DNA from: Circinella umbellata
Taxonomy: Eukaryota; Mucoromycota; Mucoromycetes; Mucorales; Lichtheimiaceae
Assembly (NCBI GenBank): GCA_025093555.1
Contig: JAIWNF010000009.1
Coordinates: 62,001 to 126,000, forward strand
DNA length: 64,000 bases
Direction of reading: 5' to 3'
Shown: one piece after another, positions 1 to 64,000 of the stretch
Numbering within the stretch: position 1 is the first letter of the stretch
Layout of the letters: every line of letters begins with the position of its first letter
Position numbers and translations under genes: made by a program
The notes under the pieces: generated by a model
Seen by the model: only the letters and a program-made list of their open reading frames with translations
The model's database searches: none
Told to the model about the DNA's origin: nothing

Positions 1-231
1 AAACCTGATCATCAAGTACGTATCTGCCCCTCTCACCTTCGCAACTTTCGTACATGCTGGACTTGTGGTAAAGTTGGTCATATATCTGTCAACTGCAATG
101 ATGAACGAGAACATCTTCCGGGAAACAAAGGAAATCATGGATCAAAACGTCGCAGTATTCGAAACAGTAATACGGACCTTTCTACTCTAGCAACAAGCGC
201 AACCAAAACACAGTACCACTGGAAACGCTAA
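1..231 (+). pseudogene. Zinc-knuckle (CCHC) protein 3' end, probably gag-like, partial
   Basis: Frame 1 is open from the window edge to TAA at 229-231 (76 residues). It contains CWTCGKVGHISVNC, a C-x2-C-x4-H-x4-C zinc knuckle, followed by a basic tail rich in Lys, Arg and Asn. Such knuckles bind single-stranded nucleic acid and are typical of retroelement Gag proteins, but they also occur in cellular RNA-binding proteins. The start lies outside the window. Because the next 700 bases hold an interrupted frame and a palindromic repeat, I read it as the tail of a mobile element. A cellular CCHC protein cannot be excluded. Confidence 0.5.
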
Positions 232-324
232 TAACACTATCGAAAAATGAATGTCGATTTGCAAATGACGACACCAAATCGGGACTGCAAATTGGAGCGT
301 CGCTATTTAAGCCCTTCCACTTAA

Positions 325-981
325 AAAAAGCGCGTATCTCTTTTCCCCCCTTGCGCGCACAGCACATTGCTTACTTTATTAGAAGACGAAGCCTATATCA
401 ATAAATGCTTTACAAATTATCTTATAGAAACAAAAGTTCTTGATCGGAAATACGAAAACGCAGTAAAGCATATACTTGATCTCGGGTTTTAGCCAGATGA
501 AGTAGAAATGGATTTGGAAAAGCTTGGTGCAAAGTACAAATCTCTTGTGAACGATATGAAAGATGAGCACTCGGCAACATATTCAGAAGATGAGAACCAA
601 AAAGTCAGTAATATTATTGAGCATATGGAGTTCCTTTGTACAGCTGCACCAATAAAAAAGCTTTTGAAAGAAAAGAAGTGGCAAGCAGAGTACCAACGAA
701 CCCTTGAGAATAATGTTCTTGATCCTAGTGAAGAAGAGCAAAAGAAAGAGAAGAAAAAGACTTCTGAAAAGAAATTCGATAAACTACCCACATCAGAAAA
801 GTTTGCTCACCTTGCTGAATACTATGGTGATGATGGAGTTCTGGACCTGCGGAAAGCTAATATTCCCAAACGATTTTATCAACACATGCGCAAGATGAAA
901 GAAGAATTGGGTACACTTAGGGATCCTCACGGTCCGGTTCGGTTCGGTTCCTCGAGAGAACCGTTTCGAACCGACTTTTAG
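325..981 (+). pseudogene. Interrupted ORF of unknown function, probably mobile-element derived
   Basis: Frame 1 is open after TAA at 322-324, reads through 489, meets an in-frame TAG at 490-492, and then stays open from ATG 508 to TAG 979-981. The two halves read as one charged, helical protein: Leu/Glu-rich before the stop and Lys/Glu-rich after it, with the stretch EEEQKKEKKKTSEKK in the middle. The last ~19 codons are translated from the GGTTC palindrome and are unlikely to be original coding sequence. I do not recognise the family. A zinc-knuckle frame lies just upstream in the same phase, so both could be pieces of one decayed element. Alternatively ATG 508 starts a short real gene of at most 157 residues. 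Confidence 0.4.
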
Positions 982-1018
982 TAGGAACCTAACCGAACCG
1001 AACCGACAAGAACCGTGA
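927..1018. repeat. Inverted repeat built of GGTTC/GAACC units
   Basis: The left arm (927-951) carries CACGG followed by repeated CGGTT units and GGTTCC. The right arm (982-1018) carries GGAACC, repeated AACCG units and ACCGTG. The arms can pair around a ~30-base centre that itself contains AACCG-type copies. It is strikingly GC-rich against the AT-rich surroundings. It truncates the upstream ORF, consistent with a transposon terminus or a palindromic insertion. Confidence 0.6.
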
Positions 1019-2996
1019 AGAACCGACATTATGTGTGTGAAAAATAACAGAAATGTCAAGAGGCAAGTAATTTACTGCACCAAAAGGTTTTACACACATC
1101 CAAAAAGTGTGATAAATAGATAAAAGCCTTTTTTTTAACTGAATTCTGTTTATTATAAAAAAAAGCAAATTACTCTTTTAAATAAAGGATGGAGGTGATG
1201 AACCTCAGTTAGGGTGTTAGTGCATGATTCTATTGAAGCGAAAACATTAAGAGAGACCATTGAATATTTTGGCTGTTACAGTTAGAAATATTTTTTAATT
1301 ACTGTTGTTGGACCTATAATGTAGTCAGCCAAAAAAATAAGTGAATGATAGCAAGAAAGTAAAGTACTGTTAGAACATTCATAAAAATAAATATCCTTAA
1401 AAAAACAGCCGCCATATTATTGCTGTTACAACTATAAAAGTAGTTATTTTTTAAAAAAATGTTCATGTTAATGGACGTTAGAGCATTACTATTGCTGGAC
1501 CTGCAAAAGTAGTCGTTGAAAAGAAAATAATGACTGTGTTAAATAATAATAAAAGAAGTACTACTATTACATCTGTAAAAGCAATTATGCAAGAAAGAAA
1601 AGAAGAAAAAAAAATTAGTTGGGTATCTTCTTTAAGATTTTCTTTCCAGCCTGCCAAAAAAGATCTATCACGTATGTAATGATTATTATAGATTATTTGG
1701 ATTATTACAGTACGTAGCATGCATTCAGTCCTGATGAAAGCAACTTAATAACTTAGATGCATAATAACAACGCGGGTATTTTTCGTTTAATAAAATATTG
1801 TTGACTTTAAAAGTGTTTCAAGATGACTTGTATAATAAATTCTTGCGAAACAACAGTTATACGTACGTAATATTACTATTTTTTATCTCTATTTTAACGC
1901 TATATATATATACTACGTATGTAATGAGCTGGTCAATATAAGGTTCACAGGTAAACTCATATTTTACGAAAATATTTTGATAGTGAGTTAGGAAAAGTAA
2001 GCGAGAACAAAAACTTATAAAGAATTAGGCTGTAGGGAATAGAACTACATAGTAGAGTGTTGGAAATCAAATTGGGGGATGCTTTTGCTCACTTGGAATT
2101 TTATATTTTTGCGCATTTTAACAAATAAATTACCTTACAATGTTCACCTATTTCAGAAAATATATTGTGATACATAGTTATTTCTTGATAATCTTAATAT
2201 TCAATGCCGTTATCAAACATATTTAAGAACATTATCATTATCCATTTTCGAAATAATTTATATACGCAAAAATAAAATTAGGGTTCGCAAAAAATTTAAG
2301 GGAGTACGCAAAAATAATTATCATGCGCAAAACCAGTATTATCTGGTAGCTCATATTTGTTTGAGACCGCCCAATATCAAAGTTATATGGCTCATTTTGG
2401 TCAGCTGACCCATTTTCAGATCGCACAATTTAATTTTTAGCGGGCAAATTTAACTTCCAAGCTGTGTATCTTATTCCTCCTTTTTTTAGGTAAAATGCCT
2501 ACAATACTAGAATATCAGCATTCTTCCTTTAAACTTTTCTACTATATGTGTGCTATTTTATGTAGAAACAGTATATACCATTAATTATCTTTGTCTTGCT
2601 AAAGACTTCATATAACAGCAAGATTATGTTTTTATTGAATTGTTGTGGTATGTGATGCTGAGTCAAAAAAGTGGATCGATGTTGTTGCTATAACAACCTT
2701 AAAACTGCGTTATTATAACTATAATGATTATTTAATCGTGACCAACCTTTATAATAGGAAACAAATAATAACTATTGAATTTTGTCAAGTGAATTTATGA
2801 CACTATCATTGAGACTAGAACATGCGGCGTTACGGCATGGGACCTTGAAAGGATTTTTAAAGGGTTCAAAAGAAGAATGCTAAAAAAGGAAATCTTTTCG
2901 GCAATTCAAAAAAAGACTTTCAGGTTGCTCCTTGTTGCACCATCTTTTTTTTTTATCAACCCTTACTTTTTACTCTTGGACCTTGTAAAAAATAAC
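1019..2996. other. Gene-poor AT-rich spacer with degenerate repeats
   Basis: I see no convincing coding frame. Between 1272 and 1590 several diverged copies of a motif like GYTGTTRYARYTATAAAAGTAGT recur (1272-1330, 1419-1453, 1483-1520, 1556-1590), with looser relatives at 2690-2745. The palindrome TACGTA occurs at 1864. The last ~120 bases (2877-2996) are an open upstream extension of the hydroxylase frame, which I treat as leader sequence. Confidence 0.5.
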
Positions 2997-4325
2997 ATGG
3001 CGACGTTTAGCGCGAGTCAAGTGATGGAGCATCAGAGCACTGACTCTTGCTGGGTAATATACAAAAACAAAGTATATAACGTCACAGACTTTGTCACAGA
3101 TCATCCCGGTGGACGCGACATTATACTCGAGTATGCAGGAACTGACATTACAGACGTGCTTGGCGATGAATCGGTACATACCCATTCTGACGCAGCTTAT
3201 GAACTATTGGACGAATACTATATTGGCGAGCTCGGTAATGAATGTAGTTCAAACACGAGTACACCTGCATTGTCGGTGAATGGCTCATCAGATTTGGATG
3301 ACGACCTCACAGCATCAACTTCCTCTTCTTCTACTTCTTCGTCCTCAACACTCTCCAGTACTATCAACAACTCTTTTAATAATCAAGTATTCTCGCTCAA
3401 AGATAAACAAGGAATGAAAAAGTCAATAGTAGAAAAGCCTGTTGCAAAAGATAATGGTTTTCTCGATCTACGCCAGCCACTTTTCCCACAACTTTGGAAC
3501 GCAACTTGGTCTAAAGATTTTTATCTTGAACAAGTTCACCGACCACGATTTGTCCCTTATTATGTCCCATATTTCAGTCAACCTTGGTTGGATGTACTAT
3601 CACATACCCCTTGGTACATTGTACCCATGATTTGGATTCCATTTGTTTGTTATCAGTTATGGTGTTCTGTTAACAGTTATAACGGATCACCAATGGGTAC
3701 GCTAGAAGGTTTCGCAGGTGGCGTGTTCTTTTGGACCTTACTCGAATATGGTTTGCACCGTTTCATTTTCCACTTCGATGATTGGCTCCCTGATCACCCC
3801 ATCGCACTTTTACTCCATTTTACATTACATGGTATCCATCATCATATGCCGATGGATCGGTAAGTTTTTATCATGGGTGAGAGATAGACAGAAAAGTGAG
3901 AGAAAATCAAGTTGTGGAACCACCTTGTGTTCCTGGGTTTTTTTTACTTTTTGTTCTTAAAAGAAAGGATTTTTTACTACTTTGTACACAAAGAACAAAT
4001 TCTGATCTAGCACATATATAAATGATATAGACTTCGCCTTGTCATGCCTCCTGCATTAGCAGCTCTGATTGGTTTTCCTATCATTCGTTCTATGCACATA
4101 CTCTTTAGTACATCAATGGCTCATGCAATGGTAGCTGGAGCGTATTTTGGATATATCTGTTACGATTGCATACATTATTATTTGCACCATGCACAAGTTA
4201 TTCGTATTCATTTCGGAGAAATGAAACGATATCATTTGGCTCATCATTACAAGGACTTTGAAGGAGGTTATGGAATTACTTCAAAATTGTGGGATATTGT
4301 TTTTGGTACAACCTTAAAAACATAA
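2997..4325 (+). CDS. SCS7: Fatty acid 2-hydroxylase with N-terminal cytochrome b5 domain (SCS7/FAH1 family)
   Basis: Exons are 2997-3859 and 4031-4325, with one 171-nt intron inside the MDRLRLVMPP motif. The product is an ER di-iron hydroxylase that adds a 2-hydroxyl to the very-long acyl chain of ceramides. Residues ~5-80 form a cytochrome b5 domain with the HPGG heme motif. A Ser-rich linker (~90-125) follows, then the membrane hydroxylase domain with histidine clusters HRFIFH, LHGIHHH, YYLHH and HLAHHY for the two irons. I chose ATG 2997 because MATFSASQV begins right at the b5 domain. An in-frame ATG at 2877 would add 40 hydrophobic/basic residues, which is unusual for the family. The length (385 aa) fits the family. 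Confidence in identity is high; only the start is uncertain. Confidence 0.95.
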
Positions 4326-6926
4326 TCAGTTTATATTATTTTAAAAGAAACTTGTTTATCCTTCTGCCAGTTCATCCATTTGTCTTTTCCCAGCACACGG
4401 ATACTCTTTTTTCTCTCCTTTACCTTATATCTTTTATTTTGATACTTCTTTTTTATTTCCATTATTTTTCTCTGTCTCCTTCTTCCCTCTTTTTCTTTCG
4501 ATATAATAATATATTGTACAGTTTTGTTTTTTTTTTTTTCATCTATCTATTCTCTAAAATTATGTTTTTCGTGTACCACCTTGTATAGTTTTTTTTCTCA
4601 CCATAATTGCATTTATTATTCTTCTCCCCACTTCTCTTTCGCTCCATTACTTAATACTTCTTTTTTATTGCATTTTAGCTTCCCAACTCTTCTTGTGATA
4701 TCCTTATATATATTTACTCTTTTTTTGGGGGTAATACTTATAAGCTGTGCATAAAGAAAAAAAAATAGTAGTAAACTATACACTTCAAAAAAAATTAGGT
4801 TTGAAGATCAGTTTTTGTATGTGGTCCAACAAGTGAATATAATTCACTCACCTGATGTTTCTTTTGTTCAAATATTCTCTTTGTGTAATGATACGTATTT
4901 ACCTCATGTACTATTTCTCTCCGACCTGCCAAACGTCGAGTTTTTTTATTATAATCTATGACAAAATTAATTTGTGCTAACTACGTACGGTTTAAATCAT
5001 GTAAAAGCTACATATAGTCATTGATTGCTACCTACTTCAAAGTTCAGCGTATAATGAAAAGGCTTCCCATGTACACATCAAAATTATTCGCTATATAAAT
5101 TACGTATACTTTAGCAATTTGTTTTTTTTTATGTTTTTGCTGCCATATTACCATACCATATCCGAGAAAATTGTTATTTATTTAGGTTGCAAGTGATAAA
5201 TAAATTTTGCAGCGAATAGTTTATATCAATTGAACACAATAGCATCAATATCATGTGTCATCGCGACAATAATCGCGTTGTTATTCTGATGTTGAAATTT
5301 TTTTTATTTCATAGTACGTATAGACGTGTACTATAATTCCATAGCAAAAAAAGACATTTGCATTACCATATAATAGAAATAAGATTATTACATTGATATT
5401 TCATAGCAACAAAAAAGTCAATCCTCAAGGTTTAACCCATGGTATATAAATGACATAGAAAAAATAAATAAATTGCTACAGTAGTTTTTTGATAGTCACT
5501 CGGACGATGATGAAAGTACGTAGGTATTTTGACACCTAGCAACTTTGTGTAATGTGGACTATAATACGTCACGTATTTAATTGCATAAATCTTTGCGTAT
5601 CCAACAGAATACAACGTTTTGCACATTAATAATAGTAAAAAGAATACATGAATCTGAGATATACAGTATGTGTTCAAACAAGCCCTCTTTTTATTATCCA
5701 CCATGTACATACACGAACATGCCCATACTATAACAATCACTAAATTTATTCTAATCCATCATTCCATCCTACTTTTATAACAACCTACAGTCTATGTGAG
5801 AAAAGAGGGAAATATTCATTAACAGTACCTAACCTCATCAGTATTGACGAGTGTGTTGAATCGATTCAACATCGTACTCCTCGCATAAATGAACACAGTA
5901 CATGACCAACTATAAAACTAGTATTGATTAAAACTTATTTTTTGCTATCCAGAAAAACCATACTCCAAATTGTATTCATTGCTTTGGTTTGCTAAAATAA
6001 GAAAAATGTATTACCCACAGACTATTGCAGTTCATAGGTATCCCGGCCTCTTCTTTTCGCGGGAGGCATATTTTTTTTTATTCTACATATATAATTAGTG
6101 AAAAAGCAATCAGAGCCATTATATAATAGATTTTTGATCTTACTATATAAACAAACCAGGGAAACTCAGTATGTGTTAATATGCATGAAAATTACAAAGA
6201 AAAAAAAAGGATTTTGCGATCTTGAACTAATAGAAGCTGCGCAAAATGAATATTTCACTGCTGCTTAAAAGGGTTTGAAAGTACTATTTAAAAAGAGTGT
6301 GTGTATAAACATTTTATACAGCGTGCCTTACAAATACCCGGATATATTTAACTAGCATAATGTGTTTACGTAACTTGCAAAAGGTTGTAAATCATGGTAT
6401 ATGAATAATAAAGGAAAGGTAAGGCTTTTATTGGATTACTTCTACGTAGATATAATATATTTATTTTTCTAAAACCCCTTGCTTATAATAGGGGTTTTTA
6501 ACGATGATATAGATCCATACTTTATAGGGTAGCTTAGTAGCAAGATTTTGGATAGTGCTTTACAAACTAACATTTCATGGTTTCATCTAATACTGATTTT
6601 TTGCTATGCTGTTATTTTATAGTTTTAGATCACTGCCTATCATACACAATAAATTTCTTTATCTGGTACTTATAAGTGTTAATCAGTTACAAATAAGTAT
6701 ATTTAATTAATAAAACATATAGATTTTCATTTTTTAAGTGATAATATTCGTGCCTATAGTGGTAGGTAGCAACAATAATAGATTTATAATAGCGTAGCTA
6801 ATTTCCTAAGTCAGTGCGACGGAGTTTATTCTGTCAGTAGCAGCACTCACATTTGAGTGCGGAAGTGGCTATAGCGACAAGCACAAGCAGAAATCAAAGT
6901 CCTTCCTTCTCCCCTAGCACCTTACC
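4326..6926. other. 2.6-kb spacer, pyrimidine-rich at its 5' end
   Basis: 4360-4700 is strongly C/T-rich on the + strand and is probably the 3' UTR/terminator side of the hydroxylase gene. The rest is AT-rich with no supported gene. TACGTA palindromes occur at 4982, 5101, 5315, 5517 and 6443. The final ~150 bases are the RPL26 promoter and leader. Confidence 0.5.
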
Positions 6927-7850
6927 ATGAAGTTCAGTGCTGGTAAGTAGAAGAATGTGGATACCTAATAGGGATTAGAAGAAGGAGGGGAGGGATAGAT
7001 GGTTGCGAATATAGATAAATAGATATGGATGGATTGATGAATAGATCGATGAATGGATGGATGAACGATTACATGCATATTACACGGTGGAATCAAAAAT
7101 AAAAGTTAATGTCTGACATTTTCAATTTTATAAAACGATTAATAGACGTTAGCTCTTCGCGCCGTAAGAGCAGAAAGGCTCACTTCACCGCCTCCTCTAC
7201 TGAGCGTCGCAAGATCATGAGCTCTGCCCTTTCCAAGGAGCTCCGTGAAAAGTACAACGTAAGCAACACAATTCACCAAAATTATTGACATGGAACCGAA
7301 AAATAGAAGTTTAAATTATTTACACATCCTCGATTTTATTTATTACTATTAGACCCGCTCCATCCCTGTTCGCAAGGACGACGAAGTCTTGGTCGTTCGC
7401 GGTAGTTTGAAGGGCCGTGAGGGCAAGGTTGTCCAAGTTTACCGTAAGAAGTGGGTTATCCACATCGACCGTGTTAACCGCGAAAAGGTCAACGGTAATG
7501 TATTTTATTTATATACTCTTAAATATATATTCACAATCACGGACACCAATCAATGATAAAGAAATGAATATATATATGTATGTATGTATGAATAATTGAA
7601 TGCTAACTTAAGATTGTTGAATTGAATTTATATAGGTGCCTCTGTCCCAATTGGCGTCCACCCCTCCAACGTCGTTGTCACCAAGGTTAAGATCGACAAG
7701 AGCCGTCAAGCTATCTTGGACCGCAAGGACCGCTCCAAGAAGACTGAAGCTATGCAACAAGTGAGTATTGTAGTTTAATATGAACATTTTGATATAATAT
7801 GTGTATAAAGGAACTGTTTTTTGCTAATAGTGGTTTATTTTTCATAGTAA
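6927..7850 (+). CDS. RPL26: Large-subunit ribosomal protein uL24 (RPL26)
   Basis: Exons are 6927-6942 (16 nt), 7146-7258, 7353-7494, 7636-7760 and 7848-7850. The joined protein is 127 aa, the same length as yeast L26. It begins [19 protein letters not shown] and carries the KOW-type core [22 protein letters not shown]. It sits near the polypeptide exit tunnel of the 60S subunit. Codon use is markedly C/G-ending compared with its neighbours, as expected for a highly expressed gene. The first intron splits the sixth codon and contains GATGGATGAATG-like repeats. The last intron (7761-7847) has a GCTAAT branch site and a TTTATTTTTCATAG acceptor, so the final exon begins with the stop codon TAA. 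If that intron were retained, the protein would gain five residues. Confidence 0.96.
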
Positions 7851-8502
7851 ATTGTTCAAGGTACCACATTAGTTAAAATTAATGCGATCCTAGTTTAATA
7901 TATTTTGCACTGTTTTTTTCTTAAAACAATTTTATTGTTGATCAAAAAAAGTTTTGTTTTGTTTGTTGTCGAGTATATTCAATTAATGTTGTTATGTGTT
8001 TTGATGAAATGCTATATAATGAGTTGTTATATGGGAAAAGTTGGAGGGGTGTCTAGTGAATAGTTGATAATGTTGCTAAGAAAGTAAATTGAGCAAGTAG
8101 ATTATTACTTAGAGTTGTGTGTTTCTTTCGCTTCAAAATTAATTAATCACTTGTTATAATGTCGAGTGCCTGTGTTAAATTTTATGTTCAAAGGATAAAT
8201 AGTGTCTACCAAACAGATACTAAGTTAATCTAATAGCTTTGTTATCTGTATTCAAATTTTGAAAAAGATATATTATGCAATGTGCATACATGTATAAGAG
8301 AGTATTACTGCTAGAAGATATGAGAAGACATGATAAAAATGTATTCCATATATCCACTCACTCGAGAAGGTCACGTGTAAACATTTTATTTTAGTATGGA
8401 AAGGTACCACCGACCCGTTTCCTATTTTTTTTTAGAAGACAGCCCTCTTCAGGTTCCGGCAGGATTCGTGTTTGAAAAACCAACCTCAATTACATCAATA
8501 AA
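7851..8502. other. AT-rich spacer between RPL26 and the dynein gene
   Basis: This holds the RPL26 3' UTR and the leader of the dynein intermediate chain. No coding frame or repeat stands out. Confidence 0.5.
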
Positions 8503-11476
8503 ATGGATCGACGAAAGGAAGAATTAGAAAAAAAACGTCAAAAACTTGCAGAATTACGGCGCGCTCGAGAAGAACGTCGAGCAGTACTTGAAAGTCAATC
8601 AAATCAAACACAATCATCCGGTTCGGTAATACTTGCAACAAAGACAAAAATGAATTATTGCAACAAATAAAACAACGAACCAACCACATCTTATAAAATA
8701 TAAATGAAATATATCTATAGAGCTCTTCCACTAATAACAAGGATAGAAAGGCCATTGATGATCTTGTCGCCCTTGTCCTAGGAGAACGTCCTTCGACCCC
8801 TTCTGCAGGTGGTACTTCTGACCGTGGTTCAGACACTGGTTCAGAATTTACAGCATCCAGACCAGCATCTAGTAACTTTGGTTATTCCATTCCAGGCACA
8901 CCCGTTAGCGAGTAAAGTGTCATATACATACAGAAAGAAAAAAAAGAAAAAAGATTTGTTATCGGTTTCATTATTTGTTGTACCAAATAATAATTTGTCA
9001 TAAAACGCATATATAGATCAAACGGGAATAGATCGTCGATCGTATCTCAACCCGGTGCACCTGCAACACCTGTATCATCAGCAGCACCTCGTTATGTCGC
9101 AGAACTTAGTGAATTTCAAACAGTCGCTGTTGATATTCCACCTTTGGTAAATACTGATTTGACAATTTATGAAGGAGGAAGAGGCAGAGGGAGAAGACCT
9201 TCTCAATATGTAGCTCTATTGTTCAACTTAACCTTTTACTATTACATTTCTAGGAAAAAGTGGAATATAGTAAAGAAATTCAAACATCCGAAGGATCTTT
9301 TGATACTCCTCAAAAAAGTGAAGAAGAGATTCGTAAAGAAATCATGGATGAGATTGAAATGTTAGAAAAGGAACGAGAAGCCGAATTGGAAGAAGAACGA
9401 AAACGCGCAGAACTTGAAAAAGTGGAAGAATTCCAAGGTAACATCTTGATTTATAGATATATATTAAATTTAATGGTATATTATATATTAAAATATATGA
9501 CTATCGTGTAGCGTTATCGGAAGATGAGAAGAAATTGATTTTAGCATCCCCCGAATTTTTGGAATTTATTGATACCTCATCCAAGTTTGTGGAAAGAGCG
9601 TTGAATGAAACTTATGACTTTATGAAAGATTATACCCTTGGCATTGACGTTGACAGGTATAGACATGGATATTAATATATATATATATATATTCATAGTT
9701 TTCAGTATATCATCTTTGAAGATACAGTAAAAGTCTAAACTACATTCTATTTACAGTGACGAAAATAGCGGCAAGCGAGTCAAATTCGTATGTGATTTCT
9801 GGGATGAAAAGTGGTCTCGAAACCGTTCTGTCACCGATGTCAATTGGTCAACAAAGTATCCAGAGTTACTTGTATCATCTCATAACAAAAATCCTGCCAC
9901 TGTAAATGAACCTGATGGTGTAGCACTCGTATGGAATTTACACTTGCAAGATCGTCCTGAATTTGTTTTCCACTCACAAGTATGTATATATATATATATA
10001 TATATATGGTAGCTGATAAAAAAATTAGATCCAAAATAATTTATAAACATGTATGTTCTTCTAATTTATACATAGTCGGACGTCTTGAGTGTCATGTTTA
10101 GTAAATTCCATCCAAATTATGTTATTGGTGGAACTTATTCTGGACAAATTGTCCTGTGGGATACTCGTGCTAAATCATTACCGGTTTTAAAAACACCTTT
10201 ATCGGCTGGTGGTCATACACATCCCGTCTATTCACTTGAAATGGTTGGCACTCAAAATGCACATAATTTGATTACTGGTAGTACGGATGGTTTTGTTTGC
10301 TCATGGCAATTGGATATGTTGGCACAACCACAGGTAAAATAATCATCCTGAGAGAAAGAGGGGCTGGAAAAAAGAATAAAAATAATATCTGACTTCCTCT
10401 CTTTTTTTTCCCTATAGGATTATCTCGAGTTGCTTCATCCTTCACATAACAAGACAGATGAAGTCTCAGTTACATGTCTTGGATTCCCTGATAATGAAAC
10501 GACAACATTCTGGGTTGGTACTGAAGAAGGAAATGTCTATCAAGCAGGTCGATACGACCAAGCTGGAAGGTAGTAAAAATAAAAAAAAAATTACATATAG
10601 ATATAAAAACAAAGAAATAGGCGATTCAAATATTTACCGTACATATATATATATAATATCACATAAAACAAATAACGGTATATATAGTAAAGCTGGTATC
10701 AATCAAACCGATACATACAAGGGACACTATGGCTCAGTTACAGGTCTTCATTTCCATCCTCTCTATGGTTCTGTTGATTTCTCAGATTTGTTCTTGACCT
10801 GTTCAGTAGATTGGACTGTCAAACTTTGGCGTGCAAAGGTAATACTTGGTTTTTATTTTAGTATGTTAGTCTCAGAATGATTAAAATAACAGTTATTTCT
10901 TTCTTGATTATACATTTTAGTCTGCGTCCAAAACATCTTCTCAACCTACCAATATTACTCCACTTTACTCATTTGAACACGCAGATGATTATGTTTATGA
11001 TGTAAAATGGTCTCCTTCTCATCCTGCTTTGTTTGGTTCTGTCGATGGAAACGGACAATTTGATCTTTGGAACTTGAACGCAGACACAGAGGTTAGAATT
11101 TAGTATGATATTAATATCCAAAGAAGATTGGATACTGAATTATCTTCATCTTTTTAGGAACCATTTGTGAGCACATCTGTAGGATCAGGACGCGCTCTTA
11201 ATAAGTTAGCATGGGATAAGGAAGGCAACAAGACAGCAATAGGCTCTAGTGATGGTCGTGTTTATGTCTATGATATTGGAGAGGTATGTCTAGTTTACTT
11301 AAAGCCAAGTATAAATTACTCTTTTTTAAAACCCACAGCTTTTTGTTCACTAATATTCAATAATCACAATAATAATATTACTTTAGATTGCCAATCCTAA
11401 GCAAGATGACTGGCATTTATTACAAAAGAATGTTTCAGAAATGATTACCAACCAAGAAAATCCTGGCACCAAATAA
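8503..11476 (+). CDS. Cytoplasmic dynein intermediate chain (WD40)
   Basis: There are twelve exons: 8503-8625, 8721-8911, 9017-9146, 9254-9437, 9512-9656, 9757-9979, 10076-10333, 10418-10569, 10688-10838, 10921-11091, 11158-11283 and 11387-11476. All phases agree and the product is 647 aa, normal for the family. It scaffolds the dynein motor: it binds heavy chain, light chains and the dynactin p150 subunit. The N-terminal charged helix ([20 protein letters not shown]) is the family's dynactin-binding coiled coil. After a Ser/Pro-rich linker, KEIQTSE resembles an LC8 light-chain site. A second charged helix precedes a C-terminal WD40 propeller, with blades around [42 protein letters not shown] and [13 protein letters not shown]. 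The exon density suggests an old vertically inherited gene. Confidence 0.95.
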
Positions 11477-11876
11477 GCGTTGTCTTCTTTTGTTTTCTTT
11501 TACCAAAGTATCCCATAATTTAATAACGATGCCCCCTTTATAACTATAACAACTACGCTTCTTCTTTTTTTTACTTTGTTTCCTATTCATTCAATCTTCC
11601 CTGTTAAAAATTCATGTATGAGTTTTTCTTACTTTTTCTTTCTACTATTATCTATGAATATATTATGTCTTGTTTGTTTTGAACTATAGCATGTAAACAA
11701 TATGATTAGATTTGCTTACTTTTGACCATTCTACAAATTATATGTGCGTATAACATTTCATAGATAATACCTATCTTTATGAATTACAAGCTATTAGCTA
11801 TTAGCTATTATGTACGTATAAAACAATCAACAAAAAAAAAGAAAAACAATGTGGAAATTATAAATGAAAACAAGTA
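11477..11876. other. Convergent 3' spacer
   Basis: This holds the 3' UTRs of the dynein gene (+) and the F-box gene (-), with T-rich and AT-rich polyadenylation-like sequence. No gene is seen. Confidence 0.5.
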
Positions 11877-14260
11877 TTATTTTCTAAAAGAACTTCTATT
11901 ACTACAAGAATACAATACATCATTCACCGTTTGATTATTTTCATTATACTTGGATGCATGAGTATTTAGAAGACGTAAAGACTTTAACTGTTTCAGTCTT
12001 GTAATCAATATAAGAAGATCATCATCCCAAACACAACAATCAATATCAAGGTATTTTAAACATGAATGATTGGATGTTGCTGAAGCAAAGTCTAATAATT
12101 CTTGAGTTGTAATTTCGGTATGTTTACCACGAATCGTTAAATAACCAAGTTGTGGACAAGAACTGGAAAGTGCGCGTAATAGTTGATTATCAATTTTCAT
12201 TGAAACGGACGAACCATCGTTGCTTGTGATGACAAGTACTTGAAGGGAAGGGCAAAGAGATATCAATGTCGCTAATTGTTTACTGATAATTGAAGAAGAA
12301 GAAGAAGAAGAAGAAGAAGTTATTGGTATTGCTGCTGATGAATAACAATAAGATGACATGTTGTGAATCGTATATTCGTCATCGTCGTCGTGAGTGAATA
12401 CTTTCCCATCCGCAACAACATGTAGTTCACGTAGTTGTGGTGCACCACCATATTGTCCTAAACGATGTATACAGTTACTAGTCGATTTCCCTTCTCCGTC
12501 GTATTGTAGGTAAAGTAGATCTAATGTTTTACGGCACTTTTTGAATATTGGAACAAGGTAGTTACTGTTTGAATGAAGACATCCAGAATCGCATAAATCG
12601 TATCGTCGTAATGGATTGCGTCCTTTACAGTTTCCTTGAGTGAATATAAGACGTTGATGTTGTGGTAATTCATTAGAATTTTGTAGAAGTTGAGCAGGAG
12701 TGAATGCTGAGGATGACGACGAATGTTTTGATGATTCCCTATCCATAAAAAAATTGTTGTTGATGCTGGCGGTGGGAAAGAGCGTGTTACCACCGTCATT
12801 TTCAGACCTATCTTTGTTCAATGAGATGCTGCTGTTGCTGTTGCCATTGTAAAATGGTATAATAATCCCTGTTGGTATTTCAGCCAGTGGACTAACAGCT
12901 ACATTTTCCAATTGCGAACAATGTTGATACGCTTCATATATAGCATGGGCATGAAACATATTATCTAACGAATCCAAATAGAGATGCTGCAAATTAGGAC
13001 AACATGGAAATATGTTCGGAAAAGATGCTGCTCCTCCGATTCGATAATGATCTCTATACATATCTGGTAATGACAACTTTAAATATGTCAAAGATGTTAG
13101 AGGGAGAGCTGTCATTGAAACTGGATATAATGGTTCATGAGAAACACAATGAGCAATTTCAATAGAGGACAATCCATCATCCTCATCGTCTACATAGCAA
13201 AAGTGATAGTTTTCTGTCGATGTTATTGCTTTTTGGTGCTGTTGACGTCGATGTGACTGATTACAAACAATTGTTAATTGCTTAACATTATTACAAGTTG
13301 AGAAAAGTCTCCAAAGATATGCAATTGAAGGTAATTCAATCATGTTGATTAACGACAACGTTTCTAATTGTGGAACGAATTGGCGCAATGCTGTATATAA
13401 ACTATAAAGAGTATCTTCATCACATTTAATGTCATATTCCCAATCCTTAAGATCTACATATAATTATCATAAAAGTTATGTGTTTAGTGATGAAAAAATT
13501 TATTTCGTAAAAGAAGCGAATAAGAAAAAAGAGGACACGTACAAAGCGATCGAAATTTAAAGTTTCTGGCGGAATACATGATAAATCGAAGAATTGTTCC
13601 ACCGGCTTCTTTTGTTTGTCTGGCAACATTGAGCTCGTCGTGCATTGACAAAATGGTTTGTTCATGTTGCCGCGTCAGCATGAAGTCAAACATATTTGGG
13701 GAAGAGATAAAGGATGGTAATTCAACAGATGCACAGTACTGGAATAATGAATAATCCAAAATAAAACTAAACCATGATCGACAAACAGCCAAACAAATAA
13801 CAAGATCATGCATTGATAACTGGCCAAAAATCTGATTCAAGATATCATACGGCAAAAGATGTATCCATTGCTGCTGTCTTTGGTTTTGCTGGTGTTTTTC
13901 AAATTCAATATTGTTGTTATCTAAGAAGGAGGGTGTTTTAGGTGAAAATGATTTTTTAGCAGTACTACTACTCCTGCTGCTTACAAGAGGAGGCACGCAT
14001 ATAATTCCAAGATTGTGGCTATATAGATCATCATTACTGCGATTGTCGTCGTAATTAATCTCTGGTCGTTCCCTCCGCCATTGAGAAACGACATGTTGAA
14101 TGTCATTAGGATTTCCTAGCATTATAGAGATGGTAGGAAGTTTTGCGTTTTCTAATATATAGGGCTCTTGGTCTTCTTGTTTCTCTTGTTGGTCATTGTG
14201 AGAAGTCGAATCCAATACTTTGTGGTTGGTCGTAGAGTATGGATTATTAAAAGATAGCAT
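11877..14260 (-). CDS. F-box/LRR protein
   Basis: On the minus strand, exon 1 is 14260-13543 and exon 2 is 13453-11877. The 89-nt intron has a GTACGT donor and a CACTAAAC branch-like site. The product is 764 aa. An F-box lies at about residues 130-175 (LLPYDILNQIFGQLSMHDLV, then CRSWFS). Leucine-rich repeats follow from ~260 on, recognisable as CPNLQHLYLDSL, CPSLQVLVITS, CPQLGYLTIRG and CLKYLDIDCCVWDDD. The F-box binds Skp1 and the repeats select a substrate for SCF ubiquitin ligase. The exact substrate cannot be read from sequence. A run of serines (GAA repeats on the + strand at ~12295-12320) is a local repeat expansion. Such F-box/LRR genes form large families in Mucoromycota, so no specific orthologue is assigned. 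Confidence 0.85.
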
Positions 14261-15291
14261 TTGAGAGTCACCGGATTAAGCCGAGTATAACATGTTTTGT
14301 CCCACGCTTAATTGACTTAGGCCCTGCTTTTTTTTCGTTACTCTCATCAAGATAAGACGATATGACCCACACAATCATCATTTTCTCACCAAAAAAAAAA
14401 AAGAACCTTGGTGTCCAGCGGAATTATTTTGAATTATCTGATTTCTTTACCACACTTGTCACTTTCCTTTACTTACTTTGCCAACGCCAATTTGTTGCTA
14501 TTATACTTTATAAACATATTGTAGAGTTAACCTAATACAAAAAATGTCTCTACCTTATATATATTTAATAGTCAATGCTTGTAGTGGAGAAAAATATCAC
14601 TTTGTTAAATACTGCTAGAGAGTTAATAAATCTTGTTACCCTGATTGTTAAGAATCATTTATTACTTGAAGTTATTCATCAGAAAAGTGAGAGCAAGATA
14701 GACGAAATAAGCATGAGTAAATACACATACCATTTATTTGAAGAATATTTAATCAAACTGGAGTGAACTGGACGACTCCTGGAATTACAGTATTTGTTTA
14801 TCTCGTCGAAGTACTGTTACACATATGTGGTGTGCTAGATCCAAACCTGAATAATGGTAAATATAAGAGATTAATTACTATGTAGCACTTATCTGATACA
14901 TACATATGGTATATGCATCAGAGAGAATAATATATTATTACCATTACGAGTACATACGTAGTATAACAACATTACCCATGTAATTAAAAAGTCATATAAT
15001 TCATATAAAAAAAAGGTGCATAACGTCAATAACATCCATACAAGTGGGTCTCAAACAGCCAGTATTGTTGATATAGACACAAAAACTAACTATTATTCTG
15101 TCCATTTTTTTTTTGTCATTGTTCAATATTTTTTGACAGGATAAAGATGGGTACGGTGATATCGACTTGTTGCACTAGATTTGTTTAAGCAAAATGTTAC
15201 ACAAAAAATAAGCATTTTTCATATAATTAAAGAAGCAGAATTATTCTTCGCCCGTTTATTTCCTTTCTTTAAAAAATCAAATTTACCAAAA
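14261..15291. other. 1-kb spacer
   Basis: This is AT-rich with TACGTA at ~14955. It contains a short open frame (14575-14766) with no recognisable content, which I do not call a gene. It probably holds divergent promoters for the F-box gene and the membrane-protein gene. Confidence 0.45.
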
Positions 15292-15909
15292 ATGAAAACA
15301 TTATTTTTATATATCTTTTTTCCCTTAGTTGCTCTTACAACAATTTTACAAGCACGACAGAAGGAATACGACTCGACTGTATTAATAATTAAAAAAGATC
15401 TGACATCGTCTTTACTTGGTCACGAACCAACTGGTTTAAAACCAGCAAAGTTAAATAATAACCAAGGTCATATTCTTGCAAGAAAACGACAACAAAAAGA
15501 TGAAAACAGCAAAGTTCACGATACCAATACCGGTGACAATATTATAACAATAATAAATGACAGCAGCGTAACCACTGTAGCGAACAAAAATATCACTGCC
15601 CATCGTCATAACAAATATGGAAAATTTATGTTTGCTTCCCCAGCGTTATTAACAACAGATCCAACTTTTGTCATCATTGCCACTGCATTGACAGTATTTA
15701 TCTGGTTTTCCGGTTTCATTATTGAACACTTCATTGATCGACAAGAACAATTTGCATACTATTCAGCAATATCTCGACTAAGACAAGAAGGATATTATTA
15801 CGATAGCAATGCTGATGATGATGATGATGATGACGATGATGATGAACAATTCCTTTTGCAAGAACTTGATTTGAATTTGATGGATAGTAATGCTGACATT
15901 ACATTATGA
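15292..15909 (+). CDS. Unknown single-pass membrane protein with signal sequence and poly-Asp tail
   Basis: This is a single exon of 205 aa from ATG 15292. The start was chosen because MKTLFLYIFFPLVALTTILQA is a good signal peptide; the frame is open 37 codons further upstream (ATG 15181) but without that property. A polar, Asn/Lys-rich middle follows. A second hydrophobic helix lies at about residues 125-145 (FVIIATALTVFIWFSGFII). The tail includes ten consecutive aspartates. The predicted topology is a type I protein with a short acidic cytosolic tail. I recognise no domain and no neighbour suggests a role. Acidic tails can bind divalent cations or trafficking factors, but that is conjecture here. 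Confidence 0.6.
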   Translation: MKTLFLYIFFPLVALTTILQARQKEYDSTVLIIKKDLTSSLLGHEPTGLKPAKLNNNQGHILARKRQQKDENSKVHDTNTGDNIITIINDSSVTTVANKNITAHRHNKYGKFMFASPALLTTDPTFVIIATALTVFIWFSGFIIEHFIDRQEQFAYYSAISRLRQEGYYYDSNADDDDDDDDDDEQFLLQELDLNLMDSNADITL

Positions 15910-16036
15910 TGAAAAGTCACGATACCCCTTAATAAACACCTTTTTTTTTATCATGAATTATATAAATACCCACCGTTATCCATATTAAGAAAGAATAGTA
16001 TAATCACATTTATAGAATGTCAATAACAACAAATGG
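15910..16036. other. Short convergent 3' spacer
   Basis: The 3' ends of the membrane-protein gene and the methionine aminopeptidase gene face each other over ~130 bases. Confidence 0.4.
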
Positions 16037-17686
16037 TTAATCCGTCAAAACCTCCACGCCGTTATTAGTGATTAAAACCTGAAAGGTAAAGTAAGGGGGG
16101 TTAAAAAAAAGAGGAAAAAAGAACTCCCTTAGTTTTGTTTTAAATGAAATCGAATGAAATTACCATGTGTTCGAATTGGGCACTTCGACCACCATCCACA
16201 GTTGATATAGTCCAATTATCTGGCCACATGACACCCATTGGAGATCCTTGACACAAAACGGGCTGTATAATAATTATAAGAAATCAATCTTAAATCTGAA
16301 CCTTGTGTAAATATTTATAAATATATATATAGAAATAACTTACCTCAATAGTAAATGCCATACCTGGCTCCATAATCCCCTCTTCATGGTTACCTAATAG
16401 AAGACACCCAAAGCAAAAATATCAGCAGCTGGTTCTTTCTCCTTTTTATCTCAATCCACCTTTTTTTTTTGGTATACGATAACATTACGATGATGATATA
16501 TTAATGGGAGAGAATGGAATTCGCGACCAATCCCGTGACCTGATAATTCTTCAGAAACTGAGTATCCACCACTCTCAGCATGATTGCTATAGAAGAACAT
16601 TAGCATTCATACCTTACATTAAAAAATGAGAACAGTCGACCATTTGTTATATTTTACCAAATTACTTCTCCAATCTCTGAGAATGGTACACCAGGACCAC
16701 ATATCGCGATTGCTTTTTGAAGACACTCTTTTGTATATTTCACCAGCTCATGACCACGAGAATCCACATTGCCGACCAGAAATGTTGCTGATGTATCACC
16801 ATGGTAGCCGTTCAAATAGACCTGTTGTTCATGACTTTGGATATTAGTATTTCTTCTTCTAGCAATCGATAACATACTTTCCTTTTTAGTTTACAGCTAT
16901 AAACAAACATTTATATCATACCGTAACATCGATGTTAATGATATCTCCATCTTGGAGTGCACGACTATTATATATGAGAATTACCGTGTTTGTTAAAAGA
17001 ATATATATATTTATATCTATATTTGATCTTTTTCTTTATAAGATACGAGAATACACGTACTCATCTGGAATACCATGTGCTATGACATTATTGACGGATG
17101 TACACACACTTTTTGGGAAACCAGAATAATTCAAAGGAGACGGATATGCTCCTTTTGCTATAATATTTTCATGGATAACGGCATCAATTTCATCTGTAGT
17201 AACACCAGGCTAAGCATTACATTTAGTCAAAGTATATATTTAAGACAAATATATTCTGTGTATAGTTATTCTTTGAAAAACGAGACATGAAACGAAACTT
17301 ACCAAACACATTTTCGCACCAAGTTCAAGTATTTCACGCGCTAGTTGACCTGCTTGTCGTAATGAAGGAATTTCATCTAATGTAACAATAGGAAGAGTAG
17401 GTTCCCATTTAGAAGAAGAACCATCACCTGCATAATAAGGTCTAGCCAAACGATCCGGTATAGGGCGTCGTGGCATAGTTCTGACATTGATTGCTTGTAG
17501 TGAAACTGGCATTATTCTTTGAAATGAACCCCAACGATTAGACGCGTGCGTTCCAACATTATGGGCTTGAGATCGTGCGCGCGGGGGTGTTTTTAATATA
17601 TTTGCTGAGTGAAACGATTTGAATAGAAAAAAGCATTGTTGTTGGCTTTTAGGAAGTACGCACTTCGTTTTCTGTAGTAACAGCAT
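16037..17686 (-). CDS. Methionine aminopeptidase type 1, probably mitochondrial
   Basis: There are eight exons on the minus strand: 17686-17303, 17209-17061, 16964-16922, 16821-16658, 16586-16489, 16393-16344, 16262-16164 and 16078-16037, giving 342 aa. It removes the initiator methionine from nascent proteins. Metal ligands are all present: D190 (IINIDV), D201 (GDTSATF), H264 (GHGIGREFH), E296 (AFTIEP) and E327 (FEHM), plus the substrate His173 (AHGIPD). The N-terminal Zn-finger domain of cytosolic MetAP1 is missing. Instead the first ~70 residues are basic, Ser/Gln-rich and nearly free of acidic residues, like a mitochondrial targeting peptide. The start is ATG 17686; upstream codons in frame lack an ATG before the next stop. 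The subcellular site is inference; the enzyme class is secure. Confidence 0.92.
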
Positions 17687-19422
17687 AATTATTTTGTTTG
17701 AACTAAAAACAGTAGATCGCTGGAATAATTTTTTTTCCCGCAAAAAAGGAAAATGATTATAACCTCTCTAAATACACTTCCTCCCGAGAAAACGCTTTCT
17801 AAATTCATTTCCTTTAGAACGCTTTATATTGTAATTATATATAATTTAGTCAAATGGGTGCTTCTAAGCCATTAAACCCATCGTATAATTTAATAATGAC
17901 TCCCCATACACTATTATATTGTAAGCGAGCGAAAATGAAAATATAGTTCGTCTCCTGTTTGTACATAAGTTAATAGTATTCTACCAAAAAAACTATCAAT
18001 ACTAAATGCCGTTTTAACTTTGCTGCTTCTTACGATAAACTTTTTTTTAATCTTTCTTTATTTTAACCTTTTTACAAAAGTTTGTTTACCTGTATTAGGA
18101 ATAACTATTATAATCAAAAGGATACTACAGACATGGCATTATATTTTGTACTGAAATTATTTATAATGAATGTATATACCCCTATATTTTTTCGACCAAA
18201 ATAAAAAGAAAAAGACACCAACCAAATCATACGTTAACTTCTGGACAGCTGAACAGTACGGTATGCTGACTGAGAAGAGGGAAAAGACTTCACCCATAAA
18301 TCATAACAAATTGATCGGAGGCAATACAGAATAAATATGAACGAGTTCAATTTGTTCAAGACACGTAACATTGGTATGATATCCTAAGGTTTAAAGTGAG
18401 AAAAATAACAAGCAAATAAATATTGTACGTATAGATTTCTATGAAAAAACATGCAACAGAGATAACAAAAAAGCAGTCCATTCTTTATAATAATCTAATT
18501 GTAATCCTTATATCTATCATATAAATATCTTTTTTTATTATATCGGTTAATGATTCAATGCAGTTAGATGCTATGAAAGTGAAATAAAAGGGGATGTGAA
18601 AACTTTATAATGCTATTTTTACCATTCCTTGATTTTTGGTGAAGTTATGAGGTGTGAAAGTTAACGGATGTGAAATTAACGGGGACCCTCTGTATGCCCA
18701 TTCAACAAGATAGAAAAAGACATAAAATATCATACAAATCACTTGCGCAAGATCAAATAAAGCTTATATGACAGTGATAAATGATCCACACAATTCAATC
18801 AATTATTTACTTTCCGAATAAGTTATCGCATTCAGGTAAGCCAAGACGATGCTCTATTTGCACTGAATAAATAATTCTAGTGGGATGGTCACCATCATCA
18901 CTTAGCAACTATCGTCTTATCATTGTGTATGATAACAAGTTACGTACAAAAACACAATCGAAAACCGATGTGATTGATAACTATTTCCGAGCGGCATGTG
19001 TGTACAGTATCTCTAAATACTTTGTTTATAAGCAGGTTTAGTCCTACGGTAAACTAAAGAGCAATCTTCATGATTTTACATACGTACTTTTTTTTGAATG
19101 TATGTACATAATTATTGACAGTAAATGATAAGCTTTACGTATTTCTCATCTGTGCCTTTGAAGTTTGGTAAATTTGAATAATGAGCCACTATACAAGCCA
19201 GTTGAGAATAATAATGAAGGAGATATATAATTTGTACAGAATGGCGTATTTTTGCTCATAATTCGACCAATGTTTATTTTATTTGATTAAAGGCTATAAT
19301 AGTTACTAAAGACTACTACTAAAACAATAATAATAAAAACTGCTGTTATTGCTGTTATAAAGATAGAATCGAATGAATTATTATGGTAACGTGTTGGCTG
19401 TACAGTAGATTACAAGTTGTAT
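17687..19422. other. 1.7-kb spacer with a candidate solo transposon end
   Basis: No gene is supported. 18574-18694 holds spaced copies of GTGAAA preceding GGGGACCCTCTG, described separately. TACGTA occurs near 18426, 19081 and 19137. A degenerate copy of the ACTGCTGTTATTGCTGTTATAAAG-type motif lies near 19340-19366. Confidence 0.4.
18574..18694. repeat. Candidate solo transposon terminus with subterminal repeats
   Basis: Read on the minus strand, CAGAGGGTCCCCGTTAATTT is followed by repeated TTTCACA(T/C)CC-type units (at ~18666, ~18650, ~18593 and ~18579 on the + strand as GTGAAA). A GC-rich terminal block with subterminal repeats is typical of DNA transposon ends. I found no partner end within the window, so it would be a solo or broken terminus. 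Confidence 0.3.
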
Positions 19423-20053
19423 TTATTTAGTAGCTGCAGCCTGTTCTTCTTCCAAAGCTTGTCTTCTTGACTTTCCATTGGGATCATAATAAGGACGTTC
19501 GCCCTGAAAGCATAATTAAATTAATAATGAAAGAGATATAGAGTCCTTTGTATGAACTAATTGTAATAATAAAAAAGAGCAAGAAACTTACAGTTGGAGT
19601 GACACGATATCCATGACGAATACCACCATTACCCAGACCACGATAATCTGGGACGGCAGCGTGAAAAGTGACACGGTTATCCCATACAGCAATTGCGTCT
19701 TCGGTCCAGCGGAAACGAACTTGAAAATCAATTCCAGTTTCAATATGATTGTAAAGGAAGTTCAAGACTGCATCCGATTCACGACGAGTGAATCCTACGA
19801 TACGACGGGTAAAAACTCGTTGAACATTCAATGCCTATATATTTATAATGTATAGCGCATTAGTTTTGATTGGTATCGTTGCAATTTTTACTATTACTTT
19901 TTTTTTAATATACATACTTTCCAACCAGTAACTGGATGAACACGAACAACGGGATGAACATTATCAGGTGCTTCACGACGTAAAGGATAACCGGTAACAC
20001 GTGCAGTTTCACGTTGAACATCTCCTGAATGAACTATTATATTTGAATATATG

Positions 20054-20092
<39 letters not shown>

Positions 20093-21340
20093 ATAAATGT
20101 GTAATTAGCATAATATCCGTTTTTTGTAATTTTAATCTTCTATGCTAAACTAATACTAAAAATGTATATATATTAACATACCGGCTTCGAGCCCCTCGAT
20201 AAATTTTTGCCAAGCAGGGGAAAGACGATCGTATGCTTCGTATGCGCTTGCTATTATATGTTAATAAGAATAAAGTAAGAGGATTCAAGGTGTTTGAAAT
20301 ACGACCCAAGTTAATTTATTTACATATTTAAAAAATACTTCTGACTACCGAGGGAAAAATAGATGTAGTGAATTACCCCATAATGTATCACCACCGACAG
20401 GAGGAAGGGTATCAATTTTGAGAAAAGCAAGACTGGATGGTTGAAGTTCATGACTGACATCGCTATGCCAGCCATCAGCAGCGGTACGATCTGCGAATCT
20501 CTTAAGGTAAGCTTTATTGTCAGGATCAATTTGAATAGTCAAAATTTCTTGCGCATTCTTAGCTGGCGGAACGGTTCCCACATTGTGAACCTACATAAAA
20601 TAAAACATGTTTCATTACTCCCTCGTTACATATCATATATATATATATGCAATTTGGAATTAGAATACGCATTTTATATCTCCATTATACTTACATGCAA
20701 TGGACCTACATAGTAAGAACATAGGATTTATTATGATATCCCGTTAGCATATTTTATTAGGATTATTAGTATATTTATTTTTAGCTGATTACCATAAAAA
20801 TAAAATTAAAAGCTCTTAAGTACCAAAATAGCGACCAAGTTCCAAAGATTGCTTAGGGGTAATTTTTTGGTCGCGGAAAAATACAACACCACGACGAGCA
20901 ACAAGTAATGCAAGGTCGTTCTTTTGTTGATCGGTTAAATTATTGAGTTGAATACCATGTATTTCAGTACCAATATGAGGAGTGACATCAAAAACCTTTT
21001 CAGCATTACTGATAAGAGAATCTAATTTGGGGTCAGCTAAATGACCGGGATCTTTATGTTCATAAGGTTTCAAAGGAGGATACTACCCAAGAAAAATCAA
21101 GTTAAAATAACAATACTATCTTATTAATTGAACTAACGAATTTTACAGTACAAATTATTCTCAAGTACTACTACTACTACTACTACTACGACAATTATTA
21201 TTTATATAAATTCTTACATAGATCTCAGGATGAACACCATAGAAGCCTTTCTCACGGACAAGCTTCTTCAAGTCTAGGTCTTCCAAATTATACTCCAGTT
21301 CTTCGACCTTGGGTTCGGTATCAGCAACGTTTGGTGGCAT
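19423..21340 (-). CDS. TauD/TfdA-family Fe(II)/2-oxoglutarate-dependent dioxygenase
   Basis: There are eight exons on the minus strand: 21340-21218, 21082-20824, 20705-20695 (11 nt), 20590-20377, 20250-20182, 20024-19918, 19834-19592 and 19503-19423, giving 368 aa. The family couples 2-oxoglutarate decarboxylation to hydroxylation next to a sulfonate (or similar) group, releasing sulfite from taurine-like sulfur sources. The iron ligands are H173 and D175 (GWHSDVSH) and H319 (VTFHAA). Arg338 (HGYRVTP) would bind the 2-oxoglutarate carboxylate. GGDTLWASAYEAYDRLSP and RYFGPLHVHNVGTVP are classic family motifs. The 11-nt exon is needed to join FG to PLH in frame. The substrate cannot be fixed: a fungal JLP1-like sulfonate dioxygenase is the best guess, and no sulfur genes are adjacent. 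Confidence 0.9.
20047..20094. repeat. Compound (AT)n(GT)n microsatellite in an intron
   Basis: An uninterrupted AT run passes into a GT run inside an intron of the TauD-like gene. A similar compound repeat lies in an intron of the RasGEF gene at 37967-38000. Confidence 0.9.
21166..21189. repeat. (TAC)n microsatellite in intron 1 of the TauD-like gene
   Basis: About eight TAC/ACT triplets in tandem. It lies within the first intron and has no coding effect. Confidence 0.85.
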
Positions 21341-22150
21341 TTTAGAAAAAAGAAAAGAGAGTTCAAATGTTAGGTGTAATAGTAGATTTTAATGTATAAG
21401 TATTCCTTTCTCGAATTCATGAAAAAAAGCACTACTATTTATATTTTTACGTATTCAATTTTTTTGATACGTACATGGTTAATAATCTCGATAAAGATCG
21501 TGATCCATAACTTTTTTCCCTATCAACCTTCTCATGCATTTTGGGATTACACAGATCACGCAAATTTTTTTATTCTTATGTTGTTTCTTAAGCTGTTTGC
21601 ATAAATGATGCCAATAAATTTGAATATTACGTCTTTTATGTACTATAACTGTTAATAATGCTCTAACAATAATTACTTTCATAATAGGTCCATATCATAT
21701 ACACGTACAATAATAATATAATACATGTTAATAATAACAATATCAATAATTAAGTAGAAGAATATAAATATTTTATCTTTAAATACGTACTTTTTTTAAA
21801 AAAAAAAATCGATCCGTATTTTGATTTGATTACGTATCAATTTTTTTTTTAGAAAAAATGTTAACTTAATGTCGTAAAATGAACAGCCGTATTGCGTGAT
21901 TAATTCGCTCATCACAAAGAATAATACAAGTGTGGTGAACCCCAATACGTATTTATATATATTATATTTCACAAAGTCGATTGTTTATTATGTACACAAA
22001 ATAAGATAAAAAGCACTTGATGATATAGTAATGAGCTATGGTGTCATTTATAATTATAAAGGCGTAAAAATAAAGGTGATGCTACTATATACAATAAAAT
22101 AATAAAGGATTATTATTGTCAAATGACCGGTACATATATATGCTCGCTAA
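21341..22150. other. Spacer upstream of the TauD-like gene
   Basis: The promoter side of the dioxygenase. It is AT-rich and dense in TACGTA palindromes (about 21451, 21471, 21784, 21830 and 21942). No gene is supported. Confidence 0.45.
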
Positions 22151-22585
22151 TTGGACTTTTCACGGATATCTTTATTTTTGGATACATTTCTGGAACGGAC
22201 TCTATGGTATCGACTGGTCCATGGTAAAATACAGTATAAACTTGCTGTATCCTGGTTTGATGATTCTGTGTCCCCGATATGCTCATTATGTTGTCTAGAC
22301 ATTGAAGATCAGTTTCATCTCTTTGTTACTTGCCCATACAAATTTGAGGTTTGGTAATCAGTTTTATCTCGTTATATTCCTTACCTCGATCTCTCAGAGA
22401 CCGCTATTTTAGATTTACGCTTTCGCTTCCAACAAGTTCCACTGGTGGACAACCTCGCGTTGCAAACTTTGGCTGCCAAAGTTATGCGATCTATTTGGCG
22501 ATTCTACTGGTTATACATCAAAGAGAATGTACCAGTTCAACCTAATTTGGTCATTCAAAAAATGTTTCATAAAAATAATAGATAG
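22151..22585 (+). pseudogene. LINE-type reverse transcriptase C-terminal remnant (zf-RVT)
   Basis: One frame reads from ~22151 to TAG at 22583-22585, broken only by TAA at 22355-22357. It has the layout found at the end of non-LTR reverse transcriptases: WYRLVHGKI, then SPICSLCCLD and HLFVTCPYKFEVW, giving a C-x2-C...H-x4-C zinc finger. Downstream of the stop come SIWRFYWLYIKENVP and a basic end. The polymerase and endonuclease parts are absent, so this is a 5'-truncated, inactive relic, as LINE insertions often are. It abuts the MITE-like element that starts at 22625. Confidence 0.7.
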
Positions 22586-22624
22586 TTTGTTTTCTTCTGT
22601 TGTGATCATACTCAATTTTAAGCA

Positions 22625-23090
22625 GGGATTTGCTACGGACACCCCAAAAAATACTATATTAGGTAATTTCAATCCTTACGGACACCCCACTTTTATATTT
22701 TTTCAAAGATACATAACAATCTGATATAATTACGTCGTATCCAGCCATTTATACATTATATACACGGTTATTATCGTTATATAACTTAAAAATGTTTATG
22801 AAACTTATATTAGCAGTTCAACTTTTTATAAAGATCGCTCAATATTTCTAATCTTCTCTTACTAAACCGTTATGTACACAAATGAGAGCTGTAGTCCACA
22901 CGGACACAAGACAAACAACAAGGAATAATGTGTACTCTTAATGATATATATGAGTGGTCATCAAATAAGGAGCAATATTGGTGTTGATAACGCTAGTACT
23001 CTAGTTTACATGGTCTAAGAAGTTATTTGACAGTTTTTTATTTGTGGGGTGTCCGTAAGGTCAAAATGTGAGGTGTCCGTAGCAATTCCC
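22625..23090 (+). mobile_element. MITE-like element, copy 1 (466 bp)
   Basis: The ends are inverted: GGGATTTGCTACGGACACC at the left and its complement GGTGTCCGTAGCAATTCCC at the right. Each end carries a second inner copy, CCTTACGGACACCCCAC (22674-22690) and GTGGGGTGTCCGTAAGG (23045-23061). There is no coding capacity. The interior matches the element at 46149-46571 in reverse orientation, for instance AACTTAAAAATGTTTATGAA and ATATTAGCAGTTCAACT. I see no clear target-site duplication. It lies ~440 bases upstream of the SNF2-type gene. Confidence 0.85.
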
Positions 23091-23334
23091 AATAACTTAT
23101 GCGTTTTGAGACAACTATTATCATCGTTTTGGTTGGCATTTAAAACAGTGGGAATTTATTAGCCACTCATATTTTTTTCTGGAATTGAAAAAAAACAGTG
23201 GACTGCGTCATATTCCCTTTTTTCTTTTTCAACAAATTTCTGTCGGTAAAGTTTTGTGTGTGTCTTATATTATTATTATTTTTTCGGACAGAGAACAGAG
23301 AGAGGCGATAAAATAAAGGTGGGTGAATAGGGAA

Positions 23335-23420
23335 AAGAGTTTCGTTTTTTCCCTTTTTATCTTTTATCTTTCTTTCTTTTTATTTTATTTCATTTCTTTT
23401 TTACTCTAGTTTAACTTTTT
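23335..23420 (+). promoter_or_regulatory. Pyrimidine-rich tract upstream of the SNF2-type gene
   Basis: A long T/C-rich stretch on the coding strand, 110-200 bases before ATG 23532. Such tracts are common near fungal transcription starts. The exact start site cannot be placed. Confidence 0.35.
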
Positions 23421-23531
23421 ATTTTTTAGAAGAAAAGATATTCAATTAACTAAAACAAAATGTTATATTATTATTAATAAAAAAAAAATTCAATAATGTT
23501 CTAGTCTTTTAAAATTATTATTTACTGAACC

Positions 23532-26500
23532 ATGAATCAAGCATCGTCATCGTCACCTACGGGTAATATTATTAACTTTGATGCTCATGGAACAAAAGAG
23601 AAGTTTGAAGCTGTTATTCAGGTATAGATTACATATATCTGTATTGGTGATGTGTTTGTTTAAGAAAGCCTATTTAAATGAATAAGGAATAACGATCGTT
23701 ATTTTTTTTTATTTTTTCCCTCTAATAATAACGATCATTCAGAAAGCAAGACAGTTGGAAGCTGCTGGAGAAAAAGAAGATGGAAAGAATGAATACTCTC
23801 AGTTAATGACAGTGATTCGGTTATTTCAACAACAACAGCAACAGCAACAACAACAAATGAATCAACCACTGCCTACATCTACTCCTACTTCTATTCCTAG
23901 TCCACAACAACAAATAAATCCACAGCAAGCCATGATGCTTCAACAACAATTGGTACAAAAAATGACACCTGAACAACAGCAATTACAACTTCAAATGTTA
24001 CAACAACATTTATTACAACAACAACAAAATATCCCAGCAGGTAATAATAATAGCAACGAATAAGATAGAAAAGTCTTTAAACTAACCTATTTATAAAACG
24101 CGTTTTATACTTATAGGAACTCCTCCTCCTCCTCATATGATGAATCAATTACAGTATCAAATGTTAGCTTTTCAATTTTTACAAAAATCAATGGGTGCAC
24201 CCGCTCAAGATGAGCCTATTCCATCATTAGAAGAACAACGTAAACAACTGGGTGAAAAATTAATAGAAGCCATTTATCGTCAAGAACAAGATCATCGTAC
24301 ATTGAGTAAAGTCAAGTTTCCCAACAAACCTGTCAAAGAAAAACTTACATTTATGGATTTATTAACTGGCATTCAACGATCGCATGCTCACGCATCACGA
24401 CAACAACGTCTCCTGGTTCCTGAAGAACCTTTACCTCCCAATTTACCCTTTGTCGCCAAAACACCCAAAGGTCTTGCTCCACATATCATTTTAAAAAGTC
24501 GTGAAGAACGTATTCATCGACGCGCACAACAACGTCAAGAGGAATTAGAAAACAAACTTGTCAATGGCAAAAAATTGGGCCAGTTGATCAATGAAACAAC
24601 TTATCAAGAAATAATGAACGAGGCTACACCTGATCTGATGGATGATATCATTGAACTGAAATCATTACGATTACGTGATAAACAAATCAAAGTACGAGAA
24701 GAAGTGCTTCACGGTCAAGAAGAAGCAGCCAAATTATCTGCCACAGTGGATAAAGCAGCGTATCGTAAATTAATGAAACAATCGATTCGGGATGCCAAGA
24801 TTACTGAGAAATTGGAAAAACAACAACGATTGGATAAAGAAAAGCGAGAAAAACAACGTCATTTGGAATATTTGCAAACGATTTGTAATCACGGTCGGGA
24901 ATTGTTGATATGGCATAAAGCACAGCAAGCTAAGACGGTTAAGTTGGGTAAAGCTGTCTTACAATTTCATGCGCATATTGACCGGGAAGAACAACGAAGA
25001 GCAGATCGATTGTCAAAGGAACGTATTCGTGCATTGAAGGCAGATGATGAAGAGGCCTATATGAAATTAATTGATGAGGCCAAAGATACAAGATTGACTT
25101 TGTTATTAAAACAAACGGGTACTTATTTGGAATCACTTACTAAGGCTGTAGTGGATCAACAAAACGATCCTATTCACAATGAAGAAGAAGAAAAGGCAGA
25201 TGATTTATTGGATGGTGAAGAACCGGATGAAGAAACTATGTTAACGGTAAATTATATAAACTTGTTAAAGCAAAGGGAGGGGATGATGAAAAAGAAAAAA
25301 GATATTAATCTGAATCGTTCATGATAGGATTCTGCTGGAAATAAAATGGATTACTTTAGAATGGCCCATCGAATTCAAGAAAACGTATTTCAACCTGATA
25401 TTTTAAGTGGTGGTCAATTGAAAGATTATCAGGTGAAAGGTTTACAGTGGATGGTCTCACTTTACAATAACAAATTGAATGGTATCTTAGCTGATGAAAT
25501 GGGTTTGGGTAAAACAATTCAAACAATTAGTTTAATTACCTATTTGATTGAAAGAAAAAATCAAAATGGCCCCTTTTTAGTTATTGTACCACTATCGTGA
25601 GTGTTTATTTTTTCTTACAAAAAAAAAGTGAGCTAAGAGTTAAAAAACTAACGAATTACACTTTATTTAAATATAATAGTACAATTACCAATTGGGAATT
25701 AGAATTTGAAAAATGGGCACCTTCAGTCAAAAAGATTGTATATAAAGGCCCACCCGATGTTCGTAAAAGTATTCAACGTACACAAATTAAACATCGAGAT
25801 TTCCAAGTGATATTGACAACATTCGATTATATTATTAAAGACCGACCCACTTTATCTAAAATCAAATGGACTTATATGATTATTGATGAAGGTCATCGTA
25901 TGAAAAATACTCAATCCAAATTAACGTCTGTACTTCGACAATATTATGATGCAAGATATCGACTCATTTTAACCGGTACTCCTCTGCAGGTATTCAATTA
26001 TTATTTATTTTTCTTAGCATTGAATTGTTGTCGACTCCTTTTCCCCCTGAATACTAATTAAAAAAAAACTTTTTTTATGCAAATGTAATAGAATAATTTA
26101 CCTGAGTTATGGGCATTGTTAAACTTTATTTTACCACGTATCTTTAATAGTGTAAAAAGTTTTGAAGAATGGTTTAATACCCCTTTCTCAAATCAAGGTG
26201 TTCAAGATAGAGTGGAATTAAATGAAGAAGAACAATTGTTAATTATTAAAAGATTACATAAAGTAAGTTGATTTTTTGTGACGACTTTATTAAGACGAGT
26301 GTATTAATACCTAATTTTAATTTTAAAGGTCTTGAGACCATTCCTTTTGAGGCGACTTAAAAAAGATGTGGAATCAGAATTACCTGATAAAGTAGAACGA
26401 GTAGTTAAATGTAAATTATCAGCTTTACAATCAAGACTTTATTGGCAAATGAAGAAGCATGGTATATTATTTGCTGGTAAATCGGGTGGTAGTGGGTATG

Positions 26501-28007
26501 TATTATTTTATATATATATGCATGCATGCATGAATGAATGAATGAGATGGAAGGAGAGCTGATTAGGATAAAAAGAAATCATTTACTAATAATTTTTATA
26601 CAAACAAATATATAAATAGTCGAACAAGCATTAAAGGATTAAATAATACTATCATGCAACTTCGTAAGATATGTAACCATCCGTTCGTATTTGAAGAAGT
26701 AGAGAGAGTAGTTAATCCATACAAAATGAGTAATGATCTCTTATATCGAACATCTGGAAAGTTTGAATTATTGGATCGAATACTACCTAAATTACGAGCA
26801 ACGGGTCATCGCGTATTGATATTTTTTCAAATGACACAAATCATGGATATTATGGAAGACTTTTGTATATATCGTGGCTATAATCACCTTCGTTTAGATG
26901 GTTCAACAAAATCAGATGATCGTTCTCGATTATTACAAGTCTTTAATGCACCAGAATCCCCATATTTTGTATTCTTGTTGAGTACACGTGCAGGTGGCCT
27001 TGGATTGAATCTACAAACTGCTGATACAGTAATTATCTTTGATTCTGATTGGTATGTTCATTCTTTTTTTTTTTTATTTTTAGTAGTGAAGGAGCAGGAG
27101 TACCAGGGGATCTCATGACTTAAATTATTGAGGAGAATATAAAAAAAAAGAGAGAACGGATTTGTAGGAAGAGCTCTTTTTTTTTGTTCACTCGATAAAG
27201 AAAAGAGGGAATTGGTTAGAGGAGAAAGAAAAAACTTGAAATACGATGGAAAATAGTGTTATTTGTTTCTAACATAATAATAACTATTTATATTTTATTT
27301 AAAGGAATCCGCATCAAGATCTTCAAGCACAAGATCGTGCCCATCGTATTGGTCAAACTAAGGAGGTCAGGATATTTAGGTTGATTACTGAGAACTCCAT
27401 TGAAGAAAATATCTTGGCGCGAGCTCAATATAAACTAGATATTGATGGTAAAGTTATTCAAGCTGGTAAATTTGATCATCGAAGTACAGAAGAAGATCGA
27501 GAAGCCTTTTTACGATCCTTATTAGAAGACAAGAGTGATGAACACGATGATAATAACGAAGAGAATGAAGATTTGGATGATGAAGAATTGAATTTAATGT
27601 TAAAACGATCCGATCAAGAATATGCTACCTTTGGAAAAATGGATTTAGAACGACAACGTATTACGGCCGATGAATGGAAGCAACGGTATGGTGATAATCA
27701 TCCTCCTGATGCCAAACCAGAACGTCTTATGCAAGATTGGGAATTACCAGAAGTTTATCAATATGACCAAAATGAATTAGATCGAGTCATGGGAGCACAA
27801 GAAGAAGATGATCAAGTATTGGGACGTGGTCAAAGAACGCGTGAACATGTACAATATGATGATGGAATGACAGAAGGACAATGGTTACGTAAACTAGAGA
27901 AAGAGACCTCTGGTTCTTCTACTCATGGAAAGCGGGGCATGTCTCCAGACAATAGTACATCACCACCACTATCAAGCAAAAAATCGAAAAAGCTCCGCAT
28001 GTATTAG
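23532..28007 (+). CDS. SWI/SNF-RSC type chromatin remodelling ATPase (SNF2/STH1/Brahma family), without bromodomain
   Basis: There are nine exons: 23532-23621, 23743-24040, 24117-25246, 25328-25596, 25680-25989, 26092-26262, 26329-26495, 26620-27051 and 27305-28007, giving 1189 aa. It uses ATP to slide or eject nucleosomes. After poly-Gln regions comes a QLQ-like segment ([18 protein letters not shown]), then an HSA/post-HSA region ([13 protein letters not shown] onward) that binds actin-related proteins. The helicase core has Walker A DEMGLGKT (K568), DEGH (665-668), [27 protein letters not shown] and [12 protein letters not shown] SnAC domain follows ([20 protein letters not shown]). The chain ends ...[11 protein letters not shown] without the C-terminal bromodomain usual in Snf2 and Sth1, and no exon for one is visible before the next gene. 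Confidence 0.93.
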
Positions 28008-28404
28008 AATAGGTTACATCAATAAAAATAATAATAATAAGCGTTTTCAAATGGTATGTTTAATTAGTATTTATACATTCTAAATCAGAGAGTGAGTGTG
28101 AGTGATGACACATTCCGGGGCATATCTGTGTTAAGGGTGCACATACCATATGATTACTCTTTCCTGCTTTTTTTTTATTCTTCACCTTTTCTTTTCTCTT
28201 TTCTCCTTTCTCCTTTTTTTTATTACTCTTGTAACCCTTATCCACTCTTTTTTTTTTCCTTTTCCTTTCCCTTTCCCTTTCCCTTCCTTTATTTCTTGTT
28301 TATAAAGAAGAAGAAGAAAAAAAAAAGACCATCCTAACACCAGTTCATTCTATTTCCCATTGTCCTCAATATACCTTTTTTTTTTTGATTGAAACTAAAA
28401 AAAA
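28008..28404 (+). promoter_or_regulatory. Intergenic region with strong pyrimidine tract
   Basis: This holds the 3' UTR of the SNF2-type gene, then a T/C-rich run (about 28165-28310, with CCCTTT repeats) 100-240 bases before ATG 28405. It is probably the promoter/leader of the next gene. Confidence 0.4.
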
Positions 28405-29145
28405 ATGGCATGTAATACCTATCAAAGCACCCATTTTTATTATAAAAATAATAATGAAAATTCATGTGATCGTATTGGTGATGATAGTGTGCTAACTGAT
28501 TCAACAGCATGGCCAAGTAGTTATTATGGACGAACCAAAAGAATTGATTTAGCTAAAGTCTATAGTGATACTTTATTAAGAATAAATCAGGAACAAGAAC
28601 AAGAACGAAAATCTCATCAACGAAATAACAAAAAAGGCAGACGTCAAGTTAGTTTTACGACAGCTCCACCTATTATTCATGAATATGAAAGAGAAGATAT
28701 CCATGACTATTGTCGTGATCGAAAAAGATATGATGATGCTGGTCATTTAAGAATACAAACGTTGGATCTTCGTCCTATACCTAATAATTGTTATAATAAA
28801 CAACAACGCCATCATCGTCATCAACGTAGTGTCTCATCACCACCTACATCTCCTCTTGTATCGCCTAATTATTCTTTAGCATCTCCTATTTCTTCTTCTT
28901 CTTCTTCTTCAAGTCCCACAAAATCATTATCAGCTTCTATAATTAACAAAACATCAATGTCAACAACTAGTATTGATAATACTACTAAAAAACCATCAAA
29001 AAAATCGCGGGTCGATTATGATAAACAAACTTTTACTGATGGAGAAGATAATAATATATCATTATTATTATTAAAACAACCTATTCGAACACGTTCTTTT
29101 AATTTTAGCACTTTTATAAATTTCAAGTCATTTAAAATGAAATAA
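28405..29145 (+). CDS. Unknown protein with RVxF-like (RQVSF) segment
   Basis: This is a single exon of 246 aa. The start ATG is preceded by AAAAA, a favourable fungal context. The protein is mostly low-complexity and basic. The one ordered-looking segment, around residues 78-95, reads RRQVSFTTAPPIIHEYE. [RK]-x-V-x-F followed shortly by an acidic/aromatic patch is the type of short linear motif that docks protein phosphatase 1, and a similar V-x-F...HEY pattern recurs in fungal regulatory proteins. A Ser-rich stretch and SPPTSPLVSP offer many proline-directed phosphorylation sites. PP1 binding is inference; no enzymatic domain is present. Confidence 0.6.
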   Translation: MACNTYQSTHFYYKNNNENSCDRIGDDSVLTDSTAWPSSYYGRTKRIDLAKVYSDTLLRINQEQEQERKSHQRNNKKGRRQVSFTTAPPIIHEYEREDIHDYCRDRKRYDDAGHLRIQTLDLRPIPNNCYNKQQRHHRHQRSVSSPPTSPLVSPNYSLASPISSSSSSSSPTKSLSASIINKTSMSTTSIDNTTKKPSKKSRVDYDKQTFTDGEDNNISLLLLKQPIRTRSFNFSTFINFKSFKMK

Positions 29146-29419
29146 ATAAAAAGAAAAACTTTATTTTTGAATTGTCAAATACGTTTTACTATGTAAGTAT
29201 TCTCGTGAGTTTTCCATATTTAGTAATCTATGCACCATAATTGGTTGCTTGTATTGATTGTACAATCTTAAAACTCTTTTCTCACTTTCCCCCTATTTTC
29301 TTCTCTCTTGTCCTTTTTATTCCTTTTTTTTTGTCATCTATTATTCTTATTATAATTACTTTGTTTTATTTGTTTATATACCCCCCCTCTTAATTATTTC
29401 TTAAAACAAGAACAAAATA

Positions 29420-31102
29420 ATGGCTACTTCACCAAGATTATTGACTAAATTTACAAATATCTTTGCTCGTAAAGATGATCCTACCCATAGTAGTGGTAGT
29501 AGCAGTGATGAAGAAATGGATCAGGTAGGAGGAGACGAAGATACTTTACGTGATTCTATGTTTTCTTCTGTTTCATCTGTTCGTAACCAGAATCCAAATA
29601 CTCCTCCACCTCTTCGAACCATTCAAATCGATCAAACATTTTCAGAAAAAGATAAACAAGCTGTAGATGAAGCCTTTGATCAACTTATGAAAGAATATGC
29701 TTTATCTTCCACTATTCGTCCTAATTTGACGCAATTAACAACTCATCAAAAATCACTCATGTTGGTGCAATCCTCAAAAAAGAAAATCATTCAACAACAA
29801 AACAATAACAACAACAATAATAATAATAATACCACATCAACCAAAAGAAGGCTCAGTCTTGCTATTAATAGTAATAACAACAATAACAATAACAACCCAT
29901 TTAATATCAATATTAGTAACTTGAGTGGTATGGCAACAAATGGTCGATCCTCTAATATATTATCATTTAAAGCATCCAACTATACAAGAAGAAAAAGTGT
30001 TCGAGATGTCTTTTCAACGGATAATCCAGAATATTATTGTCGAGCCCTCCGATCACCTACACCCACGGATGATGATCTTGTACACTTAAAAATACATTTA
30101 CGAAGCAGTGTTGTTAGCTGGACAGATGAATTCCTGGCCTTGGGAGGATTTGAAGCTCTTACATTTGCTCTTGGTGTATGTAAAGAAGATATTAAAAAAC
30201 AAAGTGATAAAAAAATTGAATTGTTATGTCGATGTTTCAAGACGATCATGTCCCCTGAAAGCAAGGCTGTAGAAAAAGTATTGACGAATACAGAAGCATT
30301 AGAACATGTTCGTGACATCATGTTCGGTCCCTCCGACATAAAAGTTAAGGCTCTTTATTTATTGGATGTTCAAACAAGACAACAATTATTAGAAGTATTA
30401 TGTACATTACCAAGTATACAAGTAACAACAGAATCTGGCGATTACATTCATGGTTATGACGTATTGCGTCAATTGTTACGTGATAAGGTTGAGGATATAG
30501 TGGATGATAAACCTAAAAGACATACTCTTGTTTTTCCTACATCATTCAAGGCAGATACAGAAACAATGATGAAAAAGATTTCGAATGGTGAAACGACACG
30601 ACCTCGTTATACAGCTTGGATGCGTGAATTACAGTTAATCGTGGATCGACATATTGAGCCCATGACGTATCTTTCTCAAGTCTTGGATTATAATTTTGAA
30701 AGTGCGTATCGTCAACTTAGAGTCAATCAACATCAACAATATGAAGAAGAGGGTAGCAGTCCATCACCCGATAATAATGAAGAAACAAGACAAGTGGTGA
30801 TGGTGGATGAAGGTGTAGTGGATTATCTTATTACAAATTTACGATTGATTTGTACCTTGGTGACCAAACCCGCTACCAATTTCACTGGTGATTATGACAA
30901 GTATGAACAAGAAAAAATGCGGATGGAAATCATGTTATCTGGATTTAAAAAAATTACCCAAGCTCTTTCCATATGCCCTCATCCAACTCTTCATGCTTCT
31001 TATATTCGATATCTTCAACCTCTTTTACAGCCCTGGGCTGATCTTTTTGAGTTTGATCTTATGGATGATGATGATGAAATGTGGGAAGATATTGTAAATT
31101 AA
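29420..31102 (+). CDS. Formin-type GBD/FH3 protein without FH1-FH2
   Basis: This is a single exon of 560 aa. The N-terminus is disordered with poly-Asn runs (~residues 128-160). From about residue 195 it has the armadillo-like GTPase-binding/FH3 fold of diaphanous formins: NPEYYCRALRSPTPTDDDLVHLKIHLR, then SWTDEFLALGGFEALTFAL and a run of helical repeats to the end. In formins this module binds Rho GTPases and the autoinhibitory tail. Here the actin-assembling FH1 and FH2 domains are missing, and the next gene lies on the other strand, so it is not an annotation break. It may act as a Rho effector or regulator of other formins. ELMO/MMS19-like ARM proteins are a less likely alternative. Confidence 0.75.
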   Translation: MATSPRLLTKFTNIFARKDDPTHSSGSSSDEEMDQVGGDEDTLRDSMFSSVSSVRNQNPNTPPPLRTIQIDQTFSEKDKQAVDEAFDQLMKEYALSSTIRPNLTQLTTHQKSLMLVQSSKKKIIQQQNNNNNNNNNNTTSTKRRLSLAINSNNNNNNNNPFNINISNLSGMATNGRSSNILSFKASNYTRRKSVRDVFSTDNPEYYCRALRSPTPTDDDLVHLKIHLRSSVVSWTDEFLALGGFEALTFALGVCKEDIKKQSDKKIELLCRCFKTIMSPESKAVEKVLTNTEALEHVRDIMFGPSDIKVKALYLLDVQTRQQLLEVLCTLPSIQVTTESGDYIHGYDVLRQLLRDKVEDIVDDKPKRHTLVFPTSFKADTETMMKKISNGETTRPRYTAWMRELQLIVDRHIEPMTYLSQVLDYNFESAYRQLRVNQHQQYEEEGSSPSPDNNEETRQVVMVDEGVVDYLITNLRLICTLVTKPATNFTGDYDKYEQEKMRMEIMLSGFKKITQALSICPHPTLHASYIRYLQPLLQPWADLFEFDLMDDDDEMWEDIVN

Positions 31103-31323
31103 AAATTCGTTTAGGTACATAAAAAACAAAATAAAGTATGCTTTTTTTCCGGTGCTATATATATATATATATATATATTGTGGTTTTGAAATAAACATAA
31201 CAGAGGGGCGCGTGTGAGTGTATACAGAGTGTGGTGGTGGGAATTTTTATAAACGGAAAGACAAAAACAAAAGAATAATAATAATAATATGCAGTGTATA
31301 AAAAGGGTAATAATATTTTTTTT
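31103..31323. other. Convergent 3' spacer with (AT)n run
   Basis: About 220 bases between the GBD/FH3 gene and the SDR gene, with an (AT)n run near 31157-31179 and an (AAT)n-like run near 31277-31290. Confidence 0.5.
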
Positions 31324-32364
31324 TTACATGGCAGTATAACCACCATCAACAAAGAGATCAGTGCCAGTAACAAAACTACTAGCTTCACTTGCCAAAAAAA
31401 CAACGGCACCCTTTATTTCCTTTGGTGCACCCATTCGCTGCATGGGATTTAAGGAGTTCCATGCAGCAGCCAAGTCGGGTCGCTTGGCAGTAAACTGAGT
31501 AAGCATATCAGTAGCCATATAGCCTGGGCAAATTGAATTTACGCGAACACCGCGTGTACCCCATTCATAAGCCAAACATTTACCCATCATTGAAACAGAA
31601 GCTTTGGTACAGTTATACTATATAAATTTATATAATAATAATAATAATTTATATCCCACCTCATCCAGTATTAGCAAACCTACGTTTTCTCTTTGTTTCC
31701 TTTCCTTCTTTACTTGATATATAAGCTATTTTCAGAATAGAAATGTAATCAAAATTATAAAAAAAGAGCACTTACAGCACATTGGTATTGAGGTTGATTT
31801 GCTAAATGGGCAGAAACGGAAGACATCAAAATAATACTACCACTTCCTTGCTCTAACATATATTTGGAAACAGCTTGGACACCATAAAAGACACCATGAA
31901 CATTGACATCGAACAAACGCTTCCAATCACTGATAGCAAACGTTTCGGCGTTACCATTCATTGAAATACCAGCATTGGCAACAAATACATCAATACGACC
32001 AAAATCCTTATGAATTTGTTCAATGGCATCTTTGGTTTGTTTTTCATCCGAAATATCGGCCTTGTAAGCTTTACAAGTAACATTAAATTCTTCACCAATC
32101 TTGGCAGCAGTATCATGAGTACTGTCACTCGAGACATACATTAAAGCAACATCGGCACCACTTTCTGCAAGTGCTCGACAGATTTCCAATCCAAGTCCAC
32201 TGTTATATTTTTTTCGTGTTTTAATTGGTGAAGAACGAATTTAATAATTACATGTGAATTTTTCTTTCTTGAATTTTATAATATATAATAATAGAACATT
32301 ATATTTACCGTGCACCACCAGTGACAATAGCCTTCTTGCCTTTAAGTGAAAATTCGGAAAGCAT
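31324..32364 (-). CDS. Short-chain dehydrogenase/reductase, NADP-mannitol dehydrogenase / L-xylulose reductase type
   Basis: Exons on the minus strand are 32364-32309, 32199-31776 and 31617-31324, giving 257 aa, a standard classical SDR length. The cofactor loop is TGGARGLG (~residues 15-22), followed by NAGIS. The catalytic Ser (SSVS) and the Tyr-Lys pair in YNCTK are present. The C-terminus ends GTDLFVDGGYTAM, as in fungal NADP-dependent mannitol dehydrogenases and xylulose reductases. Such enzymes interconvert a sugar and its polyol using NADP(H) in the cytosol. The substrate is inferred from family resemblance only. A CC-rich A/G tract just upstream may be leader. Confidence 0.88.
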
Positions 32365-33338
32365 AGTATATTTTGATATTATTGAGAAGAAGAAAAAGGG
32401 GGGAAAAAAAAGGAATTAAAAATCACATTAGAAAAAGGAAGTTTCTTTTTATAATGCAAAAACCCACGCGACCCCACACTAAAAAAATGAATCATGATGA
32501 AAAAGGAACATCGCCCAAAAGTATAAGTAAAAGTCTATTATGGTGAAGGAGGAATAATTAAAAATTCCCTATTGGTTAATGGACTTTAAAAACAAAAACA
32601 AATTTCCCGTATGGTAATTGATTTCCTTTCTTGGTTTAGGTTTTTTACAATCTGGTGCAAAGCTTCTCTCCGAAAAAAAACCGCTTCGATTGCTTAAGTA
32701 AACAGAGGATTTCGGGGTTGATTGTTGTGGTCTATGTAATAATAGTAACTAGTAGTTATTAGACTTATGCGACATAAAAGTATGTAATATATAATTGTGT
32801 TCCAATAATATGGATAACAAAAAAAGAAAGTTATCCATAGTAACTACCGTATTGTTATCCCGGTAAAATGTTTTATAAAGTTTATGCTGTAAAATAAAAT
32901 TATTTATGTTGACTGATATAAAAAATATCCACAATACAAACAAAACTGTGCATTTCCTACTATAACTACAGCTTTTAGGACATATAAAACAAACGAAAAA
33001 CTTTAAATGGTCAGTAGAACAGAACATAGTTTCAGGGCTCAAATACGTTGTTTAGGTAAAATAAATATTTACGTGCGTATCTACGTAGCTATTATAAAGT
33101 ATCAAGAAAATAAAGATAAAAGCTGAAAGTGCATATGAGATATGCTACTTTTTAATCTATTTATTTTGATATATAAATGCGTATATTTACAGAAAATGCA
33201 AGTAAAAATCAAAGTTATGAAAGTCTTGATGATATGGTAGATAAGCAAGTATTATCGCCACGCTATAGCATGAATAAAGCAGGGGATATGTTCCTATTAC
33301 TTTTACTGTTATTCTAATGGAATACGGTATAATAGGAG
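32365..33338. other. Spacer of ~1 kb
   Basis: This holds the promoter of the SDR gene and the 3' side of the Zn2Cys6 gene. It is AT-rich; no gene or repeat is supported apart from a TACGTA palindrome near 33083. Confidence 0.45.
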
Positions 33339-35651
33339 CTAGAAAATACTGTTTTCCGAATCCACTTGTATTTGTCTAACAAGTTCTATATATTGAAGGG
33401 GAATTGTAATCTCATTTTTGGCATAGATGTCTATGCAGCGTCTCAAATTTTTACGCGCTTCCAGACGAACATTATCATCCATACGACTACAGTTGTGTAC
33501 AAACATCTCTGTAGCTAGAGAAATCAGGCTAAAATTAAGGAATTACAAGATGGTGGTGAGTTGCTACAAAATGTTTTTTATATTAATATTAACTATTTTT
33601 TTTGTTACTACTTACCCATCTGTCATTGATGGTACAGGCGGTATTGGTAATGTATCCAAGGCATCGACAATATTATTCGCAGCAAGAGTGCATAAATTTA
33701 ATAATTGTAATTCGTCACAATTCTCTTCGGATGATCTCTCGTTAATAACTGGTCGATATCGTAAGAGTAATGCACCAGAATAAAGTAATCGATACAATTC
33801 TGAAAAAATAAAAGCCTATTTAACATTTTATTTTATCTTTTAATCCCTTCTATCATTATATGTTTTTTTTACCTATATCTCTTGACGAAACATTCGCATC
33901 AATCCTTGCCTGCCATTCCATAAGCGGGGTATCTACATCAATATCCATATTTGTAATAATTTTTGGCATATAGAATGATGCCAATATACTACGGATGGCA
34001 TGTGCTACTGAAATCAACTCCAAAAGGGGACTATATACAGGCGATTTCTCATAAATTACCCTTTCTGCTAGTTCCAATAATTTAGGTAAGCGTCCCTTTG
34101 TGGTTGACTTTAAAATAAGTCCATCATTTGGTTCGATTTCATGTATCAACGGAAGTTCAACGTTAAAATCATCGTCTCTGATGGTAAATGGTTTTCCGCA
34201 TGTTGCTGAAAAAAACTTGTCCTGTATATAAATACTATATGCAATTCGTCGTCTTAGTTGTATTTCACGTTTAGATAGATGTTGGATATTAGCTTCATAA
34301 AACAAACCCATGTCTTGGCACTAGGTAGTTGTTGTTAAACAATAAAATGAATATAAATAACGTAGGTTCATTTCTAAACTACTTCTTCTAAGCCATCAGT
34401 AACATACCATTCTTATAGCCTTATCCAGTCATCATAGAATACCATACAATAAAAATTAAATAATTCGTTAAAAGATATAATTTAATAATATAGGCATCTT
34501 AGCTCCACTTTTTATTTATGCTTACCGCTCCAAGAATAAGCCTAAGAGGTTATAAATATTTATTAACGGTTAATATGGATCCATTCCATCTGATCAAATT
34601 ATTACATATAAAACTCGATTATTTATATATACCAATTAGTTGACTTTCCTCCAACACCTTTTGAGCCTGGAGCAAGAACACCCAGCAGCATCAAAGTCTG
34701 TATCGTAGATATGCTTGGACTGGTATAAGATTGTTCCATGGCTCCTTCCATAGCCTTTTTCCATAAATAACGTCTTGCTGCCGATATCGTCGATGCCTGA
34801 TTTGTCGTATGTGGTTGTGAAGACAAAAAATGACATCCTACTGCAGAAATAGCCAAAAAAAGGTATTCGTCAAGTGGTTGAGGGTATTGATAGTAAAATT
34901 CAAGTAGAAAATCATATTTGCTAATCACTTGGTCACCAAAATTAGAAAAGTGAAAAAAGCTAATGATTATAAAATTATTAAATATCAGTATCCATGTTTT
35001 ATATACATATATATCCCATTGTGGTTGGTCCAAATTGACTGTTATACTGCACCTTTCAACCATGCATTCTAACAATTCTAACGTTAATCCAGGAATTTCT
35101 TGTATCAAATGACGATATCGTAAATATGGATTTTCTATTACTGTGATATGTTGTCGTGGATGTATCATGGATGATGGTGATGGTGATGGTGTCAGTTCAG
35201 GGGGTAAAAATATGTCAGGTATTAATTCTGTTCCTCGTCGTTGCAGTTCGAGCGGTGTATCACTATATAAACTAAGGCTGTTATTAGAAACTTCAGGTTG
35301 GGGTTGAACGATATGATTTCTTGTTTGATTTTTTTTTCGTTCTTCATCCAAAAGCTTTTCAAGCAACTGCACGCGGGTTTCGAGCGATTTCGTATAGCGT
35401 TTTGAAGGGGGTCCCAATTTTTTTCTATTGGAAAGAAATTGGCAATCGATTTTGTTTTTTAGACAGAATGCACAAGGAATCTGTACATTGGCATTGCATC
35501 GTACTTTACGTTTACGACAATTATCACAGCTTTTATTGTTTCTCTCGACTTTTGAACTGGAGTAACTTGATGTGGTAATAGGTGCAGTGTTAAGTTGTCG
35601 GACAGGTTGAGTTGGTAAAGTATGTTCCGATGGTAATATTGATTCCTCCAT
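33339..35651 (-). CDS. Zn(II)2Cys6 fungal-specific transcription factor
   Basis: There are seven exons on the minus strand: 35651-35053, 34959-34633, 34541-34526 (16 nt), 34419-34408 (12 nt), 34320-33873, 33799-33616 and 33528-33339, giving 591 aa. The N-terminus has the binuclear zinc cluster CDNCRKRKVRC...CAFCLKNKIDC (six Cys, ~residues 41-69), followed by a linker and a coiled coil (ETRVQLLEKLLDEERKK). The middle is the fungal-specific regulatory domain: ISKYDFLLEFYYQYP, AISAVGCHFL, and the join WLILGA-AIRM-CQDMGL that only the two microexons restore. Intron 1 (34960-35052, 93 nt) is in frame and without stops, so retention would insert 31 residues. The start is the first ATG of the frame. 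Targets are unknown. Confidence 0.88.
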
Positions 35652-36393
35652 CGTCAATTTTATTTTCTTTTATTTATTTATCTTGGTCTACTTGAGATGG
35701 TTTATGAAAAGTTGTCGTAGTAGGAGTGGGGTATGTTATTAAGTGTGATATGCTAGTAAATGGTTTGACCCTATGCTTTTTGAATATAATAAACGATAAC
35801 AGAAGGGAAAGAAAAAACAACCGCAAACAAGGCTCACTAATGAAATTTCACACGGAGATCATCAGAAATAAATTGATTAGGGCTGTAGATAGCTTATTCC
35901 CACTGATAGATCCTGTTGGTATACTGGCATTAATGCAACCCACATGATATTATGATGGATGAATTGTTATAGACAACATTATTTGATCATATTTTCTATT
36001 AGATATATGAAATAATGCAAAGTTTAATTTGTTACGTAACAATGGGATAGCAGTACTGATATTAATTCATCTTGTCCAAATGTACATTATGCCCAATTTT
36101 TCAATTGGTTACTGTATACCTACAAATAGCTGCAGAACAAACTTACAGTAGCAACCATTAAGAATGTTTCAGTCAAATGTATAAAGAATCAGTATTCTCT
36201 GTAGCTTATTTTTGCGCTTTGATTTTTTCATGTGACATCACAAAGCTATTTCTTTGTAAAAAGAACCATAAATAGAACAACATGAATGTTTCTTGTCTCA
36301 CGTTTACGCGTTTAAAAACGCGTGTGTTACCTAAAAATTGATTTTTTTTTTTCGCTATTTGTCCTACAAACCCGCGTTTCAAATGCAATTAAT
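35652..36393. other. Divergent spacer between the Zn2Cys6 gene and the CENP-M-like gene
   Basis: The promoter region for both genes. No open frame here resembles a protein. ACGCGTTTAAAAACGCGT at 36306-36323 is an 18-base perfect palindrome ~70 bases before ATG 36394. It contains ACGCGT, which matches the MluI cell-cycle box (MCB) sequence bound by MBF in yeast. Confidence 0.5.
36306..36323. promoter_or_regulatory. Palindrome with two ACGCGT (MCB-like) boxes
   Basis: ACGCGT-TTAAAA-ACGCGT lies ~70 bases upstream of the CENP-M-like start codon. ACGCGT is the MluI cell-cycle box recognised by MBF (Mbp1/Swi6) at G1/S genes in yeasts. Its position before a putative kinetochore gene fits cell-cycle regulation, but binding in this organism is inferred. 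Confidence 0.5.
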
Positions 36394-36875
36394 ATGATTC
36401 TTCGACCACAGTATACACAACGTCCAATTGAAGTTTTGGTAATCAATCATTTCTTTTTTTTACACATTGCAACATCTATTTTCTTGGAATATTAATAGAA
36501 TCCATAAAGCTTGTAGGACCAGCTAATAGTGGTAAACGAACAATAGCAGATCAACTTATTTCATGTCGTGACACTTTTATATCCATGTAAATAAACTATA
36601 TATACATTATGCTTCAATGAACAACTATATATTTATTACTGAATGTTATACATATCTTATGCAGTTCTACCAATGAAGAATTACCAAAAAATGCTTTTGA
36701 AGTTCTAGGTCATGTTGATTTTATTTTTTTTGTTCTCGACATGACCAATAAAGAAAGTCTGGTGGTTTTCGAAAAAGCCTTAGAACACACTGCACCTGAA
36801 TATTTAGTAAATCGTTGTGCTGTTCTAATCACCAAAAGTAAGTTGCATTTTTCTCAAAAGCTATTTATTTTTAGC

Positions 36876-36913
<38 letters not shown>

Positions 36914-37444
36914 TACATCCTTTTCTTTTTAAGTTGATAGATTACAAAAGTCGCTGATTGTTGAAAGTAGAGTACAATTTATTATTGATCGTTATACCCC
37001 TGATATGCAGTTGTTCCGGTGTAATCTAACCGTAAGTAACTTCGTTTTATGGTTGAATCTGTAAAAAAAAACAATAATAACGGATATATTTATTGTTAGG
37101 ATAATCAAGAACGACGAAAGTTATGTGACCAAATGACTCGACTTGTTCGCATCAATCAATTACAACAAAAAGATATCACAATGTCCTTAATTAAATCAGT
37201 TGTTTATTATAATCATTTTCCATATTCATTTCGTCAACCCGAAGATTCTGAACAGACACCCACGTATCAAACAGATAATAGTGAGATACTATCTCCAACG
37301 CTAGGTCAAGATAACGATAACAACAGTGATAATGATGATTTCAATGAGGGTGGTCATGTCAATGAAGACGACCTCAAAGAAGTTGAACAAATCAGCGAGA
37401 ACAAAATTCAAGGAGATGAACATGTTACTGAAGATGATGACTAA
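36394..37444 (+). CDS. CENP-M-like small GTPase-fold protein (kinetochore CCAN)
   Basis: There are five exons: 36394-36438, 36510-36586, 36665-36837, 36934-37031 and 37100-37444, giving 245 aa. Human CENP-M is a pseudo-GTPase that holds the CENP-H/I/K part of the inner kinetochore. Here the order of segments matches that family: MILRPQYTQRPIEVLLVG at the start, IADQLIS, VDFIFFVLDMTNKESL, NRCAVLITKID, then YTPDMQLFRCNL and MTRLVRINQL. Unlike the vertebrate protein, nucleotide-binding traces remain: GPANSGKRT resembles a P-loop (Arg where Ser/Thr is expected) and TKID resembles the guanine motif NKxD. An acidic Asp/Glu/Asn tail (~residues 175-245) is extra. Intron 3 contains an (AAT)n run. A diverged Ras-like GTPase is the alternative. 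Confidence 0.7.
36877..36913. repeat. (AAT)n microsatellite in intron 3 of the CENP-M-like gene
   Basis: About twelve tandem TAA triplets, entirely intronic. Confidence 0.9.
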
Positions 37445-37863
37445 CAAGAAAATCATGATAATAATAATAAAGATGTCAATATGGATGAAAAGTTATTTAT
37501 TGAAAATAATATTTCATGAAAAAACATGATGTTTAAAATAAACTAATATATATATAAATATTAAAGACCAATTAAGAAATCAAGGAATATTAAGCATGTT
37601 TTTGTGTGTATGTGTGAAAGTGTAGAAATTAAAAAAAAAATAGAGAGAGATAAAATACAAAAAGAAATTGCAAAAAAAAAGGAAAGGAAAGGGTTATATT
37701 TATATGTAAAAATTGTGTACTTGTTTATACCTACGTTATTATTGTAATAAAAGAGAATATATGGGTGGGGTAGATGGATGGATGTGTGTGAATCTTTTAT
37801 TTTATATCGGTATCATCATTTATAAAATGCAAAAGAAAAAAAAATATAATTAATAGATAGAGT
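37445..37863. other. Convergent 3' spacer
   Basis: The 3' UTRs of the CENP-M-like gene and the RasGEF gene. A-rich with GAGA-like runs; nothing else is seen. Confidence 0.5.
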
Positions 37864-37965
37864 TTACAAGAATCCAGATTCTTGTAAAAGTCGTGTAATT
37901 TTCTCGTCTTCACGCTCTCTATAATAAATTTTAGTGATAATGATAACGATTAGTACACCTGTATA

Positions 37966-38000
<35 letters not shown>

Positions 38001-41000
38001 CTATACAATAAATAGGCTTACCTAGGTTCCAATTTCAAACTTTCATTATATAACTGCTCCTCGTCCCGCGTGCTTTGCAGATTAGCTTGAATAAATGACT
38101 GAAGTTCCTCAACAGGTTTCAGGCGGTATAATGATGATTGGTATTGCTGAATCTCGCGAATAACCTCGGCAGTTTTGGCACGTTTAGCAAAATTAATCAA
38201 TTCTTTGGATTTTTTTAAATAGTTGGGATTACCATCTTCTATAAAAGTAAGATCTTGCAAGTAGATACCCAAAAACGGTATACATGGAGGATTAATCGAA
38301 TGAATGATGGCTCGATATTCGGTAAAGTTACGATTCGCTCCCATCAATTTACGAATTTGTGATAATATCTGGTTGGTTCGTGCACCCACCATTTCCCATG
38401 TTCGTTTTAAACGACCCACAGAACTATTATCAAAGGCCGATAACACAGCCATACATGTATTAAAGTTGTTCAATAATCGGCATTTCTACAATTGACAAAA
38501 AGAAAATAACAGCAATATGAGCACTTTCTTCTTATCATACATACACCTACATACACAGATTGTAAAATGTGAAAATGACTAACCTCAGCTACTTGAACCC
38601 AATATTTAATAACATTACTGCGTTTTTTGATATCACTTTGACTCAAAATAGCATCAGAAACCCATGATGTCACTTCATTACAATATTCAATGGAGGCACG
38701 AATGTTGACTGCCACATTACCCGCTTCATCGTTTGAATCCTTTGACCAAGCTTTATCCAAACATTCGACAGGACGAATCGAACTATATAGATTAAAATCC
38801 ATAATCGTCAATTGACGTGCCATCTCCAGCGTATCAATATCCATCAACTTGAATTTTTTACGATTGCGTGGCATAATAGGCTCAGGTGGATCTGGTAACG
38901 TTAACACCATTTTCTTCAACCCCCCTTGACTTTCATCTTCCTTACGCATCTTGATCAATCGTTCTAGTTGGTCAGCAGAAAAGCTTAATGTGGATCGGAT
39001 ACTTGTGTTGGTAAATTCTTGTAATCGATCCAGAATAATATAATCATCCTCGTTATAATACAGTTCCAGCCAGTTTTTGAGGACATTAAAAACACGTAAA
39101 CGGACCAACTTGAGCTTCTTTTGTGTCCAGGTTTCAGTTTCTTCTTCTGTCATACCCTCTGGGGGTTTTAAATTATAACGTGCTTCCAATAAATCCAAAA
39201 GTTCAATAGATGTACAAAATGATCGATAGGTCAACAAGAATGTGTTGATAAAATTCATATCGAGATAATCATGCAGCGTTAATCGCTCGACTAATCCACG
39301 TAACGTTCCTCCTTTAACATAGCCTTCCATGTTGAACACGATTTCGTTAGCATCATAGTCATATTCTAAGAACCATGGCCGTTCGTTGACAGCTGGTTTG
39401 GCAGCAGCCGCAACAGCAGCTGGTGCATCGTCACCGAAGAATTTTTTAAGTTTACTATTCGTGTTCTTGGTTGGTGAGCTTGGTGTATTTCCACCACTAC
39501 TAACGGTCGACGAATGCTGTGGTAAGCTACTATCACCTCCAGGTGTGGTATTTGTGGAGGAATCAGCTTGTAAAGTTGCTGTAGCTGATTCAGTTAAGGT
39601 TGCGGGTGTAGTTGTTGATAATTTTCTTGTTTGTTGTTGTTTATGTTGCTCATCATCTGATAGCAGTTCAGAAGGCACAGTGCCTTCATGTGTTCCGTTA
39701 TCATCAGTACTAAATCCTCCTTCGACCGCATCATTTTCATCCTCATCTTCTTCGTTAATGGCGGTTTCCATCAATGCTGTTGGATTGGGTGTTGAATTTC
39801 CTCCTATCGCTTTGACTGGTACAGGTTCTTTAGTAGGTGGCATATTCATTTGTCGCTCATGCACCAGTTTACCAACGCATGCACAGATATTTTGGATAGA
39901 TAAACTGACACCAGCAGCAGCACGTTCCACGTCACGCACCATATTTTTGAGAGGCACAGTTTCATCCGTCATACATTGCATCCAGCAAAATAATAAACCC
40001 AATCCATCTGATAATTGTTGTCGATCGGCTTTAAGTTCCAACATTATAGGAGATGTATCCACACCATTAAAGTCAATATCCTCAACGATACCGATGAATT
40101 GACCAGTTTGGTTGGCCAAATTACGGAATTGGGTAAACATCACTGCAGCCAGTGAAAATCTTGAACTATCTTGTCCATCATCACGACGAATACTTGAAAG
40201 CATCGCATCAATGGATTCTTGCATACTTGTTCCATACGCTTCCAAATTATCTGCCAAGTCGCCTTGCAGTGCATATTTCGCTCTCTGCTGCTGCTTATTC
40301 AATTCGCCGGATTTCTCTTCACCACCAGCATTATTCCTATCTTGATTATTTCTATCAAATGTATTATTCTCTTCTCCCGTGGTGATTAAATTTGGGTCCA
40401 TATGCTGGACAATGACCGGGATATCTTGACATGTTTGAACAAAATTTCGAACGGCTAATAATAGTTCACTTGAATCTGAAAGCATTTTTCCAATGTTATC
40501 TTCGGAACTATCCGCACTTAATTGAGAAGATAAGACGAGTTTGGACATAGATGCCATCATGGCGCGATGATGGGCTCGAAGTACCGAATTGGTCTTAATA
40601 TAAACAGATTCCTTATCAATGGTACCGGATGTTACTAACATCATCCGAATGGCATTCACAATAGCTGCTGCATAAGGCAGAAACATGTTTTTTTGTGCAT
40701 TTTTGGCTGCCGCATTAAGGTTATGAATAGATAATGCAATATGAGCTGATAATTTGTTCCAAGTCAATGGTTCATTACTATCTACAATTGATGTACGACG
40801 AACAGAGGCTTGGCGAGATGGTGAACGTGGTAATGGTTTTGGTGGTGGTGGTGGTTGAGATGGTGTCGAAGTGGATTTAAATGGAAAATCGTCAGGTAAA
40901 GGTGGTCGCCAAGATGGATCATCTATTTCTTGTGCTGTAGTTACTTTTTCTTTCTATTATTTTTTTTATAATAATACCATTTTTTCTTAGTACAACACTC

Positions 41001-42481
41001 ATATATGTATATAAAAAGAAAAACATCTATTTTGCCCTGTTCTTTTCTCTAAAACAAAAAAAAATTACCAATGCATTGATAGTCTCAATATCGGTTATAT
41101 TTAATGTAGCTTCTTGAGTCACAGTATTCAAATAATACTCTCGTCCTTGTTGGTTAATTTTTTTTATCCAGGGATACGGGAGTTGTGTAACCTATCACAC
41201 AGAAATAAATATAAAAATACACACATAGCCAAAAAAAGGTATGTGCGCCCGCTCAAATTAATTAAAATCAACTGATCTACAACAAAAAGAGACAATTCTG
41301 GTTATGTATCGATTGTCTGTGTGGAGCAAGCAGAAACAATGTATATCGATACAAGGGATAAAAACGAGAAAGGGGCTTAATCAAAAAGTACCTTTTCTGA
41401 GTTTGACATGTTATCTAAACTATCAACTGTTGCTGTTGGTGGCTGTGGTGGTAAAGGTGTATCATCCCAAGGTAATCGACTATCCACTGATTTAAAATCA
41501 TAATCGTCTTCTTCAACGGATCCATTAGCATAAGAAAGTTCGTCCTCAAATTCTGATTCCGATGCGTCATCTGGATGACTTGATCGCATTTCACCTGTGG
41601 TATTGTTATAATAATAACAATCCGTTCCATCTTCAGTGAGCTGTAAAGTCCAATTGGGAGGTAAAGAACGTAGCTTTTTGTTATTATCTTTGGTTAATGA
41701 ATTAGCTGAATCTTTACGTGAATGTCGATTAAATGATGTCGTCGTCGATGTCGCTGTTGTCGTCGGTTGATATTGGGGATAATCCATGATATCGATGTTA
41801 TTGGTATAAGGTAATGAAAGACGATATTCGCTGTTCTTTCGTAATGGAACACCATTTCGGGTACGTGGAGTAACAATATCAGATTCCTCGGATGCTGTCG
41901 ACATATAACGTCCCTGGGGAGATCTCTATTTATGTAAATAGCATTATTTATTTAAATATGATTATATTTCTCTTCCAATTTTTTTTACATATATTTTTGT
42001 TGAGTGTGTGAAAAGCTCAAAAAGGGAAACAAAAGTTATAATGATCCAAGCAGTAGAAGAAAAAAAGAGTTCAATAACAGTAGAAGAGTCAAAACAGATA
42101 ACAATGAAAGTATATTATTATTATATTTACCTCCTCGCGAAAAATGTCATCTGTTCTGCTAACAGCAGAATTATCTTCGTATTCATAATCTTCGACTATT
42201 TGAACATAGTTACTAGGGAACCAGCCTCGAATTCCGTTACACCTATTTTTATAAGATATTTTTCTCGAATTATTACCATGGCAACAAAATATATAAAAAA
42301 AAACGCGTTAACATTTTTTTTCTGTGAGGTTATTATTTATTTACCAGCCATCCCACCATCCAGAATCCAACTTTGTGAGTACTTCAATGTAGTCGCCTTG
42401 TTCAAAACTCAGTGACGAAGGGTCATTGGAATTGAATGGGTATCGAGCTTGGACTCTACACAAGATGGGCACCTTGGACAT
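37864..42481 (-). CDS. Ras guanine-nucleotide exchange factor (CDC25-like) with SH3 and WW domains
   Basis: There are seven exons on the minus strand: 42481-42345, 42242-42131, 41925-41392, 41191-41069, 40953-38584, 38485-38022 and 37918-37864, giving 1264 aa. It catalyses GDP release from Ras. Order: an SH3 domain at residues ~4-62 (ARYPFNSND, SGWWDGWCNGIRGWFPSNYV); a WW domain (LPPNWTLQLTEDGTDCYYYN); a second WW-like unit (LPYPWIKKINQQGREYYLN) that lacks the second Trp; a Pro-rich stretch (PSQPPPPPPKPLPRSPS); a long helical middle; RasGEF-N (KGGTLRGLVERLTLHDYLD); and the catalytic domain (MARQLTIMDFNLYSSIRPVECLD, KCRLLNNFNTCMAV). It ends EREDEKITRLLQESGFL. Yeast Cdc25 has SH3 and RasGEF but no WW, so the layout resembles filamentous/basal fungal RasGEFs. 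Confidence 0.93.
37967..38000. repeat. Compound (AT)n(GT)n microsatellite in an intron
   Basis: It lies in the last intron of the RasGEF gene and has the same architecture as the repeat at 20047-20094. Confidence 0.9.
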
Positions 42482-45400
42482 TGAGGTACTTTTTTATATA
42501 TTCCAAGCTGAAACTTCGTTTTGGTTGTGTAATTAATTATTTTTCGGTGCTTTTTTCTTTTGTTCTCTTTTGTTGGTATGCGTAGTGTAATATTTATAGA
42601 TTAAAAGAGACTCATGTATAAAAAAACGAAATGAGGTTCTTTTTTATTTCTTCTCCAGGTATTGTGTATAGGAAGAAGAAGAAAAACCCTTTTGTCTTAT
42701 GAGTGTGTGAAAAGTAAAAAAAAGGCGGAGTCCACACTTATTGTTTCGAAAAGAAAAAAAAAAGAGGGAGCAATTATTACCATTTAATTATTATTTGAGG
42801 ATTAAACAAGAAGGTATTCAAGAAAACAAGGTTGTGCAAAGTTTAGCGGGTCATAGCGGACTAAAGCTATTATACATCGTGTAACATATGTGAGAATAGC
42901 TCCGCTGAAAAATGACATTAAAAGGTTTGCATCACACGCTACCATTCTAAAAGTTCTCGTTCATAGAGCAGCCCTGCGCATTCTTTACCACGTTTTGGTC
43001 TTCCACGCATGGCATTTGATATTTTGATTCTAACACAAGATCGTTTTTCCTTCCTCTTCTTTTAAAAAGTGATGAGAAAAAAGAATGTATATATATGACC
43101 GTCTGTCATATACTAAACCCCTTTTACAAACAACGTTCTGATTAATATTTTTTTGTTTACCTTTTTAAATTTACTTCTCCTTTACTCATTTGATAGAGTT
43201 TATTGAATTATGTATTTCGGGGTTAAGAAGAAGTTATAAGACTATCCATGTATCACTGCATACAGGTTTATAATCTCCACTTTTATTATTATTTAATAGG
43301 TGCTCTATCCAATATTTTCTGATATAATTATTATTAGTCTCAGAGTGTAAACCTACTGTGTTTTCGGTAGTACCAAAAAGAATAAACGCAATTTTTTAGT
43401 ACTTCACATCTACTTCCTATCATTTTACCTATTATTAAACTTGTTCTTTTATTGTTGCTCTTTTTTCGTTATTTCTGTCTTACTTATTAATATATCTTAT
43501 TTGAGTATATATCAAAGGACTGATCGGGATAAAATAATATTTATAAGCTTGAGTTCCTTCATCCTGTACTGATTTTTTTAATTGTAATTTCTTATACTTT
43601 TTTTTTCGGGCTATGGAAGGCTGTAATTTTTAGCCCCTTTGTTAAGAGTGATATTTTATATGAACATGGGAAGTGCATAAATATTAAATATTATATTATG
43701 AAGCAGTAGTTGTAAGTCCATCCTGGCAAAACATTAGGCGCACAGATAATTGAAGGAACCATGTTACGTTACACTAAGCCTTCTTTTTAATCAGCTTTAC
43801 ACTTTCCATTTAAATGCGAACCTTATAACAAAGTTGTGTGCTGTACATAACTACAAAGACCTAACATATGAAATACTTATTACTAACAACAATAGTGATA
43901 ATAGTAAGGATAGAAGACTATTATAATAGACACCGACGAAATATTTTATCAACTGGTAGTCCGCACTACGTACTTGTTTGAAAAAGTAAACAATATTGCT
44001 GTTTTTGATTATTATCGTTGAACATCACAATTTCCATATGCTGGTCCCGTCGATTTAATAGTTTGGGAGTTGTTTGAAACGCAGTTACAAGGCAAATTGC
44101 TTATTTCTGTAGAACTTATGCGTTCACATGATACTTTTATAAAATTTTACGTTCGTAAAAATACATTCAAAAACATTATTGCTAGTGTACCACTATTTAT
44201 TGCCTGCTTTTCTTATTTACTTCAATCTGCATGTTTCAATAAAGCCTGAAGTATTATGGTAGCTAGACACAATTAGCGTATTTATATAGCATAAAACAAT
44301 TGACATTTAGCCTCAAAAGCAAAGCATGAAGCTATAAACAAAGGAATTATTATCTTTTTCATACAAGTCCCAGTAGTGAGAGTAAAAATACTGTTCAAGA
44401 CGAATTTAGATACGTAATATAAATATGTTACATATCGCTGTAAATAGTTTTGTAACTATTATGCTTATTTTTTAAACGTGTGACAAATCAACGTCATGAA
44501 ATCACAGTAGAATTGTTCTTACAACATTTCTGACAGAATACGTATTAGGATATTTAGCGCTTTACGTAATATATTTATGTATGTAGACCGCTGTGTGTAT
44601 ACTACTCATATCCGTGCAATAATATCATTAAGGTAGCGTTTATAATTGAAGAAATTGGCAAATAGATGGATATTCCCTGTTGCTGTGGTAGTTAAGCACA
44701 TAAGAAACATAGGTTTCTTCTACTTTATTGATAGTATCTTTTTATTATTTTATCAATATGGCGAACACTGACTCGAGTTATAAAGCCATATTATGCTTAC
44801 ATCGCTTAGCACTTATTTGCACCATTGATACATAAAAGGTATTAGCAGATGTATCAAAGCAACGTGACAATAGAAAAATTACTTCGCTTTCCGTATTTTA
44901 CATGCGGATATAGCATGATATCGGGATTATCCAGTCAGCTGACTATCTTTACTCTCAAAATGATTATTAAAACCAATTTACATATTCTCACGTCAGGTAA
45001 CGTAGACTGTGAAAAAAAATGATGGCGTATTTTAGTATTTAATTTTCTGTTATATTGAATGATTTCGACAGCGAGCGGACTCACCAAGAGCATAAGAAAA
45101 AGAATGAACTTAAGTACATTGGATTTGACTTATTTATGTATTTATGAGAGCAATTACATAGAATACTGAAAAATAATGACTCTTTTTTTTGGAGATGTGA
45201 ATATGTTAAAAAGTAGGAACTTTAAGGGGAGTATTGCTTATTCTAGCATAAAAATAATTGGGATATTGCTCTATCTATTACTGTATATTATATTGAAACA
45301 GCAGAAACCAAAAGAACACAGAAAAGACCTTTTATATATGTACTACAGTCAGTATATATTTTCCCATTTAGGCTTACTTTTTGGGACAAGACTTGAAAAA

Positions 45401-46148
45401 GCGGGGATATGAAAAAAACAGAGTCTTCTGACTTTGGAAAAGATGTTAATCACATAGGAATATCAATAGGATTCAAAATAGAGTATTGGTGGAAAAACGA
45501 GCAACTCCTTAGTTTGCAATTTATTTAGGCTGGGATGCCATGATTCCGTCTTTTCCAAAATGAAACCTGAAAACAAGAAAAAAAAATTGAGCACAAAGGG
45601 TCCAACCTGGGAAGACAACTGAAAAACCTAGGCATATGAAAAATCCGACTTGCAAAATAATGGAGAAATTTTCTGTGATTGGCTAGTGATAATTATATTC
45701 GAGAATATTTCAATAACTAGTACGTAATGATTAATGAAAATATTTTAAGCATATTAACAAGGCATATCGATCTCAAAGACAAATTATTGATCTTTTGATC
45801 GTTTTTGGTGGGTGCGTAAAGGAAAAAGGACGTTGAAAATAGGTGAGTATGAAGATAATTATATTAACAGACTCGTTGAGGCATAGCAAATCTCTGTGAT
45901 CAGACTTCTTATAGCATGATCATATTGGTTATTTCAAAACCAGTCAAAAACGTATATGTATGATCCGAATAAAGCATAATACTTGGAGATGGCAACAAAG
46001 AGAATGGTAAAGAATATGAATATTCAAATAGCTCCAGAGTGTATTCTTTACACCTCCGAACTAGCCGAATATATTATAGTTTAGTAATAGATATAAAGAA
46101 AAAAAACAGCATTAATGCACTTGTATCTTGTTGTAGCAAAGTAATCAT
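42482..46148. other. 3.7-kb gene-poor region
   Basis: The first ~300 bases are the RasGEF promoter (TATAAA-like and GA-rich sequence). The rest is AT-rich, crowded with stops in all frames, with TACGTA near 43969, 44409, 44541, 44565 and 45721. A short open frame at 45176-45412 has no recognisable content. I see no tRNA-like B box. Confidence 0.5.
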
Positions 46149-46571
46149 GGGAATCGCTACGGACACCACATGTTTTAGCCTTACGGACGCCCCACAAATA
46201 AAAAGTTATCAAAGAGGTTCTTATACAATATAAGCGATAGTAGCAGCGTCATCTCTGCACCAATAGCGCTTATTTTACCGTTTGTATTTAAGATAACAGT
46301 AAAGGTATACATTATTCCTTGTTTGTCTCGTCTTTATATGGACTGCAGCTCTCAGTCGTGTACATAACGATATAGGGGAAAAGTTAAGAACTATTGAATG
46401 CTATTCATAAAAGTTGAACTGCTAATATAACTTTCATAAACATTTTTAAGTTATACGTATAATGGTAATACTTGTATAGAAAGTGTATACATGGCTGCAT
46501 ACAACGTAGTTTTATCAGATTGTTGTGTGTCTTTGAAAAAAATACAAAACTAGGTGCCTGTAGCAATTCCC
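46149..46571 (-). mobile_element. MITE-like element, copy 2 (423 bp)
   Basis: The left end is GGGAATCGCTACGGACACC with inner CCTTACGGACGCCCCAC (to 46193). The right end is AGGTGCCTGTAGCAATTCCC. The whole element aligns in reverse orientation with 22625-23090, e.g. TTCATAAACATTTTTAAGTT and AGTTGAACTGCTAATAT here. The inner repeat at its right end is lost. No ORF. It ends ~310 bases upstream of the F-box gene start. Confidence 0.83.
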
Positions 46572-46879
46572 TATGATCATACATGCCTAATACAATGCTC
46601 ACCCAGCAGGTAAAACAAGTCCTGGAACCGAGTCATACAAGCAGATGCAGTAACTAAAATCCTACCCTTTCTCCTCGCTTTTCCTTGATTAAAAGATGCT
46701 GTTACTGTATTACGTAATAAATAAAGTTGGAAAGAAAAATGAAATGTCTGATATATCAATCCTTGGTGACTTTTCATTATACTCGAAAGAACCCCCAAAT
46801 AGAACGTTTGTCAAGAACTCCGCGTTGTTTGTGTTGTGAGCAGTACATCTCTTCTGTTAATGGTTTTTCGTATAAAACT
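46572..46879. other. Leader region between the MITE and an F-box gene
   Basis: This is probably promoter sequence. The F-box reading frame is open here upstream of ATG 46880, including an in-frame ATG at ~46739, but the extension shows no domain. Confidence 0.4.
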
Positions 46880-48428
46880 ATGACAGCAATTAACAGATTA
46901 ACGGACGATTGTCTTGAACTGATATTATCTAATTGTGGTTCATGTCCAATAATCTTGTGTACATTGTCCCAAGTATGCAAACGATGGCGAACTGTCGTTC
47001 ATCGACCCTCCATGGTGAGACACTCAAAGATATTTATTAAACTTGCTTTTTTATATTTATTATCTTAATAATAATATTCATATGAAACACGCGCATATAC
47101 ACCTATACGCTTTCTTTTTTAATCTTCTGAATCGCGTAATGCTGTTCCACTTTAACGAATGATTTTTTTTTGACCTTTTGGAAACTAATTTTTCCACTAT
47201 TTTTATCCCGATAAAAAAACAGTGGCGACAATTAACTTTGGATAAACCCAGCTTATTTGGAGGAATATATGAAAAAATATTAACAATACCATGGTTACCG
47301 GTCGATTCCGTACGTCATTTAGTTGTGTCCAAGCCAATGGAAACTCAACGGCATTCACATTTATATCCATTGAAGGGGCTATCGGGTTTATTATCTACCA
47401 GTGTTTGTCAACTCACAACACTCCGTTTATGTCTCAGTGAAATTGATTCTCTAATCCATCAATTATTGTTACAAACCTTGGATTCATTGGAGTGTCGTAA
47501 AATCGAAACATGGTGTGCATTAGGACCGTTGGATATGCCTGGATTTATTTTGACAAATTCGCTATTACAACAAGTCACCCTTCAATTTAGCGATGTGTCT
47601 GGATTCACATCCATTTTGGCCAAACCGTTGACGACCAATGACAACAAGATACATAAGATATGTATTGTAAATTTACGCGATACAGATCAAGTAGAATTAA
47701 CGAGGCTTGTCACTGAGATTGAATTGATACAAGATCAAGATGTTTATGACGACAATGACTATGGTAGTGACACTGTTAATCATAATGATTTGGTATCACG
47801 GTGGCAAGCATTTGAGTCAATGCAATTGGATAAATATGGTTGGATATCCCAACTGCCAAATTTACGACACTTTTCATTTGGGTACTGTCATTCGTGGTCA
47901 GCCGCTGTATGGAGAAATGCAGTATTGCCCCGTTGTTCAACATTGGAAACCTTGGAATTGCATGGCTGGATGCGTTTAAACAGTCCTTTACGAAAACAAC
48001 TGTTAGACCATAGCTATCCTCAATTATCGGTTCAAAAACATGCAGAAGATGCCATTAGCTCATGTTTTGCTGAGTTAGGTGACCATTTGCAGACATTAAA
48101 GTTGGTGGACTTCTGGGCGTCTGGCAGTATGAAGTTACCAACTCCTCAATATTTTCGACATATACAACAACAGCAGGAACAGCAACAACAAACATTAACG
48201 ATGTCAGCAACGGCAACGACAGTAGCAATTAGTAGCAATACACATAGAAAAAAGATCATTCTACAATATACCTCAGAGTCGTTCAAAAAAGAAGAATCCT
48301 ATGCAGACCTCATGTTGAATGATATATATGATTTTATCATTTATCATAGAATCCATTATGAAGTATCTGTTCAATTCGACTCCACTTGGGAACCTTACCA
48401 TCAACAATGGCTGGAACAAAGAAATTAA
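46880..48428 (+). CDS. F-box protein
   Basis: Exons are 46880-47014 and 47223-48428, giving 446 aa. The F-box is at the very N-terminus (INRLTDDCLELILSNCGSCP, then CKRWRTVVHRPSM). The intron runs from GTGAGA to AAAAACAG and joins PSM to WRQLTLDKPS. The C-terminal part is LRR-like but weak: LTTLRLCLSEIDSL, LPNLRHFSFGYCHSW, CSTLETLELHGWM, LQTLKLVDFWASG. A Gln-rich insert (~residues 365-375) follows. It is a likely substrate adaptor of an SCF ubiquitin ligase with unknown substrate. A longer product starting upstream (by up to ~50 residues) is possible, but the F-box-proximal ATG is typical. Confidence 0.8.
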
Positions 48429-48916
48429 ATAAAATAAAACAACTATGCATGTTTTTTTTCTCTTTTCTCTTTTTTTTTTTTCGTTTATTAGCGTTCAAAT
48501 TACGTAACAAAAAATAATAATTTATATATGAGAGTTTACGAAAATGAAAGTGAGGGGGAGTGGAGTAAGTCGACAAAATAAGGAAGATAGAACATGATAT
48601 ATAAATAAAGAAAAAAGAAGAGGACAAAAGAGGCATATAAAGAAAGTATATGATATACAAGAATTAAGATGGAGAATAAGCTGTTGCAATAATATATATT
48701 TTTTTAGAAAAAAAAGGGTAAGAAAAGGGGAAGAGAAAATAAATAAATTTGTGAGTTAGATGGTTGAATAAGTGTAAAGTGAGGGGTTTTGGTGTTGAGT
48801 GTAATTGCGAGTGAAAATGCGTAAAGGTATAATATGATATAATAGTAAATGATAAAAATAAGTGTAATAATTATAGTAGTATGAAATGATAAAATTAAAA
48901 AGAAAATGAATCAACT
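48429..48916. other. Convergent 3' spacer
   Basis: The 3' UTRs of the F-box gene (+) and the PX-kinase gene (-). A/G-rich on the + strand from 48540 on; no gene. Confidence 0.5.
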
Positions 48917-51900
48917 TTAAAGCTTTAATAAAGGACTCAGGAAACGTCGTGCAGCTTTCCTTCGTAAACTGCTACTACTACTTGGCGTTTTAGATTTCTT
49001 TTGCTGTGATGTATGGTGTGTGTTATTTGGATCTAACTGTAAACTAAACGATAGCTTCAAATCCAAATCTGCAGAAATACCACCAAAATCGAGATCTTCC
49101 ATTTCATCTGCTGTTGATGCTACAGATAATTCTGGAACAACTCTTTGATGTTGCGGTGTAATGGATGAAGAGGATGGGGTCAAAAGTGGTTCAGCTACAA
49201 CCAATGATTCACTCATTTGTTGACGATATGCATAAGCAACTTCGTCCAACATGGATCCATTGGTATTACGACGTTTAGCATAACGCGCTTTATCCTCTTG
49301 CTGTTGTTGTTTACCATCATTTTGTTTCGCTTTTTGTTGCAGTGACGCTTGTTTCTTTTTCTGCTGCTGCTGCAACAACTGTTGCTCTTCATGCTGTGCC
49401 ATTTTTTGCTGTTGCTGATGGCTATAGTGGTGCTGATCTAACGCATGTTGAAACTGTTGTTGAGGTGTTGCACGATGATCATCGAGATGGAAACTGTCGA
49501 TATCTGAAAGCATACTGACACTACCACGTTTCCTTGCAGGTTGGAACGTTGGGTAGAAGTCATTATATAACTCTCGTTCTTTAAGCTGTTGTTCATCAAT
49601 TCGATCCATTGTCCGTCTTTTATGATCTACGGATAATTCATCATCCCATCCACTACTACTGCTATCTCGTCCAGCGTTCAATACAGCATTATGATTAATA
49701 TTGTTATTACCGACCAGCGGTGGTGATGTTGTTGGTAACGGTTGCTCAATCATTAATGGTTCTGGCTCTTGAGTCATTTTTGTCCCTGAGGATAAAATTT
49801 GTTGTTGTTGCTGTTGCGTCTGTTGATGTTCTTCATCTTCAATAAATCGTTCATCAATAAATGAATATCCGTCAAATACTTGTTGTATTTCTTGAGACAG
49901 ATCAACTGTTGAAGGAATTGGCGTAAGCACAGCAGGCATTTCCAAGAAGGAAGGGTCGAAATTAGAGAAATCCAAAGAAGATCGAAGGTCAGGAACGTAA
50001 GGAGGAATCAAACGACGATGATATACATCTTCCCAATCAATACCAGAGAAATACATGTGCTGCTTGATTTCATCCACGCCATGATACCCAAGTCGTAAAC
50101 GTGGATCACGTTCCAATAATGCCGACAAGAACTCGGCTGTTTCAAAATCTGTATCAGGTGGAAACTCAAGTGGATCTTGCAATACTCGACGATACATTTC
50201 CGAATGATTATCTGCCCAAAAAGGTGTAATTCCCGCTAACATTTCGTATAAAATCGTACCATAAGCCCAATGGTCAATACCAAAAGAATAAGGTTCACCA
50301 AGTAATGCTTCTGGTGCCAAGTATTCAGCTGTACCACAAAACGTTTGTGTTACTCGTTCCACATCATCTACTTCATCATGGTTTTGATCCGCTGTACTAG
50401 TAATGAGCCATTTGCTTAATCCAAAATCAGTTAATAGAACATGCCCATCGGCTGTTAACAAAATATTTTCTGGTTTCAAATCACGATATAATACACCTAG
50501 TCGATGAAGTTCGCCCATTCCATCAATAATTTCGGCTGCATAAAATAATGTACGCTCCTTGGAAAATGTTGAACAGGTGCTCATCTGAGTTGCTAGGTCA
50601 CCACCACAATAATAATCTGTTACTAAGTAAAGTCTGTGGACATCTTGAAAGGATGCATGCAATTTGGCAAGAAAAGGATGACTTATTCCCGACAAAGTAG
50701 CCAATATGTCGCGTTCTGCAAGAGTATGCGTGATTTCGCGCTGTTCTATCACGAGCTCTTTAACAATACTTTTAAGGGCATAAAGTTCATGAGATGTTCG
50801 AGATCGGACCAAAAAAACCTTTCGAACAAATTATTTTTTTGACTTAGTAATCTTGTTATCTATCGCAAATGCTTGTTTTTTTTATCCATCCAATATTATT
50901 ATTACCTTGCCCATACATCCTTTACCGAGAACTTTTATCATTTCCAAATTTTCAAAAAAGTCATATTTCTTAGGAATCTCGGACTCTTGTTCATCGTCAC
51001 CATCGAAATCTTCTGATTGTTGTTGGTGGTACTGATGATGCTGTTGTATTTCAACATCATCTTCATCACAATCGTCATCATCCTCTACTAATAGTGGCTC
51101 ATTTCGGATATGTGATTCGGGTACAACAGCATCATCTTCATGATTGTTGTTGTTGTTGCTGTTGTTGTTGTTATTGTCATTATGAATATTATCATCTTTA
51201 GATGCAGCAACAGTCGGCACCAGTCGAGAAAGTGGAGTACCTGATGGGGGTGATAATGGTCTTTGTTGCTGTGGTACTAAAGCTGGTTTTTCTACCTTCT
51301 TTTTTGTTGCTGGTTGTATTTGATGTTCCTTTGGTAATGGAACAGGTAATGGCGGAGATTGCGCCTCGTGTTGTTTTTGTCGTTCTTTGTGTGATTGCTT
51401 TAGCTCAGACTTGGAAACACACCTGTCCTCATCCCGCTGAACAGAAAAAAAATCTCGAAAAATACTTGACGATCGGACTACAGGTTCTAATGAACATTTA
51501 TGCAGATAACGTTGAATCTTTTCAGCATTAGTTCGATGACTACTGTGTGGTAAAGAAGTCAAGAATTGTCGAAAACTACGTCGTTTATCCGATGTGGATG
51601 ATGATGCAGCTGTCCCCGTTGTTGATGATTCTTCTGTTAATTTTGGAAAAGGGACTTTTACTCGTCGATAATGGGTTTTGATCTTTATTAATTATATTAA
51701 TGAAAAATATGTATCAGCTTATAATCTATATTTATTCCTTTCCCTTTCATTTATATATATATGCTTATAATATTTCTTTTTTTTTCTCTCCTCCGATTTT
51801 TCCCCTATAAATCCCCTCTCTTTATTTACCAAATGATCAAATTCGACAAGGTCAGGTACGTAGCGAACTAAAGATAAAACATGAGTGTCCGTTTCCACCA

Positions 51901-52042
51901 CGACATTCAACACCTGTACAAACAATGAGGATTCCACATGACGGTTTAACAACCAACGAACATGCTCTTCTTGGTGCTGTGGTTGTTGTTCATTCGACAC
52001 AGTGGCAGTAATCTGTGACACGGCAATGATAAAGGCCTTCAT
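48917..52042 (-). CDS. PX-domain AGC serine/threonine kinase (SGK3/YPK-like)
   Basis: Exons on the minus strand are 52042-51830, 51682-50906 and 50818-48917, giving 963 aa. The N-terminal ~150 residues form a PX domain (LVRYVPDLVEFDHLIKTHYRR, then FRQFLTSLP and NAEKIQRYLHKC), which binds phosphoinositides and would place the kinase on endosomes. A disordered acidic/Asn linker follows. The kinase domain runs from ~311: LGKGCMGKVFL loop, Lys346 (YALKSI), YRDLKPEN (Asp443), DFGLSK and the T-loop TFCGTAEYLAPE. After the C-lobe come a turn motif (LTPIPST) and a hydrophobic motif FDGYSF, the PDK1/TORC2-type control sites of AGC kinases. A long Gln-rich tail is added. The first ATG in frame is used; a further upstream exon cannot be excluded. 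Confidence 0.9.
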
Positions 52043-52710
52043 AGTATTATATGAGTCTCGACTACAAAGCAACGAACTCTAGTTTATTATACAAAAAATC
52101 GTTGGTTGATCCTCTTTAAAATACCGCTTATATTAATAAATACATATATATTTATTTTATACTTTTGCTGCCACGTAACAAAGAATATATAAAGAAAAAA
52201 AAACTAGAAGCATTATACCTTGAAAGGCGTTAAAATAGTCGTCTAATGGCAAAGGCGGGCAATGGACTGAGAAGAAAGAGAGAGAAAAGAGACGTGAGGG
52301 ATAAGGAAGAGGAGAAGAGGAGGTAGCGGAAGAGAGAGAATATAAAAGGAGAAAACAAGAGAAAGAGTGAGTGAGAGGAGAAGATTGTGTTGTATTTTAT
52401 TTTTTGCAGGTTAATTGCGGTGATGGGCGCAAAAAAAAACACAATGTAGGATTTTTTTATACAAAAAAATACCTTGAAGGACTGGAGTTATTTGTTTTTT
52501 TTTATTGAAGAGGGGGCGAAGAGAGAAAAAAGGAAAAGAAAAAGGGAATTAGAACGGGTACCAAGGCAACCAAAGCAGCGGGATTTGGTACATGCCACAT
52601 GGTACAATAGAATTGTGCAACGTACAGGTTTTATTACTTTTTTTTTAAATGATTGGATGATCGGGTTGGTTGAGTAATATATATGTATACATAGCATATT
52701 TGACTACATT
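52043..52710 (-). promoter_or_regulatory. Promoter region of the PX-kinase gene with strand-biased purine tract
   Basis: 52253-52384 is almost pure A/G on the + strand (thus C/T-rich on the coding strand of the kinase gene), ~210-340 bases before its ATG. The remainder to 52710 is AT-rich and includes the 3' side of the Cys-rich gene. No other gene is seen. Confidence 0.4.
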
Positions 52711-53450
52711 TTAAATTATCATTAATAATGAATAAAATATTATCATCATTCCAATCATGATCACCTTCGTCCTTGTTGGCGTTGTGTTTGTAATACTCAA
52801 TGATTGCTGTTGATTTGCTTTTGAATCATTTTGTTGTTGATGTAATGCTGATGTAGTGTTGGTTGTCATGACAATTGTTGTACCATTATAAACAGGTGCA
52901 TTCGTTGAACCGCAAGGAAATGATCCATCACATTGTAAACGGCACACCTTGGCTACATTTCCATGTTCACCTAGATGTTGACAGGTGCCCTGACATAATG
53001 CAAGATCGATGCTACACATTTTTTTCGGTATAGGAAAGCTGTTTAGAGGCTTAGAATTCTTGCCGATCATTTTCTTATCATCGTTACTACCATTGCTACC
53101 CATATTGATATTACTATTATTGCTACTGCTGCTATATAAACAATAGCATTCCCAATTGAGTGTTTCTGAATCACATTTGGATTCCTGTTTTTGGGAGCAC
53201 GCGTCTGCACAGGCCGCTTTGGTTTCGTTGCACAATTTTTCTCTTGTGTCTCTAGGAATGGAATCAATCGATACGCCTTTTTAAGAATGTATACAAATAT
53301 ATAATGTAAAAAATATTTAACACGTGAATATGTTCATCGGATGTGTCTACATTATTTCTCTCCATGAATCAATTTGTTACCTTGACATCGTTGTGTGATA
53401 ATAGGAATGATGATCAGCGACAAGATAATACATACATAAAAACGATTCAT
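52711..53450 (-). CDS. Secreted GPI-anchored cysteine-rich protein (DUF7707-like)
   Basis: Exons on the minus strand are 53450-53381 and 53276-52711, giving 211 aa. The first exon encodes a clear signal peptide (MNRFYVCIILSLIIIPIITQ). The mature part has about ten cysteines in two clusters: LCNETKAACADACSQK...WECYC, and MCSIDLALCQGTC...VCRLQCDGSFPCG. A Thr/Ser/Asn-rich stalk with N-glycosylation sequons (NGT, NTT) follows. The C-terminal hydrophobic run TKVIMIGMMIIFYSLLMII is a GPI-attachment signal. The layout matches small fungal cell-wall/plasma-membrane proteins of the DUF7707 kind. The function of that group is not established, so no activity is assigned. Confidence 0.75.
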
Positions 53451-53648
53451 AATCATACACAAATTAAAGTAAAAAGATCAGCAGAATATGATTTTTTTGG
53501 GTTAGGGAGGAGAGATAGAGCTATTTTTACATGGTTTTCAAAAAGAAAATGCAGCGCGGCGGAATTCTCTATTTTTGGTAATTCTACTGAGGAGATAAAA
53601 GTTCCTTCTTTTCCAACTACATAATTTTAAAATATTATTGTTCACATA
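53451..53648. other. Divergent promoter of ~200 bases
   Basis: It separates the Cys-rich gene (-) and the SWSAP1-like gene (+). No motif stands out. Confidence 0.4.
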
Positions 53649-54529
53649 ATGTCAATCGCTGGAACGCGTTGTTTTTTACGCATGGGTGACGATCCAACCG
53701 AAAATGCAAAGTAAGATCATTTATACCGTGTTTAATTTATAGCAATACTTATGATTCTTGTTTCGTTTGATAGAACGGTACTAGATTTTGTTATAATGCA
53801 ATTACAACAAAAAACTGCGCATTCCAATCGAATCTTTCAATCTTTTGGCGCTGGTACAATGTATACAACACGTCCTTGGGCTCTCGTATTCGTTCATGAC
53901 TCACAATCTTTGTCAAATGCCATCAATAATGATATATCAAGGTTAGAAAACCGTCAATGGTTGGAAAGTATACAAGTTTGGTAAGATATTTATTACTCTC
54001 TTCATTTTTATATTTTATGGAACGATAAGAATCTAATATATATATATAATTTCTTTTAGTCAAGTGGAAAATATACATCAGATTCGAGCTATTTTATGCG
54101 CATTACATATACAACAGCAGTCAACAAATAACTCATCACAATCAGATATATTATCTTGGATACAAAATGAGCGTGATAATCAACCTCCATGTTTGATTGT
54201 TGTCAAGGGTTTATTACAATGGATGAAAGATCTTAATCGAGATACTTTGTAAGTAAATATTGTATCTAGCCCTTTTTATTTAAAACAAAAAAAAACGTTA
54301 TGCTTATGTAATATCTTAATTTTCAAGAAGGGGCGATTTAAACAAGATACTTTGCTTATTAGTGGAAACCTGTTCCTATCTTACTAATCATGCACGAAAG
54401 ATATGGGATGAACCTTTTGGAGTACAAACAGAACAAACAACAGATTTGTTAGTGACGGATGACACACGTTTTTTTGAGAATGATAGTTTGCTTAATATCA
54501 TTTCCTATTACTGCGATTCGATCATTTAA
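53649..54529 (+). CDS. Putative SWSAP1/Shu-type RecA-like recombination accessory protein
   Basis: Exons are 53649-53710, 53774-53980, 54060-54248 and 54328-54529, giving 219 aa. The last acceptor is a tandem CAAGAAG, so one residue may be alternative. No family is certain. The pattern is that of a Rad51-paralogue ATPase core stripped of its Walker A loop: a first strand PWALVFVHDS, then LESIQVCQVENIHQIRAILCALHI, a Walker-B-like strand PPCLIVVKGLLQWM (Lys where Asp is expected), and helix LNKILCLLVETCSYL. The same order of segments is found in SWSAP1, partner of SWS1 in the Shu complex that helps Rad51 filament assembly. If correct it would act in homologous recombination in the nucleus. Without a database search this is a hypothesis. 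Confidence 0.6.
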
Positions 54530-54558
54530 AAGGAAAATAGTTGCGGAGTTCCTGAGAA

Positions 54559-54580
54559 GAACGGGATACCAAGCCCGTTC
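54559..54580. other. Perfect 7-bp stem hairpin in 3' region
   Basis: GAACGGG and CCCGTTC enclose an 8-base loop, 30 bases after the preceding stop codon. It may be a 3' UTR structure; no known RNA family is recognised. Confidence 0.4.
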
Positions 54581-54639
54581 CATTAAAAAACTTGTTTGTT
54601 TGTTTTATCTAAAACATTTTTCTTGATTTTATATAATTT

Positions 54640-55233
54640 ATGGGTGAAAAACAATACAAATTGGATACATATTCATTAGACGAATGGCTTGAAAATGACT
54701 TACGTGCATCTGGTATATTGAACGAACAAAATATCAAGAAAAACCAAAATAATGTCTCTTTAACAAATAGTGATAGTATTACAACAAGAACAACAAAAAC
54801 AACAAACGCCGATGACAGCTGCTGTGGCAGTAGCACTAAAAGCTCGTCGATAAGTATACTAACAGCATCATCAGCATTATCAACTCCATCAGAACAAATG
54901 CAATTAATACCAGAATTATTTCCGCCCATTCAACAAGAGCAACAGCAATCACTGAAACGATCTAATGACTCCAATGATGATGATTCTAAAACGCCTAAAC
55001 GACAGCGTAACACTGTATATGAATTTCATAAAATGGACACCTTACAAACCCGTGTCAAGGAAATGGAATTACGAAATAAGCAGTTACATATACGAGCCAC
55101 TGTACTTGAAAGTGAACGTGAAACGGCATTGGATAGACAAAAGCAAAATTTTGATCGAATATTGGAGTTGGAGAAACAACTTGCTCAAGCACAAGCAAGG
55201 TTAGTATCCCAACAACAACAGCAACTACGATAA
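54640..55233 (+). CDS. Coiled-coil protein resembling a bZIP factor with reduced basic region
   Basis: This is a single exon of 197 aa. The N-terminus (DTYSLDEWLENDLRASGIL) is acidic/hydrophobic like an activation segment, followed by Ser/Thr-rich sequence. Residues ~120-195 read KTPKRQRNTVYEFHKMDTLQ, then a long heptad helix (TRVKEMELRNKQLHIRATVL) continuing to the Gln-rich end. KRxRNT followed later by KEM is reminiscent of fungal GCN4/Cys-3 type bZIPs, but the DNA-contact core N-x2-A-A-x2-[SC]-R is absent and the spacing to KEM is shorter. It could be a bZIP that lost DNA binding and acts by dimerisation, or an unrelated coiled-coil protein. It starts 110 bases after the SWSAP1-like gene. 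Confidence 0.6.
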   Translation: MGEKQYKLDTYSLDEWLENDLRASGILNEQNIKKNQNNVSLTNSDSITTRTTKTTNADDSCCGSSTKSSSISILTASSALSTPSEQMQLIPELFPPIQQEQQQSLKRSNDSNDDDSKTPKRQRNTVYEFHKMDTLQTRVKEMELRNKQLHIRATVLESERETALDRQKQNFDRILELEKQLAQAQARLVSQQQQQLR

Positions 55234-57682
55234 CGGGAAGAATAGGTCCCTTCATTTCCTAATACATACACTTTTATTTTCTAATAATGCTGCACACATC
55301 AATACGTATATATATATATATATATATATATCACAGAAACATTTTTTCATTTATCTATGTACATACTATCATACTTGTTTAAATACTTCTTCGTAATTAC
55401 TTAATATTTTAATATACCCTTTAACATTTCTATAAAAAGAAAGACAAAAACCATATTTACTACTATAAACGTTTATATTTCCAAATTGCCGTTACCTCTT
55501 TCTTATAATTATGTGTCATAAGCACATCATATAAAAAATAAACTCATGACCCACCATGCACATATATATTCATGATGCTAGAAATTTAAAATTTATCTGA
55601 TATCTTACTTTTTGTGGATAAAATGTGTAAGAATAGTCAAAAGAAAGTTATAAACATATGCTCCATTTAGTAGCAAGATCGGATGTGTAAATATGCAATC
55701 CCTTTCTTTTTTTTTGGTGGTTTCGTTAAGGATATCAATAATTTCAATACATATTACGTATTGCTTATAGTATACCGCATAAATCTTCAGAGATTATACT
55801 ATATAAAAAACTACATAATGCTCTTCAAAAAATAATTGTTGTTTATCTAATTGAAAAATTGACTCCGCCGTCTGTTTCCGAGAAAAAATGGGAATTGACA
55901 GCACTGCTACTGATGACAGCAGTAGTAGTAGTAGCAGCAGCGAATCAGATATTGACGATGAGCCATAAATCTATATTGTGCTCCAGCTGTATGTGCTGTA
56001 GAACCATGTAAGATAATCAATGCCACAAAAAGCTCGATGGAGAGTTACTAATAAGGTAAGGATAGATATCGGATGTGCGTGCATACATATATTTTACTCG
56101 GATCACGAGGAGTTGTGATATTCAAATAGTCTTGCTTTTTACAATTCCCATAGTCACAGTCAGCATAGAAACAATAATATGGTGGACAAGCTCTATCAAA
56201 TAAATGTACATCTTTTAACTTTTGGTACGTAATGGAACAGTGATATAAGATAGAAAAGAGAATATAGTAATACTGAACTTTATATATAAAATAGTCGCAA
56301 TAATAGCTATCACACTTAATCATAATCTATTCACTTGAAATAATAAGCTGTGTTATTAAATACGTAAATGTATATAAGTACAATGTCCATTGTATAAATA
56401 TCAGTTAGAATCATCATATTTGACTGTAAATACTGCGTATATACTACATCAACTTTTCTTAAGACATCTTTGATTTTTTATGCGAACGTATTACACACCT
56501 GTAGCAATGTTCTGTACAATAATTTATGGTCGATCATTTTCTACCTCAAAAATGCCATAGTAGTCGATGTTAGAATCCCTATCTTGAGAAACCAATCGCA
56601 TAAACAAACCCATAAACCCTCTCAACATGTTCAACATGAAGCACTCAATTACCAAATAATTCTCCTCTGAATTAGGATGTGTATCCCTAGTTTAAAGCTG
56701 ACCGTTTTACTGGATTGAGCGGAAGTTATTGAATGTCAACGGTGGAAATATGAAATCACTTCCCTTTCTCACGCTTTTATATTCTAATTCACCCAAGTAC
56801 AGTTTTCTGTCCTCTCTATTTATATTACTATAGTATGGTACCTTAACATCAGCTATGCATATATCTTATACACAGTGTCACGTTCTGGTTACCGCCGGAC
56901 ATTTCGAAATATAGCATCTTGAACATTAAGCATGCTGTAGGTAGCCTTCTTTGTACAACTAGATGTCTACGTAGAACTTGGATTAAATAAAGGACTACCA
57001 CCATTGAGACTGAAAGAATTAAAAGAGTGGTCACCGTGTATTGACAAATAGCAACCATCTAGACAAACCAATAGAACTATGTACCTTTATCTAAAATAGA
57101 AACTTTACTTCTTAATGCTTTTTAGACATTTATTTATCTTTGTTGCTTGGTTGTAGAATTTAGGAGTAAGTGTGAATGGATTAAACTGACCAGCCTCTTG
57201 ATTCTTATATGTCCATAAAAAAAGTCAACAGAAATCATATGCCTGTTTAGAGATACAAAATACCAGCTAACCAATATGAGAAAAGGTATCATGCTCATTT
57301 ATCATTTGACTTGTTTATTTATTGTTGATTGGAAACACAAGTTTTATTTTTGTACTGCTCCTCTCAAACGCATACTTATGCAATGTATTTTTCCGACATT
57401 CGATAAAAAAAAGAGAGCAACCATTGAAGAATATCACACTACGTGATTGTAATATAGGTGGCAAATACTGAGGTTGTTTTGGTTTGAAAATACCTAGCTG
57501 CAACTTTTTTAAAAATACGTAGCCAGGTTATGCAACATCAAACTTCAACTCTCATTTTAAGGGTCCGAGCGATTCTTTTAAAGCAAACCTGTATTTGTCT
57601 CAATATAAACAACGACAGATTTTACTTTCTTCTGTACTATCTCTTTAACTTTCATAATACCAAGAGAAAACTCATATCCACT
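55234..57682. other. 2.4-kb gene-poor spacer
   Basis: AT-rich with an (AT)n run at ~55307-55331. Around 55888-55968 a short frame encodes a Ser/Asp run (AGT/AGC repeats) and may be a fragment of a dead gene. A Cys-containing frame on the minus strand (56048-56323) has no support. TACGTA recurs (~55304, 55757, 56227, 56360, 57517). Confidence 0.45.
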
Positions 57683-58766
57683 ATGGAGGATGCTAGCATC
57701 ATAAATCATAAAGTAAGTAGTAATCTTAATAAATAAAACTAACAAATGTTTTTTTTTAACTTTTTGATACGTAATAGCGTCGTATGGAAATTCAGGCCAT
57801 TGCCCAGAATGCTGAAAATATGGCTTGCACTATTCATAACTTGGCCAATATAATTGAAGATTACAAAAGAAAAGAAGTAAGCGAACTTACAGAAGAGAGA
57901 AAGGAAAAGAAGATGAGCCTCATAGATAGGGCGAGACCGCAAAGCGCTTATGATTTTTTTATATCGGAAAATTATGACGCTATCCAAAACCAGTTTCCGA
58001 ATAATGATTATAACAAAAAGATGAAGAAACTTTCTGATTTATGGAAGAAAATACCAGTGAAAGAAAGAAAGGTAAAGAAAGAACGTAGATACTGTAACCA
58101 TTAGCATAAACATTCTTTTCTTTCAATATGATAATCATAATAATATGTAATACGTAGAAATACGAAAACTTAGCAGAACTTTACAAGAAACAATATGATA
58201 TTAATTGTCCAAAATTCAAAGAAGGGCATGAGGCTCACCCTTGCAATTCTAGAAAAGTTGGCGTTACTGCGATTAACAAGAAGCTACAACGAAAACAACA
58301 AACTAAAACCAGTGAAGGGGATAATTGCAAAAATGTTTCAAAGCCAGCATCGGCAGAATCATTTGTATTTGCGATACCAGCAACAGAAGAGCAAGTACAT
58401 AAAAAACAAGAAAAAACAGAGTCAGCAATAGTAACACAGGCAACAACGACGGAAGAACGAGCTTCTCCAGCAACGTCGGTGTCATCATTAGTCTCGTATT
58501 CTAACTTACCCGTTTTCCATGACGATATAATAGATGAGCTTGACTCCGAAACATCTTCTAATAAAGAGTCATCTGCGGCTATTATCTCTTCAATACCAGA
58601 AATAGTGGTGCGAAAATCAAACAAAAATAAGAACGATCGAAGCGGTACTTTGGTAGTTCCAACAGTTACAAAGAAAAATAATCTGATTCGAAAGCGTCAA
58701 CAGCAGATGGGAAATAACAAATACTATGACAACGAGAAAAAGAAAAGAAAACTTTCTAAGCATTAA
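57683..58766 (+). CDS. HMG-box protein
   Basis: Exons are 57683-57712, 57778-58071 and 58158-58766, giving 310 aa. One HMG box lies at about residues 56-120: RPQSAYDFFISENYDAIQNQ, then KKMKKLSDLWKKIPVKERKK and ENLAELYKKQYD. The second intron falls inside the box, between KERK and KYE. HMG boxes bend DNA. This one resembles the non-sequence-specific NHP6/HMGB type (RPxSAY...F) more than MATA/sex-locus boxes, and no sex-locus neighbours (TPT, RNA helicase) are present. The N-terminus is helical, and the C-terminal half is Ser/Glu-rich and ends in a basic KKKRKLSKH that could serve as a nuclear signal. The target is unknown. Confidence 0.85.
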
Positions 58767-58956
58767 GGTGACTTAAAAACGGAATTATTCTTTACTTTAT
58801 CATATCATTATATCAACGTCAAGACCATTAATCGATTAATAAATCAAGCAGTCGGTAAACTAGCTTCTTCCTAATACAACCTATTATTACTGTGTATATT
58901 GACATACAAAAAGAAATTAATCAACCAAAAATAAACATACTAAAACTTCAGCTACG

Positions 58957-59738
58957 TAAGGTGCATACATTTTAGAATCGAATTTTTTTCTGTCTATTTT
59001 CAATGGCCTATTAATAAACACAACTAAATCCAAAACAAAAACTAACCCACAAAAATGAAAGTTATAACCATGGAGAACAATATTTGTGGATTAGTCTGTT
59101 TGGTTTTCACAGAATTTTTTTTTTTTGAGGCTCAAAGTTGGTGGGTGATTTCCAACTTTGGCTGGGGATATCTTATGATCGAACCAAAGTTGAAACACTC
59201 GCAAATCTCTGTAAAATAACGGGTATATATTTAACCGTATATAGATATATGGATATTGTCATTTAATACATAAAAATAGCATCATAAAATGAGAAGAGTA
59301 AAGAAAAAGATGTAGAGCACAAAGCAAAGAAAAAAGATATGCCAGGAAAATTTGTTTCTAAAAGTTAAAATGTTGAAGAAAAGAAGAACTAACTAAAATG
59401 TGATTATTCATTCAAATTCTTTACAAGAAAGCATTCATGGGTTTTTGGATGCTGCTAGTAATATAAAAAATCTAGAAATTATTATAATATATGTTAATGA
59501 TATATTGAATTATATTGTTCAGTAACGGACGCTATATAAATAATTGAAGTCATTAGAAGTTCTAAAATGATATAAATCTCACTATAGAGTTACTGAACAA
59601 GTGGAACATATAACCTTTCATCTAATATCCTATATCCCTCCATTACCTGATAAAAAATTAGTATAGTGGCGGTGGTTTAAAAGAATAAAATTGAAACATT
59701 ACTTATAAAAATTTCGATTCTAAAATGTATGCACCTTA
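58957..59738. mobile_element. Non-autonomous DNA transposon with ~28-bp terminal inverted repeats and TA flanks
   Basis: The left end AGGTGCATACATTTTAGAAT (continuing CGAA, from 58959) is repeated inverted at the right end, ATTCTAAAATGTATGCACCT (to 59736). Both ends are flanked by TA, the Tc1/mariner-type target duplication. The ~778-bp interior has no transposase. It contains a nested stem, AAAGTTGG...CCAACTTT (59124-59156), and a pair TTCAGTAAC/GTTACTGAAC (about 59518 and 59589). It is unrelated in sequence to the two CTACGGACACC elements. Confidence 0.85.
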
Positions 59739-60289
59739 GTTGACATTTTTTTTTCCATACTTCTAATGATATGATATTTATTGCTTATATTTCGTTTATA
59801 ATAATGAATTTCGGGTAAACCGTCAGAATAATGAACAATATTTTTGCGTCAAAAGAAGTACGTGTTGTAATTTTCTGAAGAAGAAAGTATTTCTTTTATA
59901 TTTGCTAGATAATAAGAAAAGGGGTACGTATTCTTTTTAAGAGTTATATACTTCCCACTATATACACACATAACCACCCATAGATCTCTGACAAGCTCTA
60001 GGTGTTAAAAAAAATTAATTGTTACTACATACGTATTGTATTAAGTCCAGTGATAGTTACCAATTTGTTTTCATGATACATAATAACCAATACAGAATTA
60101 TATGCGATAATCAGGTATCGTAGATACACAGTTGAAAGGCTCCCCATCTATCTTTTAAGAATAATAATAATAATGACAATATAAATTTATTTCAACGTTT
60201 TTGTAAACAATAATGATAGTATCATTAATCAACACTGTTCTATAGGAGTAGAATAGTGTTATAAGAGTTGTGATTGTTGAATGAATAAT
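59739..60289. other. 3' spacer before the arabinanase gene
   Basis: AT-rich. TACGTA near 59924 and 60031; no gene. Confidence 0.45.
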
Positions 60290-61777
<1,488 letters not shown>

Positions 61778-63944
61778 GCTTCTTGACTGTCAAATGAACT
61801 TTTTTTTGGGAAAGTGAAGACCAATTTTTTTTTGTTGTTTGTTTATAAATCAATAATAAATAAAAAAAGTACAAAGGGCGGTTGAGAATTTAAATATTTT
61901 TTTCTTGGATTTTGATAGTTACGACAGTGGAGGATTTCTAAAAAAAGAAAGCCAATATTTCCGGAGCAAGTTATTAGATTTTTTCGATTTGCATAATAAA
62001 TATTATTTAATTTAAACCTTTGAATTATAAAAAAAAGACGGAACTTATCTAATCTGTATAATTGAATGAGTATTTTTTTTTTTGGGGGGGGGGTCGCGAT
62101 CGGATTATATATTGTGTGTATGTAACATTTATTTTCTATGATTGTGAAATGTTACACGCTTTCTCAGAAAATCATATATTGGTTTTTTCCTACTTACGTT
62201 TTTAACTTGGCTGAATGATAATCTCAATTTTACAGAACAAAGGGTTTCAAAACTTTGCATCATTTATAGTACAAACCTGCCAGGATTTCTACAAAGTGGC
62301 AAATCTTTCTTTCGCAAAATTATTAAATTATCATTCAGTCAAGTTAGAGATGAGAGACTGAAAACTATTAGAAAAAATCAATATGGGTATAAGTTTATTG
62401 CACTTGATTAATTTTGAAATATCACACACTGTACCTATGTACATAGTAGGTATCTAATAATATAATATGAATAATGACAAAGTACAATTTGAATAAATTC
62501 TTGGAACAAAAGTCCTTAATTATTAGTTTTAGATTTCTCAAACGAACTCTACTTTCGCTGATGAATGGTACAGTTATTATTAGTTCTCGAACATGTACAT
62601 AAAAAAAGAGCAATTAATTGAGAATATAATTGTATAATTTATTTTTTCTTCTTTGTACACAGGTAGCACAAATATGTAATTATCATATTCCACTACTCAC
62701 GCCGTCGGTCAGTACATCTTGAATATCCCGTTTCTTTTTTTTTAATCAATACTTATAGCCAAAGCAATTTTTTTAACACTAATAAAATCAGAGGAAGTAT
62801 ATTGCGCTTTTAAACAAACTGGCCGAAAGAAAATAATAATAAAGCGATTTTGAGACACGTATTTCAATCGACTGGACGTTCCTAGTAACCAGCAGCTATT
62901 ATACACCCGGAGTTTTCTTTTCAAAAAGGAGATTTACATTGTCTTACCTACTGTAGCGTTCAAATACTCCTTTTGAACCGTGGGTATAGTGCTTAGTTTA
63001 TTAATACAAATGTCAATTTTAACGATGTGGGAATGTGTATCCAATTATCCGCGGATACCATCAGGTTCAAATAGTAAGAATGAAATGAATGATTTTCTGC
63101 AGTGGGAACCACCGAGAATCTTTTTTTTTTGACACTTTAATAAAATATGCCAAGTTTTTTTTTATAGTTAGTTAACATACCATATGTGTAGGCAAGTATA
63201 TATTGCAGCATATATTGGGCTTTTACTAATAGTTCACAGCCTTGTATATGTACTTTTGACTAATTTCTAATATCAAGGATAGCACGGTAATTTTTTTGAG
63301 TTTACGCAGTTTACAATACAAATATACAAGTAATTCCGCGAACTTGAAAAAAATACTATTTGCAATATAAAAATTATCGTAAAAATGCGAGGACGCAAAC
63401 TATTATAAAAAGCCAAATAAAAAAGAACCGCTGTAATATAGTATTATCGGTGTTACTGTTGTGGCTATAAAAAAACATGTTTATACTAACCTGTTATCCT
63501 ATTAATACCACTACTATAATTAGTGTTTTCCCCTGTAATAACATTGAAAGGTAGTTAACAGAGTCCTCTACCTTTTCAGCCGAGGAATTAGAGACGTTGT
63601 TGGACGGGATGTACCACCTTTGATTTTCTGTGTCCTTGATATACCTGAAGTGATGAGCGGAATACCTTTTCGCTTCTACGCATATCGATGAATCAATTTA
63701 TTGTTACATAGAAGCAAACAGAGTTTTTACTTCATTGAAACATATTAATTGAAAACAGAACAACAGCATGAAGAAGTGATAAACTCTTGTTTCTAAACAA
63801 TCAATGAAACAAAACAGAAATTGGTCATCGGATCCAAATCCGACCTCGATCATGCTACAACTGACAACAACTCCGCTAAACTTCGTGGTTCTTTCTCTTG
63901 GTTTTTTTCTTTCTTTCTTTCTTTCTTGATTCAGTTTAAACATT
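61778..63944. other. 2.2-kb gene-poor spacer
   Basis: The promoter of the arabinanase gene lies in the first few hundred bases. A T run followed directly by a G run occurs at 62073-62093. A diverged copy of the GTTACTGTTGTGGCTATAAA-type motif occurs at 63429-63475. No gene is supported. Confidence 0.45.
63903..63927. repeat. (TTTC)n tract before the last gene
   Basis: Tandem TTTC/CTTT units ~20-40 bases upstream of ATG 63945, probably in the leader or promoter. Confidence 0.8.
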
Positions 63945-63980
63945 ATGGACAACAGTACAGCTGGAGACGACGGTTTTGAT
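63945..63980 (+). CDS. Putative first exon of a gene running off the window
   Basis: ATG GAC AAC AGT opens a 12-codon exon (MDNSTAGDDGFD) followed by a strong GTATGT donor at 63981. An upstream pyrimidine tract and an ACATT context support a start here. The product cannot be identified from 12 residues. Confidence 0.4.
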
Positions 63981-64000
63981 GTATGTACATATAAAAGTTA

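Follow-up and report, generated by a model that had tools for sequence, protein, structure and literature searches.

A highly probable CENP-M ortholog of Circinella umbellata with remnant P-loop and TKxD residues

The fungus Circinella umbellata carries a gene whose product resembles the kinetochore protein CENP-M and shows traces of GTPase motifs, which raises the questions of whether the protein belongs to the CENP-M family and why residues of a nucleotide site persist in it. The gene lies in the window, meaning the whole stretch of 64,000 nucleotides that was analyzed, on contig C200 (952,497 bases) of an assembly of 210 contigs and 50.8 Mb, which was the genome searched. A sequence-only reading had proposed a product of 245 amino acids, and this gene is confirmed: five exons are joined in one frame on the + strand across four GT-AG introns of 71, 78, 96, and 68 nt. 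The features are given below; PMC identifiers here and throughout stand for excerpts of the papers concerned.

36394..36438, + strand: CENP-M exon 1, residues 1-15, including the LRP motif (residues 3-5)
36510..36586, + strand: CENP-M exon 2, residues 16-41 (last codon split); spans the end of strand 1, the P-loop, and helix 1 (secondary structure from ortholog models)
36516..36542, + strand: P-loop-like G1 motif GPANSGKRT, residues 18-26; the Ser/Thr place is Arg25
36665..36837, + strand: CENP-M exon 3, residues 41-99 with codons split at both ends; the PF11111 match falls on this exon
36681..36683, + strand: Leu47, equivalent by alignment to human CENP-M Leu52 and Ras Gln61 (equivalence from PMC4080450)
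36831..36837, + strand: first part of the G4 motif TKID (T97, K98, and the first base of I99)
36934..37031, + strand: CENP-M exon 4, residues 99-131; 36934-36938 completes TKID (I99, D100)
37100..37444, + strand: CENP-M exon 5, residues 132-245 and the TAA stop; it covers the last helices and, behind them, an acidic low-complexity tail
37110..37136, + strand: alternative exon 5 of the public record P0002, read in another frame for 8 residues and a stop

The codons of TKID (residues 97-100) are interrupted by intron 3. The same intron holds a run of AAT repeats at 36877-36918. The public Circinella umbellata record P0002 represents the same gene, which it matches letter for letter, and it places the acceptor of intron 4 at 37110, giving a truncated protein of 139 aa. 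Since the orthologs of Phascolomyces, Zychaea, Fennellomyces, and Rhizomucor (P0001, P0003, P0004, and P0015) are colinear past intron 4 and through the helices of exon 5, the acceptor at 37100 is better supported by the sequences compared, as is the 245-aa ending over the public 139-aa one, and the truncated model P0002 is hereby flagged. The Dichotomocladium record also ends early, at 143 aa. Beyond the TAA stop, the frame at 37442-37520 still resembles the acidic tail of the metagenome protein P0006 (a DVNMDE stretch), and the length of this tail seems to vary among close relatives. Among the neighboring genes, the next one downstream (38473-40953, - strand) encodes a Ras exchange factor with RasGEF_N and RasGEF domains, by which no link to CENP-M is implied. 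Upstream, within 24086-31099 (+ strand), lie a likely Snf2-type chromatin remodeller with HSA and SnAC domains and then a formin-like gene (Drf_GBD).

The proposed CENP-M identity is borne out by the Pfam, PDB-sequence, and fold comparisons. The window protein matches the Pfam CENP-M family (PF11111) at 6.3e-12 and 45.6 bits against a gathering cut-off of 25, the runner-up being Gtr1_RagA at 0.038, below its own cut-off; the fungal records P0001-P0005 and P0015 score 41.5-66.1 bits on CENP-M. CENP-M, and not a Ras, Rab, or Arf subfamily, is thus the best Pfam match. Against the sequences of solved structures, human CENP-M comes first, weakly for the window protein alone (E 0.0058) and at 1.3e-9 for a fungal profile, which places mitochondrial Era next at 1.3e-4. 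When aligned with each other, the fungal and amniote profiles match across 164 columns (probability 97.3%), starting from a shared N-terminal LRP that is common to the fungal protein and most amniote CENP-M rows, with an identity to amniote CENP-M of only about 20-25%. Human Leu52 is described as an invariant CENP-M residue that corresponds to Ras Gln61 (PMC4080450), and the corresponding Leu47 place holds Leu in six of the seven fungal rows and Met in Rhizomucor. The claim of a Ras-like fold is likewise upheld by a structure prediction made on an ortholog that is 80% identical over residues 1-130, not on the window's own spliced protein: the predicted fold has five strands and is closest to solved CENP-M, and the C-terminal tail of the model has low pLDDT. 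The best NCBIfam matches are GTPase Era (P0001 and P0015) or ClpX (P0005), all far below their cut-offs; P0001, for example, matches Era at 2.5e-7 and 30.3 bits where the cut-off is 237. No second CENP-M copy was found in the same genome. Hence, the gene is very probably the CENP-M ortholog of Circinella umbellata, most likely a rigid Ras-like scaffold subunit with remnant P-loop and TKxD residues.

How much of a GTPase remains was judged from an alignment that combined the window protein with 120 of the 121 homologs listed; P0006, a C-terminal piece only, was dropped from the motif counts. Its seven fungal rows stand for six species, as the window protein and P0002 come from one and the same gene, and every named one of the 114 other rows is from an amniote. 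The switch features have gone. In all seven fungal rows the Ser/Thr after the P-loop Lys is Arg25 and the active-GTPase form GxxxxGK[S/T] is not found; the P-loop is therefore incomplete at its Mg2+-binding place. From K24 to L47 the fungal protein counts 23 residues, and human CENP-M counts 24 from L28 to L52, against 45 from K16 to Q61 in Ras. The switch I segment is accordingly missing, as in human CENP-M: the alpha1-beta2 loop and beta2 are deleted, and with them the switch I Thr of G2. Counted back from L47, the D57 and G60 places of the G3 DxxG are T43 and E46, and inspection by eye shows no evident SAK-like G5. Judging by these residues, the protein is very unlikely to switch in the ordinary way with Mg2+-dependent hydrolysis and would at most hold a nucleotide.

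By contrast with amniotes, the fungal rows keep the residues of G1 and G4. G18, S22, G23, K24, R25, T26, K98, and D100 are identical in 7/7 fungal rows, whereas of the 114 other rows 84 retain G18, 95 have Leu at the Lys24 place, 112 have Gly at the Lys98 place, 106 have Gly at the Asp100 place, and 14-15 are gapped in the P-loop. TKID agrees with the G4 form [N/T]KxD, the first place being T in six of the fungal rows and S in one (SKVD in Rhizomucor). Of the 130 core columns, 35 do not vary among the six fungal species, and the five canonical residues G18, G23, K24, K98, and D100 all fall within them (hypergeometric P 0.0011); the value becomes 0.005 when T97, which is Ser in Rhizomucor, is counted as a sixth place, and 0.015 when the Ser/Thr place occupied by Arg is also counted, as a failure. 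Conservation of G1 and G4 is above chance and modest in statistics. The reading of GPANSGKRT and TKID as traces of GTPase motifs thus holds for the presence and conservation of the residues, but it had passed over the Arg in the Mg2+-binding Ser/Thr place. The six P-loop-bearing fungal records also give weak scores for P-loop or GTPase families, and that of Fennellomyces narrowly exceeds the GTP_EFTU cut-off (26.7 vs 26.5 bits). By contrast, 3/3 scanned amniote CENP-Ms score on CENP-M only, one DUF aside.

The switch I deletion is found in fungal and amniote rows alike and the P-loop Lys and TKxD in fungal rows only, which suggests that loss of switching preceded loss of the nucleotide site. 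The protein had been proposed as an intermediate between a true GTPase and the vertebrate pseudo-GTPase, and it fits that description, since it shares the switch I deletion and keeps the nucleotide-site residues lost in amniote rows. Retention of the P-loop in distant CENP-Ms has been explained as an evolutionary remnant (PMC4080450). The P-loop and TKxD residues retained here can be regarded as such an ancestral remnant under constraint in Lichtheimiaceae, with retention for structure or contact without a ligand the fairly probable cause and nucleotide binding a doubtful one.

The rather likely explanation is that the P-loop block has been kept solely for a structural turn or for contact with CENP-I. 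Arg25 shows the same conservation as Lys24 and the glycines, which would fit a salt bridge or a partner contact, and human CENP-M functions without a nucleotide (PMC4080450). A local turn nonetheless leaves K98 and D100 of G4 unexplained, which are kept too, though far off in sequence.

A further explanation extends the scaffold role and is no alternative to CENP-M identity. The fungal CENP-M may bind guanine or another nucleotide without Mg2+-dependent hydrolysis and so be a locked, ligand-stabilized scaffold, which would make it a pseudoGTPase of class (ii), those that bind without hydrolysis, as opposed to class (i), which bind no nucleotide and to which human CENP-M belongs (scheme of PMC5593906). 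This is a tentative possibility, in favor of which speak the eight identical residues, the over-conservation of the five canonical ones, and the weak P-loop and GTPase scores that the three scanned amniote CENP-Ms lack. Rho GTPases work with TKxD as their G4, and P-loops of the form GK-x-T are found in adenylate kinases. Against it stand the Arg in place of Ser/Thr, the deleted switch I, T43 and E46 at the DxxG places, and the want of an evident G5; moreover, TKxD becomes SKVD in Rhizomucor, P weakens once the changed places are counted, and the conservation of G1 and G4 could itself be structural. That the CENP-M of Lichtheimiaceae, which belong to an order reported to have lost CENP-A and CENP-C, would be a nucleotide-binding, non-hydrolyzing subunit, an inner-kinetochore scaffold loaded with GTP, GDP, or another nucleotide, is hence rather unlikely; if true, switching would have been lost before nucleotide binding in the CENP-M family.

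An ordinary Ras/Rab/Arf/Era-type small GTPase with a superficial likeness to CENP-M, to which the Ras-like fold, the P-loop and TKxD traces, and the weak matches to Era, GTP_EFTU, and Rab33 could point, is highly improbable and was set aside, since CENP-M is best in Pfam, PDB-sequence, and fold comparisons, switch I and DxxG are missing, and the N-terminal LRP is common to most amniote CENP-M rows.

A scaffold needs partners, and the search for CENP-H, I, K, L, and N proposed in the sequence-only reading was successful for CENP-I, K, and L. CENP-I is encoded in the same genome (PF07778, 5.7e-13 at C127), which also has matches to CENP-K, CENP-L, and Ndc80. CENP-H and CENP-N gave no match at E <= 1 in the exon-by-exon search, though they are in print for Mucor; they had no match in any control genome either, and the result does not equal absence. 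Likewise, CENP-C had no match at E <= 1 in this genome, which is not to be equated with absence. The CENP-T family is over its cut-off not only at C13 (52.1 bits) but also at three histone-like loci (31.8-31.9 bits; C112, C136, and C154), and the CENP-T call therefore rests on the match at C13.

In humans, CENP-M binds the part of CENP-I that follows residue 281, stabilizes HIKM, and is needed for the recruitment of CENP-T/W and Ndc80 (PMC4080450); the C-terminus of CENP-I is the part that binds CENP-M (PMC6326798). By analogy, the fungal CENP-M would bind the C-terminal part of CENP-I, stabilize a CENP-H/I/K/M complex, and so support recruitment of CENP-T and Ndc80 in a kinetochore that lacks both CENP-A and CENP-C. 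We infer the same scaffold role as that of human CENP-M, presumably in a CENP-T-centered kinetochore. In human CENP-M, double mutation of L94 and L163 breaks CENP-I binding (PMC4080450). Against the analogy, the L94 leucine is not kept, its place being V, T, or Y in the seven fungal rows (V89 in the window protein); by alignment, the L163 place is S, P, A, or L in the five rows that reach it (S160 in the window protein), where a one-residue shift could give a neighboring conserved Leu.

CENP-A was looked for with a canonical H3 query at E <= 1, and no CENP-A-like H3 was found with it, only canonical H3 and one decayed copy. Four H3 loci were matched: C154 and C112 are full-length and 93% identical, C176 is 94% identical over residues 1-107 with a short second piece, and C124 is intron-split. 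All four are read as canonical, with a loop 1 of normal length. A weak fifth match at C101 (E 0.097) was considered as CENP-A and rejected, as its frame is H3-derived and its loop 1 is not lengthened. This frame (L022 1486-1803, G000:C101; 106 aa) has a local score of 79 against H3, which 0/2000 shuffles reach, and no Pfam match at E <= 0.01. Its DNA scores 32-48 against the H3 genes, with 69/102 columns identical to C124 and 0/200 shuffles reaching that score. By appearance it is probably a decayed H3 copy, a relic and not CENP-A.

A CENP-M subunit of the CCAN in Mucorales, which had been put forward as new, was already in print: CENP-M, H, I, K, L, N, O, P, and T/W/S/X of Mucor circinelloides are listed in PMC7729030 and PMC9252888, which cite Navarro-Mendoza 2019. 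Known, too, was a P-loop kept in distant CENP-Ms. Other statements diverge. PMC4080450 places CENP-M in metazoans and not in fungal genomes, and elsewhere states that most fungi have lost it, its tree including an entry for Clavispora; PMC9252888 lists the Mucor CENP-M yet also calls CENP-M lost in fungi. Neither CENP-M nor Mucor is mentioned in the main text of PMC5579357, nor CENP-M in PMC9089191. No publication on the G-motifs of fungal CENP-M was found in the literature searched. What appears to be added here is the joint retention of G1 and G4 residues in a single fungal family with switch I already gone. The fungal sequences also add to the case against the statement that fungi lack CENP-M (PMC9252888 and PMC4080450, as excerpted). 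They bear on the order in which a GTPase decays to a pure scaffold, and class (ii) membership is a testable possibility, as the retained residues allow a direct binding test.

Among known systems, the CENP-M of Mucor circinelloides is closest in setting, sharing with Circinella the order and the same CCAN context, reported in these excerpts to be without CENP-A and CENP-C. No ortholog from Mucor, Rhizopus, or Phycomyces is among the homologs listed (120 of 384 matches), nor in two shorter lists of 4 and 6 proteins. Human CENP-M (PDB 4P0T, 4WAU, and 7XHO; PMC4080450) is like the fungal protein in Pfam family, five-stranded Ras-like fold, deletion of alpha1-beta2/switch I, Leu at the Ras Gln61 place, and N-terminal LRP. 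It differs in lacking the P-loop Gly and Lys and in having TGAG for TKID, whereas the fungal protein keeps G-x4-GK-R-T and T/S-K-x-D. A C-terminal extension, unlike human CENP-M, is present in four of the six fungal species; the Dichotomocladium record ends early and Rhizomucor is without it. In Rnd proteins switch I is not known to be deleted. These class ii pseudoGTPases provide a model for nucleotide binding without hydrolysis, but they belong to a different family and are changed mainly near switch II (PMC5593906). The distant CENP-Ms with a canonical P-loop resemble the fungal protein in that the P-loop is kept while they are grouped with CENP-M (PMC4080450).
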